The notes beneath the pieces were generated by a model, which worked only from the letters and a program-made list of their open reading frames with translations, was not told the origin of the DNA and did no database searches. From Candidatus Moraniibacteriota bacterium (GTDB taxonomy: Bacteria > Patescibacteriota > Minisyncoccia > Moranbacterales > GCA-2747515): DNA of 54,732 nt. The stretch spans positions 1 through 54,732 of the forward strand of contig JALVQA010000001.1 in assembly GCA_027031495.1 (NCBI GenBank). Reading direction: 5' to 3'. A program made the translations under genes and the position numbers. Position 1 is the stretch's first letter. Each line of letters begins with the position of its first letter. Shown one piece after another: positions 1-54,732 of the stretch.

Positions 1-503
1 TGTGACAACCTTTTTGCACATCGTGTACACGTATACGTCTGCACATACCAGCCAAGCATCGCCAAAATATAAAAATAACACCCTTCCGTTACAGCACAAA
101 ATGCTGATGCTTGTTCTTTGCGCTCTACAAGAATATCAAGTGTGCGCATATACATTAATAGCGTCGTATAAAGATTGCGATGAATATCACCGTCACGTAA
201 AAGTCTCTCAATCACATCTATTACACCACGTGCATGTATGTATGCATTGTTTTGTGCACGCACGTGATAAAAACTTTCTTCACACAATGCAAATGTTATT
301 GTCCCGCGCCCACGATTTTTAGCGACAACAACATGACTGTGCATCAGTGGCTCCAAATGCGGTGCCAATTTCGCACCGCTCTTGCGTGCGCCAGAGCCTC
401 GTACGGTCAGTTTCCCCCGCTCACGCGTTAGCAACGTGTACAGACGATCACGCTCACCATGATCCCGATGAGATAGAATAATTGTATCAAGGTTGATATG
501 CAT
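1..503 (-). CDS. recO: DNA repair protein RecO, N-terminal part (runs off left edge)
   Basis: Manual reverse-strand translation from ATG at 503: MHINLDTIILSHRDHGERDRLYTLLTRERGKLTVRGSGARKSGAKLAPHLEPLMHSHVVVAKNRGRGTITFA...YIHARGVIDVIERLLRDGDIHRNLYTTLLMYMRTLDIL...MLGWYVQTYTCTRCAKRLS. RecO OB-fold signature and start of the Cys-rich motif; open to the edge. Confidence 0.85.
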   Translation of the reverse strand, partial: MHINLDTIILSHRDHGERDRLYTLLTRERGKLTVRGSGARKSGAKLAPHLEPLMHSHVVVAKNRGRGTITFALCEESFYHVRAQNNAYIHARGVIDVIERLLRDGDIHRNLYTTLLMYMRTLDILVERKEQASAFCAVTEGCYFYILAMLGWYVQTYTCTRCAKRLS

Positions 504-572
504 ACTTTGCGCGAGTGGTATGCACACAGTATTTTATGCTACCATATGCATCTACACGTTCCACATACTTAT

Positions 573-1433
573 TCACATTTTTGAGCATCTCTCTCGTTTC
601 TTTTGCATTAAAACCTGTACGATTTCAAGGACACTCCTCATTAAGAGTTGCACATTTTGTCTGGACTCAAGATTTACCTCGCCATTGCGTGTTTCTACCG
701 TCATTATAATGTCTGCATAAGAATTTTCTGATTTGTTTTTGTTGGCATTATCCGTTTTGAGATCGATAAAAACGCGTATTGGCTCCGGGCATGTTTCATC
801 ACTAATCTCCACCCATGCATCAACGCCAAAATGAAAATCTAACGGCGTCATAACTGCTGAGTACATGTGAATTGTCGGATCTTTCAACCCCTGTCTAACA
901 AGCATTTCTTTCAGTGCACTATATATAAAACGCCCTAGGAGACACTCCTCTTTTTCTTTTCCATGTGCATCCTCTCTGTATACACCCCGTTGAAAGAGCT
1001 CATTGCCATAGTATGTTACAAGATCGTCAAAAACAGCATCTTTTGCATCAGTGTCACTAGGATTTCGTAACGTGAGAATGCGTTGACGCTTGCGGATGTA
1101 TGGTCTCCCAAAAAGCATGCGTTCCACCTTGTGTCCCACATCCTCTTCGCCGGTACGTCTTTGTACGATACGTGTTCCCTTTACTTCTTGTTCCGAGCCG
1201 TCAAAGCTTTCCACAACGTGACGCAAATAATCCAGATAAGATATTAAGCGCAATTCTTCATCGTATTTTTCCAACAGTTCTTGTTCTTGTTTTGCTAGCT
1301 TTATTACTTTTTCTCTTTGCCTTAATGCTTCCTCTAACTTTTTAATATGTTGAATGCGCCGTTTTTCTACTTCCTGACGCACACGTTGCTCATTAGCAAC
1401 ATGCTGTGCAAATCCTTCTTGTTGATTAGTCAT
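573..1433 (-). CDS. Hypothetical protein: N-terminal coiled coil plus possible nuclease-like domain (GVDAWVEI...VFIDLKTD)
   Basis: 286 aa ORF; charged helical N-terminus; C-terminal GVD...DLK arrangement. The 3' end may be frameshifted. Confidence 0.7.
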   Translation of the reverse strand: MTNQQEGFAQHVANEQRVRQEVEKRRIQHIKKLEEALRQREKVIKLAKQEQELLEKYDEELRLISYLDYLRHVVESFDGSEQEVKGTRIVQRRTGEEDVGHKVERMLFGRPYIRKRQRILTLRNPSDTDAKDAVFDDLVTYYGNELFQRGVYREDAHGKEKEECLLGRFIYSALKEMLVRQGLKDPTIHMYSAVMTPLDFHFGVDAWVEISDETCPEPIRVFIDLKTDNANKNKSENSYADIIMTVETRNGEVNLESRQNVQLLMRSVLEIVQVLMQKKRERCSKM

Positions 1434-1437
1434 AGTA

Positions 1438-4400
1438 TTATAGTGATGTTTTTACTTTTTGCAATGTTAATACAACACGTCCCGCATCCGTCTCCACTGT
1501 TTCCGTATAATCTGCGGTAGAAAGCGTACCGGTACGAACGTCAGTTGCGAGGACCTCGCGCGCGATAAGGTCACCGTGCGTGGCAAACACATCGTCCGCG
1601 CCATCATGCGCAAGCACAATGCGATCATCTACATTAAATCCTGCTTTTTTACGCGCTTGCTGAATGTGGCGAATCAGTTCCCGCGCCTGTCCTTCTCGCT
1701 TGAGCTCTGGTGTGATGTTCGTATCCAAGACAAGCTCGTCCTGAAGTGATACATCAACAATAACGTCCTTAACATTTACTTCTTCACGGATAATATCAAT
1801 AAACGCATCTGGTAGCATATCAGCGCGCACACTGAGGCGTGCAAGCGGCTGGCGCACTTTAATACCGGCACGGGCGCGTATTTCCAAGGCACGTGTAATG
1901 ATATCACGCACAGTTGCCATTTGCGCAAGAACGTCATGGTCAATCATCTGTTTATCTGCAGTTGGATAATCCTCCAGATGCACGCTCTCTTTCGCATCAG
2001 ACACACCTTGCATGAGATTGCGATAGATTTCATCCGCCACAAACGGCGTAAACGGCGCCATGAGCTTTGCAAGTTCCACCAATACGTAGTGCAGCGTGGT
2101 ATACGCCGCATTCTTGTCGGCGTCGTCCTCGCTCTTCCAGAAGCGCTTGCGCGAGCGCCGGATATACCAATTGGACAAATCATCCACAAACGGTGCAAAC
2201 GCGCGTGTCGCTTTATGCAACTCATACGCCTCCATATGCATCGTCACTGTACCGATCAATTCATGTAATCGCGCGACAATCCACTTGTCCAGCACGCTCA
2301 GATTGCCATCCTGAACGTGTTTCAGGATCCCGTCCCTATCGGAAGGCGTCCACCCGTCCACATTCGCATACATCACGAAAAAACTGTAACTCTGGCGCAG
2401 CATACGGAACAATCCGCGCGCAAGCTCCCCCAATTCCCGCTCGCTGAAATTGAGATTCTCCGCCGCGACCACCGGCGAGCTCATCAGGTACAGCCGTAGC
2501 GCGTCGGCACCATATTTCTCCATCACCCCTACCGGATCTGGGTAGTTTTTGAGTTTCTTTGCCATCTTCTTGCCGTCCTCTGCTAACACAATGCCGTTGA
2601 CAATGACATTTTTGAAGGCATGCGTCGGAGCGTTGTGCTGTGCACCTCCCACTTCCAGTGCACCGGCAAGCACATGCAAGTAGTAGAACCACGCGCGCGT
2701 CTGATCCACGCCCTCGGCGATGAAGTCTGCCGGGTAGCCGTTGATGAACGCACCGTCCTTGTGCGCCGCCTCAAACGGATAGTGCTCCTGCGCATACGGC
2801 ATAGACCCGCTGTCAAACCAGGTGTCCAATACATCCGGCACGCGCCGCATTGTGCCAGTACAGCCATCATGTGCGCACACAAACGTTATTTTATCTACAA
2901 TATGCTTGTGCAAGTCATCCACCTTTTGTCCGCTCGCCTCTTCCAACTCCGCCACTGCACCGAACACACGCTTCGCGCCACATGCGTCACACACCCAAAT
3001 CGGCATCACACTCGCCCAGAACCGCTGTCGCGAGATACTCCAGTCCCGCGCCCCTTCCAACCACTTGCCAAAGCGTCCATTTTTCATGTGTGATGGCGAC
3101 CAATTAATGTTCTTTGCCGTCTCCAACAGTGTGTCTTTAATCTTTGTGACCGCCACAAACCAGCTGCTTGTCGCATAGTTAATTAGTGGTGTGTCACAGC
3201 GCCAACAGTGCGGATAGCTGTGCGCGTACTTTTCTTTGTGAAACAGCAACCCTCTGTGCGCAAGGTCCTTGATCACTTCCACATCCGTCGCTTGCACGTT
3301 GTCTTTTGGCTTGACGTGCAAGCCGGCAAGTGGTGCACCGAGTACATCCTTGATAATGCCATCCATCCCGACATGCTGCACAAACGGCAAATTCTTTTCT
3401 TTGCCCAAGTGCATATCATCCTCACCGAACGCTGGCGCAATGTGCACAACGCCCGTCCCTTCGTCCGTTGTCACAAAGTCCGCCGTCACGACCTTCCAGC
3501 CGTTCTCTCTGTTCTCCAGCGCTTCATCCTTCGCATACGCATCGTACAGCGGCTGGTATGACAGTCCTTCCAGATCCGCGCCTTTGACGGTTGCAATAAT
3601 TTTATAGTCATCATCGCCAAATACCTTTTCTAAAAGATCCTTCGCCATAATAAAGCGTGCAGGCGAACCGGTTTCTTCATCTTTCTTTTCAATGATGCCG
3701 TATTCAATATCCTTCCCCACCGCCAACGCGACATTGCCCGGCAGCGTCCATGGCGTTGTGGTCCACGCGAGGATAAACGTGTTCTCACCCACTTCCTCAC
3801 CGGCGATGGTTTGCCCCGGCATAAGGCGAAACTTCGCTGTCACAGACAGGTCTTTGATCTCCTGGTACCCTTCGCTGACCTCACTCTGCGAGAGCGTCGT
3901 CTCACAGCGCGGGCAGATGTGCATACTGCGGTAATCCTCATAGATGAGTCCCTTATCGTACAAGCGCTTAAATACCCACCACACACTCTCCATATAGTCG
4001 CGGTCCATCGTGCGGTAGGGATTCTCCATATCCACCCAGCGCCCGAGGCGCGGAATAATCTTCTCCCACTCATGTGCGTACATCAACACTTTTGAGCGAC
4101 ACAACTCATTAAACTTTTCCACACCAATTTTCTCAATATCCTTCTTTGCCTGCGAACCCATCTCCTTCTCCACAATGTTCTCAATCGGCAAGCCGTGACA
4201 GTCCCACCCCCAGACGCGCTCCACACGCTTGCCGCGCATCGTCCAGTAGCGCGGCACTACATCCTTTAATGTCTGCCCGACAATGTGCCCGTAGTGCGGC
4301 AGGCCCGTTGCAAACGGCGGACCATCATAGAACGTGTACGCGTTGTCCGCCGACCGCGCATCTACGGACTTTTGGAAGATGTCGTTCTCTTCCCAGAATT

Positions 4401-4458
4401 TCTGGATGTCTTTCTCGCGCGCATCTACACGCTTTTTGGGGTCAATGGGTGTGAACAT
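1438..4458 (-). CDS. ileS: Isoleucyl-tRNA synthetase (eukaryote-like/type 2)
   Basis: 1006 aa; GLPHYGHIVGQTLKDVVPRYWTMRG (HIGH region), GWDCHGLPIENIVEKE, KMAKKLKNYPDP (KMSKS variant). Confidence 0.98.
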   Translation of the reverse strand: MFTPIDPKKRVDAREKDIQKFWEENDIFQKSVDARSADNAYTFYDGPPFATGLPHYGHIVGQTLKDVVPRYWTMRGKRVERVWGWDCHGLPIENIVEKEMGSQAKKDIEKIGVEKFNELCRSKVLMYAHEWEKIIPRLGRWVDMENPYRTMDRDYMESVWWVFKRLYDKGLIYEDYRSMHICPRCETTLSQSEVSEGYQEIKDLSVTAKFRLMPGQTIAGEEVGENTFILAWTTTPWTLPGNVALAVGKDIEYGIIEKKDEETGSPARFIMAKDLLEKVFGDDDYKIIATVKGADLEGLSYQPLYDAYAKDEALENRENGWKVVTADFVTTDEGTGVVHIAPAFGEDDMHLGKEKNLPFVQHVGMDGIIKDVLGAPLAGLHVKPKDNVQATDVEVIKDLAHRGLLFHKEKYAHSYPHCWRCDTPLINYATSSWFVAVTKIKDTLLETAKNINWSPSHMKNGRFGKWLEGARDWSISRQRFWASVMPIWVCDACGAKRVFGAVAELEEASGQKVDDLHKHIVDKITFVCAHDGCTGTMRRVPDVLDTWFDSGSMPYAQEHYPFEAAHKDGAFINGYPADFIAEGVDQTRAWFYYLHVLAGALEVGGAQHNAPTHAFKNVIVNGIVLAEDGKKMAKKLKNYPDPVGVMEKYGADALRLYLMSSPVVAAENLNFSERELGELARGLFRMLRQSYSFFVMYANVDGWTPSDRDGILKHVQDGNLSVLDKWIVARLHELIGTVTMHMEAYELHKATRAFAPFVDDLSNWYIRRSRKRFWKSEDDADKNAAYTTLHYVLVELAKLMAPFTPFVADEIYRNLMQGVSDAKESVHLEDYPTADKQMIDHDVLAQMATVRDIITRALEIRARAGIKVRQPLARLSVRADMLPDAFIDIIREEVNVKDVIVDVSLQDELVLDTNITPELKREGQARELIRHIQQARKKAGFNVDDRIVLAHDGADDVFATHGDLIAREVLATDVRTGTLSTADYTETVETDAGRVVLTLQKVKTSL

Positions 4459-4513
4459 AGGTGATGTGATTAGGTGATTGGAAGATTAGAAGAGTGGAAG
4501 ATTTGAAGATTGG

Positions 4514-4772
4514 GGAAAAAACAAAAATCCCCAGTCATAGTGACTGCGGACGACACATACTGCCGCGGTACCACCGCACTTTGGCGCGCCCTCTGTGCGC
4601 CACACTTCATTGTGCGCTGTCACGGGCGCACCCGGCGGGTTCTACTCTTGCGCACTGCAGATACAGCACACAATTTCTTCCCGCAGCTCCGTGGTGATCC
4701 CCTTGCAGACCGCAAGGCCACATCATCGCCATGTGTCTACATACTACCGCATAATGACACTCTTTGCAACAC
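4514..4772 (-). ncRNA. T-box riboswitch leader of ileS, with candidate ATC (Ile) specifier and intrinsic terminator
   Basis: Minus strand carries GCGGTGGTACCGCGGCA (T-box antiterminator), GGGGATCACCACGG with ATC at 4698-4696, then the hairpin cAGTCActaTGACTg and a T-rich run, immediately upstream of ileS. Confidence 0.88.
4516..4549 (-). terminator. Intrinsic terminator of the T-box leader
   Basis: Minus strand CCGCAGTCACTATGACTGGGGATTTTTGTTTTTT. Confidence 0.75.
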
Positions 4773-4802
4773 AAAAACGCGCCAATGTGTACGGCGCGTT
4801 TA
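4773..4802 (-). terminator. Intrinsic terminator of mscL
   Basis: Minus strand AACGCGCC-gtacacatt-GGCGCGTTTTT just after the mscL stop. Confidence 0.85.
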
Positions 4803-4826
4803 TGAAACACTACGCTTTTTCAAAGT

Positions 4827-5165
4827 CTACGCATCCTTCTTCTTGTCCAGCTTGTCCAGTCCCAAGCCCTTGAAGACATAGTAGACAACTGCCGCAATGA
4901 TCAAGAAGTTGATCAATTGTGCGATGAACGCACCGTAACCAATCGTTGCGCTTCCGATGGTAAACGATGCATCGGCAAGTGAGTCCGCGCTGCCAAACAG
5001 CCCGATGATCGGATTGATAATGTTCTCAACTAGCGACTTAACCAACGCTGTGACCTCTGCGCCGAGAATGAAACCAATCGCTAGACCGACAACACCTTGT
5101 TCACGGATAAAATTCAAAAATCCTTGCATATTTCCAGATATTAGATTAATATATCCTGCCACCAA
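4827..5165 (-). CDS. mscL: Large-conductance mechanosensitive channel MscL
   Basis: FLNFIREQGVVGLAIGFILGAEVTALVKSLVENIINPIIGL and C-terminal TM helix. Real start may be the internal Met at about 5129. Confidence 0.93.
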   Translation of the reverse strand: MVAGYINLISGNMQGFLNFIREQGVVGLAIGFILGAEVTALVKSLVENIINPIIGLFGSADSLADASFTIGSATIGYGAFIAQLINFLIIAAVVYYVFKGLGLDKLDKKKDA

Positions 5166-5256
5166 TTATATACAAAATAAATACTTTTGTAAAGATTTTG
5201 CACATAAAAAAGAGGTATTGCAATTTATTCTGCAATACCTCAAAATAACACTACTT

Positions 5257-6123
5257 TTAGTCGCCTGCAATTTTAATTGCTGCACCGCTTATATTTTCTT
5301 GCGGCGCAGCATCAAAAGTACTTATAAATTCTCTCCACCGAGATGATAGGAAATCACATCTTAAGTAGTCACCACAAGTTGTCAAAAAACGAACAACATT
5401 AACCCATGGTATTGGTGTATACCCTTTTTGAGCATCTGCTATTTGTCCGATACCGTCTGTAAGTAGCGTAATTGATGTAATATCATCCATTTCTTTTTGT
5501 GAAAAAGACAACATGATGCCATCGATACCATCCATAACCGTACACCTTTCAGTTTTACGGAGTATCACACTTCCCTTTGCATCAACAGTGTAATGCTCAA
5601 GCGTAACGCCTGGCATACCCTTACCACCATGCTCATCAATAAAATTACTTAATCTGCGTTGGTCTGCTCCGTTATACAATGGAAGAAACGGTATACCATT
5701 ATCCCAAAGGACTCTTGTGAATCGTTGCGCACCATCCGCATATTGTATAGCGACAATACCACTGCTCTGTAGACAGATATGCACACCTCTTTGTTTGTCT
5801 ACGATCGCCCATGTGTTTATAGCACACATCTCGACATCAGGTATGCCAAGCATATTACGCGCGGTGCACACAGAGTATTTCATAAACCTCTGCACGTGCG
5901 TAAAAAAAATATCACTACCGATACTGTTCTTGTAATTACGCAAACTATTGACCGTGGCAGAGGCAATAACATGCGCGCCGGAACCGGCACTTCCTGTGCC
6001 AACAATAACGTTGGAAATAGCAACAATACCAACATTTTCGTCATGCCATGAAAGTACGGCATCCTTATTGGACCCGTAATTAGCCACAATCTCACCTGTT
6101 ACAGAAAATGTATCTGTTATCAT
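5257..6123 (-). CDS. PP2C (PPM)-like protein, apparently degenerate at metal-binding motifs
   Basis: 288 aa; SNKDAVLSWHDENVGIVAISNVIVGTGSAGSGAHVIASATVNSL resembles the NEDA...ADGMGG...G..AS block with DGMGG replaced by NVIVG; retains ITLLTDGIGQI; ends QENISGAAIKI rather than DD.S/T. Confidence 0.6.
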   Translation of the reverse strand: MITDTFSVTGEIVANYGSNKDAVLSWHDENVGIVAISNVIVGTGSAGSGAHVIASATVNSLRNYKNSIGSDIFFTHVQRFMKYSVCTARNMLGIPDVEMCAINTWAIVDKQRGVHICLQSSGIVAIQYADGAQRFTRVLWDNGIPFLPLYNGADQRRLSNFIDEHGGKGMPGVTLEHYTVDAKGSVILRKTERCTVMDGIDGIMLSFSQKEMDDITSITLLTDGIGQIADAQKGYTPIPWVNVVRFLTTCGDYLRCDFLSSRWREFISTFDAAPQENISGAAIKIAGD

Positions 6124-6166
6124 GCCTCACCTCTCTTGCTTAAAATAAAAGGCAGTTTACCAGTAA

Positions 6167-6502
6167 CTAAACAACAAGGTCAGCGATGTCAACAAATAGA
6201 GCTTTGTCTCCTTCCTTCCCAGGAAATCGCCGTATGCAATGTTTTATATCTTTTACACGAAACAATAAAACACCTAAGGGACCCTTAAAAGGGGTAAGTC
6301 TAGCAACTTCCCTTAAGCATTGTTTATGCGTGTACACATCCGGCACAAAGCGTGGATTGCCATAATAGCTGTATATATACACGACATCATCAGGATTAAA
6401 CCTCTTTGCGATAATGTGTCTTGATGGTGTCTTGTTGGTATCATCATATAGCACAAACTGCATGTCACCATTTTTTGTTGCATGTAATATGAATCGTGTC
6501 AT
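6167..6502 (-). CDS. Hypothetical protein, upstream partner of the PP2C-like gene
   Basis: 111 aa ORF, same strand, 43 bp from the PP2C-like start; no recognised domain. Confidence 0.6.
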   Translation of the reverse strand: MTRFILHATKNGDMQFVLYDDTNKTPSRHIIAKRFNPDDVVYIYSYYGNPRFVPDVYTHKQCLREVARLTPFKGPLGVLLFRVKDIKHCIRRFPGKEGDKALFVDIADLVV

Positions 6503-6677
6503 TTTTCACCTCTTTGATTGTCAACGAACATTACTACAGTACATAAATTCTCTCATACCGTCAAATAGACGATTTAAGACACATACTTCCGTTTCACATA
6601 AAAAGAAGTATTGAAAAAAGTATGTAAAGACTAGATAGGTTTTTGTGCTATTATAAAATTGTCATCATTGTAAAAAT

Positions 6678-7595
6678 ATGCATACTGAGTTCCTATCGTT
6701 TTTTGAAGAGAATAGTGATCCTAAAGCTGGTTTATCTTTTGTTGTGCGTATCAACAGCACACAGCCAAATAGTGGTCCTCATGTTTTGATTAGTTGTGGT
6801 GTGCATGGTAACGAATCTGTCGGTCCACAATTCGCTCAATGGTTTATTGATGCTGTACGGCGTGATACTCTCACACTAACACGTGGACGTGTTACATTTC
6901 TTCTGAGTAATCCGCGCGCTGTCGCGCGCAACACACGGTTCTGTGATACAGATATGAATCGTGTATTTCGTTTTCAGCCAAAGCACGAGCACACCTATGA
7001 GTATACGCGCGCGCAAGAAATTGACCATTTTATCGCACGCGAACAATTTGACTATGCCATTGATCTGCATTCGGTAAGTATCGGAGAATTCCAAATGATG
7101 ATCTGTGATAAAACTAACACGACATTGCGGGCACTATTGGAACGTACCACAACTGTACCTACTCTATTCTACTACGACAAAGAGCACATCCCTGGCACAC
7201 TGCATGAACGCATGAGCAACTATGGTTGTGAAGCGGTTATTATTGAATGTGGCAATCACACATCACCATATGCCAGCGTTACAGCACGCAAACAAGTTCT
7301 GATTATGCTTTCAGAGTGGGGATTAATTGATACAACACAGACACAGCGCGATGCAATCATTCCACACAACAGAATAACACGCGTCGAGACCATTGGCATC
7401 GTACGCGCCGGCGACAACCATCGTTGGCTTGTAGATAATCCAAAAACCGGTGTACGCCTATATAAAGGACAACCAATTTGTACTGACAGCACCAATGGCA
7501 CACAAATATCACCGCAGAACTGCATTCTCTATATGCCAATGCTTAATGTCACAAGCGCTGATAGTGATGCAGGCTTCCTGTGTGTGGAAGTATAG
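6678..7595 (+). CDS. Succinylglutamate desuccinylase/aspartoacylase (AstE/AspA) family, M14-like zinc hydrolase
   Basis: HVLISCGVHGNESVGPQ (HxxE), NPRAVARNTRFCDTDMNRVF, AIDLHS, VIIECGNH. Confidence 0.88.
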   Translation: MHTEFLSFFEENSDPKAGLSFVVRINSTQPNSGPHVLISCGVHGNESVGPQFAQWFIDAVRRDTLTLTRGRVTFLLSNPRAVARNTRFCDTDMNRVFRFQPKHEHTYEYTRAQEIDHFIAREQFDYAIDLHSVSIGEFQMMICDKTNTTLRALLERTTTVPTLFYYDKEHIPGTLHERMSNYGCEAVIIECGNHTSPYASVTARKQVLIMLSEWGLIDTTQTQRDAIIPHNRITRVETIGIVRAGDNHRWLVDNPKTGVRLYKGQPICTDSTNGTQISPQNCILYMPMLNVTSADSDAGFLCVEV

Positions 7596-9050
7596 CTATA
7601 AACTAATACGACCTAACACATCATCACCAACAACTTGACACAGTACTTGCGCCATTTCTTTCACATCATCAATATTCTTGCCAACAATTGCAGCACCCAT
7701 TTTCTCTGGTAATGTCTGAACAAGTGTTGGCACAATACCACCATGACCATCACTATGGAATTTCTTTAAAGAAAAAAGATATTCACCAAAATCTGATTGT
7801 AATTCACTAAATGAATTATATATTCTTTGTGGCTGTACAGTATTGATGGATAGAACTGTAATAGGTCGCCGATCATTTGTTAATACTCGTAATTGATCCA
7901 TTAGTGCGATAGGGTGAATCGCACCAGTCATACGACCATTTATCTCAATAACTTTTAAGCCATCATCCGTACGAAATACGTCTACACCAATATGTGTATC
8001 ACGTGCTCTGCCGGCAAGTTCTTGTATTGCACATCGCAATCGTCCTAACTGATTGTTATCAATACTATTAACTGCATCCAATGAATCACTACTTATTAAA
8101 TTTCCTTGATGAGTCGTTCCTGTTGCACGGTCTACGATTTGCTGCGTTACACCCTCCCCATGAGCAATGCCGTCGTGATCAATATAAAACTGTACTGTCA
8201 TATTCATCAGACACTGTTGAGAAATATCTGCTGTCAAAACAAAGGCTGGTACGTTGTGGTGATTTAGTATAAAATCTCGGACATCATTGTATGATTGAAC
8301 GCGCTTGATGCCACTTCCAGAAGCACTGCCAGAATATTTGATATAGCCCGCACTATTTTGCGCAAAAAAATTGTCAATTGACCGTTTGTTAATATTTTCA
8401 CGCATAATGATCCGTGCCGGCATGGTTAATTCCGGATATTTCTTCAACAGAAATCTTCGAAGCATAACGTCATCATTCATAACATTTCCAACGAATTGCT
8501 CTGTGTCACTTTTCCATCCTCCTGATACATCTGTGCTACGCAATATTGGAAGACCAAGAATGTTTTTTACTTTAAAAACCCCTTTTCCTTTCGGCAATTC
8601 TGGATAAATATTCTCTGCAATACGCTCAAAAATCTCTTGTGACTCCGGTGATTGCGCAAATAATAATAGTGGCGCATAGCCCATCAATTCTTCTTTTGTT
8701 TTTACTGTAGCCAATACTGTTTCAAGTGTGCTTTTGTTAGTAGATGTATCTACAACATCATAGTTCCGCGCTCCAATGCAGTTATCTGTGTAGTACTGCA
8801 TTAATGGCTGTGCGAAATGCTCAGTCTTGTCGGTTCGCGCAACAATAGTACGCTTGCTTGGTAAGATGAGTGAACGGTCACTGTAGTACACAACACCTTT
8901 TACTGTTTTCTGTAAATCAGGATAGTGCAATAGTGGCTCTGTTATGACAGTTTTATCACGAAATCTTTCTACAATACTTCCCCGTTCCGGTATTACATTA
9001 TCTCTTACTTCTACGTTACTCATTCTCTCAATGGAAAATTTATTTTTCAT
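7596..9050 (-). CDS. ATP-grasp domain protein (carboxylate-amine ligase-like)
   Basis: 484 aa; YIKYSGSASGSGIKRVQS, IGVDVFRTDDGLKVIEINGRMTGAIHP (ATP-grasp metal-binding ExN). Confidence 0.75.
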   Translation of the reverse strand: MKNKFSIERMSNVEVRDNVIPERGSIVERFRDKTVITEPLLHYPDLQKTVKGVVYYSDRSLILPSKRTIVARTDKTEHFAQPLMQYYTDNCIGARNYDVVDTSTNKSTLETVLATVKTKEELMGYAPLLLFAQSPESQEIFERIAENIYPELPKGKGVFKVKNILGLPILRSTDVSGGWKSDTEQFVGNVMNDDVMLRRFLLKKYPELTMPARIIMRENINKRSIDNFFAQNSAGYIKYSGSASGSGIKRVQSYNDVRDFILNHHNVPAFVLTADISQQCLMNMTVQFYIDHDGIAHGEGVTQQIVDRATGTTHQGNLISSDSLDAVNSIDNNQLGRLRCAIQELAGRARDTHIGVDVFRTDDGLKVIEINGRMTGAIHPIALMDQLRVLTNDRRPITVLSINTVQPQRIYNSFSELQSDFGEYLFSLKKFHSDGHGGIVPTLVQTLPEKMGAAIVGKNIDDVKEMAQVLCQVVGDDVLGRISL

Positions 9051-9165
9051 GATCTAATTTACTGAAATATTAATATAATGTATAGCTGTATTATAGCTCA
9101 CGAACAACTATCTACATAATGTATACGATGATAAGACTGCTCGGCTTTCGATATCTTATAACCCA

Positions 9166-9858
9166 TCACACATCCGCGCCATACGTACGCAAATCGCGCA
9201 GAATCTTGCGCACGGGCTTGAAGGATGCGCGGTGCAGTGGCGTTGGACCGTAGCGCTTGAGCGCTTCTAAGTGTTCGCGCGTCCCATAGCCCTTGTGCTT
9301 CTCAAAGCCATACTGCGGGTACTGCGCGGCGAGTGCCACCATCATCTCGTCACGCGCCATTTTTGCAACAATACTTGCCGCCGCGATGCTCATTACTATT
9401 GCATCACCACCAGGCACGGCACGTTGCGCACCGGAGTACGCCGCAAGTTCCTTGTCACCGTCAATCAGCAAAAATGTTCGCTCTGTGCGTAGCGCACGCG
9501 GCAGTGCTTGCACTGCCTTCTTCATCGCCAGCAACGCCGCCTCCAAGATGTTAATGCGATCAATCGTCGCGTTGTCGCACAGCCCCAGCGCCACGGTGAA
9601 GTGCTCCTCAATCAGTGCACGCGCATCGGCGCGCTGTCTCTCCGAGAGCTTCTTGGAGTCACGCACCAGCCGCCAGCGCTTGTCCCGCGCATAGAGTTCC
9701 TCACATGGCACGTCATACAGCGCCGGGTCCTTAGCCACCGCTGCGGCCGCCACAACCGGCCCGACCAGCGGTCCACGCCCCACTTCATCCACGCCGATAA
9801 CCACACTGTAGCCGTCACGCATCGCTTGTTGCTCTTTTGTCCACGTTGGTAGCATCAT
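9166..9858 (-). CDS. rnhB: Ribonuclease HII
   Basis: VIGVDEVGRGPLVGPVVAAAAV, DSKKLSERQR, ASIVAKMARDEMM, GYGTREHL. The called ORF reaches 10101 but the family alignment starts near MMLPTWTKEQ. Confidence 0.95.
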   Translation of the reverse strand: MMLPTWTKEQQAMRDGYSVVIGVDEVGRGPLVGPVVAAAAVAKDPALYDVPCEELYARDKRWRLVRDSKKLSERQRADARALIEEHFTVALGLCDNATIDRINILEAALLAMKKAVQALPRALRTERTFLLIDGDKELAAYSGAQRAVPGGDAIVMSIAAASIVAKMARDEMMVALAAQYPQYGFEKHKGYGTREHLEALKRYGPTPLHRASFKPVRKILRDLRTYGADV

Positions 9859-9927
9859 ACATTGACAGTACCACAATACGTCATTATCGTTAATATGGTC
9901 CTTTGATAAAAACAAAGAGGAAAGTAC

Positions 9928-10215
9928 GTGAAAAAAGCACAGGATTTTTGTCGCACACTTTTTCGTATTATACGCATCAGTGCGTTCATAATTATCCCCG
10001 GCAGCATCATCTGGTTCTCCATGGCAATCATTATGGTAACAACCATCATCGAAGTGATTGCGTTGATTTCCATGCTTCTCGGAGCATGTGCTGCCGCACA
10101 AAAAATGCGTAAACCCTTACGCACACGTCTGCGCATGTACATGAAAAAGACAACTGCCACTATCTTTGGTATGTGGCTTTATTTGCGCACACTATTTATC
10201 ACCTTCCGTCGGTAG
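9928..10215 (+). CDS. Small membrane protein, hypothetical
   Basis: 95 aa, GTG start with upstream AGAGGA, hydrophobic core, followed by an intrinsic terminator. Confidence 0.65.
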   Translation: MKKAQDFCRTLFRIIRISAFIIIPGSIIWFSMAIIMVTTIIEVIALISMLLGACAAAQKMRKPLRTRLRMYMKKTTATIFGMWLYLRTLFITFRR

Positions 10216-10240
10216 CATTGCTTTTCCGGCGGCTTTTTTT
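10206..10240 (+). terminator. Intrinsic terminator
   Basis: CCGTCGG-loop-CCGGCGG followed by CTTTTTTT. Confidence 0.75.
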
Positions 10241-10297
10241 AAACCGTGCAAGCAATGCTATAGTATACATATAATATACTAAACTGTTGATACTGCC

Positions 10298-12292
10298 ATG
10301 CATCAGTCATTTGAAACAACATTTATCTCAGAAACAATAAACAAAAAACTCTTTGAAGACAGACTGGCACAGGAGTTTTTCAAAATGTGGTGTGTAATGC
10401 ACGACTCTATCTATACCCGCTTCATCACTAGAGAAGAATGGGAAAAACGTTCACCTCGCAATATTCTTGAAAAACATGACAATGGTATGTATGTGTTATA
10501 TATACCACGTGATATACGCCTTCCGGAAGCAATAGATATTGTAAGAGCTATTGACCATGATACATTTGCACATGATCCATCACAGCGTGACAAGCATGCG
10601 GATAAAATCATAGAAATGGGTGCACTTTTTGAAAAAGCCGGACGTTACCTATGGGAGTATGTCCCAATATTAGATGAAAAGAGCGGCAAGAACATCGCAG
10701 AAACACTGGCGCAAAAATTCTACTCCTATGGCCTAGCGTTACAAAATAAGCAAGAAACAAAGGAACACGGCAGTCTTCAAGATCGAAACACACCCCTAAC
10801 GGAGGAAGAGAAGGAATTGCTAGACAAATGGTTTCTTGGAGAAAATGTTTATCACAACAGAATTGCGCGCCTTGGCAATCACCCGACCAAGGAGCAGAAG
10901 GATACTTTGCGCAAAAAACTTCTTGCATCATACTTCAGCACACTCGCAAAAAGCGGCGCCGAGGACAACGGCGATCATCCATGGAAAGTACATACCGGCC
11001 CAATACAACACATTCACGACCACAGCAAGGAACAGATCGTAAAAGCAATTGAAACGCCGGAAAGGGAGATGAGATTGGCAATTTTTAGGCGTGGCATGGA
11101 AAAACTGGTAAAAAATATGAAGGATGCACGTAAGAATGGAAACGCCGCGGTAAAAAAGGTGCTGAATAATTTTTTTAAGGAACAGGGCTACGACATCAGC
11201 GCGCATCAAAGACGTCTCTACGATACCCTTCACATTGACAGGCTCAAAGAGGAACTTGACACCGTAAGAAAAAACGGCGATAAGATCGCTATTGCCAATA
11301 AAGAGTATACTATTGCACGAAAGATCCATGCAGCTGTTAATAACATTCGCAAAAAAGAAGGTATCTATGCACCATCAGATACACTTAGGACACAGTCTTT
11401 AAATTGTGTTAGTGCATCAATTCTCGGCGGTGGCCTTCTCGATAAAATTGGTATCAAGTACTGGCATGTTGACATGCATGATCATGTAGCAACTGTTCTT
11501 GTTACCAGTGATGATAAAATCTATTGGCAAGACTTTACATTAACCGACACGAAACGTGGCAACTATAAAGAAATTTGCCCGGAGATGCTTGATGATCCAC
11601 AACACTTTCCTAATGTAAAATACATACCAGATAGTGGTGTTACGTTACGTTTCAAAAACTGGAATCCATACGATTTTCTTGAGGGAAAAATGCGTGTAAT
11701 GTTGCTTCCACCAGAAATAGGACAACCATTTCATGTTCTTTATAATGCTGGCATTTCCCTATATAAAATAGGAGAATATGAAAAAGCGCTTGAAGCACTC
11801 GAGCAAGCACGTGCACTCGGTCCAAAAATTGCCGATTTGTATGGCACCATCGGTGCTGTACTAATCAAACTTGGTCGCAGTGACGAAGCAATCAAAGAGT
11901 GTAGACGTGCAATCGCACTTGATGACAAAGATCCCGGTCTATACATCAATATGGCGACGGCATTATTCCATGCAGAAAGATATAGGGAATCTGTTGAGAT
12001 CTACAAAAAGGCAATTGCTATTGATCACAATAATGCGCAAGCACATGATGGTCTTGGCAGTGCTCTTTTTATGCTTGAAAGATATGAAGAAGCAGTTATC
12101 GCTTTTAAGCAAGCACTTGCTCTTAAGTCAGTCACCTCTACATATTTTAAGCTTGGCGCAACATTAGAAAAGTGTAATAGACTTAAGGAAGCTATTGATG
12201 CCTTCGAAAAATGTCTAGCTAAATGTGATGATCGTACTTTTACTTCCGCAGCACAAAAACATATTGAGAAGATAAAAGAAAAATTATCGTAG
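10298..12292 (+). CDS. Transglutaminase-like plus C-terminal TPR protein
   Basis: LNCVSASILGGGLLDKIGIKYWHV...HDHVATVL...IYWQDFT (Cys/His/Asp order), then several TPR units (YNAGISLYKIGEYEKALEALEQARALGP...). Confidence 0.75.
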   Translation: MHQSFETTFISETINKKLFEDRLAQEFFKMWCVMHDSIYTRFITREEWEKRSPRNILEKHDNGMYVLYIPRDIRLPEAIDIVRAIDHDTFAHDPSQRDKHADKIIEMGALFEKAGRYLWEYVPILDEKSGKNIAETLAQKFYSYGLALQNKQETKEHGSLQDRNTPLTEEEKELLDKWFLGENVYHNRIARLGNHPTKEQKDTLRKKLLASYFSTLAKSGAEDNGDHPWKVHTGPIQHIHDHSKEQIVKAIETPEREMRLAIFRRGMEKLVKNMKDARKNGNAAVKKVLNNFFKEQGYDISAHQRRLYDTLHIDRLKEELDTVRKNGDKIAIANKEYTIARKIHAAVNNIRKKEGIYAPSDTLRTQSLNCVSASILGGGLLDKIGIKYWHVDMHDHVATVLVTSDDKIYWQDFTLTDTKRGNYKEICPEMLDDPQHFPNVKYIPDSGVTLRFKNWNPYDFLEGKMRVMLLPPEIGQPFHVLYNAGISLYKIGEYEKALEALEQARALGPKIADLYGTIGAVLIKLGRSDEAIKECRRAIALDDKDPGLYINMATALFHAERYRESVEIYKKAIAIDHNNAQAHDGLGSALFMLERYEEAVIAFKQALALKSVTSTYFKLGATLEKCNRLKEAIDAFEKCLAKCDDRTFTSAAQKHIEKIKEKLS

Positions 12293-12401
12293 TGAAGCAA
12301 CAATCAAACATGCTTTTTGCGTCACTTGTATTTATGTCAGTATGTGCAGTATTTTTTCATGATATACTATACAAGTAATTGTATAGGTTTGACGTATTTT
12401 C

Positions 12402-15400
12402 ATGGATTTTGTTCATCTTCACGTACGATCACACTATTCCCTTTTGAGTGGACTTGCGAAAATTGATGATCTTGTTAGTGCGGCAAAAAACGATGGCATG
12501 ACAGCTCTTGCATTAACTGATCTTTCCAATGTTTATGGCGCTGTTGAGTTTTTTGTTGCTGCAAAAAAAGCTGATATCAAACCAATTATTGGCTGTGAAA
12601 TACGCATAACAGAAAACATGCATGACAAGTCCAACACATCACAGGCACGTAAGAGTAACAGTCTCATCCTCCTTGTTCTCAATGATGTCGGTTATCATAA
12701 CCTCCTTAAACTCATTACAAAAGCACAACTAGATGGATTCTACCACGAAGCACGTGTTGACAAAAAATGCCTTGCACAATATGCGGAAGGCTTAATTGCT
12801 CTTTCCGGCTGGCTGGACGGCGAGATTCCAGAGCGACTTATTGACCGTGATTATGCCGGTGCAAAAAGGGTGGCGCGTGAGTATCAGAAAATTTTTGGTA
12901 AAGAAAATTTTTATCTTGAACTTCAGCATCACGATGGCAGTGATCGGCAGAATATTGTCAACAAGGGATGCAAAAAAATTGCGTACGACATTGACGCACC
13001 ACTCGTTGCAACATCCAGTATCTACTATCTCAAACCGGAAGATGCTGATGTACAAGACATTGCTACCTGTATTGCAACAAACCGTAAAGTGGAAGACGCC
13101 GATCGTCCAAGTCTCGTTGATTTTGATCTTTCGTTTCGCTCACAGGAATCAATGCGTAATGCTTTCGCAGACACCCCAGAAGCACTTACAAACACTGTTA
13201 AAATCGCTCAGCGCGTCACGTTTGAAATGGTTCTCGGCGAGATCCAATTGCCATACTATGAGCTTCCAGCTGGACAAACAGCTGATGAGACATTACGTGC
13301 ACAGTGTGAAAAGGCACTTGTTACTCGCTATGGCACCACTGTTACAGATGTGCACCGCGATCGCATGAATTATGAACTTGACATCATTCGCAAGACTGGC
13401 TATGCGTCGTACTTTCTTATTGTGCAAGACTTCGTTAACTGGGCCAAAAATGCTGGCATTGTTGTAGGACCAGGACGCGGGAGTGCTGCCGGATCAATTG
13501 TTGCGTACCTTACCGGCATTACCAATATTGACCCCATCAAGTACAAATTGCTTTTTGAACGCTTTCTCAATCCTGAACGTATCTCCATGCCTGACGTTGA
13601 TATGGATTTTGCAGATATACGACGCGATGAGGTTTTGCACTATGTGCGTGAAAAGTACGGACATGATCACGTTGCACAAATTATTACTTTTGGAACAATG
13701 GCTGCGCGCGCGGCAATTCGCGACGCCGGACGTGCACTGAATTACCCCTACAGTTTTTGTGACCAGCTCTCAAAAATGATTCCGATGTTTTCATCAATTG
13801 ACGATGCGCTCAAGGAATCACCAGACTTCATTGAGGCATACAAGGATCCGGAAGCAAAAAAACTCATTGACAGCGCCAAGCGCCTTGAAGGTATTGCGCG
13901 CCACACCAGTGTGCATGCCTGTGGCGTTGTTATCACTAAAGAGCCGGTCTCTTACTACACACCACTGCAACGCGTCGCCGGCGATGATGAGGCGGTTGTT
14001 ACACAGTATGCATCAAGCACAAAGTTCTCCAGCGTAGAAAAAATCGGCCTGTTAAAAATGGACTTTTTAGGTCTTAAAAACCTTACAATCATTGAAAATA
14101 CGATCAATATTGTACACAAGGTACGCGGTGGCACAAAAATTAATATCGAACGCATTCCCCTTGATGATGAACGCACCTACAAACTTTTTCAGGACGGGCA
14201 AACAACTGGCGTCTTCCAATTTGAATCCAGTGGCATGAAGCGCTACCTCAAAAAACTCAAACCAACTGAATTAGAAGACATCATCGCAATGGTTGCGCTC
14301 TATCGACCCGGTCCTATGGAGTGGATTCCCGACTTTATCGCTGGCAAACACGGCACAAAAACTGTGCACTACCTTCACCCAAAACTGGAACCAATCCTTG
14401 CAGATACGTACGGCGTAGCAATCTACCAGGAACAAGTCATGCGCATCGCACAGGAACTTGCCGGCTTCACACTCGGCGAAGCTGATATCTTGCGCAAAGC
14501 AATGGGTAAAAAAATCATGGAACTCATTAAAGAGCAGAAGATAAAGTTTGTTGAAGGTGCTGTCAAAAATGGGATTGCGCGTGATATTGCTGAGAAAGTC
14601 TTTGCTTTTATCGAACCATTTGCCGGCTACGGCTTCAATCGCTCTCACGCTGCATGTTATGCGCTCATTGGTTATCAGACTGCCTATCTCAAAGCACACT
14701 ACCCCGCACCGTTCATGGCAGCGCTTATGACGTCTGATCAGCAACATGTTGATCGTATTGCCGTTGACGTTGCCGAATGTCGCGCACTCGGCATTACGGT
14801 GTTGCCACCTGATGTCAATGAAAGCTTTAAAGACTTTGCTGTCGTACCAGGTTCTAATCCAGATGCCGTATCAAATGGTGAGAAGATCCGCTTCGGTCTT
14901 AATGCAATTAAGGGCGTTGGCCACGATGTTGCACAAACAATTGTTGATGAACGCAAAAAAAATGGTCCGTATAAGAACCTTACCGATTTTGTCACACGGC
15001 TCAGCGGCACAAATGCCATTCATAAAAAATCACTAGAATCTCTTGCAAAGGTTGGAGCTTTTGATGCTTTTGCCGATCGCGCACAGATACTTGGTAATAT
15101 AGAGCGCATCATCACTTTCTCAAAAGAAATTGCACGTTCGCGAGAATCGGCGCAAGAATCACTTTTTGGCGCAAATCTCTTTGGTAGTGCACAAATTATC
15201 CTGCAAACAACGGAAAAAGGCGACGAACGCACATACCTTGAGTGGGAGAAAAAACTTCTCGGCCTTTACGTAACAGGACATCCTGCACAAAAATTTCAAG
15301 ACTACATAAGCCACATCACACGAAAAATTGCCACCATCACAGAGGACGACGACGAAAAGGAGTGCTCTATCGGTGGCGTTGTCATAGCGCAACAAAAAAT

Positions 15401-15917
15401 TATTACAAAAAAAGGACAGCAAATGCTTTTTGTGACCGTTGAAGATGCAACAGGCGCTATTGAATGCCTCGTGTTTCCAAAACGTTATGAAGAAACAAAA
15501 GCACTGTGGGAAGAAGGTGCCGCACTCATCGTAAGAGGCCGTATTTCCACAAAAGATGGTGAAGTTAAGTTGTTGATGGAAGAAGTACACCCACTTACAG
15601 ACAAGGCCATACATGATCACATTCGTATTAAAAAGACGCAAGAGAAATACAGAAAGGAGCGCCATCCGCAACCGCTTCCTGATGGCGTGCCATCAGAGAT
15701 CACCATTATGCTTCCTCCCGATGCCAAATTGTCTGTCATAGAGACACTGCGCGACATTCTCGCAACATGTAATGCGGGACCAACAAAGGCTGCAATTGTT
15801 CACAACGGCGTACGCATGCGTACACCGTTCACAATTAGTTTTGACAGCACTTGTGAAAAGAAAATCACTACAGCAATTGTTGGCACACAAATCTCACTAA
15901 CATACAAACACTCGTAA
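12402..15917 (+). CDS. dnaE: DNA polymerase III subunit alpha
   Basis: FVHLHVRSHYSLLSG (PHP), GPGRGSAAGSIVAYLTGI, PDVDMDFADIRRDEVL, GYGFNRSHAACYALIGYQTAYLKAHYP, C-terminal OB domain. Confidence 0.98.
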   Translation: MDFVHLHVRSHYSLLSGLAKIDDLVSAAKNDGMTALALTDLSNVYGAVEFFVAAKKADIKPIIGCEIRITENMHDKSNTSQARKSNSLILLVLNDVGYHNLLKLITKAQLDGFYHEARVDKKCLAQYAEGLIALSGWLDGEIPERLIDRDYAGAKRVAREYQKIFGKENFYLELQHHDGSDRQNIVNKGCKKIAYDIDAPLVATSSIYYLKPEDADVQDIATCIATNRKVEDADRPSLVDFDLSFRSQESMRNAFADTPEALTNTVKIAQRVTFEMVLGEIQLPYYELPAGQTADETLRAQCEKALVTRYGTTVTDVHRDRMNYELDIIRKTGYASYFLIVQDFVNWAKNAGIVVGPGRGSAAGSIVAYLTGITNIDPIKYKLLFERFLNPERISMPDVDMDFADIRRDEVLHYVREKYGHDHVAQIITFGTMAARAAIRDAGRALNYPYSFCDQLSKMIPMFSSIDDALKESPDFIEAYKDPEAKKLIDSAKRLEGIARHTSVHACGVVITKEPVSYYTPLQRVAGDDEAVVTQYASSTKFSSVEKIGLLKMDFLGLKNLTIIENTINIVHKVRGGTKINIERIPLDDERTYKLFQDGQTTGVFQFESSGMKRYLKKLKPTELEDIIAMVALYRPGPMEWIPDFIAGKHGTKTVHYLHPKLEPILADTYGVAIYQEQVMRIAQELAGFTLGEADILRKAMGKKIMELIKEQKIKFVEGAVKNGIARDIAEKVFAFIEPFAGYGFNRSHAACYALIGYQTAYLKAHYPAPFMAALMTSDQQHVDRIAVDVAECRALGITVLPPDVNESFKDFAVVPGSNPDAVSNGEKIRFGLNAIKGVGHDVAQTIVDERKKNGPYKNLTDFVTRLSGTNAIHKKSLESLAKVGAFDAFADRAQILGNIERIITFSKEIARSRESAQESLFGANLFGSAQIILQTTEKGDERTYLEWEKKLLGLYVTGHPAQKFQDYISHITRKIATITEDDDEKECSIGGVVIAQQKIITKKGQQMLFVTVEDATGAIECLVFPKRYEETKALWEEGAALIVRGRISTKDGEVKLLMEEVHPLTDKAIHDHIRIKKTQEKYRKERHPQPLPDGVPSEITIMLPPDAKLSVIETLRDILATCNAGPTKAAIVHNGVRMRTPFTISFDSTCEKKITTAIVGTQISLTYKHS

Positions 15918-15951
15918 TTACGTAGCTGTTTGTTGTTTACTGTATTGGCAA

Positions 15952-16512
15952 CTACACACGTAGCTGTGCCATTATCGCATCAATCTGTTTATATGTCTCT
16001 TCAAGCGTGCCGTTGTTGTCAATAATATAATCTGCATATTGTTTAAGCTGCGGAATATCCCGGTCTGCAGCACGCTCATGATCGGCAACAAACTGCTCAT
16101 ACGTTTTACTTACATCATCTGCCTTTTCATCTCGTTGATGAATGCGCTCGTATCGCGTGCGCAAATCAGCGTCAACAAAAATAAAAACAAATCCATCGTG
16201 ACGGCGTAAAACATCAAGCTCCGCCTTTTTGCGGATACCATCCACAACAATGATATGTGCCTGCTCATGCGCAATGTCTGCGAGAAGTGCGCGTGACAGG
16301 ACATCTTGTCCAAACGTCGTTCGTAGCGCCTCTGCCAAGAGCGCAAGATTTTTGCGATCATACGGCAAATCAAGTCGCCGCAGAATATCTTGCAAGATTG
16401 CGCTATAACGAAGGTTGTGTACATGATATGCCTGCATCAAATAGCTGGTTACCGTCCCTTTACCGGCGCCGATTTCTCCCGTTACACCAATAATGATTTT
16501 TGATTTACTCAT
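15952..16512 (-). CDS. P-loop nucleoside monophosphate kinase-like protein (AAA_18/dephospho-CoA kinase-like)
   Basis: IIIGVTGEIGAGKGTVTSYLM Walker A; IIVVDGIRKKAELDVL; FVDADLRTRYERI. Confidence 0.7.
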   Translation of the reverse strand: MSKSKIIIGVTGEIGAGKGTVTSYLMQAYHVHNLRYSAILQDILRRLDLPYDRKNLALLAEALRTTFGQDVLSRALLADIAHEQAHIIVVDGIRKKAELDVLRRHDGFVFIFVDADLRTRYERIHQRDEKADDVSKTYEQFVADHERAADRDIPQLKQYADYIIDNNGTLEETYKQIDAIMAQLRV

Positions 16513-17042
16513 ACAGCCCTTTCTAAACTTTTAAAAGTATATGTAAAGTTATCATCACTGCCTGTACGCTCACTTACAACGCGAGAAAAGACATCTTTGT
16601 ATGGCGGAAAAAACACATCAGCTCCCGGAAAATCTGCATCAATTTCCGTGATATAAAGGCGATCAGCTATCGGCAGTGCCTGTGCGTATACGCTTCCGCC
16701 GCCGATAACAAACACTTCATCTACACCAGTGTCGCGCGCAACGTCCTGTGCATATACTAGCGCATCATCCAGGCTGTGCGCTGCCACGACACCGGCAGGC
16801 GCATCAAAGGTTGAGAGCTCTGTTGGACGCATGAGAACAATATTTGTTCTTTTCGGCAACGGTCGTGCTTTTTGCGGCAGTGATTCATACGTAGCACGCC
16901 CCATAATCACAGGATGCCCCTTTGTTGTTTGTTGAAAATGTTTAAAATCCTCAGGAATATGCCACAACAGTGCATTTCTTGCACCAAGTTCACGATTACG
17001 TCCAACTGCAGCAATTATGCTTGTTCTTATTTTTCTATACAT
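16509..17042 (-). CDS. folA: Dihydrofolate reductase
   Basis: IIAAVGRNRELGARNALLWHIPEDFKHFQQTTKGHPVIMGRATYESLP...VFVIGGGSVYAQAL. Start placed at an internal Met; the ORF track extends to 17102. Confidence 0.94.
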   Translation of the reverse strand: MYRKIRTSIIAAVGRNRELGARNALLWHIPEDFKHFQQTTKGHPVIMGRATYESLPQKARPLPKRTNIVLMRPTELSTFDAPAGVVAAHSLDDALVYAQDVARDTGVDEVFVIGGGSVYAQALPIADRLYITEIDADFPGADVFFPPYKDVFSRVVSERTGSDDNFTYTFKSLERAV

Positions 17043-17046
17043 CACC

Positions 17047-17775
17047 TTATTCATCAAATACGCGAAGAAGCGGGTAATAGAGATCTTCCCGCATAGGAAC
17101 ACTCAATTTATCTTGTGTGTCACTGTCAGTATACACGATGTCCGGTGCGTCGTGAATGATGCATACCGGTTGCGATGATGCTCCCTCGCCCATTACATAC
17201 ACCGCTGCTGCCGCCAGCGCATCCACAACATTTGCCTGCGAAAAACGTATCTGTCGACCAAAGAGATCTTTTTCTCCCGCATAATTACGCAATGGTGACA
17301 ACCCCCACCATCCAAGCGCAACGCCAACAACACCGTACCGCAGTGGCAGCGAGTGACTATCTGTGATAATAACGCCGTAGCGCGTACCACCATAACGCTC
17401 TCGTAGATAGTGCCATATTTCACGCGCTGCATCGTGTGGTTGTCGAGGCAAAAGGATATAATAACCATTACCATTACTTTCATCAATGCCAGCAGATGGC
17501 AAAAGGGCATTATGTGTGATTGTCAAATAAAAATCATGCCACGATGAATTGGTATATGGTACAACACGCCCTTGCGCCTCCCGCTCTATAAGAGCCTGCT
17601 TATCTGGAACTTCCGTTGGTGCAACACAGCGCCCCTGATGAATTGCAACAACTTTTGAGGTTACAACAATAATACTACCGGCCGGCATACTTTCCGGTAA
17701 AGCATCGTCAAGTACCGCAAAAAGGTTGTCACGTGGTGGTTGCAGACGACGTGTCGTCATTGGTATAATTTGCAT
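17047..17775 (-). CDS. Coenzyme F420:L-glutamate ligase (CofE)-like protein
   Basis: SIIVVTSKVVAIHQGRCV, GVIITDSHSLPLRYGVVGVALGWWGLSPLRNYAGEKDLFGR, NVVDALAAAAVYVMGE: CofE-family motifs. Confidence 0.85.
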   Translation of the reverse strand: MQIIPMTTRRLQPPRDNLFAVLDDALPESMPAGSIIVVTSKVVAIHQGRCVAPTEVPDKQALIEREAQGRVVPYTNSSWHDFYLTITHNALLPSAGIDESNGNGYYILLPRQPHDAAREIWHYLRERYGGTRYGVIITDSHSLPLRYGVVGVALGWWGLSPLRNYAGEKDLFGRQIRFSQANVVDALAAAAVYVMGEGASSQPVCIIHDAPDIVYTDSDTQDKLSVPMREDLYYPLLRVFDE

Positions 17776-18761
17776 TATTTTTTTCTTTGCTGTCGAATAA
17801 ATTCTTTGTGCTCCTGTGTCGTTAAACCACCGACAAGAGCTAGCGGCGCTTTGATTGGCGGATGTGATTGATAACCTTCTAGATGCGCGTGTTCTGGACG
17901 GAAGTCATCAATACTTTTCACACGTTCATCAATCGTCAGTGTCGGTAGTGGCAGCGGCTCGCGCGTGAGTTGCTCCTTGACCTGTGCGATGTGATTGTCG
18001 TAGATGTGCACATCGCCGAACGTGTGTACAAACTCTCCCACCTCGCGCCCCAGCACGCGCGCTACAATGTGTATGAGTAGCGCGTATGACGCGATATTAA
18101 ACGGCACACCGAGGAACACATCCGCGCTGCGCTGGTACAACTGTAGGCACACCTTCTCATGTTGGATGCTCAATTGAAACATATTATGACAAATCGGAAA
18201 TCGCAACGCCTTATCTTTCGGCGCCATGCCGTATAATTGCGGCGGGTTCCAGCTGTCCACGATGGCGTTGTGGCAGTTTGGGTCTGTCGCCAGTTCATTG
18301 ACCGCCCACGCGAGCTGGTCTATCGTGCGCCCGTCGCACGCCGGCAAGCGCCGCCACGACTCACCGTAAATACCTTTAAGCTCACCGTGTTCATCTGCAA
18401 ATGCATCATCACTGACCAGACGCTCCACAAACTCTTCTTTTGTCATTGCCGGCTGCTCGCCGCGTGCAACTTTTTCGCGATAGATGCGATACGGATAGTC
18501 ATCCCAGATATGTACGCCATTGCGCGCCAAATATGCAACATTACTCTGCCCGGAAAGAAACCAATACAGCTCGTGCAGCACACCCTTCCAGAACACTTTC
18601 TTGGTCGTCAAGAGCGGAAATCCCTGCGAGAGGTCAAAGCGCAACTGCCGCCCAAACACGCTGTGCGTCACATCTCCCGTACCGGCATCCTCCTGCCGCG
18701 TGGCATTGTCCAAAATATCCTGACACAAGTCCAAATATTGCTGCTCTGGATGGTTTTTCAT
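17775..18761 (-). CDS. thyA: Thymidylate synthase (folate-dependent)
   Basis: CHNMFQLSIQHEKVCLQLYQRSADVFLGVPFNIASYALLIHIVA; FVHTFGDVHIYDNHIAQ. Confidence 0.97.
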   Translation of the reverse strand: MKNHPEQQYLDLCQDILDNATRQEDAGTGDVTHSVFGRQLRFDLSQGFPLLTTKKVFWKGVLHELYWFLSGQSNVAYLARNGVHIWDDYPYRIYREKVARGEQPAMTKEEFVERLVSDDAFADEHGELKGIYGESWRRLPACDGRTIDQLAWAVNELATDPNCHNAIVDSWNPPQLYGMAPKDKALRFPICHNMFQLSIQHEKVCLQLYQRSADVFLGVPFNIASYALLIHIVARVLGREVGEFVHTFGDVHIYDNHIAQVKEQLTREPLPLPTLTIDERVKSIDDFRPEHAHLEGYQSHPPIKAPLALVGGLTTQEHKEFIRQQRKK

Positions 18762-18766
18762 AATAT

Positions 18767-19312
18767 CTACTTCTTATCCGGATTAAAATTTTTCTTCCAG
18801 TTGTCACCATTAAAGCAACCCGTCTGCGCGTAGGATTGCGTAATCGGTGACGAGAGCTTGGAGAACGTCAGCTGCGCAATCGCCATCCCCGGGCGCAGGA
18901 TCATCGGCACGATGTTGAAGTTGGCGAGCTCCAGCGTGATGTGCAGGTAGTGCCCGGGATTGATGATGCCGGCGGTGTTGTGCACCACCAGCCCGATGCG
19001 CGCCAGCGAGCTTTTGCCGGAAATCTGGATGAGGTACTCCTCCGAGCCGACAAAATCCTTCAGCGTCCCCAGCACCGTCGCGCGCGGGTGCAGCACAAAC
19101 GCCTCGCCGTCCGGCACCTCCACTTCGCGCGTCTTGGGGTACACCGCATTGACCGGGTCAATTGCCTGTGCCGTATGCGGATCCGTCACGACAAACTTGT
19201 TGCCCAAGAGCACATCATAGCTTGCCGGCTGCAGCCGCGCGCGGTCGAAATCCCGAATCGTGATTGACCCGTCCTCCACCGCCGCGGCAATATCTGTATC
19301 TGAGAGAAACAT
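18767..19312 (-). CDS. dcd: dCTP deaminase
   Basis: RLQPASYDVLLGNKF, GKSSLARIGLVVHNTAGIINPGHYLHITLELAN, MAIAQLTF. Confidence 0.95.
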   Translation of the reverse strand: MFLSDTDIAAAVEDGSITIRDFDRARLQPASYDVLLGNKFVVTDPHTAQAIDPVNAVYPKTREVEVPDGEAFVLHPRATVLGTLKDFVGSEEYLIQISGKSSLARIGLVVHNTAGIINPGHYLHITLELANFNIVPMILRPGMAIAQLTFSKLSSPITQSYAQTGCFNGDNWKKNFNPDKK

Positions 19313-19851
19313 TATTCTTTTACTATTTGTTTGTTAGCGCTATCCAACATATTTCCTTCTTGCACACTCTCCTGATTATTATCCTTAATAATTGGTGGTG
19401 CAGAAGAAGCATATCTGCCATCCTCATCAAAGATAAGTGTCATTGATGCGTGACGATCATTAGATAACAGGAAATAAATATTTACAATTGTCTTTCGGAC
19501 GACCCCATTTACCATTTTTCTCTGTAAATTTGTAACTTCTATGCGAATATCCGTTACATCACGAGCAATTTCTACCATATCATCAGACTCTGCTGTAGCA
19601 AATTGAAAGAGCTTGCCATATTTATTCGACACCCATTTTTGCTCCCTATAAAACCTTTTTGGATTGCGTGCACATGCTAAGCGCGACAAAAAATCTTCCA
19701 CAAAAGAATCTATGTTAAAATTAATGTCAGCTGTCGGGTTGCGACTATCCACAACCTCTACCGAGACGCCTTGCAACAATTCCTTCTTAGAATCTTGCTG
19801 CTCCTGACATGCGTTAACATCAGCCTGTTGAAGTCCTTTTTCAAAACTCAT
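19312..19851 (-). CDS. Hypothetical protein, likely translationally coupled to dcd
   Basis: 179 aa; stop overlaps the dcd start (TAATG); no recognised domain. Confidence 0.65.
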   Translation of the reverse strand: MSFEKGLQQADVNACQEQQDSKKELLQGVSVEVVDSRNPTADINFNIDSFVEDFLSRLACARNPKRFYREQKWVSNKYGKLFQFATAESDDMVEIARDVTDIRIEVTNLQRKMVNGVVRKTIVNIYFLLSNDRHASMTLIFDEDGRYASSAPPIIKDNNQESVQEGNMLDSANKQIVKE

Positions 19852-19863
19852 AGCATTATTTCT

Positions 19864-20547
19864 TTACTCAATTACAAATACTTTGTCGGTACCGTAGTAG
19901 TCGCGCCAGTGCTCGTTGTAGTACGCGAACATCCGCCCCAGGCGGTCCTGCGGCAACTCTCCCAGTCCAAACTCCGCCATCAGCGCGCGCAACTGTTCGC
20001 GCACTGCGTCCACGTCCTCACCCTCAGGAACAACCCGCTCAAACTCCACCAGGTACCCATACCCGGCATTGCGGTCCAGGCACACGTGCACATCGTCTCC
20101 ACACGTGTACTCCTCGCGCTCGCGCGACCACTTTGCCTGGTACTCCAGCCCCGCTGCCAACACCCGCTCATCCAACTCGTCCAGCGACACGTCCACCGGT
20201 TCCTCAAACTCCATGCGCGCAATGCCGTTTGCACTCGTTGTGTCGTCAATCGCCGCCTTGACCACAAACAGCACCTCATCATCGCGCTGCCGCGTGCGGA
20301 TGCTGTGGTTTCTCCCCTCACGCAAGATCCGCGCAAGTCGCGCACGATGCTCTGGTGCTACGAGCGGTGCAATCTGCTTCTCCAATGCTTCCACATCAAC
20401 CGCACCGGTGAAGTAGTGATTGAGCTGTTTGTTCACACTAACCAAATCCGTACGGTATGCACTATCCAGCAATTTCTTCTTAAATGCATTTGCGCTCCCT
20501 TTGTCTCCCAGTAAACTTTTGATCTCAATTTCGTAGTGGTGTGTCAT
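19864..20547 (-). CDS. CYTH domain protein
   Basis: MTHHYEIEIKSLLGD (ExExK), SIRTRQRDDEVLFVVKAAI, basic/acidic strand pattern. ORF track extends to 20592. Confidence 0.85.
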   Translation of the reverse strand: MTHHYEIEIKSLLGDKGSANAFKKKLLDSAYRTDLVSVNKQLNHYFTGAVDVEALEKQIAPLVAPEHRARLARILREGRNHSIRTRQRDDEVLFVVKAAIDDTTSANGIARMEFEEPVDVSLDELDERVLAAGLEYQAKWSREREEYTCGDDVHVCLDRNAGYGYLVEFERVVPEGEDVDAVREQLRALMAEFGLGELPQDRLGRMFAYYNEHWRDYYGTDKVFVIE

Positions 20548-20633
20548 AACGTAGTATGCTAGCAAATTATGCTCATTGTCAGTATACCACACGCCATGCG
20601 CTCCCCCGGCGCTCCCGAGAGAATATGATGGAA

Positions 20634-20689
20634 AAAGAAAAACCCCGGAGGGTGCAGTGCATATGTTACTACACTACACGCCCCGGGGG
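20634..20689 (-). terminator. Intrinsic terminator of the lipoprotein gene
   Basis: Minus strand CCCCGGGGGCGTGTAGTGTAGTAACATATGCACTGCACCCTCCGGGGTTTTTCTTTTT. Confidence 0.8.
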
Positions 20690-20702
20690 CGAGCATCATG
20701 CT

Positions 20703-21875
20703 CTAAAAGAGAATATCCTTCGGTGACATTCCTCGCCACCAGAAGGTCGTGGCGCCGACCTCATCGTCAGTGTACAGCTTCTCAAAGAACGGCTGTACAC
20801 CAACGCGGATGCCGTCGTGCCACTCGCACGGCGCTGCGATGAGGCCAAATCCCGGCTCACATGCATAAATGGAAATCTCCATTTGCATCGTGAACCGGAT
20901 GCCGGACGCCGGATTGGCCCACTCGGCAAATGGCAGTCCCTGCATCGTCTGCATTGCCTGCCATGAGAGCGGGTTGGTGCCGGCCAGCTTATCAAAGATG
21001 GCAACACCATCTTCGTGCGGCTGGCAGACCTCGCCATAGTCAGTTACCAGGCAGAACGCGTCTACCTGGAACTCATACACGATGAGGTTGTCCGGCACAT
21101 CCAGCGTGTCGCGGTCAATCGCCGCAACTGCCGACCAGTCATCCAATCCATGGACAACAATCTTACCCTGCTTCGCAGCCACGTCCAAGCGCAGCTGTGG
21201 AATTGTGGCATCCATTGCCATGCAGGGGTCCAGCGGTTGCGTTGTCGCCACATCCAGCGGCAACGTAACCTGCTGCTGAAAACCGACAGCAGAATTGGTA
21301 TTCAGGGTGGCGATGACGCCGCCACTCTCCTCATACCTCCGCACATCCACACCGTGCAAGACCGTGGTGTGGATGTCAGATGCTGTCGGCTTCAACAGCG
21401 GGTCTCCAAGTGCGACCGGCGCAAAGCGTACCAGTGCACTAAAGGAGACGTGAGTATCAAAATAGAGCCACGTCTCCGTTGTCAGCGTTACACTCTCCGT
21501 CTCCGGAGAGACTGCGACGCTAACTGTGCACGTCGCATCGGTGATGGACTCATCGCCGGGCCACAGACCGACTGCGTCGGTTATGCCCCAGCCAACGGCG
21601 ATGTTTTCCAATACCTCTTCCTCGTCTATCCCTGGCAGGAGGAACTGACGTGGTTGCTGGCCATCAGCAGTGTTTCCCGCCAGGCGCACCACACGGCGCC
21701 CCCGGCCATCCGGTGTGTATGATTCCACACCGTTTATGCTGGCAGTCGCCGGCGCCGGCGTTGTCGTTGCCGTAGTCATCGCCTCATCCGGCGGCGGCAA
21801 TAGCGTTACACCACCGTCGCCACAGCCGGCCAGGCCGGCGAGAAGGAATGTTAAAGAAAAAAGAAAAAACCGCAT
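20703..21875 (-). CDS. Putative lipoprotein, hypothetical
   Basis: MRFFLFSLTFLLAGLAGCGDGG: signal peptide with lipobox; 390 aa. Confidence 0.75.
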   Translation of the reverse strand: MRFFLFSLTFLLAGLAGCGDGGVTLLPPPDEAMTTATTTPAPATASINGVESYTPDGRGRRVVRLAGNTADGQQPRQFLLPGIDEEEVLENIAVGWGITDAVGLWPGDESITDATCTVSVAVSPETESVTLTTETWLYFDTHVSFSALVRFAPVALGDPLLKPTASDIHTTVLHGVDVRRYEESGGVIATLNTNSAVGFQQQVTLPLDVATTQPLDPCMAMDATIPQLRLDVAAKQGKIVVHGLDDWSAVAAIDRDTLDVPDNLIVYEFQVDAFCLVTDYGEVCQPHEDGVAIFDKLAGTNPLSWQAMQTMQGLPFAEWANPASGIRFTMQMEISIYACEPGFGLIAAPCEWHDGIRVGVQPFFEKLYTDDEVGATTFWWRGMSPKDILF

Positions 21876-22012
21876 CGTTATCCCTCCACGGTTTGGTTAC
21901 CTTGCACAGCACTGACACCCATCTGTGCCAGCACCGCAAGGTACAGTATTTCTAACACACTCCTGATTTATGTCAACCCATGCCCGTGCATTATTTCCTG
22001 AAACGCACTGCA

Positions 22013-22266
22013 TCATCATCGCTCTGAACCTATTTCAGGACCTCATGTTTCTTAGTTGTCACTCTGAGTTTATCTCAGAGTCTCATCTCATGTCTCCGGA
22101 ATCCCGAATCAAGTTCGGGATGACGCTATTTTCCTGTCATCCTGAGTTTACCCGCCTGCCGGCAGGCAGGTCTCAGGACCCCGGTGTTTTTGGGAAAGAC
22201 CCTGAAATGAATTCAGGGTGACAAACTTTCTTGCCTGAGACCCTAAGATAAACTCAGGTGACAACA
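22013..22266. repeat. Cluster of about six dispersed-type palindromic repeats in mixed orientation
   Basis: GTCACTCTGAGTTTATCTCAGAGTCTC (22058), AATCCCGAATCAAGTTCGGGATGAC (inverse, about 22100), GTCATCCTGAGTTTA[...]TCTCAGGACC (22136), AGACCCTGAAATGAATTCAGGGTGAC (22198), TGAGACCCTAAGATAAACTCAGGTGAC (22235). Confidence 0.88.
22151..22170. repeat. GC-rich palindrome nested inside a GTCATCCTGAG repeat
   Basis: CCCGCCTGCCGGCAGGCAGG between CTGAGTTTA and TCTCAGGACC. Confidence 0.85.
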
Positions 22267-22277
22267 TGCTGTGAGAT

Positions 22278-22319
22278 AAAAAAAACGGCGCTGCGGGGTA
22301 TGCGAACCCTGCAACGCCA
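22278..22319 (-). terminator. Intrinsic terminator of nhaD
   Basis: Minus strand GGCGTTGCAGGGTTCGCATACCCCGCAGCGCCGTTTTTTTT. Confidence 0.85.
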
Positions 22320-22337
22320 AGGCTCATCAACCGCGCG

Positions 22338-23735
22338 TCAGAATAGTGCGCGATTGACGAGGAAATGGACCGCGATGCTGGCGACATAGCCGGCAGCGAT
22401 CGCCGGAGTCCACTTGAGATGCCCGAAAAAGGTGTACTTGCCGCGCGCCTGCCCCATCAGCGCAACCCCGGCGGCAGAGCCGATGGAAAGCAGCGACCCA
22501 CCGACACCCGCTGTCAGCGTGACCAGCAGCCACTGGCCGGTGGACATGTCGGGATTCATCGCCAGCACGGCGAACATGACGGGAATATTGTCGACGATGG
22601 CCGACAGCACGCCGACGGCGATGTTGGCGCTGGTCGCGCCCAGGTCGGTGTACATCAGCTCTGACACCATGCTGAGGTAGCCGATGAACCCGAGGCCCCC
22701 GACGCAGAGCACCACGCCGTAGAAGAACAGCAACGTATCCCACTCCGCCCGAGCCACATTGGCGAAAACATCAAACGGCACAATATCACCAGTTTGACCG
22801 TCACCGGCCACTGCACGACGGCTTTCGGTCTGTTTCAGGTAGTATCCAAAAAACTTCAGATACCCCAAACCTGTCAACATGCCGATGACCGGCGGCAGGC
22901 CCAAGACCTGGTGAAATGACACCGCCGTGGCAATCGTCGCCACAAACAGCATCATGATGCGCTTGGCGCCGCGCTTCATATGCACGGTCGCCACGTCATT
23001 GCCGTGCGGGAATGCCTTCGGTACCGCAAACGACATAATCCCGGCCGGGACGAGCCAGTTAACCAGTGCCGGGACAACAAGGGCGAAAAAGCCCCAGAAG
23101 TCCACCAGCCCCTTCTGCCAGACCATCAACGTGGTGATGTCGCCGAAAGGTGAGAACGCGCCCCCGGCATTGGCAGCAACAACGATATTGATGCAGGAGA
23201 GGGTGACAAAACGCGCATTCTCGCCACCGACAGCCAGCACCACCGCACCCATCAAGAGCGCTGTGGTCAGGTTGTCCGCCACCGGTGAGATGACGAATGC
23301 CAGTGCACCGGTTGTCCAGAATAGCGCTCGCAGGCTGAAGCGATGCTGCAGCAGCCACGAGCGCAACGCATCAAATACCCGCCGCTCCTGCATAGCGTTG
23401 ACATATGTCATCGCCGCAAGCAAAAAGAGCATCAGCTCGGCATATTCCAGCAGATTGTGCCGCACCGCCGCTTCGGCGACCTCCGACATGCCGTGCTGCG
23501 TATAGATCCAACCGATCAGCGCCCAGATCACCCCTGCTGCGATAATGACCGGCTTGGACTTGCGCAGGTGCGTAAACTCCTCCGCCATCACTAGTAGATA
23601 GGCGAATGTAAATAGCGCCAGCGCGGTGATACCCACCGTGTGGGTTGTCAGATCGAGCCGTTCGCCCACGCTCTCGCCTGCGAACACCGACTCGGAAAAG
23701 ACAAAGACCAGGAAGAAAGCGATTAGATGTTTCAT
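22338..23735 (-). CDS. nhaD: NhaD-type Na+/H+ antiporter
   Basis: SPVADNLTTALLMGAVVLAVGGENARFVTLSCINIVVAANAGGAFSPFGDITTLMVWQKG; many TM helices. Confidence 0.93.
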   Translation of the reverse strand: MKHLIAFFLVFVFSESVFAGESVGERLDLTTHTVGITALALFTFAYLLVMAEEFTHLRKSKPVIIAAGVIWALIGWIYTQHGMSEVAEAAVRHNLLEYAELMLFLLAAMTYVNAMQERRVFDALRSWLLQHRFSLRALFWTTGALAFVISPVADNLTTALLMGAVVLAVGGENARFVTLSCINIVVAANAGGAFSPFGDITTLMVWQKGLVDFWGFFALVVPALVNWLVPAGIMSFAVPKAFPHGNDVATVHMKRGAKRIMMLFVATIATAVSFHQVLGLPPVIGMLTGLGYLKFFGYYLKQTESRRAVAGDGQTGDIVPFDVFANVARAEWDTLLFFYGVVLCVGGLGFIGYLSMVSELMYTDLGATSANIAVGVLSAIVDNIPVMFAVLAMNPDMSTGQWLLVTLTAGVGGSLLSIGSAAGVALMGQARGKYTFFGHLKWTPAIAAGYVASIAVHFLVNRALF

Positions 23736-23739
23736 TTTT

Positions 23740-23755
23740 CCCCACCTCCATGGGG
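23740..23755 (-). promoter_or_regulatory. Short hairpin presenting the nhaD Shine-Dalgarno sequence in its loop
   Basis: Minus strand CCCCA-TGGAGG-TGGGG then AAAA-ATG. Confidence 0.4.
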
Positions 23756-23881
23756 CTACTCAGTTGTTAAAGACGCTTTCTATACTGTCAAAAATAACAT
23801 ACTCTGTCAAGAGCATGTTGAAATATTACGCAAAACAGCACAAGCTAATCACGGTGGCGCAGTTACAAATACCCGTGATAA

Positions 23882-24253
23882 TTAATTATTTTCTTTTGCG
23901 GTTGTTTTTTGTGTGATGCCTGGTTGCGTGAGAAGCCACAATAACCACAAGATCCCCACTACAGGAATAAAAACTGCAAGTTGCAACCACCCACTTTTGC
24001 CAAGATCATGTAGGCGCCGTGTAGTAATCGCAATAGCCGGTATAGATAAAACTATGCTGCACACGTACAGTAGAGGAATACCAAGAGAAAAGAGTGATAT
24101 TACATCGAGCAAAACTGCTACACCAAGATTTATAAGAATAAAACACCAATACTGCTCTCGTGTTGCGCGTCCCTCAAAGTCATCGTATTTTTTGAGAGCG
24201 TCTATATAATAATCAAGACACTTTTCTATAGATATGTTATTGTTCATACGCAA
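23882..24253 (-). CDS. DUF805 family membrane protein
   Basis: YDDFEGRATREQYWCFILIN...ITTRRLHDLGKSGWLQL. Confidence 0.88.
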   Translation of the reverse strand: MRMNNNISIEKCLDYYIDALKKYDDFEGRATREQYWCFILINLGVAVLLDVISLFSLGIPLLYVCSIVLSIPAIAITTRRLHDLGKSGWLQLAVFIPVVGILWLLWLLTQPGITQKTTAKENN

Positions 24254-24295
24254 TCAACTTTAAATGATGTTTTTCTTATAAGAAGTATAACACAT

Positions 24296-25024
24296 TTATT
24301 TGTGAGATAGCGTGAGGTGAATGTCCGTGAAAAGATGTACATCTCTCATCTCGCGCATGATACGTGCTGGCGTTTGAGCTAAGGTTCCATCTGGGGCCAG
24401 TACGCGACTGAGCGCAGTACGTTTTTGTATACCACACGCATACACAATCGCATGGTTAACTCGCGCGCGCAAGTATGTCATTGTTAGTGTCACGCGCTCA
24501 GGAAATGGGTTTTTTCCTGTTGCATCATAGCCCACAACATCGCGCTGCGGATTATCAAATAACTGTGCAAACATCTGTGGATCCTCTGGAAATGGCATAA
24601 TTCCAGCTGTATGTCCATCCGGCCCTATACCAAGCAACGCAACAACAACACCATCTTTGTGTATGTTATGCCACGTATGGAGTACTTCTTCATAACGACG
24701 CGCCGCATCTGTGCGCGTTGGCGCACTATGTGCAATACTCACAAAATGTGCCCCACTGGCACATGCGTGTTTAGTTAGTATTGCTGTACGAACAGCAATA
24801 TCATTACGATCATCCTTGTCAGCGCGGTAGCGCTCATCCACAACACCGATTGTGACATTTTCCCACACCACGTCTTTTGGTGCGCGTTGCAAAAGCGCCA
24901 GCGCCGATCCGCCGGAAAGCAGTAACAGTATTGCGTGCGTGTGTGACTGCAAAAGTGCGTGATGCAATGCCTCTGCTGCATGCGCCGCTGCTGCTGCCGC
25001 ATCCTGTGCAATGACTGTTTTCAT
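24296..25024 (-). CDS. pgl: 6-phosphogluconolactonase
   Basis: LLLSGGSALALL, IGVVDERYRADKDDRND, VVALLGIGPDGHTAGIMP. Confidence 0.93.
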   Translation of the reverse strand: MKTVIAQDAAAAAAHAAEALHHALLQSHTHAILLLLSGGSALALLQRAPKDVVWENVTIGVVDERYRADKDDRNDIAVRTAILTKHACASGAHFVSIAHSAPTRTDAARRYEEVLHTWHNIHKDGVVVALLGIGPDGHTAGIMPFPEDPQMFAQLFDNPQRDVVGYDATGKNPFPERVTLTMTYLRARVNHAIVYACGIQKRTALSRVLAPDGTLAQTPARIMREMRDVHLFTDIHLTLSHK

Positions 25025-25036
25025 ACACTATTTATA

Positions 25037-25945
25037 TTAGTTTTCTTCATCCGTGCGCGCCACTGGATGCCCGCCGAATTGTCCACGTAAAGCACTGACC
25101 ACTTGCCCCGTATAACTCGGGTGTTTTTGCGATTCTTCACGAAAACGAAGACTATCTTCAATCACTGGCACATCTACGCCAAGTTCTTTCGCCGTCTGCA
25201 CCGTCCAAAGACCCTCACCACTATGACTAACTTTACCACTAATATCTGCAAGATCTTCGCCATATGCGCGAAAAGCATCTTCAAGCCATTGTATCAACCG
25301 CGACTCAATGACACTGCGATGATTATAGACGCGCGCCACTTCCGTCAAAGCAATATTAAACGGTGCCGCTTTCATTACAGCAAATCCTTCAGCGATCGCC
25401 TGCATCATACCGTATTCAATACCATTATGCACCATCTTAACAAAATGCCCTGCGCCCGATGACCCCATATACCCGTATGCATCCGGTGCTGCAATGTCTC
25501 GCAATAGTGACACGTGCTTCTCGTACACATCACGCGACCCACCGATCATCAGACATGCACCTGTGCGCGCACCCTCCGGACCACCGCTGGTACCGACATC
25601 CAACATGAGGATGCCTTGATTAGCAAGGGTTTTTGCACGACGTATCGTTTCCTTATAGTTGCTATTGCCACCGTCAATGACCGTATCACCCGGCACTAAA
25701 TGTGGCATGAGTTCCATAAGCACATCATCAACAACCGTATGCGGCACCATTAACCATACCGTGCGCGTACCCGGTGTGCCCACGAGCACATCGGCGAGTC
25801 GTTCAACAACCATGATCCCTGCCGCCACCGTCCGCGCACGCGCCGTTGCATCAGGATCAAAAGCAACAACTTCATGCCCTTTTTCCATGAGGCGTGTAAC
25901 CATGTTGCGCCCCATTTTTCCTAATCCAATATATCCAAGTGTCAT
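25037..25945 (-). CDS. gnd: 6-phosphogluconate dehydrogenase (decarboxylating), short type
   Basis: LGYIGLGKMGRNMVTRLMEKGHEV, VIDGGNSNYKETIRRAKTL, DVGTSGGPEGA, GSSGAGHFVKMVHNGIEYGMMQAIAEG. Confidence 0.96.
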   Translation of the reverse strand: MTLGYIGLGKMGRNMVTRLMEKGHEVVAFDPDATARARTVAAGIMVVERLADVLVGTPGTRTVWLMVPHTVVDDVLMELMPHLVPGDTVIDGGNSNYKETIRRAKTLANQGILMLDVGTSGGPEGARTGACLMIGGSRDVYEKHVSLLRDIAAPDAYGYMGSSGAGHFVKMVHNGIEYGMMQAIAEGFAVMKAAPFNIALTEVARVYNHRSVIESRLIQWLEDAFRAYGEDLADISGKVSHSGEGLWTVQTAKELGVDVPVIEDSLRFREESQKHPSYTGQVVSALRGQFGGHPVARTDEEN

Positions 25946-25957
25946 CTATTTTATTCT

Positions 25958-27391
25958 TTAATGCTTACGTACATTATGTGTTATAATCTCCTCCGGCGTG
26001 CTACCTGATGCATAAATGTGTAGTGGCAATGCGTGCCACGCCTCTAAGATCGGCGTAACAAATCGCCACGTTGCCATCACTTCTGCTGTAGATGCAAAGA
26101 GTGTCTGATCACCGCGAATGCAATCAAAGAGAACTTTCTCGTATGCATCCGGTTCGCTAATATTATATGTCTCACGATAGTCAAAACTGAATTGTCGTGG
26201 CTCAATGTCGCCGCCAAGACCGGGTCTCTTAGCAAAAAATGTCATGTCAATACCTTCGTGTGGTTGAATGCGAAATGTGATGATGTTCTGATGCCGGTGT
26301 TCTTTATGTGTATGCGCACAGAAACATGGCACAGCTTCTGCAAAAAACACTTTCACTTCCGTATATTTACACGCAAGTGCTTTGCCACTAGTAATAGTAA
26401 TCGGTACACCACGCCATCGTTGGGCGTTTACTTCAAATGTGATACGGAAAAATGTTTCTGTCTGCGAATCCGGTGCAACACCATCTACATTGCGATAGCC
26501 GTCATACTGTGCACGCACAACATTTTCTGTCAGCGGCAGGCGTATCGCCATGCGCTCGAGAATTGCCGTACGTTCACGTCGGATTGCGGCGGCATCCAAC
26601 GTACCAGGATGGTCCATCATAAGCGTCGCAATGGTCTGTAGCATATGATTTTGACCTACGTCACGCAATGCTCCGATGCCGTCATAAAATGCACCGCGCG
26701 TCCCAACGTCAATTTGCTCGGCAAGGGTCATCTCAATACGTTCAATGTAGCGTGCATTCCACGTCGGCTCAAAAAGTGTGTTAGAAAAGCGAAAGGTTAA
26801 TATGTTTTGGATTGTTTCCTTCGCAAGATAGTGATCAATGCGAAAGATTTGTTCTTCACGAAATAGTCGCCCCAACAGCACATCCAGCTCCGCAGCGGTC
26901 GTGATATTGCTTCCAAACGGCTTTTCAATCAACACGCGCGTCCACCCCGTATCTGATGAGCATGGGATGGTCAAACCACTATGTGCAAGATTTATAAGAA
27001 CGCCTTTGTAATGAACTGGTGCAATAGCAAGGTAAAACAACTTGTTTGTGCATTGCCCGATCGTATCATCAATTGCAATAAGACGTTGTGCAATATCGCG
27101 GTACGCGTGCGCATCTGTAAAATCACCACGCTGATAGTGTATACACGACACAAAGGCTTTCGTATCAACATTGTGACCGTGTTTTTCAGCAATGACATCA
27201 TGTACATATGCACGGAATGCTTCATCTGTATATGTAGACCGCCCAATACCAATTATGCGAAATGTTGTTGGTAAAAAACCTTTTTGGTGCAAATCAAAAA
27301 GTGCCGGCAACAACTTCCGTCGCGACAAATCGCCGGTGATACCGAAGATGACGAAGACTGTTGGCGTATTTATGCTTTTAACTTGTATCAT
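25958..27391 (-). CDS. zwf: Glucose-6-phosphate 1-dehydrogenase
   Basis: VFVIFGITGDLSRRKLLPALFDL, RIDHYLAKETIQNILTFRFSN, GKALACKYTEVKVFF. Confidence 0.97.
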   Translation of the reverse strand: MIQVKSINTPTVFVIFGITGDLSRRKLLPALFDLHQKGFLPTTFRIIGIGRSTYTDEAFRAYVHDVIAEKHGHNVDTKAFVSCIHYQRGDFTDAHAYRDIAQRLIAIDDTIGQCTNKLFYLAIAPVHYKGVLINLAHSGLTIPCSSDTGWTRVLIEKPFGSNITTAAELDVLLGRLFREEQIFRIDHYLAKETIQNILTFRFSNTLFEPTWNARYIERIEMTLAEQIDVGTRGAFYDGIGALRDVGQNHMLQTIATLMMDHPGTLDAAAIRRERTAILERMAIRLPLTENVVRAQYDGYRNVDGVAPDSQTETFFRITFEVNAQRWRGVPITITSGKALACKYTEVKVFFAEAVPCFCAHTHKEHRHQNIITFRIQPHEGIDMTFFAKRPGLGGDIEPRQFSFDYRETYNISEPDAYEKVLFDCIRGDQTLFASTAEVMATWRFVTPILEAWHALPLHIYASGSTPEEIITHNVRKH

Positions 27392-27421
27392 AAATCCCTT
27401 TTATTATCGAGTATCGTCGTA

Positions 27422-28609
27422 CTAAAAATAGCGTCTACTCATTTTTCTTTCGCGCTTCTTTTGCGTTTTGCGCATACCTGCACGCACAGGTCCGATTGCT
27501 TCATCCTCATAATCTTCCCATAAACTAAGTACGCGCTCTGCCGCATATTGCTCTGGTGTCTCTGACGCAAAGACAAAATCGGATAATTTTGCTTCTAGCG
27601 CCTTGCGTAGTTTTGCTGGCGTATTAAGATCTTGTGGAATTTGTTTCATTTCTTGTAGCTTATTCACATACTGCTGTGCCACAGCATGACCACTCTGTAA
27701 AGCACGATCTAGATGCAACGCCATATGAAACGCATCAATACCAATCCATCGTACCGCTTCCGCATTAGCAAATGTTGCAGCGTAGCCACTTTCCTGCCAT
27801 TGCGCCAAAAAACGCAGTGCCTTTGCTAATAATTTTGGCTTGACATAATAGTCGCCTCTTCCACGAAAGCGTTCCTTTCTTTCATAATCTGCTATACGCA
27901 CGATATTACGCACTGTATCAAGAAGACATTGTTGTGTTGCAATCACTTTTTTATCCGTACATAGCACTTCATTAACTGTAAAATCACGTGTATCAAAGTA
28001 ATTTTTCTCCAACTCTTCTACACCATAACCATTTCTATAGTCATCCGGCATATACGTGCGCGCAATCTCTGCACGTTCTTCACTATTGCCAACACCTTTC
28101 TCAACAACGATATCAAGGTCTCGTGGTGGCACCGCTTTCAAACCAAGTGCATACATCAACATTGTGCGTGCGGCCCCGCCTTTATACAAATAGCCTGGTG
28201 GTAGCTTCGGCAGCATCGTTTCTGTTCCTTCTGGCAACTCGAGCACCCAAACATGCGTGTGTTGTGTTTCGCGTAGGCGCTCTGCAACATCTTCACCGCA
28301 ATATGTTGCAACTACTCTCAATACATAAGCGGCATCATCGCATCGCTCATCTAGCGCTTTATCAACGGTGCGTACTCGCACATAAGCAGGGTCCTCAAAA
28401 AAATTATAGTATTTTGTATTTTTTTCCTTCTCTTTAATCCAATCTGCATATTGTTCTTCCAGAACGCGTAGACCTTTGCGCAACTCCTCCTGCACAACAG
28501 CATCTGCTTCATATGCTGCCGTCAACCACTCTAAAAGAAGATCTTCATCAATACGTTGTTCTTGTGACGATGTTCTTCGTGTTTCCCTGTGATGAATATA
28601 CTTTTCCAT
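27422..28609 (-). CDS. Nucleotidyltransferase-like protein
   Basis: YLYKGGAARTMLMYALGLKAVPPRDLDIVVEKG resembles the GG...DxD head motif of NTase-fold proteins; 395 aa. Confidence 0.6.
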   Translation of the reverse strand: MEKYIHHRETRRTSSQEQRIDEDLLLEWLTAAYEADAVVQEELRKGLRVLEEQYADWIKEKEKNTKYYNFFEDPAYVRVRTVDKALDERCDDAAYVLRVVATYCGEDVAERLRETQHTHVWVLELPEGTETMLPKLPPGYLYKGGAARTMLMYALGLKAVPPRDLDIVVEKGVGNSEERAEIARTYMPDDYRNGYGVEELEKNYFDTRDFTVNEVLCTDKKVIATQQCLLDTVRNIVRIADYERKERFRGRGDYYVKPKLLAKALRFLAQWQESGYAATFANAEAVRWIGIDAFHMALHLDRALQSGHAVAQQYVNKLQEMKQIPQDLNTPAKLRKALEAKLSDFVFASETPEQYAAERVLSLWEDYEDEAIGPVRAGMRKTQKKRERKMSRRYF

Positions 28610-28619
28610 AAACGATATT

Positions 28620-29258
28620 TTATGATGTACATACTGTCTTTTTTTGTAATGCTATCAATGCAGCTACCGGATCTGTAGCGCTACTGATCGCACTGCCAAC
28701 GCCGGCGGCATCGGCGCCGGCCTCACACACGCGCGCAATTGTCTGCGTGTTAACACCGCCGTCTACCGCCACCCACAACGATGGGAGATCACTTTTAAGA
28801 TCACTCACCTTCTCCAACATCTCCGGCATAAAACGTTGTCCCTGCTCACCGGGTTCAACCGTCATAACCTGCACAGCATCAAGTTCGTCAATATATGGCA
28901 AGATTTGCTCTATCGCTGTCTGTGGTGCAATGGAAAGCCCACGTGCAAAATCATATTCACTCATTACATCAAAAACATCCGTCACACTTTCTAACGGTTC
29001 CGGATGAATGTAAACGCGACGCGCACCAACCGCCGCACACGCCTGCAAATACTGCACGGGGTCATCAACCATAAGATGCACTTCTACGTCAAAATCATCA
29101 AGTTCACCGGCAAGTTCAAAAAGATCGAATGTCTCATCCGGTGTCATTGTGCCATCCATAACATCAATCTGCAACCACTGCGCCTTCCCTCTCAGTTGCT
29201 CAATTTCTGCAAGCGCGTCATCACTTGTTTCCGTAAGAATTGCTGGAATAACAATCAT
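28620..29258 (-). CDS. rpe: Ribulose-phosphate 3-epimerase
   Basis: WLQIDVMDGTMTPD, VEVHLMVDDP, VMTVEPGEQGQRF, VAVDGGVNTQTI. Confidence 0.93.
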   Translation of the reverse strand: MIVIPAILTETSDDALAEIEQLRGKAQWLQIDVMDGTMTPDETFDLFELAGELDDFDVEVHLMVDDPVQYLQACAAVGARRVYIHPEPLESVTDVFDVMSEYDFARGLSIAPQTAIEQILPYIDELDAVQVMTVEPGEQGQRFMPEMLEKVSDLKSDLPSLWVAVDGGVNTQTIARVCEAGADAAGVGSAISSATDPVAALIALQKKTVCTS

Positions 29259-29263
29259 ATTCT

Positions 29264-29719
29264 TTATGTTTTATGAGTTTTTGTAATCTTTTTCACACGA
29301 CGCACGTGACGTTCTTCTTGTGAATAGCATGTCTCCAAAAATGCACGAACACACGCATTTGCTTCATCGTCTGTCATATAGTCCGCACTGAGACATAACA
29401 TATTGAGATGGTCATGCTGTGTTGCGTCACGTACGTGCGCTGGTGACAATGCCAAACCGGCACGTATACCATCAATCTTATTTGCTGCAATGCAGACACC
29501 AACACCACTACCGCAAATTACAATGCCACGTGCATTAGTATCGATCGCAACACGTCGCGCGACTGCCTGCGCGTAGTCGGGATAGTCATCGTCTGCATCA
29601 TAAACCGATGCACCACAATCAACAACATGGTAGCCATTGCGCACGAGCCATGTTTTGATGTGCTCCTTACGCGCAAAACCACGATGTGCAGCGCCAATGT
29701 AAATCGTTATCTCCGCCAT
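29264..29719 (-). CDS. rpiB: Ribose-5-phosphate isomerase B
   Basis: YIGAAHRGFARKEHIKTWL, DDDYPDYAQAVARRV, GIVICGSGVGVCIAANKIDGIRAGL. Confidence 0.95.
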   Translation of the reverse strand: MAEITIYIGAAHRGFARKEHIKTWLVRNGYHVVDCGASVYDADDDYPDYAQAVARRVAIDTNARGIVICGSGVGVCIAANKIDGIRAGLALSPAHVRDATQHDHLNMLCLSADYMTDDEANACVRAFLETCYSQEERHVRRVKKITKTHKT

Positions 29720-29727
29720 AATGTACT

Positions 29728-30666
29728 CTACTGTGTACGCACCATATCATACGCTGCAAGCGTTGCTTTGATCGCATCACCCGCCGCAATATTGTTCTGG
29801 CGATAAATTTGCTGCGTCACGTCGCCTGCTGCAAAAATGCCTGGTACACTTGTTGCACCGTTCTTGTAATCTACAATGATATGTCCATAATCATCCGTTG
29901 CAACGAGATCTTTTACTATTTCCGTATTTGGCACAACACCGATCTCAACAAAGACACCTTGCGTTGCAAGCTCCTTCTCTTCACCGGTAACACTATCCTT
30001 GTACTTAAGTCCTGTCACCATCATGTCGCCAATGATCTCTGTTGTCAGTGCATTGTACAATACATCCACTTTCCCGGATGCCATAATACGCTCAAACGTT
30101 ACCGGATCACCTGTGATTTTATCATTGTTACTGATGAGCGTAATATGCTTTGCCCATGGCAAGAGATCTTCCACGGCCTCAAGACCAGAATTGCCAGCAC
30201 CCACAACAGCTGTATCTTTATCGCGAAACATTGGCGCATCACATGTTGAACAGTACACAACGCCACGCCCTTTAAATTTCTCCTCTCCCGGCACGTTGAG
30301 ATGACGATGACGTCCTCCCGTTACCACAAGTACTATTTTGGTTGTGTATACCGTACCATCATCTATCGTAACGGCAAATGTACCGTCATCGTTTGCTACA
30401 ACACCCTCTGCGCGATGCGGATGCATAATTTCTATATCACCTTCCTGCGCGCGAATATGCTTCTCAAGTTTCTCTGCGAGCTCAGTACCTTTTATGGAAA
30501 CTTCACCAATCCAATTTTCTATTGATGCACTCACCGTAGACTGTCCACCAAAGCGATCTGTGATAATCACCGCTTTCATCTGTTTGCGTGCTGCATAAAC
30601 ACCAGCTGCCACCCCACCGGGACCACCGCCAATAATAACGATATCGTACACACCTTGCGTTGTCAT
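29728..30666 (-). CDS. trxB: Thioredoxin reductase
   Basis: VIIGGGPGGVAAGVYAARKQM, GVVYCSTCDAPMFRDKDTAVVGAGNSGLEA, GIFAAGDVT. Confidence 0.95.
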   Translation of the reverse strand: MTTQGVYDIVIIGGGPGGVAAGVYAARKQMKAVIITDRFGGQSTVSASIENWIGEVSIKGTELAEKLEKHIRAQEGDIEIMHPHRAEGVVANDDGTFAVTIDDGTVYTTKIVLVVTGGRHRHLNVPGEEKFKGRGVVYCSTCDAPMFRDKDTAVVGAGNSGLEAVEDLLPWAKHITLISNNDKITGDPVTFERIMASGKVDVLYNALTTEIIGDMMVTGLKYKDSVTGEEKELATQGVFVEIGVVPNTEIVKDLVATDDYGHIIVDYKNGATSVPGIFAAGDVTQQIYRQNNIAAGDAIKATLAAYDMVRTQ

Positions 30667-30751
30667 AATATTTTTTTATTTACTTTTTAGTACCATACTG
30701 ATATAAAGACAGTGATCATACAAAACAGTACAATCACTGCTGTTTATATCA

Positions 30752-30994
30752 CTAGAGACCGAGAAGGCTCGTCAATTTTCCTTGATCGAAACCAACAATC
30801 ACTTCTTCGCTTCCATCTTTCTCAACAACGATTACCGGCACGCCCATTTGTCCGGACTTCTGCACCATCTCTTCAGCTTTTGCTTGATCTGTTGACACAT
30901 CATATGACGTATATGTCACATTATTGTCATCAAGAAATTTCTTTGCCATGTCGCAGTATGGACATGTTGGCGTAGAATATACTGTAACATTCAT
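30752..30994 (-). CDS. Glutaredoxin/NrdH-like protein
   Basis: VTVYSTPTCPYCDMAKKFLDDNNV...MGVPVIVV (CPYC, cis-Pro). Confidence 0.92.
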   Translation of the reverse strand: MNVTVYSTPTCPYCDMAKKFLDDNNVTYTSYDVSTDQAKAEEMVQKSGQMGVPVIVVEKDGSEEVIVGFDQGKLTSLLGL

Positions 30995-31287
30995 ACTTTT
31001 TTATATGAGAGAACGCATCATTTTTTGCAAATGCCACGCACGCTCATTAATAAAACATTTTACACATTGATTATCCTCCACTTTCGCGGAATTGTAAACA
31101 GTATGCACACAGCACACCACTTACTTACATTAGTATACCAAAAATGTGATTCCACGCACATATTCAGGTGATGTAATATAATTGCACTAATACTCTGAGC
31201 AATAAAGATGATGTAGAAAAATATGATACGTTAGATGCAAGGATGAAAACATGGTTTAAAAAACCTACATAACATTATGATAAAATA

Positions 31288-32082
31288 ATGAATGTATATA
31301 TTCACAATAATCACTATTTTATGGCATCACGCAAATATATCACCATCACACTCATTGCCGTCACCATACTAAACTGTGTGACCGTGTGGTTTTTGTGGCG
31401 CATGCCATGGCTCGTATTTGCACTTACATTTACGGGTGGTGCCATACTTCTTCGTCTGTTCCATGATTTTCGCATTATAGCGGTCTATCTCTTAACAGCT
31501 GTTGCAATGACGGCAACAGAAATACTTGCCGTCACCATCGGCATTTGGACTTATACAATGCCAACGTTTTATGGCGTCCCCGTTTTTCTTTTGAGCGTAT
31601 GGGGCAATATTGGCATCATCGCAACAAGTATGTATAAACTCGCGCGCAACATAACACACGAAAAAATGCCACGGGCACGTACACATAACGAACTATACGC
31701 TCAAGTTACATGGTTGTTAATCTTTGGTGGCATATCTCTCTCGGTGCTTGTGTTTGCGTGGCATGACATTGCCCTTGCAACAATACTGCTGATAGGCATC
31801 AAAATTGCACAAATTGTAAAGATGCATCACATGGAGCATAAAGCCGCCACCATACTCTTTCTTAGCACAATTCTCGGTGGCGCGATCGTTGGTGAAATAA
31901 CAAGTGTTGCGCTTGGTGTATGGCATTACAATACTGATACAATTTTTGGTCTACCGCTATTTATTTACTTTTCGTGGGGGAGCACGGGGCTTATTATTGC
32001 AGAGACATATACTATTCTTAGTTCACCTCTCGTAATGCGGTGGTGGCAACGCTCTGCAAAGCATTCATTAATACAGCATTAA
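31288..32082 (+). CDS. Membrane protein with internally duplicated CruF/lycopene-cyclase-like motif, copy A
   Basis: Two repeats: TEILAVTIGIWTYTMPTFYGVPVFLLSVWG and GEITSVALGVWHYNTDTIFGLPLFIYFSWG; polytopic. Start may be 31321. Confidence 0.7.
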   Translation: MNVYIHNNHYFMASRKYITITLIAVTILNCVTVWFLWRMPWLVFALTFTGGAILLRLFHDFRIIAVYLLTAVAMTATEILAVTIGIWTYTMPTFYGVPVFLLSVWGNIGIIATSMYKLARNITHEKMPRARTHNELYAQVTWLLIFGGISLSVLVFAWHDIALATILLIGIKIAQIVKMHHMEHKAATILFLSTILGGAIVGEITSVALGVWHYNTDTIFGLPLFIYFSWGSTGLIIAETYTILSSPLVMRWWQRSAKHSLIQH

Positions 32083-32085
32083 CCT

Positions 32086-33009
32086 ATGCGTCATCCATAT
32101 ACTCTCACACATATAAAAATAGTTGCTACAAGTGTCCGCATGCCGCAATTTTTCCTTTTTTCGATAGCTTTTACAATCGGTGTCGGCGTTGCGCTTTACG
32201 CTGTTCACAAAACAATCTATATCTACACCGATATCGCGACAATTGCGCCATTATCTTTAATTGGCATAAGCATCGCCTACTTTACATGGACAGCATCGTG
32301 TATAACAAACGATATTTATGACATTGCCATTGATAGTATTACAAACCCTCAACGACCACTCCCACGTCAGATTATTGATATAAAAACGTATCGCACTTTT
32401 GCATTAACTGCCAATTTGATAGCACTTATTCTCGCGTACACTCTTGGCACCACGCCATTTCTTTTGTGCTGTACTTTTATTGCCGTAAATCACATATACA
32501 ATGCACCACCGCTTCGCCTCAAGCGCATACCTTTTATTGCAACACTCCTTGGCGGTTTAAGCATACAAATTATGATATTTATGGGATTCTATGCAACAAT
32601 ACAGCGTTATAATTTTGCTATTACTTACCCCTATACGCTATGGCAAATTATCTTTGCGATTGTAATTTTTAGCTTTATTATTCCGCTCAAGGACATCAAA
32701 GACATTGATAGTGATCGTGCCAATAAAGTCTATACACTTCCAGTACTTTTTGGCACGCGTACGACAATATGGTTTGCAACGCTGGCCATCAGTGCCATTT
32801 TTTATATGCCACTATTCATTTCTCATACCTTTACCTTGCCGGCATTTATAAGTGTTACTATTGTCCTATGTCTTGCACTATACATTATATACAAACTCAC
32901 TACACACCATATTGATGAAAAATATTCTGTTTCGCCGTACAAAGTTCTTGCATGGCTTACCGTGCCGGCATTGCTTTACATCGGTATTCTTCTTGCACTT
33001 TTCCTCTAA
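32086..33009 (+). CDS. UbiA-family prenyltransferase
   Basis: NDIYDIAIDSITNPQRPLPR (NDxxDxxxD), YNAPPLRLKRIPFIATLLGG, KDIKDIDSDRANKVYTLPVLFG (DxxDxxxD). Confidence 0.93.
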   Translation: MRHPYTLTHIKIVATSVRMPQFFLFSIAFTIGVGVALYAVHKTIYIYTDIATIAPLSLIGISIAYFTWTASCITNDIYDIAIDSITNPQRPLPRQIIDIKTYRTFALTANLIALILAYTLGTTPFLLCCTFIAVNHIYNAPPLRLKRIPFIATLLGGLSIQIMIFMGFYATIQRYNFAITYPYTLWQIIFAIVIFSFIIPLKDIKDIDSDRANKVYTLPVLFGTRTTIWFATLAISAIFYMPLFISHTFTLPAFISVTIVLCLALYIIYKLTTHHIDEKYSVSPYKVLAWLTVPALLYIGILLALFL

Positions 33010-33015
33010 AAACAT

Positions 33016-33759
33016 ATGACTCCTTATTACAAAAACACTTCCAACACAACAGTTATTCTTGTCTCTTTTTTAATGCCGGTGATCGTGCACCTTGTCATAT
33101 GGAATCTGTGGGCGCATGATGCGCTTGCAACACTCATTATTGCCGGAGTAACACTCTGCTACATACTATATTTTCGCAGTGTTAAGATGTTTATTGTTGC
33201 TCTAAGCGTTGGCACACTCGGCACACTACAAGACTATTATTTTATAGCACATAATTTATGGCGTTATAGTAGCGTGCATGGCGCTATAATTCCACTTTAC
33301 GTTCCCGCGCTTTGGGCTGCCGTCGCATGTATGCTTATCAACCTCTTTAAGGCTATCAGCAACGCCACACGGACGCATCCACTCCTTTCTTATTACCGCC
33401 CACGACATGGTCTCGCGCAGTTGGCAGCAACAACACTCGCCCTTTGCAGTGCGTTATTGGCGCTGGCAACACTTTCCCATAATATCCCACTTCTTGCAGG
33501 GTCATTTTTTATCATTGATATTATTTACGTATGGTTTATGCGAAGTGTGCCGCTTGCACTTGTTGGTATCACCGCCTTTGTATTTGGCATGATTGGTGAA
33601 ATTACGGCCGTAAGTATGGGCGCATGGCACTACCCTCATGGCACTTTCATGGGTGTGCCTCCCTACATATTTTTCGGTTGGGATGTCATCGGGACGGTTA
33701 CTGTCGGCACTTATATGGCACTGGACACTATCTTTTCTCAAAACACGCATCACCGCTAG
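33016..33759 (+). CDS. Membrane protein with internally duplicated CruF/lycopene-cyclase-like motif, copy B
   Basis: GTLQDYYFIAHNLWRYSSVHGAIIPLYVPALWA and GEITAVSMGAWHYPHGTFMGVPPYIFFGWD, matching the motif in 31288..32082. Confidence 0.7.
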   Translation: MTPYYKNTSNTTVILVSFLMPVIVHLVIWNLWAHDALATLIIAGVTLCYILYFRSVKMFIVALSVGTLGTLQDYYFIAHNLWRYSSVHGAIIPLYVPALWAAVACMLINLFKAISNATRTHPLLSYYRPRHGLAQLAATTLALCSALLALATLSHNIPLLAGSFFIIDIIYVWFMRSVPLALVGITAFVFGMIGEITAVSMGAWHYPHGTFMGVPPYIFFGWDVIGTVTVGTYMALDTIFSQNTHHR

Positions 33760-33908
33760 CTATACCAATACGCGAATCAGATTGTTCGCCGCATCATAGG
33801 TTTATGAAATATGCATTCACATAGGACATCAAAAAACCATTCACGTACGAGCATTGACGAAATTTGTATTTTGCGCGACAATTGCAACAGTGAACACGTC
33901 ACGTAAAA

Positions 33909-33982
33909 GCACCTGTAGCTCAGTGGATTAGAGCATCTGGCTTCGGACCAGAGGGTCGGGGGTTCGAGTCCCTCCGGGTGCA
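33909..33982 (+). tRNA. tRNA-Arg (anticodon TCG), CCA not encoded
   Basis: Cloverleaf: GCACCTG/CGGGTGC acceptor, GCTC/GAGC D-stem, TCTGG-CTTCGGA-CCAGA anticodon arm, GGTTCGAGTCC T-arm. Confidence 0.96.
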
Positions 33983-34138
33983 CAAGACAGACATCCACCA
34001 TCGCGCATACTTCCAAGGTATGTGCGTTTTCATCAAGGGAATTCTCTTTTTGTTGACAAAAAGGTGTGCCGCCATTATACTTAGCATGCGCTATTTCTTC
34101 TAGCGCTTTGCACATTCACAACCGGCAGGAGAACCATC

Positions 34139-34657
34139 ATGTCTGATAAAACCTACATCCCGAACGTTTCACAGGACGAACTTCATAAATGGTATAAAAA
34201 GATCCTTATTGTTATGCATATGCGACCAATGCGGATTACAATAGTCGAAATTGACGAATACGGACGGGCAAAAGCTCTTGAAGAGCGCCAAAGTGATGCA
34301 AAAAAAATGCCAACACGCGATAATACTGGCACGCTCTGTTATATCAAAAAGACGGGACCGAAAAAAATATTTACTTTCATACCGGAGGCTGAGGGGGATG
34401 CTACAGGGCTTGTATGTTTTGAAGAAATCATAACATATCATGAACTTCCCCGTACACAACTTGGAACACTGCCACTATTTGCGCCGACTGCGGAAGAAGT
34501 ACTTGCTCAGATTCCTAACAAGTATATCGACCAGACAGTTGCTTTTGAGGTGCTCTGGCCAAAAGATGACCCGACAGAGATGTCGGATGAGGAGAGGACG
34601 GCATTACAGGACGGCTACCACCGCACGACGACGCGTCTCTACACGCGCGCAAATTAA
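34139..34657 (+). CDS. Hypothetical protein
   Basis: 172 aa; upstream CAGGAGA RBS; followed by a strong intrinsic terminator. Confidence 0.75.
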   Translation: MSDKTYIPNVSQDELHKWYKKILIVMHMRPMRITIVEIDEYGRAKALEERQSDAKKMPTRDNTGTLCYIKKTGPKKIFTFIPEAEGDATGLVCFEEIITYHELPRTQLGTLPLFAPTAEEVLAQIPNKYIDQTVAFEVLWPKDDPTEMSDEERTALQDGYHRTTTRLYTRAN

Positions 34658-34681
34658 TGTAACTCTCTCACTTTTTAACAT

Positions 34682-34713
34682 CCCAGGTAAAGGCTTTTAC
34701 CTGGGATTTTTTT
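34682..34713 (+). terminator. Intrinsic terminator
   Basis: CCCAGGTAAA-aggct-TTTACCTGGG followed by ATTTTTTT. Confidence 0.93.
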
Positions 34714-34744
34714 ATGATTTCGCACTACACAGAACACGAAATTT

Positions 34745-36082
34745 TTACAAACCATGTGATGCTTTGTATGCCGCCCACTGCTTCTTAGACCAGTCCTTTG
34801 GCTTTGTCGTGAGTTTTTGACGTGCCACATCACCGGGGTGTGGATAGTCACGTGGCGATTTATAATTGCTATAGAACACATCATCAATTATCACACTCCT
34901 ATCGGCAGCTATCACTTTCTGTGTAAGGTATGTCTTCATTGATCCATCCTGCTTCTTTTCCGTCACAAATGGACCTTTTACTTCTACACGACGTTCATCC
35001 TTTGTGCCGTAGATACGAAAAACAAGTTCTGTGCCATCAATAAAATTTTGCAACAAGATGTGATGTTTTGTATTGTTTTTGAAACGCAAATCCGGTCGTG
35101 GGATGTAGACCGTTGCGTCAAAACCGGTCGGCTGATAATATTTCACCGGATAGGAATGATTGTGACGTTCCGTTACTTCCAGCCCTGTCAAAACCGCCGC
35201 GCGAAAGAGTGTTGTAGACACCTGGCAGATGCCACCACCGTACTCCGGTTTGGTCTGATGGTCCCTTATGACAAGTTCTTTTGCATAGCCCGTCGTCCCA
35301 TCAACTGGCCCTAAAATTTTAACAAATGACAACTCTTCTCCCGGCGCAAGAATAACGCCATTAAAACGCGCTGCCGCCGTCTTAATGTTGTGAATCCGCG
35401 CCGCCGGTGAGCCGGCGAAATTTGAACGTCCTTCGCCAATAAGCTCGCGAATGCCTAAATCATTAACGTCTTCTATTGTAAATTTTGGTGCAACCGTACG
35501 TGATGGTAGCACGATTGTTTCCGGCGCAGTGCCCCCAAGAGCGCTCTGTGCGTAGTATGCGATGATTTCAACACTTTCATCAATAAGAACCTCTCTTCCA
35601 TTACGATGTGTACTAAACGCAACAACACGCCCGTTTTCCATCTGAAAACGTGCATCAGTTGGCGGCTGATAAAAATCTTGCGCAATACGCTTTACAAAAC
35701 GGCGAATATCATCCGTGCGCACAACAATACGTTCTTTTTTGCGCACATGATGCGCAAAACGCGAAGACTGCAAGAAACGACATCCAGGATGGTATGTGGG
35801 ACACGTATCAGCATAACGCATATTTTCCAATTCGCTACGATACGACGGATCCACTGTTAGTACTGTTTCTATAGTAAACCATTCATTAAAGTCTTTCCGA
35901 AGAAGTTTAATGCTCTCACTATCATTTATAACAAAATAGACATACTTCTCATGATCACGAATATGTTGCGGCACATCATCACTTTTTATTTCATCTGCCA
36001 CAGCTGTGTACGCAAACACAAATGCTCCACAAAGCGTTATATACACATATGCATATTTTATCCATCTTTTATACGCATTCAT
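34745..36082 (-). CDS. VanW family protein
   Basis: GRSNFAGSPAARIHNIKTAAARFNGVILAPGEELSFVKILGP...PEYGGGICQVSTTLFRAAVLTGLEVTERHNHSYPVKYY. Start moved to the Met before the TM segment; ORF track has 36130. Confidence 0.92.
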   Translation of the reverse strand: MNAYKRWIKYAYVYITLCGAFVFAYTAVADEIKSDDVPQHIRDHEKYVYFVINDSESIKLLRKDFNEWFTIETVLTVDPSYRSELENMRYADTCPTYHPGCRFLQSSRFAHHVRKKERIVVRTDDIRRFVKRIAQDFYQPPTDARFQMENGRVVAFSTHRNGREVLIDESVEIIAYYAQSALGGTAPETIVLPSRTVAPKFTIEDVNDLGIRELIGEGRSNFAGSPAARIHNIKTAAARFNGVILAPGEELSFVKILGPVDGTTGYAKELVIRDHQTKPEYGGGICQVSTTLFRAAVLTGLEVTERHNHSYPVKYYQPTGFDATVYIPRPDLRFKNNTKHHILLQNFIDGTELVFRIYGTKDERRVEVKGPFVTEKKQDGSMKTYLTQKVIAADRSVIIDDVFYSNYKSPRDYPHPGDVARQKLTTKPKDWSKKQWAAYKASHGL

Positions 36083-36111
36083 AAGTTTGTGCCCTATATT
36101 CACCAACATAC

Positions 36112-36137
36112 AAAGACCATGTTTGCACATGGTCTTT
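36112..36137 (-). terminator. Hairpin, possible hsp20 terminator
   Basis: AAAGACCATG-tttgca-CATGGTCTTT; weak T tract. Confidence 0.4.
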
Positions 36138-36160
36138 CAAAGTAAACAATACTACCACTG

Positions 36161-36682
36161 CTAAAAACCACGTACCTGTATCTTCTTTACTTTGTTCGTT
36201 TGTGCCTTCGGCAGACGTATCGTCAAAATACCATTTTTTAGGGATGCCTCCGCTTTCTCAACAACAACATCCACAGGCAAAACAACACTGCGTGAAAACG
36301 AGCCCCAATAACACTCTTGATAATAATAATTCTCATCTTCAACAACCTCTTCTTGACGGCGCTCTCCCTTAATTGTCACCATGTCGTTGTTAATTGCAAC
36401 GTCGAGATCCTCCGGCTTTACACCAGCGATTGTTGATTTTATCACGATATCGTTATCCGTTTGATACACATCAATCGTCAATTGTCCTTCCGCATCGTTT
36501 TGTGCAATTTCCGATGTTGACCAATCCTGTGGTGACTGTGCCTGCTGTGATTGTTGTTGCATCGGCATTGCAGTTTCCTCTTCCTCGGAATACACCGGCA
36601 TTGATGTCTGCGTATCAGTGTTATCAAGAGTGTGTGATGCACCCGTTAATTTCTCAAAAAATGATCTCTTTTCCTTTGTCAT
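36161..36682 (-). CDS. Hsp20/alpha-crystallin small heat shock protein
   Basis: DNDIVIKSTIAGVKPEDLDVAINNDMVTIKGERRQEE...GSFSRSVVLPVDVVVEKAEASLKNGILTIRLPK. Confidence 0.95.
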   Translation of the reverse strand: MTKEKRSFFEKLTGASHTLDNTDTQTSMPVYSEEEETAMPMQQQSQQAQSPQDWSTSEIAQNDAEGQLTIDVYQTDNDIVIKSTIAGVKPEDLDVAINNDMVTIKGERRQEEVVEDENYYYQECYWGSFSRSVVLPVDVVVEKAEASLKNGILTIRLPKAQTNKVKKIQVRGF

Positions 36683-36795
36683 ACTTTATGTAATGTTTTA
36701 TTTTTTTATATCCGCACGACGCGCAAAATGGATACCTTCATTATAAAAGACTCTTGCAAGAATTGCAATGTTTCTGTACATGTTTGCAATACCAA

Positions 36796-38028
36796 TTAAA
36801 ATGGATTACGTGCGCCACGTACTTCAAAATGCAGGTGCGGTCCTGTTGAGTGTCCAGTAGACCCAACTGCAGCAATACGCTGCCCACGTTTTACTTTTTG
36901 CCCCGTCTTAACATACAATTTGCTTGCGTGTGCGTATAGTGTCTTTGTCCCGTTTGGGTGCTGAATAACAACATAATTTCCATAACCACCATTCCATCCA
37001 TAACGCGCAATAATCACACGTCCTGACGCAGCCGCATAGATTGGCGTACCAACTGGCGCTGCCATATCAATAGCGTTGGTGCGATGTAACCCTTGTGTTC
37101 GCACGTAGCGACCTAATGGACGTGCGTAATATGATCGCGATACTGCCACCTGCTTCGCAACTTTAATGGATGTATACGTTCTTTTTTGTAACGTTGAAGA
37201 TGTACGTGGTTTTGGCTTTACCACCTCTTCCTTTACGCCATCAGGCACAATAATTTCCTCACCAATTTTTAATTCACCATTAGCAGGTAGGCCGTTGTAA
37301 CTTATGATTGCATCGGAACTTGCCTTATACTTCTTTGCAATAGATTCAACCGTATCCCCTTTAACAACTTTGTGACGCACACCATTTGTTGCGAGAATAA
37401 TAATTGTGTCGCCCGGTTTGATACGCGTAACATCATCAATTTCATTTGCCCACAACAATGTATCGACCGTTACACCATGATCACGCGCAATCTGCGCAAT
37501 CGTATCACCCTCTTTTACTGTATAGATCTTAATGCCACCATCATCAATTGCTTCAGCGCTCGTATCATTTGCGATACCGTACGCCATTGTCTCATCTTCC
37601 ACACCACTTGACAACGTGTTATCTTCTTGTTTTGTACCATGTGCCGGCGCAACAGGTACGGGCGCAAAAGCAAGATTACGTGATGTTTTTGGCACATGTA
37701 CATTACGCACATATCGCGATTCACCACCGCCAAAAAGTCGCGCAATAAAACTATCATCTGTTGCATAAATGCGCAGATTAAGTAGAGAAACCAAAATCGC
37801 ACTCACAATAACGATAGAAAGTGCTGTATAGTCACGAACGAATATGCGCGCAAGATGCCATAAGCGTGATGATTCACGCCATGCGCCAACTGCAACAACT
37901 TGTGCTGTATGTGACGTTCTTCTTATTGTATTATGAGTAATACGTCGCATGCGCATTCCTCGTTGCTTTGATTGCATATCCTTTATAATTGGCAACTTGC
38001 AGTATATCACATAAATACTCCCTCTCAT
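36796..38028 (-). CDS. LysM-repeat M23 family metallopeptidase
   Basis: Two LysM units (YTVKEGDTIAQIARDHGVTVDTLLWAN; HKVVKGDTVESIAKKYK) and an M23 domain ending HSTGPHLHFEVRGARNPF. Confidence 0.94.
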   Translation of the reverse strand: MRGSIYVIYCKLPIIKDMQSKQRGMRMRRITHNTIRRTSHTAQVVAVGAWRESSRLWHLARIFVRDYTALSIVIVSAILVSLLNLRIYATDDSFIARLFGGGESRYVRNVHVPKTSRNLAFAPVPVAPAHGTKQEDNTLSSGVEDETMAYGIANDTSAEAIDDGGIKIYTVKEGDTIAQIARDHGVTVDTLLWANEIDDVTRIKPGDTIIILATNGVRHKVVKGDTVESIAKKYKASSDAIISYNGLPANGELKIGEEIIVPDGVKEEVVKPKPRTSSTLQKRTYTSIKVAKQVAVSRSYYARPLGRYVRTQGLHRTNAIDMAAPVGTPIYAAASGRVIIARYGWNGGYGNYVVIQHPNGTKTLYAHASKLYVKTGQKVKRGQRIAAVGSTGHSTGPHLHFEVRGARNPF

Positions 38029-38057
38029 CCTACTTCAGCAGTGTGTTTTGTCAATTT

Positions 38058-40031
38058 TTATTTTTCTCGCACAATCTTTTTCAGCATACGGATTTCATCA
38101 CGGAGAATTGCAGCTTCTTCAAAGTGCAGTTTGCGTGCCGCATTTTTCATTTCTTTCTCTTTCGCTTTTATCACAGCTGTTATATTTTGTAGTGACGCTA
38201 GTGTTGCAAATTCTTCCACAACAGCACTTTTTTCTTCTTTACGCTCAATAAGAGAATTAATGCCTTTTGCAACACTCTGTGGCGTGATTCCTTTCTCTCT
38301 ATTATACGCTATCTGCTTTGCACGCCGGCGCTTCGTTTCCTCTATCGCCCGTTTAAGCGAACCTGTTACCGTGTCCGCGTACAAGATCACACGTCCGTGC
38401 ACATGACGCGCGGCACGCCCAATTATCTGAATGAGTGACGTTTCACTTCGCAAAAACCCTTCCTTATCAGCATCAAGAATGGCAACCAGCGACACTTCCG
38501 GTAGATCAAGCCCCTCGCGCAACAAGTTCACACCAACGAGAACATCAAATGTCCCTCTGCGTAAATCCTCAAGAATCGCAACACGGTCCAGCGTATCAAC
38601 GTCAGAGTGCAGGTATTCCGCCTTGATAGCATGTTGTGTCATGTAATCACTTAAATCCTCCGCCTGCTTTTTGGTCAACGTGGTGATCAGTGCACGCTCG
38701 CCACGCCTCAAAACCGTCTCAATTTCATTAATAACATCTTTCACTTGAGTTCTCGTCGGACGCACAATGAGATCCGGGTCAACAAGCCCCGTTGGTCTGA
38801 TAATCTGTTCAACAATCTGCGTGCTCTGTACGCGCTCATACGCACCCGGCGTTGCACTCACATAGATCACGTTATTGATACGTGCTTCAAATTCCTCAAA
38901 TGTCAGCGGTCGGTTATCCAGCGCACTCGGGAGGCGAAATCCGTGCTTTATGAGATTTTCCTTGCGCGCACGATCACCGGCACTCATACCACCAATTTGC
39001 GGTACCGTTACATGCGACTCATCAATAACCATGAGGAAATCGTCGGGAAAGTAATCAATGAGTGTATATGGCGCTTCGCCCGGTGCACGACCGGTCAAAT
39101 AGCGAGAATAGTTCTCAATACTGTTGCAGTAACCAACTGTACGCATCATTGCGATGTCCTGACGCGTGCGTCGCTCCAAGCGCACAGCTTCTACAATCTT
39201 GCCGGCCGTTTCCAGTTCTTTTACGCGTACTGCAAGATCATGTTCAATTTCCGCAAGCGCGTTCTCCATAATTTTTTCCGGCACGATAAAGTGCTTGGCA
39301 GGATAGATCAAGACCTCATCACGTGCGCACAACTTCTCGCCCGTCACAAGACTGTGCTCACTGATGCGATCAATCTCATCACCAAAAAGTTCAACACGCA
39401 CAACGATCTCTTGACCCGCCGGTACAATCTCAATCGTCTCACCGCGCACACGAAAACGGCCACGCGTCAAAATATCATTACGCATATATTGCAGATCAAC
39501 CAATTGTTTGATGAGATCACCACGTGTACACCTTGCGCCCCGCCTTATCGCAAGCATGCCTTTGCGATAAAAATCCGGTGAACCGAGGCCATAGATACAC
39601 GATACGCTCGCCACGATAATCACATCACGTCGCGTGAGTACTGCCGCTGTTGCCGCATGACGCAGACGATCAATTTCCTCGTTAATCTGCGTTTCTTTCT
39701 CAATGTATGTATCCGTCGCACTCACGTACGCCTCTGGCTGATAATAGTCATAGTACGACACAAAATACTCCACCGCATTGCGTGGAAAGAATGTGCGGAA
39801 TTCCTGTGCGAGTTGCGCTGCGAGCGTTTTGTTATGCGCGATCACCAGCGTTGGACGTTGCACTTTGTGAATAACATTGGCAATCGTAAACGTCTTGCCG
39901 GATCCAGTCACGCCAAGAAGTATCTGTGCGCGATCACCACGCATAAGTCCGGTAACCAATGCATCAATCGCCTGCGGTTGATCACCGGCCGGTTTATAAG
40001 ATGCTTCCAGATGAAAGCGATGTGTCTCCAT
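38058..40031 (-). CDS. uvrB: Excinuclease ABC subunit B
   Basis: [71 protein letters not shown]-terminal UVR domain. Confidence 0.98.
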
Positions 40032-40121
40032 GAACAGTTATCATATCAATTATTTCAGCATATCCGTGTAATATGGACACATTATTATAACATATGACAC
40101 AAGGACATCACACGTTCTGTC

Positions 40122-41807
40122 TTACGGAACAAATGGACCAATATTATCCGGTTTATAGGAATATGACCATAATTTCCTTTGATACTCACGCACAACACGG
40201 TTAGTATTAAATGTTGCCAACAACGTGATAGCACTAAGCATGCGCCGTGTCCACCGTACCGGGTGGTTTTCATAAATGTCCATTGCCATCTCCAACTGAA
40301 GCAATAATTCATATGCATCATGCTGATTTAGATAATCATTACGCTGCGCTTCAGTGCCGGGAAAACTCCAACCAGCACTTGGTGATAACTCAAAACCTTC
40401 CAACCACCATCCATCTGCTACCGAGAGATTGAGTACGCCATTAAGCGCCGCCTTCATGCCACTTGTACCACTTGCCTCGCGTGGCGGCACCGGCGTATTG
40501 AGCCAAATATCGGCACCGGCAACAAGTTGTCGTGCAATGTCAAGATCGTAGTCTGATGCAACAACAACATTGACAACGCCGCGCAGTTGCCGCGCATAGT
40601 CATAGAGAGCAACACGCGCATCATTACAATACCTGTCATCAGGATGACATCGTCCGGCAAAAATAAGTTGCAATCTACCCCTTCCAAGTGCACGCAATTT
40701 TTCTATATCTTGAAAAATAAGTGTGTGTCGTTTATACGGCACATAGCGACGCGCAAAAACAAGTGTCAAAATATCCTCTTTGAAATAATCCTCATCACGT
40801 ATGTCATCAAAAGCAAAAAATTCGCGGCGTGCATTAACCCATTCGCAAAGCGCGCTCTTTTCTTGACGGTGTGCAGCGATCAGTGCCTCGTGCGGAATGC
40901 GATCCGGCGCTTGCATGAAAACTTCCGGTCGCTGCTTCCACTGTGGCAGATATGTGTCGTAGAGATCAGCTATCGCCTTACCTGCCCATCGTGGATGGTA
41001 TACGCCATTAGTAACATTTTGTAGCACGACACCGGGGAAGATTGTACTACACACTTCGTTATGACGTTCAGATACGCTATTTGCGCTGTGGCTTAATGCG
41101 ATACCCATATGCGCCATACTCAAGCGTCCATCCGATATATACGGCGCAATATCTTTCGGTAAAAAGTCCGTTAAAATTTGCCGCACCATTGCTACAGAGA
41201 AACGATCAAAACCAGCGGCAACCGGTGTGTGCGTTGTAAATGTGCATCGCGCGCGCACAGCATCAACATCGCCATGAAAACGGTGCCATAGCGCCAGTGT
41301 TAGAAATGCAGAGTGACCTTCATTCATATGGTAGTGAGCAATCTCACCATACCCCATTGCATCCAGCGCCGCAACGCCACCGACGCCCAGCACAACTTCT
41401 TGACAAATACGCGTATACTCATCATTTGCATAGAGATGACGCAAAATATCGCGGTCCCATGGCTTATTCTCCGGCACATTTGTTGTCAGAAACAGAAGTG
41501 GCACAGATTTCCCAAGTGCACCGTAGACATCCATTTTCCAAATCGCAACTACTACATCACGATCCTCTATACGCACTGTTACGCGCTTGCCCGTATCAGT
41601 AAGATAACGATCTATTGGAAATGCCTCATCCGGATTATCTGACCGATGATAAAAAAGTGTTACACCAACAATTGGCACACCCTCATCTGCGCACGAGTAC
41701 AATATATCTGCAGCTAAAACGCCAAGACCACCGGCGTAATTTGGCATCTCATTTATAAGAGCAAATTCCATTGAAAAATAAGCGATTGTTTTGTTTTGTC
41801 TTGTCAT
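40122..41807 (-). CDS. glgP: Alpha-glucan (glycogen/starch) phosphorylase, GT35
   Basis: MEFALINEMPNYAGGLGVLAADIL, HMNEGHSAFL, ARRYVPYKRHTLIF, NTPVPPREASGTSGMKAALNGVLNLSVADGWW. Confidence 0.93.
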   Translation of the reverse strand: MTRQNKTIAYFSMEFALINEMPNYAGGLGVLAADILYSCADEGVPIVGVTLFYHRSDNPDEAFPIDRYLTDTGKRVTVRIEDRDVVVAIWKMDVYGALGKSVPLLFLTTNVPENKPWDRDILRHLYANDEYTRICQEVVLGVGGVAALDAMGYGEIAHYHMNEGHSAFLTLALWHRFHGDVDAVRARCTFTTHTPVAAGFDRFSVAMVRQILTDFLPKDIAPYISDGRLSMAHMGIALSHSANSVSERHNEVCSTIFPGVVLQNVTNGVYHPRWAGKAIADLYDTYLPQWKQRPEVFMQAPDRIPHEALIAAHRQEKSALCEWVNARREFFAFDDIRDEDYFKEDILTLVFARRYVPYKRHTLIFQDIEKLRALGRGRLQLIFAGRCHPDDRYCNDARVALYDYARQLRGVVNVVVASDYDLDIARQLVAGADIWLNTPVPPREASGTSGMKAALNGVLNLSVADGWWLEGFELSPSAGWSFPGTEAQRNDYLNQHDAYELLLQLEMAMDIYENHPVRWTRRMLSAITLLATFNTNRVVREYQRKLWSYSYKPDNIGPFVP

Positions 41808-42062
41808 ATTTTTGCATTTTTCTCAAGTATAACATACTGTCACATAATTACTTACACAAACACTCTAAACACCATGAAGGCTCCATAGTTTAATATGCAT
41901 ACGGCATAATTAGATTGGTCGTTATACTAACAAATATTTTAATGTGCATAATCTCATCATTTGTGTTAAAATGTATAAGAGATATGATGAAATAAGCATA
42001 CAAAAATAAGAATCAAAAACAATTATGAACGCCTGTGATGCTGCAGTTGCTTTTTCTTCGGT

Positions 42063-43316
42063 ATGCGAGTAACTGATGGCTCACCGTTGGATACGCTCAT
42101 GCCACAAAAGCCTCGTATTCTCATGTTTGGTTGGGAGTTTCCGCCGTTTAACAGCGGTGGTCTTGGTGTTGCGTGCCTTGGTCTGACACGTGCGCTTGCG
42201 CGACGCGGTGCTGACATTCTCTTTGTTTTACCTAAGAAAGTACCCGTTGATCCGGCATATATGCGCATGCTTTTTGCAGATGAGGCATCATCTATTACGA
42301 TAATCAATATTGATACACTTCTATCGCCGTATATAACAGAATACCTCTACAGCGAAAGACGTGCCGGCGTTGACGTACCATTTTATGCTGATGATCTTTA
42401 TAGCGAAGTATTGCGCTATGCAAAACGTGCTCGCGCTGTTGCGCAAAAAGAGAACTTTGATATTATCTATGCACACGACTGGCTCGCGTTTCTTGCCGGC
42501 AAAGAAGCACAGGATGTGAGTGGCAAGCCATTCGTTGCACATATCCATGCAACCGAATACGATCGTTGCGGTGGTGACAACATTAACGAAAAAATTGCAC
42601 ATATTGAGCGTCTCGGCCTTTCATGTGCCAACCATGTTATTGCCGTAAGCAACTACACGAAAGAGATCGTGATGCGCAAGTATGGCATATCGGCAGAAAA
42701 GATCAGCGTTGTTCATAATGGCATTGATGCAGAGGATTTTGTTGCGCCAACAGCTGAAGCGAAGACACTACAAGCACTCAAGAAAAATGGTACAAAAATT
42801 GTTCTCTTCGTTGGACGTATTACATATCAAAAAGGACTGGAGTATTTTTTGGAAGCGGCACAAAAAGCGCTTGCCTATAACGATAATATTGTGTTTGTCA
42901 TTGCAGGCAGTGGTGATATGCATACCTATATTATGGAAGAAGTTGCGCGGCGCAAACTTTCCAACAAAGTACTCTTTATGGGTTTTGTGCGCGGCAAAGA
43001 ATTACAAGAAGCTTATCGCATGGCTGATCTTTACATCATGCCATCCGTTTCCGAACCTTTCGGTATTACGACACTGGAAGCAATGCTTCACAATACACCT
43101 GTCATTGTTTCGCGTCAGTCTGGCGTCGCCGAGGTGGCACATCACGTCTTTAAAGTTGATTTTTGGGACACGGATGAGATGGCAAACAAGATTGTCGCTG
43201 TTGTGGAGCATGATGCGCTTCGCAATACTATGCGTGAGCAGGCTTATCGTGAAGTACAAGGAATCAACTGGGACACCGCCGCCAATAAGTGTCTTCATAT
43301 TTTTTATCAGCTTTAA
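42063..43316 (+). CDS. Glycosyltransferase family 4 / glycogen-synthase-like
   Basis: ILMFGWEFPPFNSGGLGVACLGLTRALARRG, IVLFVGRITYQKGLEYFLEAA, DLYIMPSVSEPFGITTLEAM. Confidence 0.9.
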   Translation: MRVTDGSPLDTLMPQKPRILMFGWEFPPFNSGGLGVACLGLTRALARRGADILFVLPKKVPVDPAYMRMLFADEASSITIINIDTLLSPYITEYLYSERRAGVDVPFYADDLYSEVLRYAKRARAVAQKENFDIIYAHDWLAFLAGKEAQDVSGKPFVAHIHATEYDRCGGDNINEKIAHIERLGLSCANHVIAVSNYTKEIVMRKYGISAEKISVVHNGIDAEDFVAPTAEAKTLQALKKNGTKIVLFVGRITYQKGLEYFLEAAQKALAYNDNIVFVIAGSGDMHTYIMEEVARRKLSNKVLFMGFVRGKELQEAYRMADLYIMPSVSEPFGITTLEAMLHNTPVIVSRQSGVAEVAHHVFKVDFWDTDEMANKIVAVVEHDALRNTMREQAYREVQGINWDTAANKCLHIFYQL

Positions 43317-43324
43317 ATTTTTTT

Positions 43325-44737
43325 ATGGCATCTGTTTGTTTTTATTTTCAAGTACATCAACCGCTTAGACTTAAAAGCTATCGTGTTTTTGATATTGGCA
43401 ATGATCATAACTATTTTAACCATGCCGGTGAAGATAGCCGCAACAATCGCCTCATATTGGAGCGTGTTGCACAAAAATGTTATTTACCAACAAATGCGCT
43501 TTTGCTCGAATTGCTGCAAAAACATTCAGAGTTCCGCATTAGTTTTTCTCTTTCCGGCATCTTTCTTGAACAAATTGAACATGATTTCCCTAATGTTTTA
43601 ACATCATTTCAAAAACTTGTAGACACTGGCCGTGCTGAGATCCTAAGTGAAACGTACTACCATTCACTGGCATTTCTCTACTCACACGATGAATTCATGC
43701 GTCAAGTTGCAATGCATCGTGATAAGATAAAAAAACTCTTTGGTGTTACGCCACGCATCTTCCGCAACACAGAGCTTATCTACAACAATGATATTGCGCG
43801 CGTCGTGGAAGAAATGGGTTACGATGGTATCCTTGCGGAAGGTGCAGACCATATATTGTCGTGGCGCGCACCACATTTTCTCTATCGCCCTGTCGGCACA
43901 TCACATATTACAGCGCTTCTCAAAGACTATAAACTCTCTGATGACATTGCTTTCCGTTTTTCGGAAAAATCGTGGACAGAATATCCTCTTGACGCAGAAA
44001 AGTTTACACGTTGGATTAACAGCATCAATGGCAACGGTAATGTCGTCAATCTCTTTATGGATTACGAAACATTTGGCGAGCATCAATGGGAAGATTCCGG
44101 CATCTTCCAGTTTTTGCGCGCACTACCTGATGCAATCCTCTCCCACCCTGATAACGACTTTGTTACACCATCCGAAGCAATCGCACGGTATGAGGCCGTT
44201 GGTGAAATTGATGTACCACACTTTACATCATGGGCTGATAGTGAGCGCGATCTTTCAGCGTGGCGCTCCAACGCCCTGCAAGAAGACGCGTTGGAAAAAC
44301 TGTACGCACTAGAAAAAGACATCTATGCCACAGATGACCATGCACTCATCACCGACTGGCAGCGCCTCACAACATCTGATCACTTCTATTACATGTGCAC
44401 AAAGTGGTTTTCTGATGGCGATGTTCACAAGTACTTTAGCCCATACGAATCACCATACGAAGCATTTGTTGCATTCATGAACGTTCTACAAGATATCAAC
44501 ATTCGTCTTAAAGAGGCACAAGGAACTCATCAGAAAAAGATATCCACACGTGCACGAAAGAAAGAAAAAGAAAAACGTGCATGCACACAAAACACAAAAA
44601 GAGAGCAACGAAAAAGCACGCGTATGAAAACACAGTCCTCACCTCTTCGACGTCGACGTCGCCCCTTCGTACCAGCGCGCTACACAACGCACTATACCAG
44701 CACTATGGATGGCATTGTTCGCGTAGACAATATCTAA
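43325..44737 (+). CDS. GH57 family glycoside hydrolase (alpha-amylase-like) with basic C-terminal tail
   Basis: VCFYFQVHQPLRLKSYRVFD, NTELIYNND, ILAEGADHIL, NLFMDYETFGEHQWEDSGIFQFLRALP. ORF track start is 43289. Confidence 0.92.
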   Translation: MASVCFYFQVHQPLRLKSYRVFDIGNDHNYFNHAGEDSRNNRLILERVAQKCYLPTNALLLELLQKHSEFRISFSLSGIFLEQIEHDFPNVLTSFQKLVDTGRAEILSETYYHSLAFLYSHDEFMRQVAMHRDKIKKLFGVTPRIFRNTELIYNNDIARVVEEMGYDGILAEGADHILSWRAPHFLYRPVGTSHITALLKDYKLSDDIAFRFSEKSWTEYPLDAEKFTRWINSINGNGNVVNLFMDYETFGEHQWEDSGIFQFLRALPDAILSHPDNDFVTPSEAIARYEAVGEIDVPHFTSWADSERDLSAWRSNALQEDALEKLYALEKDIYATDDHALITDWQRLTTSDHFYYMCTKWFSDGDVHKYFSPYESPYEAFVAFMNVLQDINIRLKEAQGTHQKKISTRARKKEKEKRACTQNTKREQRKSTRMKTQSSPLRRRRRPFVPARYTTHYTSTMDGIVRVDNI

Positions 44738-44782
44738 AAACATGTCAAACAAGATAACCATCTAACTTCAAAAATTAATAAG

Positions 44783-44814
44783 GCATTCACCTCATAAGTG
44801 AATGCTCTTTTTTG
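44783..44814 (+). terminator. Intrinsic terminator after the GH57 gene
   Basis: GCATTCAC-ctcataa-GTGAATGC-TCTTTTTTG. Confidence 0.85.
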
Positions 44815-44871
44815 TATACATATACAGTATCTTTGCTAAAGTGGCATTGTAGTTCCACTATAAAAGTGCGC

Positions 44872-46548
44872 CTAATGCGACACGCTGTATACACGCGTCT
44901 CCCACGGCTGAAAGAAGAGCGTATTATCAGTAATCGGGCGTGGCGATAAAACGTTGCATAGGAGAAGTTGCGCACGTTGTGTGCGGAGTACATCCGGCAC
45001 TGCAATATAATTATCCCACGACGCAAAATTAAACAAAACAACAATTGTTTCATCTTTGTCACTGCGTGCAAAACCGTACATAATATAATTATCAGGAAAT
45101 AGCGGCATAAAATCACCATAAACAAGTGCCGGCGTATACTTACGAATCATGATAAGGCGACGCACATAATGCCATATGGAGTGTTTGTCTTTTTGTTGTG
45201 TTGCAACATTAATATGCGTATATTGTGGATTGACATGTAGCCATGGCGTGTGTGAAGAAAAACCGGCATACTCTGCATCAGACCATTGCATCGGCGTACG
45301 TGCATTATCGCGATTCCACTGCGAAAGATCCGCTAACACCGCTCCTTGATCTTCACCGCTTGCTATACGCTGTTCATAAATACTACGCATTTTAATATCC
45401 GTTAACTCATCTGCGCATGATACTGTCATGTTGTTCATGCCTATTTCCTCTCCTTGTAAGAAAAATGGCGTACCGGGCGCTGTGAGCAAAAATGTCATGA
45501 TGAGTTTTGCAGATGCATCATGATAATGCATCGCATCACCATAAACCGATACACTTCGTGGGCTGTCGTGATTGCTAAAAGTGATAGTATTCCAAGCCTT
45601 ATGCGCAAAGGCTTCCGCCCATGTTCGCACAGCTTCTGTTACTTCTGGCCACCTGCCGCGTGCATCCATAATGTGATACTGATAAAGCAATTCCATCTCC
45701 TTACGATCATAGCCAACATAGTGCAATCCTTCCTCAGGTGTCAAAAAATATAACTCTCCAAAGACAATTGCGTTATATGGTTCCAGTACCTCACGATGAA
45801 TTTCATGCCACAGTTCGTGGATGCCTGGTTGGTTGGCAACAAGGCCTTCCGGGTGAATGTAGCGTCGTGTATCACCTGGTGCACGTGGTGCATCCGGAAA
45901 ACCTTCTGCTTTAATGTAAAAATTCCCCATATCGGCACGAAAACCATCGATGCCACGTTCAAGCCATCGGCGCATCATTGCAAAGATCTCTTCCTTCACG
46001 CGTGGATTACGCCAATTTAGATCTGGCTGATGCTGAGAAAAGAGGTGTAGATAGTACTGCTGTCGCGTCTCATCCCATGTCCATGCTGAGCCACCGATAT
46101 CGGATGCCCAATTATTCGGCTCGTGTCCATCAACGGCATCATGCCAGATGTAGAAGTCGCTTTTATCGTTCGTGCGACTTTTCCGTGATTCCAGAAACCA
46201 TGGGTGTTGATCTGATGTATGATTAACGACCAAATCTATAATAACGCGCATACCCAACGCATGAGCACGATTGATAAATGTAACAAAATCATCCATTGTG
46301 CCAAATGTTGGGTCTATACTATCGTAGTCGGAAACATCATAACCATTGTCAACCATTGGCGACTTATAAATGGGCGAAAGCCACAGTGCAGTAACACCGA
46401 GCTCTTTCAGGTAGGGTAACTTTTGTATAATACCGGGCAGATCACCCTTTCCATCGCCATTGCTATCATAAAAACTGAGAGGATAAATCTGATAAAAAAT
46501 CGCTTCTTTCCACCACGCATGACGTTCACGTTTTATTTCTTTTTTCAT
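44872..46548 (-). CDS. GH13 alpha-glucosidase (oligo-1,6-glucosidase-like)
   Basis: WWKEAIFYQIYPLSFYDSNGDGKGDLPGI, RVIIDLVVNHTSDQHPWF, GIDGFRADMGNF, TFSNHDSPRSVS. Start set at MKKEIKR. Confidence 0.94.
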   Translation of the reverse strand: MKKEIKRERHAWWKEAIFYQIYPLSFYDSNGDGKGDLPGIIQKLPYLKELGVTALWLSPIYKSPMVDNGYDVSDYDSIDPTFGTMDDFVTFINRAHALGMRVIIDLVVNHTSDQHPWFLESRKSRTNDKSDFYIWHDAVDGHEPNNWASDIGGSAWTWDETRQQYYLHLFSQHQPDLNWRNPRVKEEIFAMMRRWLERGIDGFRADMGNFYIKAEGFPDAPRAPGDTRRYIHPEGLVANQPGIHELWHEIHREVLEPYNAIVFGELYFLTPEEGLHYVGYDRKEMELLYQYHIMDARGRWPEVTEAVRTWAEAFAHKAWNTITFSNHDSPRSVSVYGDAMHYHDASAKLIMTFLLTAPGTPFFLQGEEIGMNNMTVSCADELTDIKMRSIYEQRIASGEDQGAVLADLSQWNRDNARTPMQWSDAEYAGFSSHTPWLHVNPQYTHINVATQQKDKHSIWHYVRRLIMIRKYTPALVYGDFMPLFPDNYIMYGFARSDKDETIVVLFNFASWDNYIAVPDVLRTQRAQLLLCNVLSPRPITDNTLFFQPWETRVYSVSH

Positions 46549-46617
46549 ATTTTTTGATGCATGCATCTGGCAAAGCATGCACTTATAATGTACTTACATC
46601 TCTTATAATATCATTTT

Positions 46618-48339
46618 TTATATTTCCTTGTGCCGTGGTGACATGATGTGATGAATATGCTTACTGCGCTCTCTCTCAAAACCGCGTGCATCCCATTTAT
46701 ACTTTGTCACAAAATCGGCAACAAAATGTGAGCCGATATGATATGGCATGACAACATACGATGCGCCGGCATCATATAATTCTTTTACTTCTTTCAATTC
46801 ATTTGCAACGACAATAATAATACCGTGTGTATTGTGCGCGCGATACCTCTTCACGAGAAAGAGATTTGTTTTAAGATACGGAATTGATGAAATAATCATT
46901 TTTGCCTGTGTAAAACCAATTTCGTCAAGAAAAACAGCATCTTCTGCATCGCCATAGCGAGCTGGTAAACCGGCTTCCTTAAGGCGCGCGATAATTTCAG
47001 GATCATACTCCACGATGAGATATTTTTTCGTGATACACTGCAGGGCCTGCACAAAGCCATGTCCAGCATAATCATAGCCAAAAAGAATCGCATCCACCGT
47101 CGCCTCATCACTGTCACCATACTTTTTGGATTTTCTACGTGGCACCATATAATCAAGCATAGGTTTAATAACGGCATAAATCGTATCGGCATAGATAATA
47201 AGATATGTCGATGCTGTAATCGTGATAATACCAACAAGTGTCACAAGTGAAACTGCGTACTGCGAAAGATGCCCGAGATTATAACCAAGTGCAACAAGAA
47301 TCAATGAGAATTCGCTAATTTGTGCAACAGTTAAACCGCTCATAAAAGCTGTTCTTGTGCGATAGCCCAAAAGCTTCATCAAAAAAATGACAATGAGAGG
47401 ATTACCGATAAGCACAAAGAGTGAAAGAATTATCGCAGGCATCACAATTACAGTAAACTGCGACAGAACCATGTTGGCACCTAAAAGAATAAAGAAGATC
47501 ACAATAAAGAAATCGCGCAACGGCTTCATGCGTGCGCCAATTTCATACGCAAATGGACTAACGGCAAGAAGCGCACCAGCAATAAGTGCGCCAATTTCAA
47601 TAGAAAAACCCAGTGTGCTAAAGAGTGCCGCTAAACCAAGACCCCATGCAACGGAAAAAATAAAGAGTATTTCTTGATTGTGTGCAACAATTACACTAAA
47701 ACGTGGCAGAATGTAACGACTAATTAAATAGAGTATGATAACAACTGCTGTACCTTTGAGAAAAAGCACGCTAAATTGTTGTACAGCGATCGTACCATAG
47801 ACCAATGGCGTTGCATTCTCCGGAAAGTCGGCACCGCCAATAATTGTAACAGCAAGAAGAATTATCGTCGCAACTAGATCTTGAATGAGAAGAAAGCCAA
47901 TAGAAAGTTTGCCGTAAAGCTTTCCTGTGTCACCGCGATCGGTTAGAAGTTTTAAAATAATGATAGTAGAACTAAAGGTTAGTGCTAGAGCAACATAGAT
48001 AGACGTCACCACATCAAAACCAAGAAGAAGCATAATAAAGAAGCCGATCACCGATGTAAAAACAACTTGACCAATCCCCGTCACAGCAGACGACTTCCCC
48101 ACTTCACGTATAATATCAGGATTAAGTGTGAGACCAACAATAAAGAGAAGGATTGAGATGCCAATTTTTGAAAAAAGCTCCATTTCTTCGTGCGCGTGCA
48201 GGAAGTCAAGTGCATACGGCCCAACGATAACACCCGTTGCAATATAGCCAACAATAAGTGGTTGTCTCAAAAGGTATGCCATGAATGCCAGCATAGCCGC
48301 TATGACAATAATGAGCGATACTTCCACAAAGAGTGTCAT
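46618..48339 (-). CDS. CPA2-type cation:proton antiporter with C-terminal TrkA-N/RCK domain
   Basis: Polytopic membrane domain (LLRQPLIVGYIATGVIVGP...ALTFSSTIIILKLL) plus ILFGYDYAGHGFVQAL...LIVEYDPEIIARLKEAGLPARYGDAED. Confidence 0.93.
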   Translation of the reverse strand: MTLFVEVSLIIVIAAMLAFMAYLLRQPLIVGYIATGVIVGPYALDFLHAHEEMELFSKIGISILLFIVGLTLNPDIIREVGKSSAVTGIGQVVFTSVIGFFIMLLLGFDVVTSIYVALALTFSSTIIILKLLTDRGDTGKLYGKLSIGFLLIQDLVATIILLAVTIIGGADFPENATPLVYGTIAVQQFSVLFLKGTAVVIILYLISRYILPRFSVIVAHNQEILFIFSVAWGLGLAALFSTLGFSIEIGALIAGALLAVSPFAYEIGARMKPLRDFFIVIFFILLGANMVLSQFTVIVMPAIILSLFVLIGNPLIVIFLMKLLGYRTRTAFMSGLTVAQISEFSLILVALGYNLGHLSQYAVSLVTLVGIITITASTYLIIYADTIYAVIKPMLDYMVPRRKSKKYGDSDEATVDAILFGYDYAGHGFVQALQCITKKYLIVEYDPEIIARLKEAGLPARYGDAEDAVFLDEIGFTQAKMIISSIPYLKTNLFLVKRYRAHNTHGIIIVVANELKEVKELYDAGASYVVMPYHIGSHFVADFVTKYKWDARGFERERSKHIHHIMSPRHKEI

Positions 48340-48399
48340 ACGAGAAATTTTGAGAACTTAAACGTACACCATTTATAACATAAAAATAGCATAACAACA

Positions 48400-48431
48400 A
48401 GCAAGCACGTATCTTGCGATACGTGCTTGCT
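48400..48431 (-). terminator. Probable groEL terminator hairpin
   Basis: AGCAAGCACGTATC-ttgc-GATACGTGCTTGCT. Confidence 0.65.
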
Positions 48432-48451
48432 ATTATTTTACACTCTCAGAT

Positions 48452-50119
<1,668 letters not shown>

Positions 50120-50150
50120 TTACTACAAATTACTAGTTTTTCTTGAAAGT

Positions 50151-50177
50151 TTAGCACTCATATATATGGAGTGCTAA
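50151..50177. promoter_or_regulatory. CIRCE element (HrcA operator)
   Basis: TTAGCACTC-ATATATATG-GAGTGCTAA: perfect 9-N9-9 inverted repeat upstream of groEL. Confidence 0.97.
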
Positions 50178-50326
50178 CTACCTTTAGTCTATCGCTCTTG
50201 TTATTTTTGTCAAGAACCACAAAAAACTTCTGTAAAAAATACTATCACGTGCACTGTTTTGCTAATTTGACATTTACACTAAAAAACGTCACAATATATG
50301 GTACAGAATAAGATATTATTTCCCTT

Positions 50327-52834
50327 ATGAAAAAATCGATTTTTCCAGAAAAACTGACACATCATGCACGCAATGCACTTATTTTGGCAAGCAAATACGC
50401 ATCGGAACGTGGTCAAGATAGTGTTTTACCTATTCACGTTCTCTATGCCATTGCAGCGCAAAAAAAATCGGCCGGCGCACATACGCTTTCAGCGCTTTCT
50501 CTTACACCGGAAACACTTTTGCCGTATGTTGGTAAAGAAAGGCATAATGTTACAACAGTACGCGATCCGCTCATAAGCACACAACTAAAAGAAGTTCTTG
50601 TACGAGCATACAAAATCGCCAGCACAACTGGATATTCATATGTCAGCACAGAACACATTATTCACGCAATCCTCAAAACGCATGACAAAACAATAAAGAG
50701 CATTATCAAAGAGGGCGTAAAGAGAACAGCAAGACACCAGCCCCTGTCAGCAAAGGGAGATGATGGGAGTGATAGTGATTTCTCACATATTACACACTTT
50801 CTTAATGCGATGACGCACATGTCATCAGAAAATGATGCGCAGGATGCATCGCTTTTGGAACACTTTACAAACAATCTTTCTTTACAAAAAAACGTGACAC
50901 CACTCATTGGTCGTGATGACGTCCTTAACCATGTAATCACCATCCTTTCGCGCAAAGAAAAAAGCAATCCTCTCCTTGTTGGTGCGCCTGGCGTTGGCAA
51001 AACAGCAATTATTGAAGGTCTTGCGCAACGTATCGCACGTGGTGATGTGCCGGCACATCTTATAAATACACGTATTCTCACACTTGATCTTGCGGATCTT
51101 GTTGCCGGCACAACATATCGCGGCGAATTTGAAGCACGTCTTAAAGAAATTATCGCTGAAGCATCAAGTGATAAATCAGTTATTCTCTTTATTGATGAAC
51201 TTCACATGATTGTTGGTGCTGGTAATACACAAGGATCTCTTGACGCTGCCAATATTCTTAAACCGGCACTCAGTCGTGGTGCTATTCGCATTATCGGTGC
51301 AACAACACCCGCAGAATACAAAAAACATATTACAAAAGACGCAGCACTTGCACGTCGTTTTCAAGTTGTGTCAGTCCCGGAACCATCACGCGATGAAACT
51401 ATTACCATTCTTTCCGGTGTGCGAGAACACTACGAGAAATTCCACAATGTCACGATCTCTGACGATATCATTACGCACATTGTTGATCTAAGTATACGTT
51501 ATCTACCATCACGCCACCTTCCTGACAAGGCATTTGATATTCTCGATGAAGCTGCAGCACGTTTGCGTGTCCACGCGCCGCAAAGTGCTGCACAGAAAAA
51601 ACTCCTCTTACTTGAAAATGCATACAATGCGGTAAATGAGCAAAAGAAATATGCCATCGCATCGGAGTCATATGACACTGCGTTAAAGCTCCGACAAAAG
51701 GAAACATCTCTTCGCACAGACATTGAAAAACAAAAGAAAATACTTACTCGAGAAAACGTGCCGCAGGAAATGACATTTTCAGCCGTAGCGCAGGCAATTT
51801 CCATTCTTAGTAAAATTCCCATCCATAAAATCACAACAAATCAAACATGCTCTGTACAAAAAGCGCTTACGCGATGGCAAAAACATATTGTTGGTCAAAG
51901 AGATGCTGTTGAATCGATTACGCGCACACTTGTGCGAAGCTTCGCCGGTCTTGCACCACACACACGCCCAATTGGCTCATTCCTCTTTCTTGGTCCAACT
52001 GGTGTTGGCAAAACATTCGCAGCAACAACGCTTGCAACAACACTCTTTGACAAGAGCACAGCACTCATTCGCGTTGACATGAGTGAACTTGCAGAAAAAC
52101 ACACTGTCTCAAAATTACTCGGTGCACCAGCCGGTTATGTGGGACATGGTGAAGGTGGCACGCTTACAGAACAGATTCGCACAAATCCCTATAGCGTCGT
52201 TCTATTTGATGAAATTGAAAAAGCACATCCTGACATTCTCAATATTCTTCTCCAAATTCTCGAAGAAGGAACAATTACCGATGCTGCCGGCGAGAGAGCT
52301 GATTTCCGCAATGCAATTGTTATTCTTACATCAAACATCGGCACAGAAACACTTACGCAAAGTGCGCGCATTGGCTTTACTCACAAAAAAACATCTTCTA
52401 CAACATCACCTTTTGCTAGTTTTGCAGAAACAAAAGAACACGTTCTCAAAGAATTGCGCACAACAATTAAACCGGAGATTCTCAATCGCCTTGATGATAT
52501 CATTGTTTTTGCACCACTTGGACGTAAGGAACTCACGACAATTGCCCGCAGAGAAATCAACACGCTTAAAGAAAAACTTGCATCATTGGATGTACATTTC
52601 ACACTAGCGCCGTCAGCACTGTCGTTCATCGTGCAACACGCCGGAACACATATTTCTACGGGCGCACGCGGTATTCGTCGCGCCATCCATATACACCTCG
52701 AAGATCCTATTGCACAATTACTTCTCTCTCAACCACAAAGACCTCTTTCGCTTCACGCCGACTATATCAGCGGGGAGATCTCTATAAGGGCGAAAGATAC
52801 AAAGAAAAGTGCTCGTAAGAAGAAATCTGCATGA
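50327..52834 (+). CDS. ClpC-like AAA+ ATPase (ClpA/B/C family)
   Basis: Clp N-domain repeats, GAPGVGKTAIIEGLAQRI, LFLGPTGVGKTFAATTLA, LGAPAGYVGHGEGGTLTEQIRTNPYSVVLFDEIEKAHPDI; short middle region. Confidence 0.95.
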   Translation: MKKSIFPEKLTHHARNALILASKYASERGQDSVLPIHVLYAIAAQKKSAGAHTLSALSLTPETLLPYVGKERHNVTTVRDPLISTQLKEVLVRAYKIASTTGYSYVSTEHIIHAILKTHDKTIKSIIKEGVKRTARHQPLSAKGDDGSDSDFSHITHFLNAMTHMSSENDAQDASLLEHFTNNLSLQKNVTPLIGRDDVLNHVITILSRKEKSNPLLVGAPGVGKTAIIEGLAQRIARGDVPAHLINTRILTLDLADLVAGTTYRGEFEARLKEIIAEASSDKSVILFIDELHMIVGAGNTQGSLDAANILKPALSRGAIRIIGATTPAEYKKHITKDAALARRFQVVSVPEPSRDETITILSGVREHYEKFHNVTISDDIITHIVDLSIRYLPSRHLPDKAFDILDEAAARLRVHAPQSAAQKKLLLLENAYNAVNEQKKYAIASESYDTALKLRQKETSLRTDIEKQKKILTRENVPQEMTFSAVAQAISILSKIPIHKITTNQTCSVQKALTRWQKHIVGQRDAVESITRTLVRSFAGLAPHTRPIGSFLFLGPTGVGKTFAATTLATTLFDKSTALIRVDMSELAEKHTVSKLLGAPAGYVGHGEGGTLTEQIRTNPYSVVLFDEIEKAHPDILNILLQILEEGTITDAAGERADFRNAIVILTSNIGTETLTQSARIGFTHKKTSSTTSPFASFAETKEHVLKELRTTIKPEILNRLDDIIVFAPLGRKELTTIARREINTLKEKLASLDVHFTLAPSALSFIVQHAGTHISTGARGIRRAIHIHLEDPIAQLLLSQPQRPLSLHADYISGEISIRAKDTKKSARKKKSA

Positions 52835-53550
52835 TTGCGCGTATTTTGCATATTATCGCCGATTTCATTGCACCAAAACGTTGCATGTGTTGCGACACTT
52901 ATGATACGTGGTTGTGCGCCACCTGTTGCGCTGGTCTTGTGATGCGCGCCGATCAAGTTTGTTGGCATTGCAAAAAGACACCAACGCCATATGGCAATCT
53001 CTGCACATATTGTCGTGGTGCATCACCACTGCGCAGTATTTTCGTTGCAACATCGCACACTGGTGAGCAAAAGCGCCTTCTTTCACACCTCATTCACTCT
53101 TACAAATACCATTTTATTGCAGAACTTTCTGAGCCACTCGGCACAATTCTCTCACATAACATTTCACAAGCACCGCTTCCTATTCCGGATATGATTATAC
53201 CAGTACCACTTCATCCACGACGATTACGATGGCGTGGTTTCAATCAGTCTGAGCTTTTGGCACGTGCTGTTCCGCATCGTCTCGCACACCATCTTTCAAT
53301 CCCCATCAAAAACAATCTTCTTGCACGCACGCGCTACACACGACCTCAAGTTACCGCTACACAGCGCACAAAACGCATCAATAACCTTCGCAATGCGTTT
53401 GTACTCATAAATGAAAAAGCAGTAAAAAGAAAACGCATCCTTCTCGTTGATGATGTTGCTACGACAGGAGCGACACTCACAGAATGTGCCCACACTCTCA
53501 AACAAGCCGGTGCGGCATCTATCGACGCGATTGTTCTCTCACGTGGATAG
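52831..53550 (+). CDS. comF: ComF family phosphoribosyltransferase-like protein
   Basis: CMCC...CATCC...CWHCKKTPTPYGNLCTYCRG zinc finger; RRLRWRGFNQSELLA; RILLVDDVATTGATLTECAHTLKQAGA. Starts in ATGA overlap with the Clp gene. Confidence 0.92.
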   Translation: MIARILHIIADFIAPKRCMCCDTYDTWLCATCCAGLVMRADQVCWHCKKTPTPYGNLCTYCRGASPLRSIFVATSHTGEQKRLLSHLIHSYKYHFIAELSEPLGTILSHNISQAPLPIPDMIIPVPLHPRRLRWRGFNQSELLARAVPHRLAHHLSIPIKNNLLARTRYTRPQVTATQRTKRINNLRNAFVLINEKAVKRKRILLVDDVATTGATLTECAHTLKQAGAASIDAIVLSRG

Positions 53551-53563
53551 TTCTTGCGTTGCG

Positions 53564-54061
53564 TCAAATCAAAAAGCGACGCTTATTGGCACTCATATTT
53601 GTAAAGCTATCAAGCTCATCTAATAGAGAACTGCTTGTTGACTCTTCAAATGCAACGCCTTCTACACGACATCCGGCGCTATTTTGAATGTATTTAACCA
53701 ATGGCACATAATCGCCGTCACCAGAAACAAGAACAATAACATCAACGTGTTGAGAAAGTTTTATGGCGTCAACCGCAATACCAACATCCCAATCTCCCTT
53801 TTTTGCACCGTCGGCAAAAACTTGCAATGCCTTTGTTTTTACTTCGTAACCAACGCCTTCTAGCGCTTCAAAAAATTTCTCTTCCATGCCTTCAGTTGTA
53901 ACAATGCCGTACGCAAGCGCACGAATTAACTGTCTATTATTTGTTGCTGTAAGAAGAACATTTTTGAAATTGACTTTTTTGTTGTATAGTACTCGCGCTG
54001 TGTAGTAAAGATTCTGGATATCCACAAACACAGCAACACGTTGTTCGCTAAAATAATGCAT
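53564..54061 (-). CDS. NYN domain (LabA/DUF88-like) protein
   Basis: VAVFVDIQNLYYTAR, KKGDWDVGIAVDAIKL, VDVIVLVSGDGDYVPLVKYIQ. Confidence 0.9.
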   Translation of the reverse strand: MHYFSEQRVAVFVDIQNLYYTARVLYNKKVNFKNVLLTATNNRQLIRALAYGIVTTEGMEEKFFEALEGVGYEVKTKALQVFADGAKKGDWDVGIAVDAIKLSQHVDVIVLVSGDGDYVPLVKYIQNSAGCRVEGVAFEESTSSSLLDELDSFTNMSANKRRFLI

Positions 54062-54081
54062 ATTTTTTCTGCGAAAGTAAT

Positions 54082-54103
54082 AAAAGCCGCATGTGCGACT
54101 TTT
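54082..54103 (-). terminator. Probable rpsO terminator
   Basis: Minus strand AAAGTCGCACATGCGGCTTTTA. Confidence 0.5.
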
Positions 54104-54107
54104 AAAA

Positions 54108-54374
54108 CTACTCCTTTAAACCAAGTTTTTTTACAAGTGCTTTATATTTCTTCTCGTCTTTTGCCTTCAAATATTCCATAAGTCGACGGCGCTTTGACAC
54201 CATCTTCAATAGACCGCGACGTGAATGATAGTCGTGAATATTTTTCTTGAGATGTTGCGTCAACCTCTTAATGCGCTGCGTAAACAGTGCAATCTGATAT
54301 TCAGGTGATCCTGTATCGGAATCATGACGACGCACATCGCGCGTCGCACTTATCTTTTGTCGCTTCGTTAACAT
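54108..54374 (-). CDS. rpsO: 30S ribosomal protein S15
   Basis: [71 protein letters not shown]. Called ORF start 54425 is upstream of the conserved start. Confidence 0.97.
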
Positions 54375-54566
54375 AAACTTTTTTGCAATACAATCGTATG
54401 GCTTATAGCCACTACCATTGTACACTTAAAAAATTACCCCTCGCACCGATTGTAACAGAATTATGCAATTTGCGCAATATATTTACTGTATACAATTACT
54501 ACCTATATCAATGACACTCTATTGCCAACAATGCTATAATACAAACAAACACTAACACCTATCTCC

Positions 54567-54732
54567 ATGAGCGAACCCCACTTCCCACAACCACCATCAC
54601 ACACCGATCGTCCGCCACACCTCCTCGGTTCTGACGGAAAGCCACTTGATAATGCCGATGATGTGCACCTCATTCTACCGGAGAATGTGCGTGATCATGA
54701 TCACGTACACCTTGTTAACCGTACAGGCACAC
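54567..54732 (+). CDS. Hypothetical protein, N-terminal fragment (runs off right edge)
   Basis: Manual translation MSEPHFPQPPSHTDRPPHLLGSDGKPLDNADDVHLILPENVRDHDHVHLVNRTGT; open to the edge. Confidence 0.6.
   Translation, partial: MSEPHFPQPPSHTDRPPHLLGSDGKPLDNADDVHLILPENVRDHDHVHLVNRTGT

Follow-up and report, generated by a model that had tools for sequence, protein, structure and literature searches.

What is a UbiA-family prenyltransferase doing between two related membrane proteins in a tiny, parasite-like bacterium that appears to make no carotenoids? The locus lies in a 54,732-nt stretch, here called the window, which is contig 1 of a Candidatus Moraniibacteriota MAG (1.0 Mb, 98% complete; G000, the window genome), and our genome-wide statements on this MAG derive from family searches. 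An earlier note on this DNA had suggested that the three genes form an isoprenoid/carotenoid or lipid prenylation module, and the analysis below asks which part of that suggestion holds.

Layout and internal repeats of the trio

The three genes share the forward strand, with UbiA in the middle, 3 bp after ORF1 and 6 bp ahead of ORF3, exactly the geometry described earlier (Table 1). A thioredoxin reductase gene precedes them and a tRNA-Arg gene follows, and in a promoter/terminator scan the promoter matches around the trio were close to chance level. Read by eye, the reverse-strand genes at 24296-30666 of the window encode 6-phosphogluconolactonase, 6-phosphogluconate dehydrogenase, glucose-6-phosphate dehydrogenase, ribulose-phosphate epimerase and RpiB, the run ending in thioredoxin reductase; by the same reading this reduced genome has an oxidative pentose-phosphate pathway.

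ORF1 and ORF3 are homologous to each other (pairwise BLASTP, E = 2e-11). ORF3 was also recovered with ORF1 as the query of a whole-genome search (E = 1.9e-11), and the local alignment of the two scores 172, where 500 shuffles reached 74 at most. Each is also internally duplicated, the half-against-half scores being 104 for ORF1 and 77 for ORF3 with a shuffle maximum of 57 in both cases (0/500 as high), and the N- and C-terminal halves of the ORF1/3 family match each other with a probability of 98.5% in a profile-profile comparison. BLASTP, shuffles and profiles all agree, therefore, with the earlier view of the outer proteins as related and internally duplicated.

The motif that they share consists of an acid, a W-x-Y nine residues on, and then a P and a W. 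As had been proposed, it occurs once per half, giving four copies over the two proteins, each of which could be read directly in the sequence. Across five aligned members of the ORF1/3 family the W, Y, P and W do not vary, and the acid nine residues ahead of W-x-Y is retained in both halves of all two-domain members (5/5). The P-x-E-E of lycopene cyclases, which had been reported missing, is indeed absent, the aligned sites of ORF1 and ORF3 reading PVFL, PLFI, PLYV and PPYI.

Table 1. Features of the trio, in window coordinates
Feature	Position	Strand	Description or basis
ORF1	31288..32082	+	264-aa membrane protein, two 4-helix repeats; divergent CruF/CarR relative by profile, Insig-like predicted fold
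ORF1 motif copy 1, E78..W87xY..P98..W105, N-terminal repeat	31519..31605	+	sequence, family alignment, CruF alignment
ORF1 motif copy 2, E203..W212xY..P223..W230, C-terminal repeat	31894..31980	+	sequence, family alignment
UbiA-family prenyltransferase, stand-alone, 307 aa	32086..33009	+	PF01040 E 4.2e-31
UbiA first Asp motif NDIYDIAID	32308..32334	+	sequence
UbiA second Asp motif DIKDIDSD	32692..32715	+	sequence
ORF3	33016..33759	+	247-aa membrane protein, two 4-helix repeats, ORF1 homologue; kept with UbiA in sister genome
ORF3 motif copy 3, D73..W82xY..P93..W100	33232..33318	+	sequence, family alignment
ORF3 motif copy 4, E195..W204xY..P215..W222	33598..33684	+	sequence, family alignment, CruF alignment

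Relationship of ORF1 and ORF3 to CruF, CarR and Insig

Neither outer protein has a match above the curated cut-off in Pfam or NCBIfam. The CruF model PF04240 gave no match to either at E up to 10, and no PF04240 protein was found in the window genome; DUF2878, an earlier lead, fell away in the same Pfam search (no match at E up to 10). Among 18,950 models, the lycopene-cyclase domain TIGR03462 matched 6/7 family members weakly and in the same register (best E 0.0037), its best score in ORF1, 13.8 bits, lying below the cut-off of 39.4. Fumble, DUF1146, YmiA and DUF817 were set aside as candidates, their matches being weak and not common to the family members.

We collected genuine CarR-type cyclases and genuine CruF proteins from other Patescibacteria and compared profiles built from them with that of the ORF1/3 family. 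In these pairwise hhalign comparisons, in which the links all lie below curated cut-offs, the family matched CruF with a probability of 94.7% (E 5.7e-8, score 62), both halves being in register, and CarR with a probability of 92% (score 52). Column-shuffled CruF scored at most 16, and reversed CruF and unrelated polytopic families 12-17; over all controls (reversed, column-shuffled, elongase UbiA, fused UbiA and the N-terminal domain of the fused protein, described below) the score never exceeded 22, nor the probability 3.4%. One acid per half is retained at the acid positions of CruF and CarR, and copy 2 of the ORF1 motif aligns with the CruF segment DP..G.W.W..GIP.NF.GW. Judged by these profiles, ORF1 and ORF3 are distant relatives of CruF and of CarR-type carotenoid enzymes, and to this extent the interpretation in the earlier note is supported.

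AlphaFold models of the two proteins, built from shallow alignments of 5 sequences, show two four-helix repeats (4+4) and are confident, with pLDDT 84 and 82 and pTM 0.82 and 0.80. The best PDB match of both was MvINS, a mycobacterial Insig with a lipid cavity (Foldseek probability 1.00; E 4e-4 and 1.7e-3), with a TM-score of 0.70–0.73 by target length and 0.53–0.56 by query length. Human Insig came next among the sensible PDB matches of both models, and Insig proteins were the only fold matches with a probability above 0.9. At the sequence level, the Insig models in Pfam did not match ORF1 or ORF3 at E up to 10 and PDB chains displayed no similarity to them; a viral fold library yielded nothing under E = 1. 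As modelled, then, the two proteins have an Insig-like fold, and they do not belong to the Insig sequence family.

A transporter fold, which had been named in advance as an outcome that would speak against the module, is not what the models show: by structure the proteins point to Insig, and by profile to CruF and CarR. That ORF1 and ORF3 transport or flip a prenylated product might be suggested by the presence of polytopic, internally duplicated membrane proteins beside a lipid enzyme. Yet the confident fold matches include no transporter, those above a probability of 0.9 being Insig only, and no Pfam or NCBIfam transporter family appeared at E up to 10, leaving this reading very improbable.

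The double resemblance raises a broader idea. CruF hydratases, CarR lycopene cyclases and Insig sterol sensors may all be built on a single repeated membrane fold, evolved to hold isoprenoids, in which case the operon would be a bacterial example of Insig-fold proteins acting directly with a UbiA enzyme. HMG-CoA reductase is a target of both UBIAD1 and Insig in mammals, which offers an analogy only. A literature search found no link between Insig and lycopene cyclases or CruF, a weak negative given that subscription journals lay outside its coverage. We regard the idea as speculative and doubtful on present evidence.

Lineage of the UbiA gene, conservation of the locus and carotenoid routes

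The middle gene encodes a clear UbiA protein (PF01040, 108.6 bits against a cut-off of 34.2) in which both Asp-rich motifs are intact, the only one in the window genome above the Pfam cut-off; by sequence it resembles the solved DGGGPS 6m31 (E 3.8e-9). UbiA occurs in 113 of the 131 genomes of the order. Among the proteins read, its usual form is a fusion of ~550 aa that includes, at the N-terminus, a membrane domain of ~260 aa outside known families. This polytopic domain carries a PPxxD..WSFY motif and has no Pfam family, and the fusion is nearly universal in the order (L029-L058). The trio UbiA lacks the domain, yet it falls inside the order's own UbiA clade (support 100/97), and a separate clade (100/100) holds the elongases that adjoin CruF or CarR elsewhere in the Patescibacteria, to which the trio UbiA has about 19-30% identity over partial alignments. 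Its exclusion from the lycopene-elongase (LyeJ/CrtEb) clade is thus well supported by the phylogeny; its branch is a long one (about 2 changes per column), which leaves its exact place inside the order's clade unsure.

On contig 4 of the window genome, the N-terminal domain is found in a protein of 504 aa, from the C-terminal half of which all UbiA motifs and any detectable similarity to UbiA have been lost (G000:C4:142414-143124, L126:1465-2979), and the same split of domain and UbiA occurs in a second genome (G002, L127). The UbiA activity seems to have shifted to a gene of its own. We considered whether ORF1 had arisen by detachment of the N-terminal domain from the order's fused UbiA and rejected the idea, both on the profile comparison (hhalign probability 0.2–3%) and since the domain persists elsewhere in the same genome, in the 504-aa protein. 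In another relative, G004, three in-frame stops interrupt the N-terminal domain upstream of UbiA (G004:C5:13311-14015, L129), and a lone ORF3-like gene sits on a different contig.

The genus has one other genome, the sister G001 (JALXES01), in which UbiA is followed directly by ORF3, the two being 59% and 70% identical to their counterparts in the window. Their neighbours there are ksgA and an RlpA-like gene; the surroundings differ from those in the window genome, and the pair therefore stayed together while its setting changed. Between the two genomes UbiA and ORF3 have a dN of 0.25–0.30, whereas dS is either saturated or about 1.7, indicating that both are under purifying selection. The sister contig starts 12 codons ahead of the conserved MPQF of UbiA, which places the position of ORF1 off the contig and out of sight, and no ORF1 counterpart was found elsewhere in that genome. 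Conservation of the neighbourhood in relatives, on which the earlier note had staked its case, accordingly holds for the UbiA-ORF3 pair and within one genus only.

The full trio was found in a single genome, that of the window. Family members in G004, G104, G099 and G123, as well as single-domain forms in other classes, have no UbiA neighbour, and ORF3 is nearer to the lone relatives in G004 and G104 (32–33% identity) than to ORF1 (20–21%), so that ORF1 did not arise as a recent duplicate of ORF3. Class- and phylum-wide searches produced no second trio, returning single-repeat proteins in varied contexts and one divergent two-domain protein (G054); a genome-collection scan with the ORF1/3 profile found only three Moraniibacteriota loci, the same as those from the sequence search, and a plasmid search gave no meaningful match. 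Stand-alone single-repeat proteins of about 110-150 aa carrying the E..W-x-Y..P..W motif occur in unrelated gene contexts (L117, L118, L119, L121, L016, L017).

Does the window genome have a carotenoid route that the trio could serve? Phytoene synthase (crtB, PF00494) gave no match there, and crtI is absent, the only trace being a 37-residue dinucleotide-fold match to TIGR02734. Of the three genes whose presence the earlier note had left to be checked, the prenyl diphosphate synthase alone was found, as a trans-polyprenyl synthase gene that adjoins a cis-prenyltransferase gene. With phytoene synthase and CrtI missing and a UbiA that does not descend from the elongases, this genome does not fit a carotenoid reading, as far as its gene content and phylogeny can tell. 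Archaeal-type ether lipids are an unlikely product of the trio as well, since GGGP synthase (PF01884) was detected in 0/104 good genomes of the order and not in the window genome.

Loci elsewhere in the Patescibacteria do show the arrangement known from C50-carotenoid clusters, UbiA elongases lying beside carotenoid membrane enzymes. In four of them (L084, L088, L090 and L093) CrtYc, CrtYd and UbiA stand in a row, accompanied in L084 and L093 by CrtI, and these are likely cyclic C50 carotenoid loci. In four others (L130-L133) CruF adjoins a LyeJ-like UbiA, L130 also adjoining a CrtI/CrtD-type desaturase. An earlier study reported lyeJ, crtD and cruF in Patescibacteria of Lake Baikal (PMC9948471), and CruF and Lye act in one pathway in bacterioruberin synthesis (PMC9122864). 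The occurrence of UbiA beside CruF or CarR makes an isoprenoid module plausible for the trio also; of the original proposal, this part is supported and the carotenoid part is not, on the missing crtB and crtI and the UbiA lineage.

Candidate function and comparison with known systems

In the absence of a carotenoid pathway, the trio probably makes a different isoprenoid lipid. Our best reading, to which we give about an even chance, is a predicted non-carotenoid prenyl-lipid module in which UbiA works with two partners of the CruF/Insig fold. UbiA would take a prenyl chain from a prenyl diphosphate, the product of the genome's own trans-polyprenyl synthase, and attach it to a hydrophobic acceptor, and ORF1 and ORF3 would hold the isoprenoid chain of the product in a membrane cavity. 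CruF adds water to carotenoid end groups; by analogy, ORF1 and ORF3 would most likely modify a chain end through their one acid per half, by proton-driven hydration or isomerisation, or else simply hold the chain for UbiA, the three proteins acting together in either case. In its favour are the gaps of 3 and 6 bp, the intact UbiA motifs, the profile matches to CruF and CarR with the recurrent weak TIGR03462 matches, the acid retained in each half, the predicted 4+4 fold with MvINS as best match, the persistence of the UbiA-ORF3 pair at a different locus in the sister genome, the trans-polyprenyl synthase gene beside a cis-prenyltransferase gene, and the missing crtB and crtI. Against this reading stand the restriction of the full trio to one genome, the position of the other ORF1/3 family members, which are not beside UbiA, and profile links that lie below every curated cut-off and come from pairwise comparisons.

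Another possible explanation is that UbiA has an order-wide function, with ORF1 and ORF3 as small membrane proteins that are unrelated to it and merely co-transcribed: their relatives elsewhere are unlinked to UbiA, and the trio is limited to one genus among the genomes searched. Such chance adjacency is improbable, however, considering that homologous proteins lie on both sides of one gene at gaps of 3 and 6 bp, that the UbiA-ORF3 linkage outlasts a change of genomic surroundings, and that kin of the ORF1/3 family adjoin other UbiA enzymes. In animals, Insig binds membrane proteins of sterol synthesis and regulates them, and ORF1 and ORF3 could likewise be non-enzymatic lipid-binding partners that scaffold, stabilise or regulate UbiA. 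MvINS as best match of both models, with human Insig next, is consistent with this role, as are the loss of the cyclase PxEE catalytic pair, the flanking of one enzyme by two paralogues and the stronger conservation of ORF3 than of UbiA between the sister genomes (70% vs 59%). It is at odds with the acid that each half retains, as in CruF, in all five two-domain members, with the lack of a Pfam Insig match at E up to 10 or of any PDB chain match by sequence, and with a modelled count of eight helices to Insig's six, at a TM-score of only 0.53-0.56 by query length; we consider a purely non-enzymatic role unlikely, although with a real chance of being right.

A carotenoid module could also be rescued if lycopene or another carotenoid came from a host, with UbiA as the elongase and ORF1 and ORF3 as hydratases or cyclases. 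The homology to CruF and CarR, the CruF or CarR pairs adjoining UbiA elongases in other Patescibacteria and the published patescibacterial lyeJ, crtD and cruF all lend it some credit. A 98% complete genome lacking crtB and crtI, a UbiA outside the LyeJ/CrtEb clade and inside that of the order, with about 19-30% identity to elongases, and outer proteins devoid of PxEE nevertheless make it quite unlikely, and we retain the non-carotenoid prenyl-lipid module.

The locus places a family known for its chemistry on carotenoid end groups in a carotenoid-free context, and it bridges, by sequence and by predicted structure, the CruF/CarR enzymes and Insig, a protein of wide interest for its origin and its ligand chemistry. 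It also points to an isoprenoid lipid in Patescibacteria, UbiA occurring in nearly every genome of the order and GGGP synthase in none of the good genomes searched; the window genome furthermore lacks crtB and crtI, the carotenoid genes that would explain its UbiA.

Among known systems, CruF (PF04240) is similar in matching both halves, in having one acid per half and the motif G-x-W-x-[YW]..P..W, and in adjoining a UbiA enzyme in other Patescibacteria; it differs in that the ORF1/3 proteins have no curated PF04240 match and only 15% identity to it. Compared with CruF paired with a LyeJ/Lye elongase, the trio has a UbiA of another lineage, two flanking copies, and no crtB or crtI in its genome. 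CarR and CrtYc-CrtYd lycopene cyclases (TIGR03462) likewise have a small membrane domain in tandem and an acid before W-x-[YF], whereas ORF1 and ORF3 fall below the cut-off and lack the PxEE acids, in a genome without a lycopene source. Insig, with MvINS the top structural match of both models, has six helices where ORF1 and ORF3 have eight in two repeats, and shares no detectable sequence similarity with them; no sterol pathway is known in the window genome. CBO0543 (NF041644) and the stand-alone single-repeat Patescibacteria proteins have one four-helix repeat and a similar motif, but are single domains without a UbiA neighbour, and the CBO0543 match is far below its cut-off. The ~550-aa Moraniibacteriota fusion of membrane domain and UbiA, finally, shares the clade of the trio UbiA at about 33% identity; the trio enzyme is without the N-terminal domain, which the window genome keeps in a separate protein without the UbiA part.
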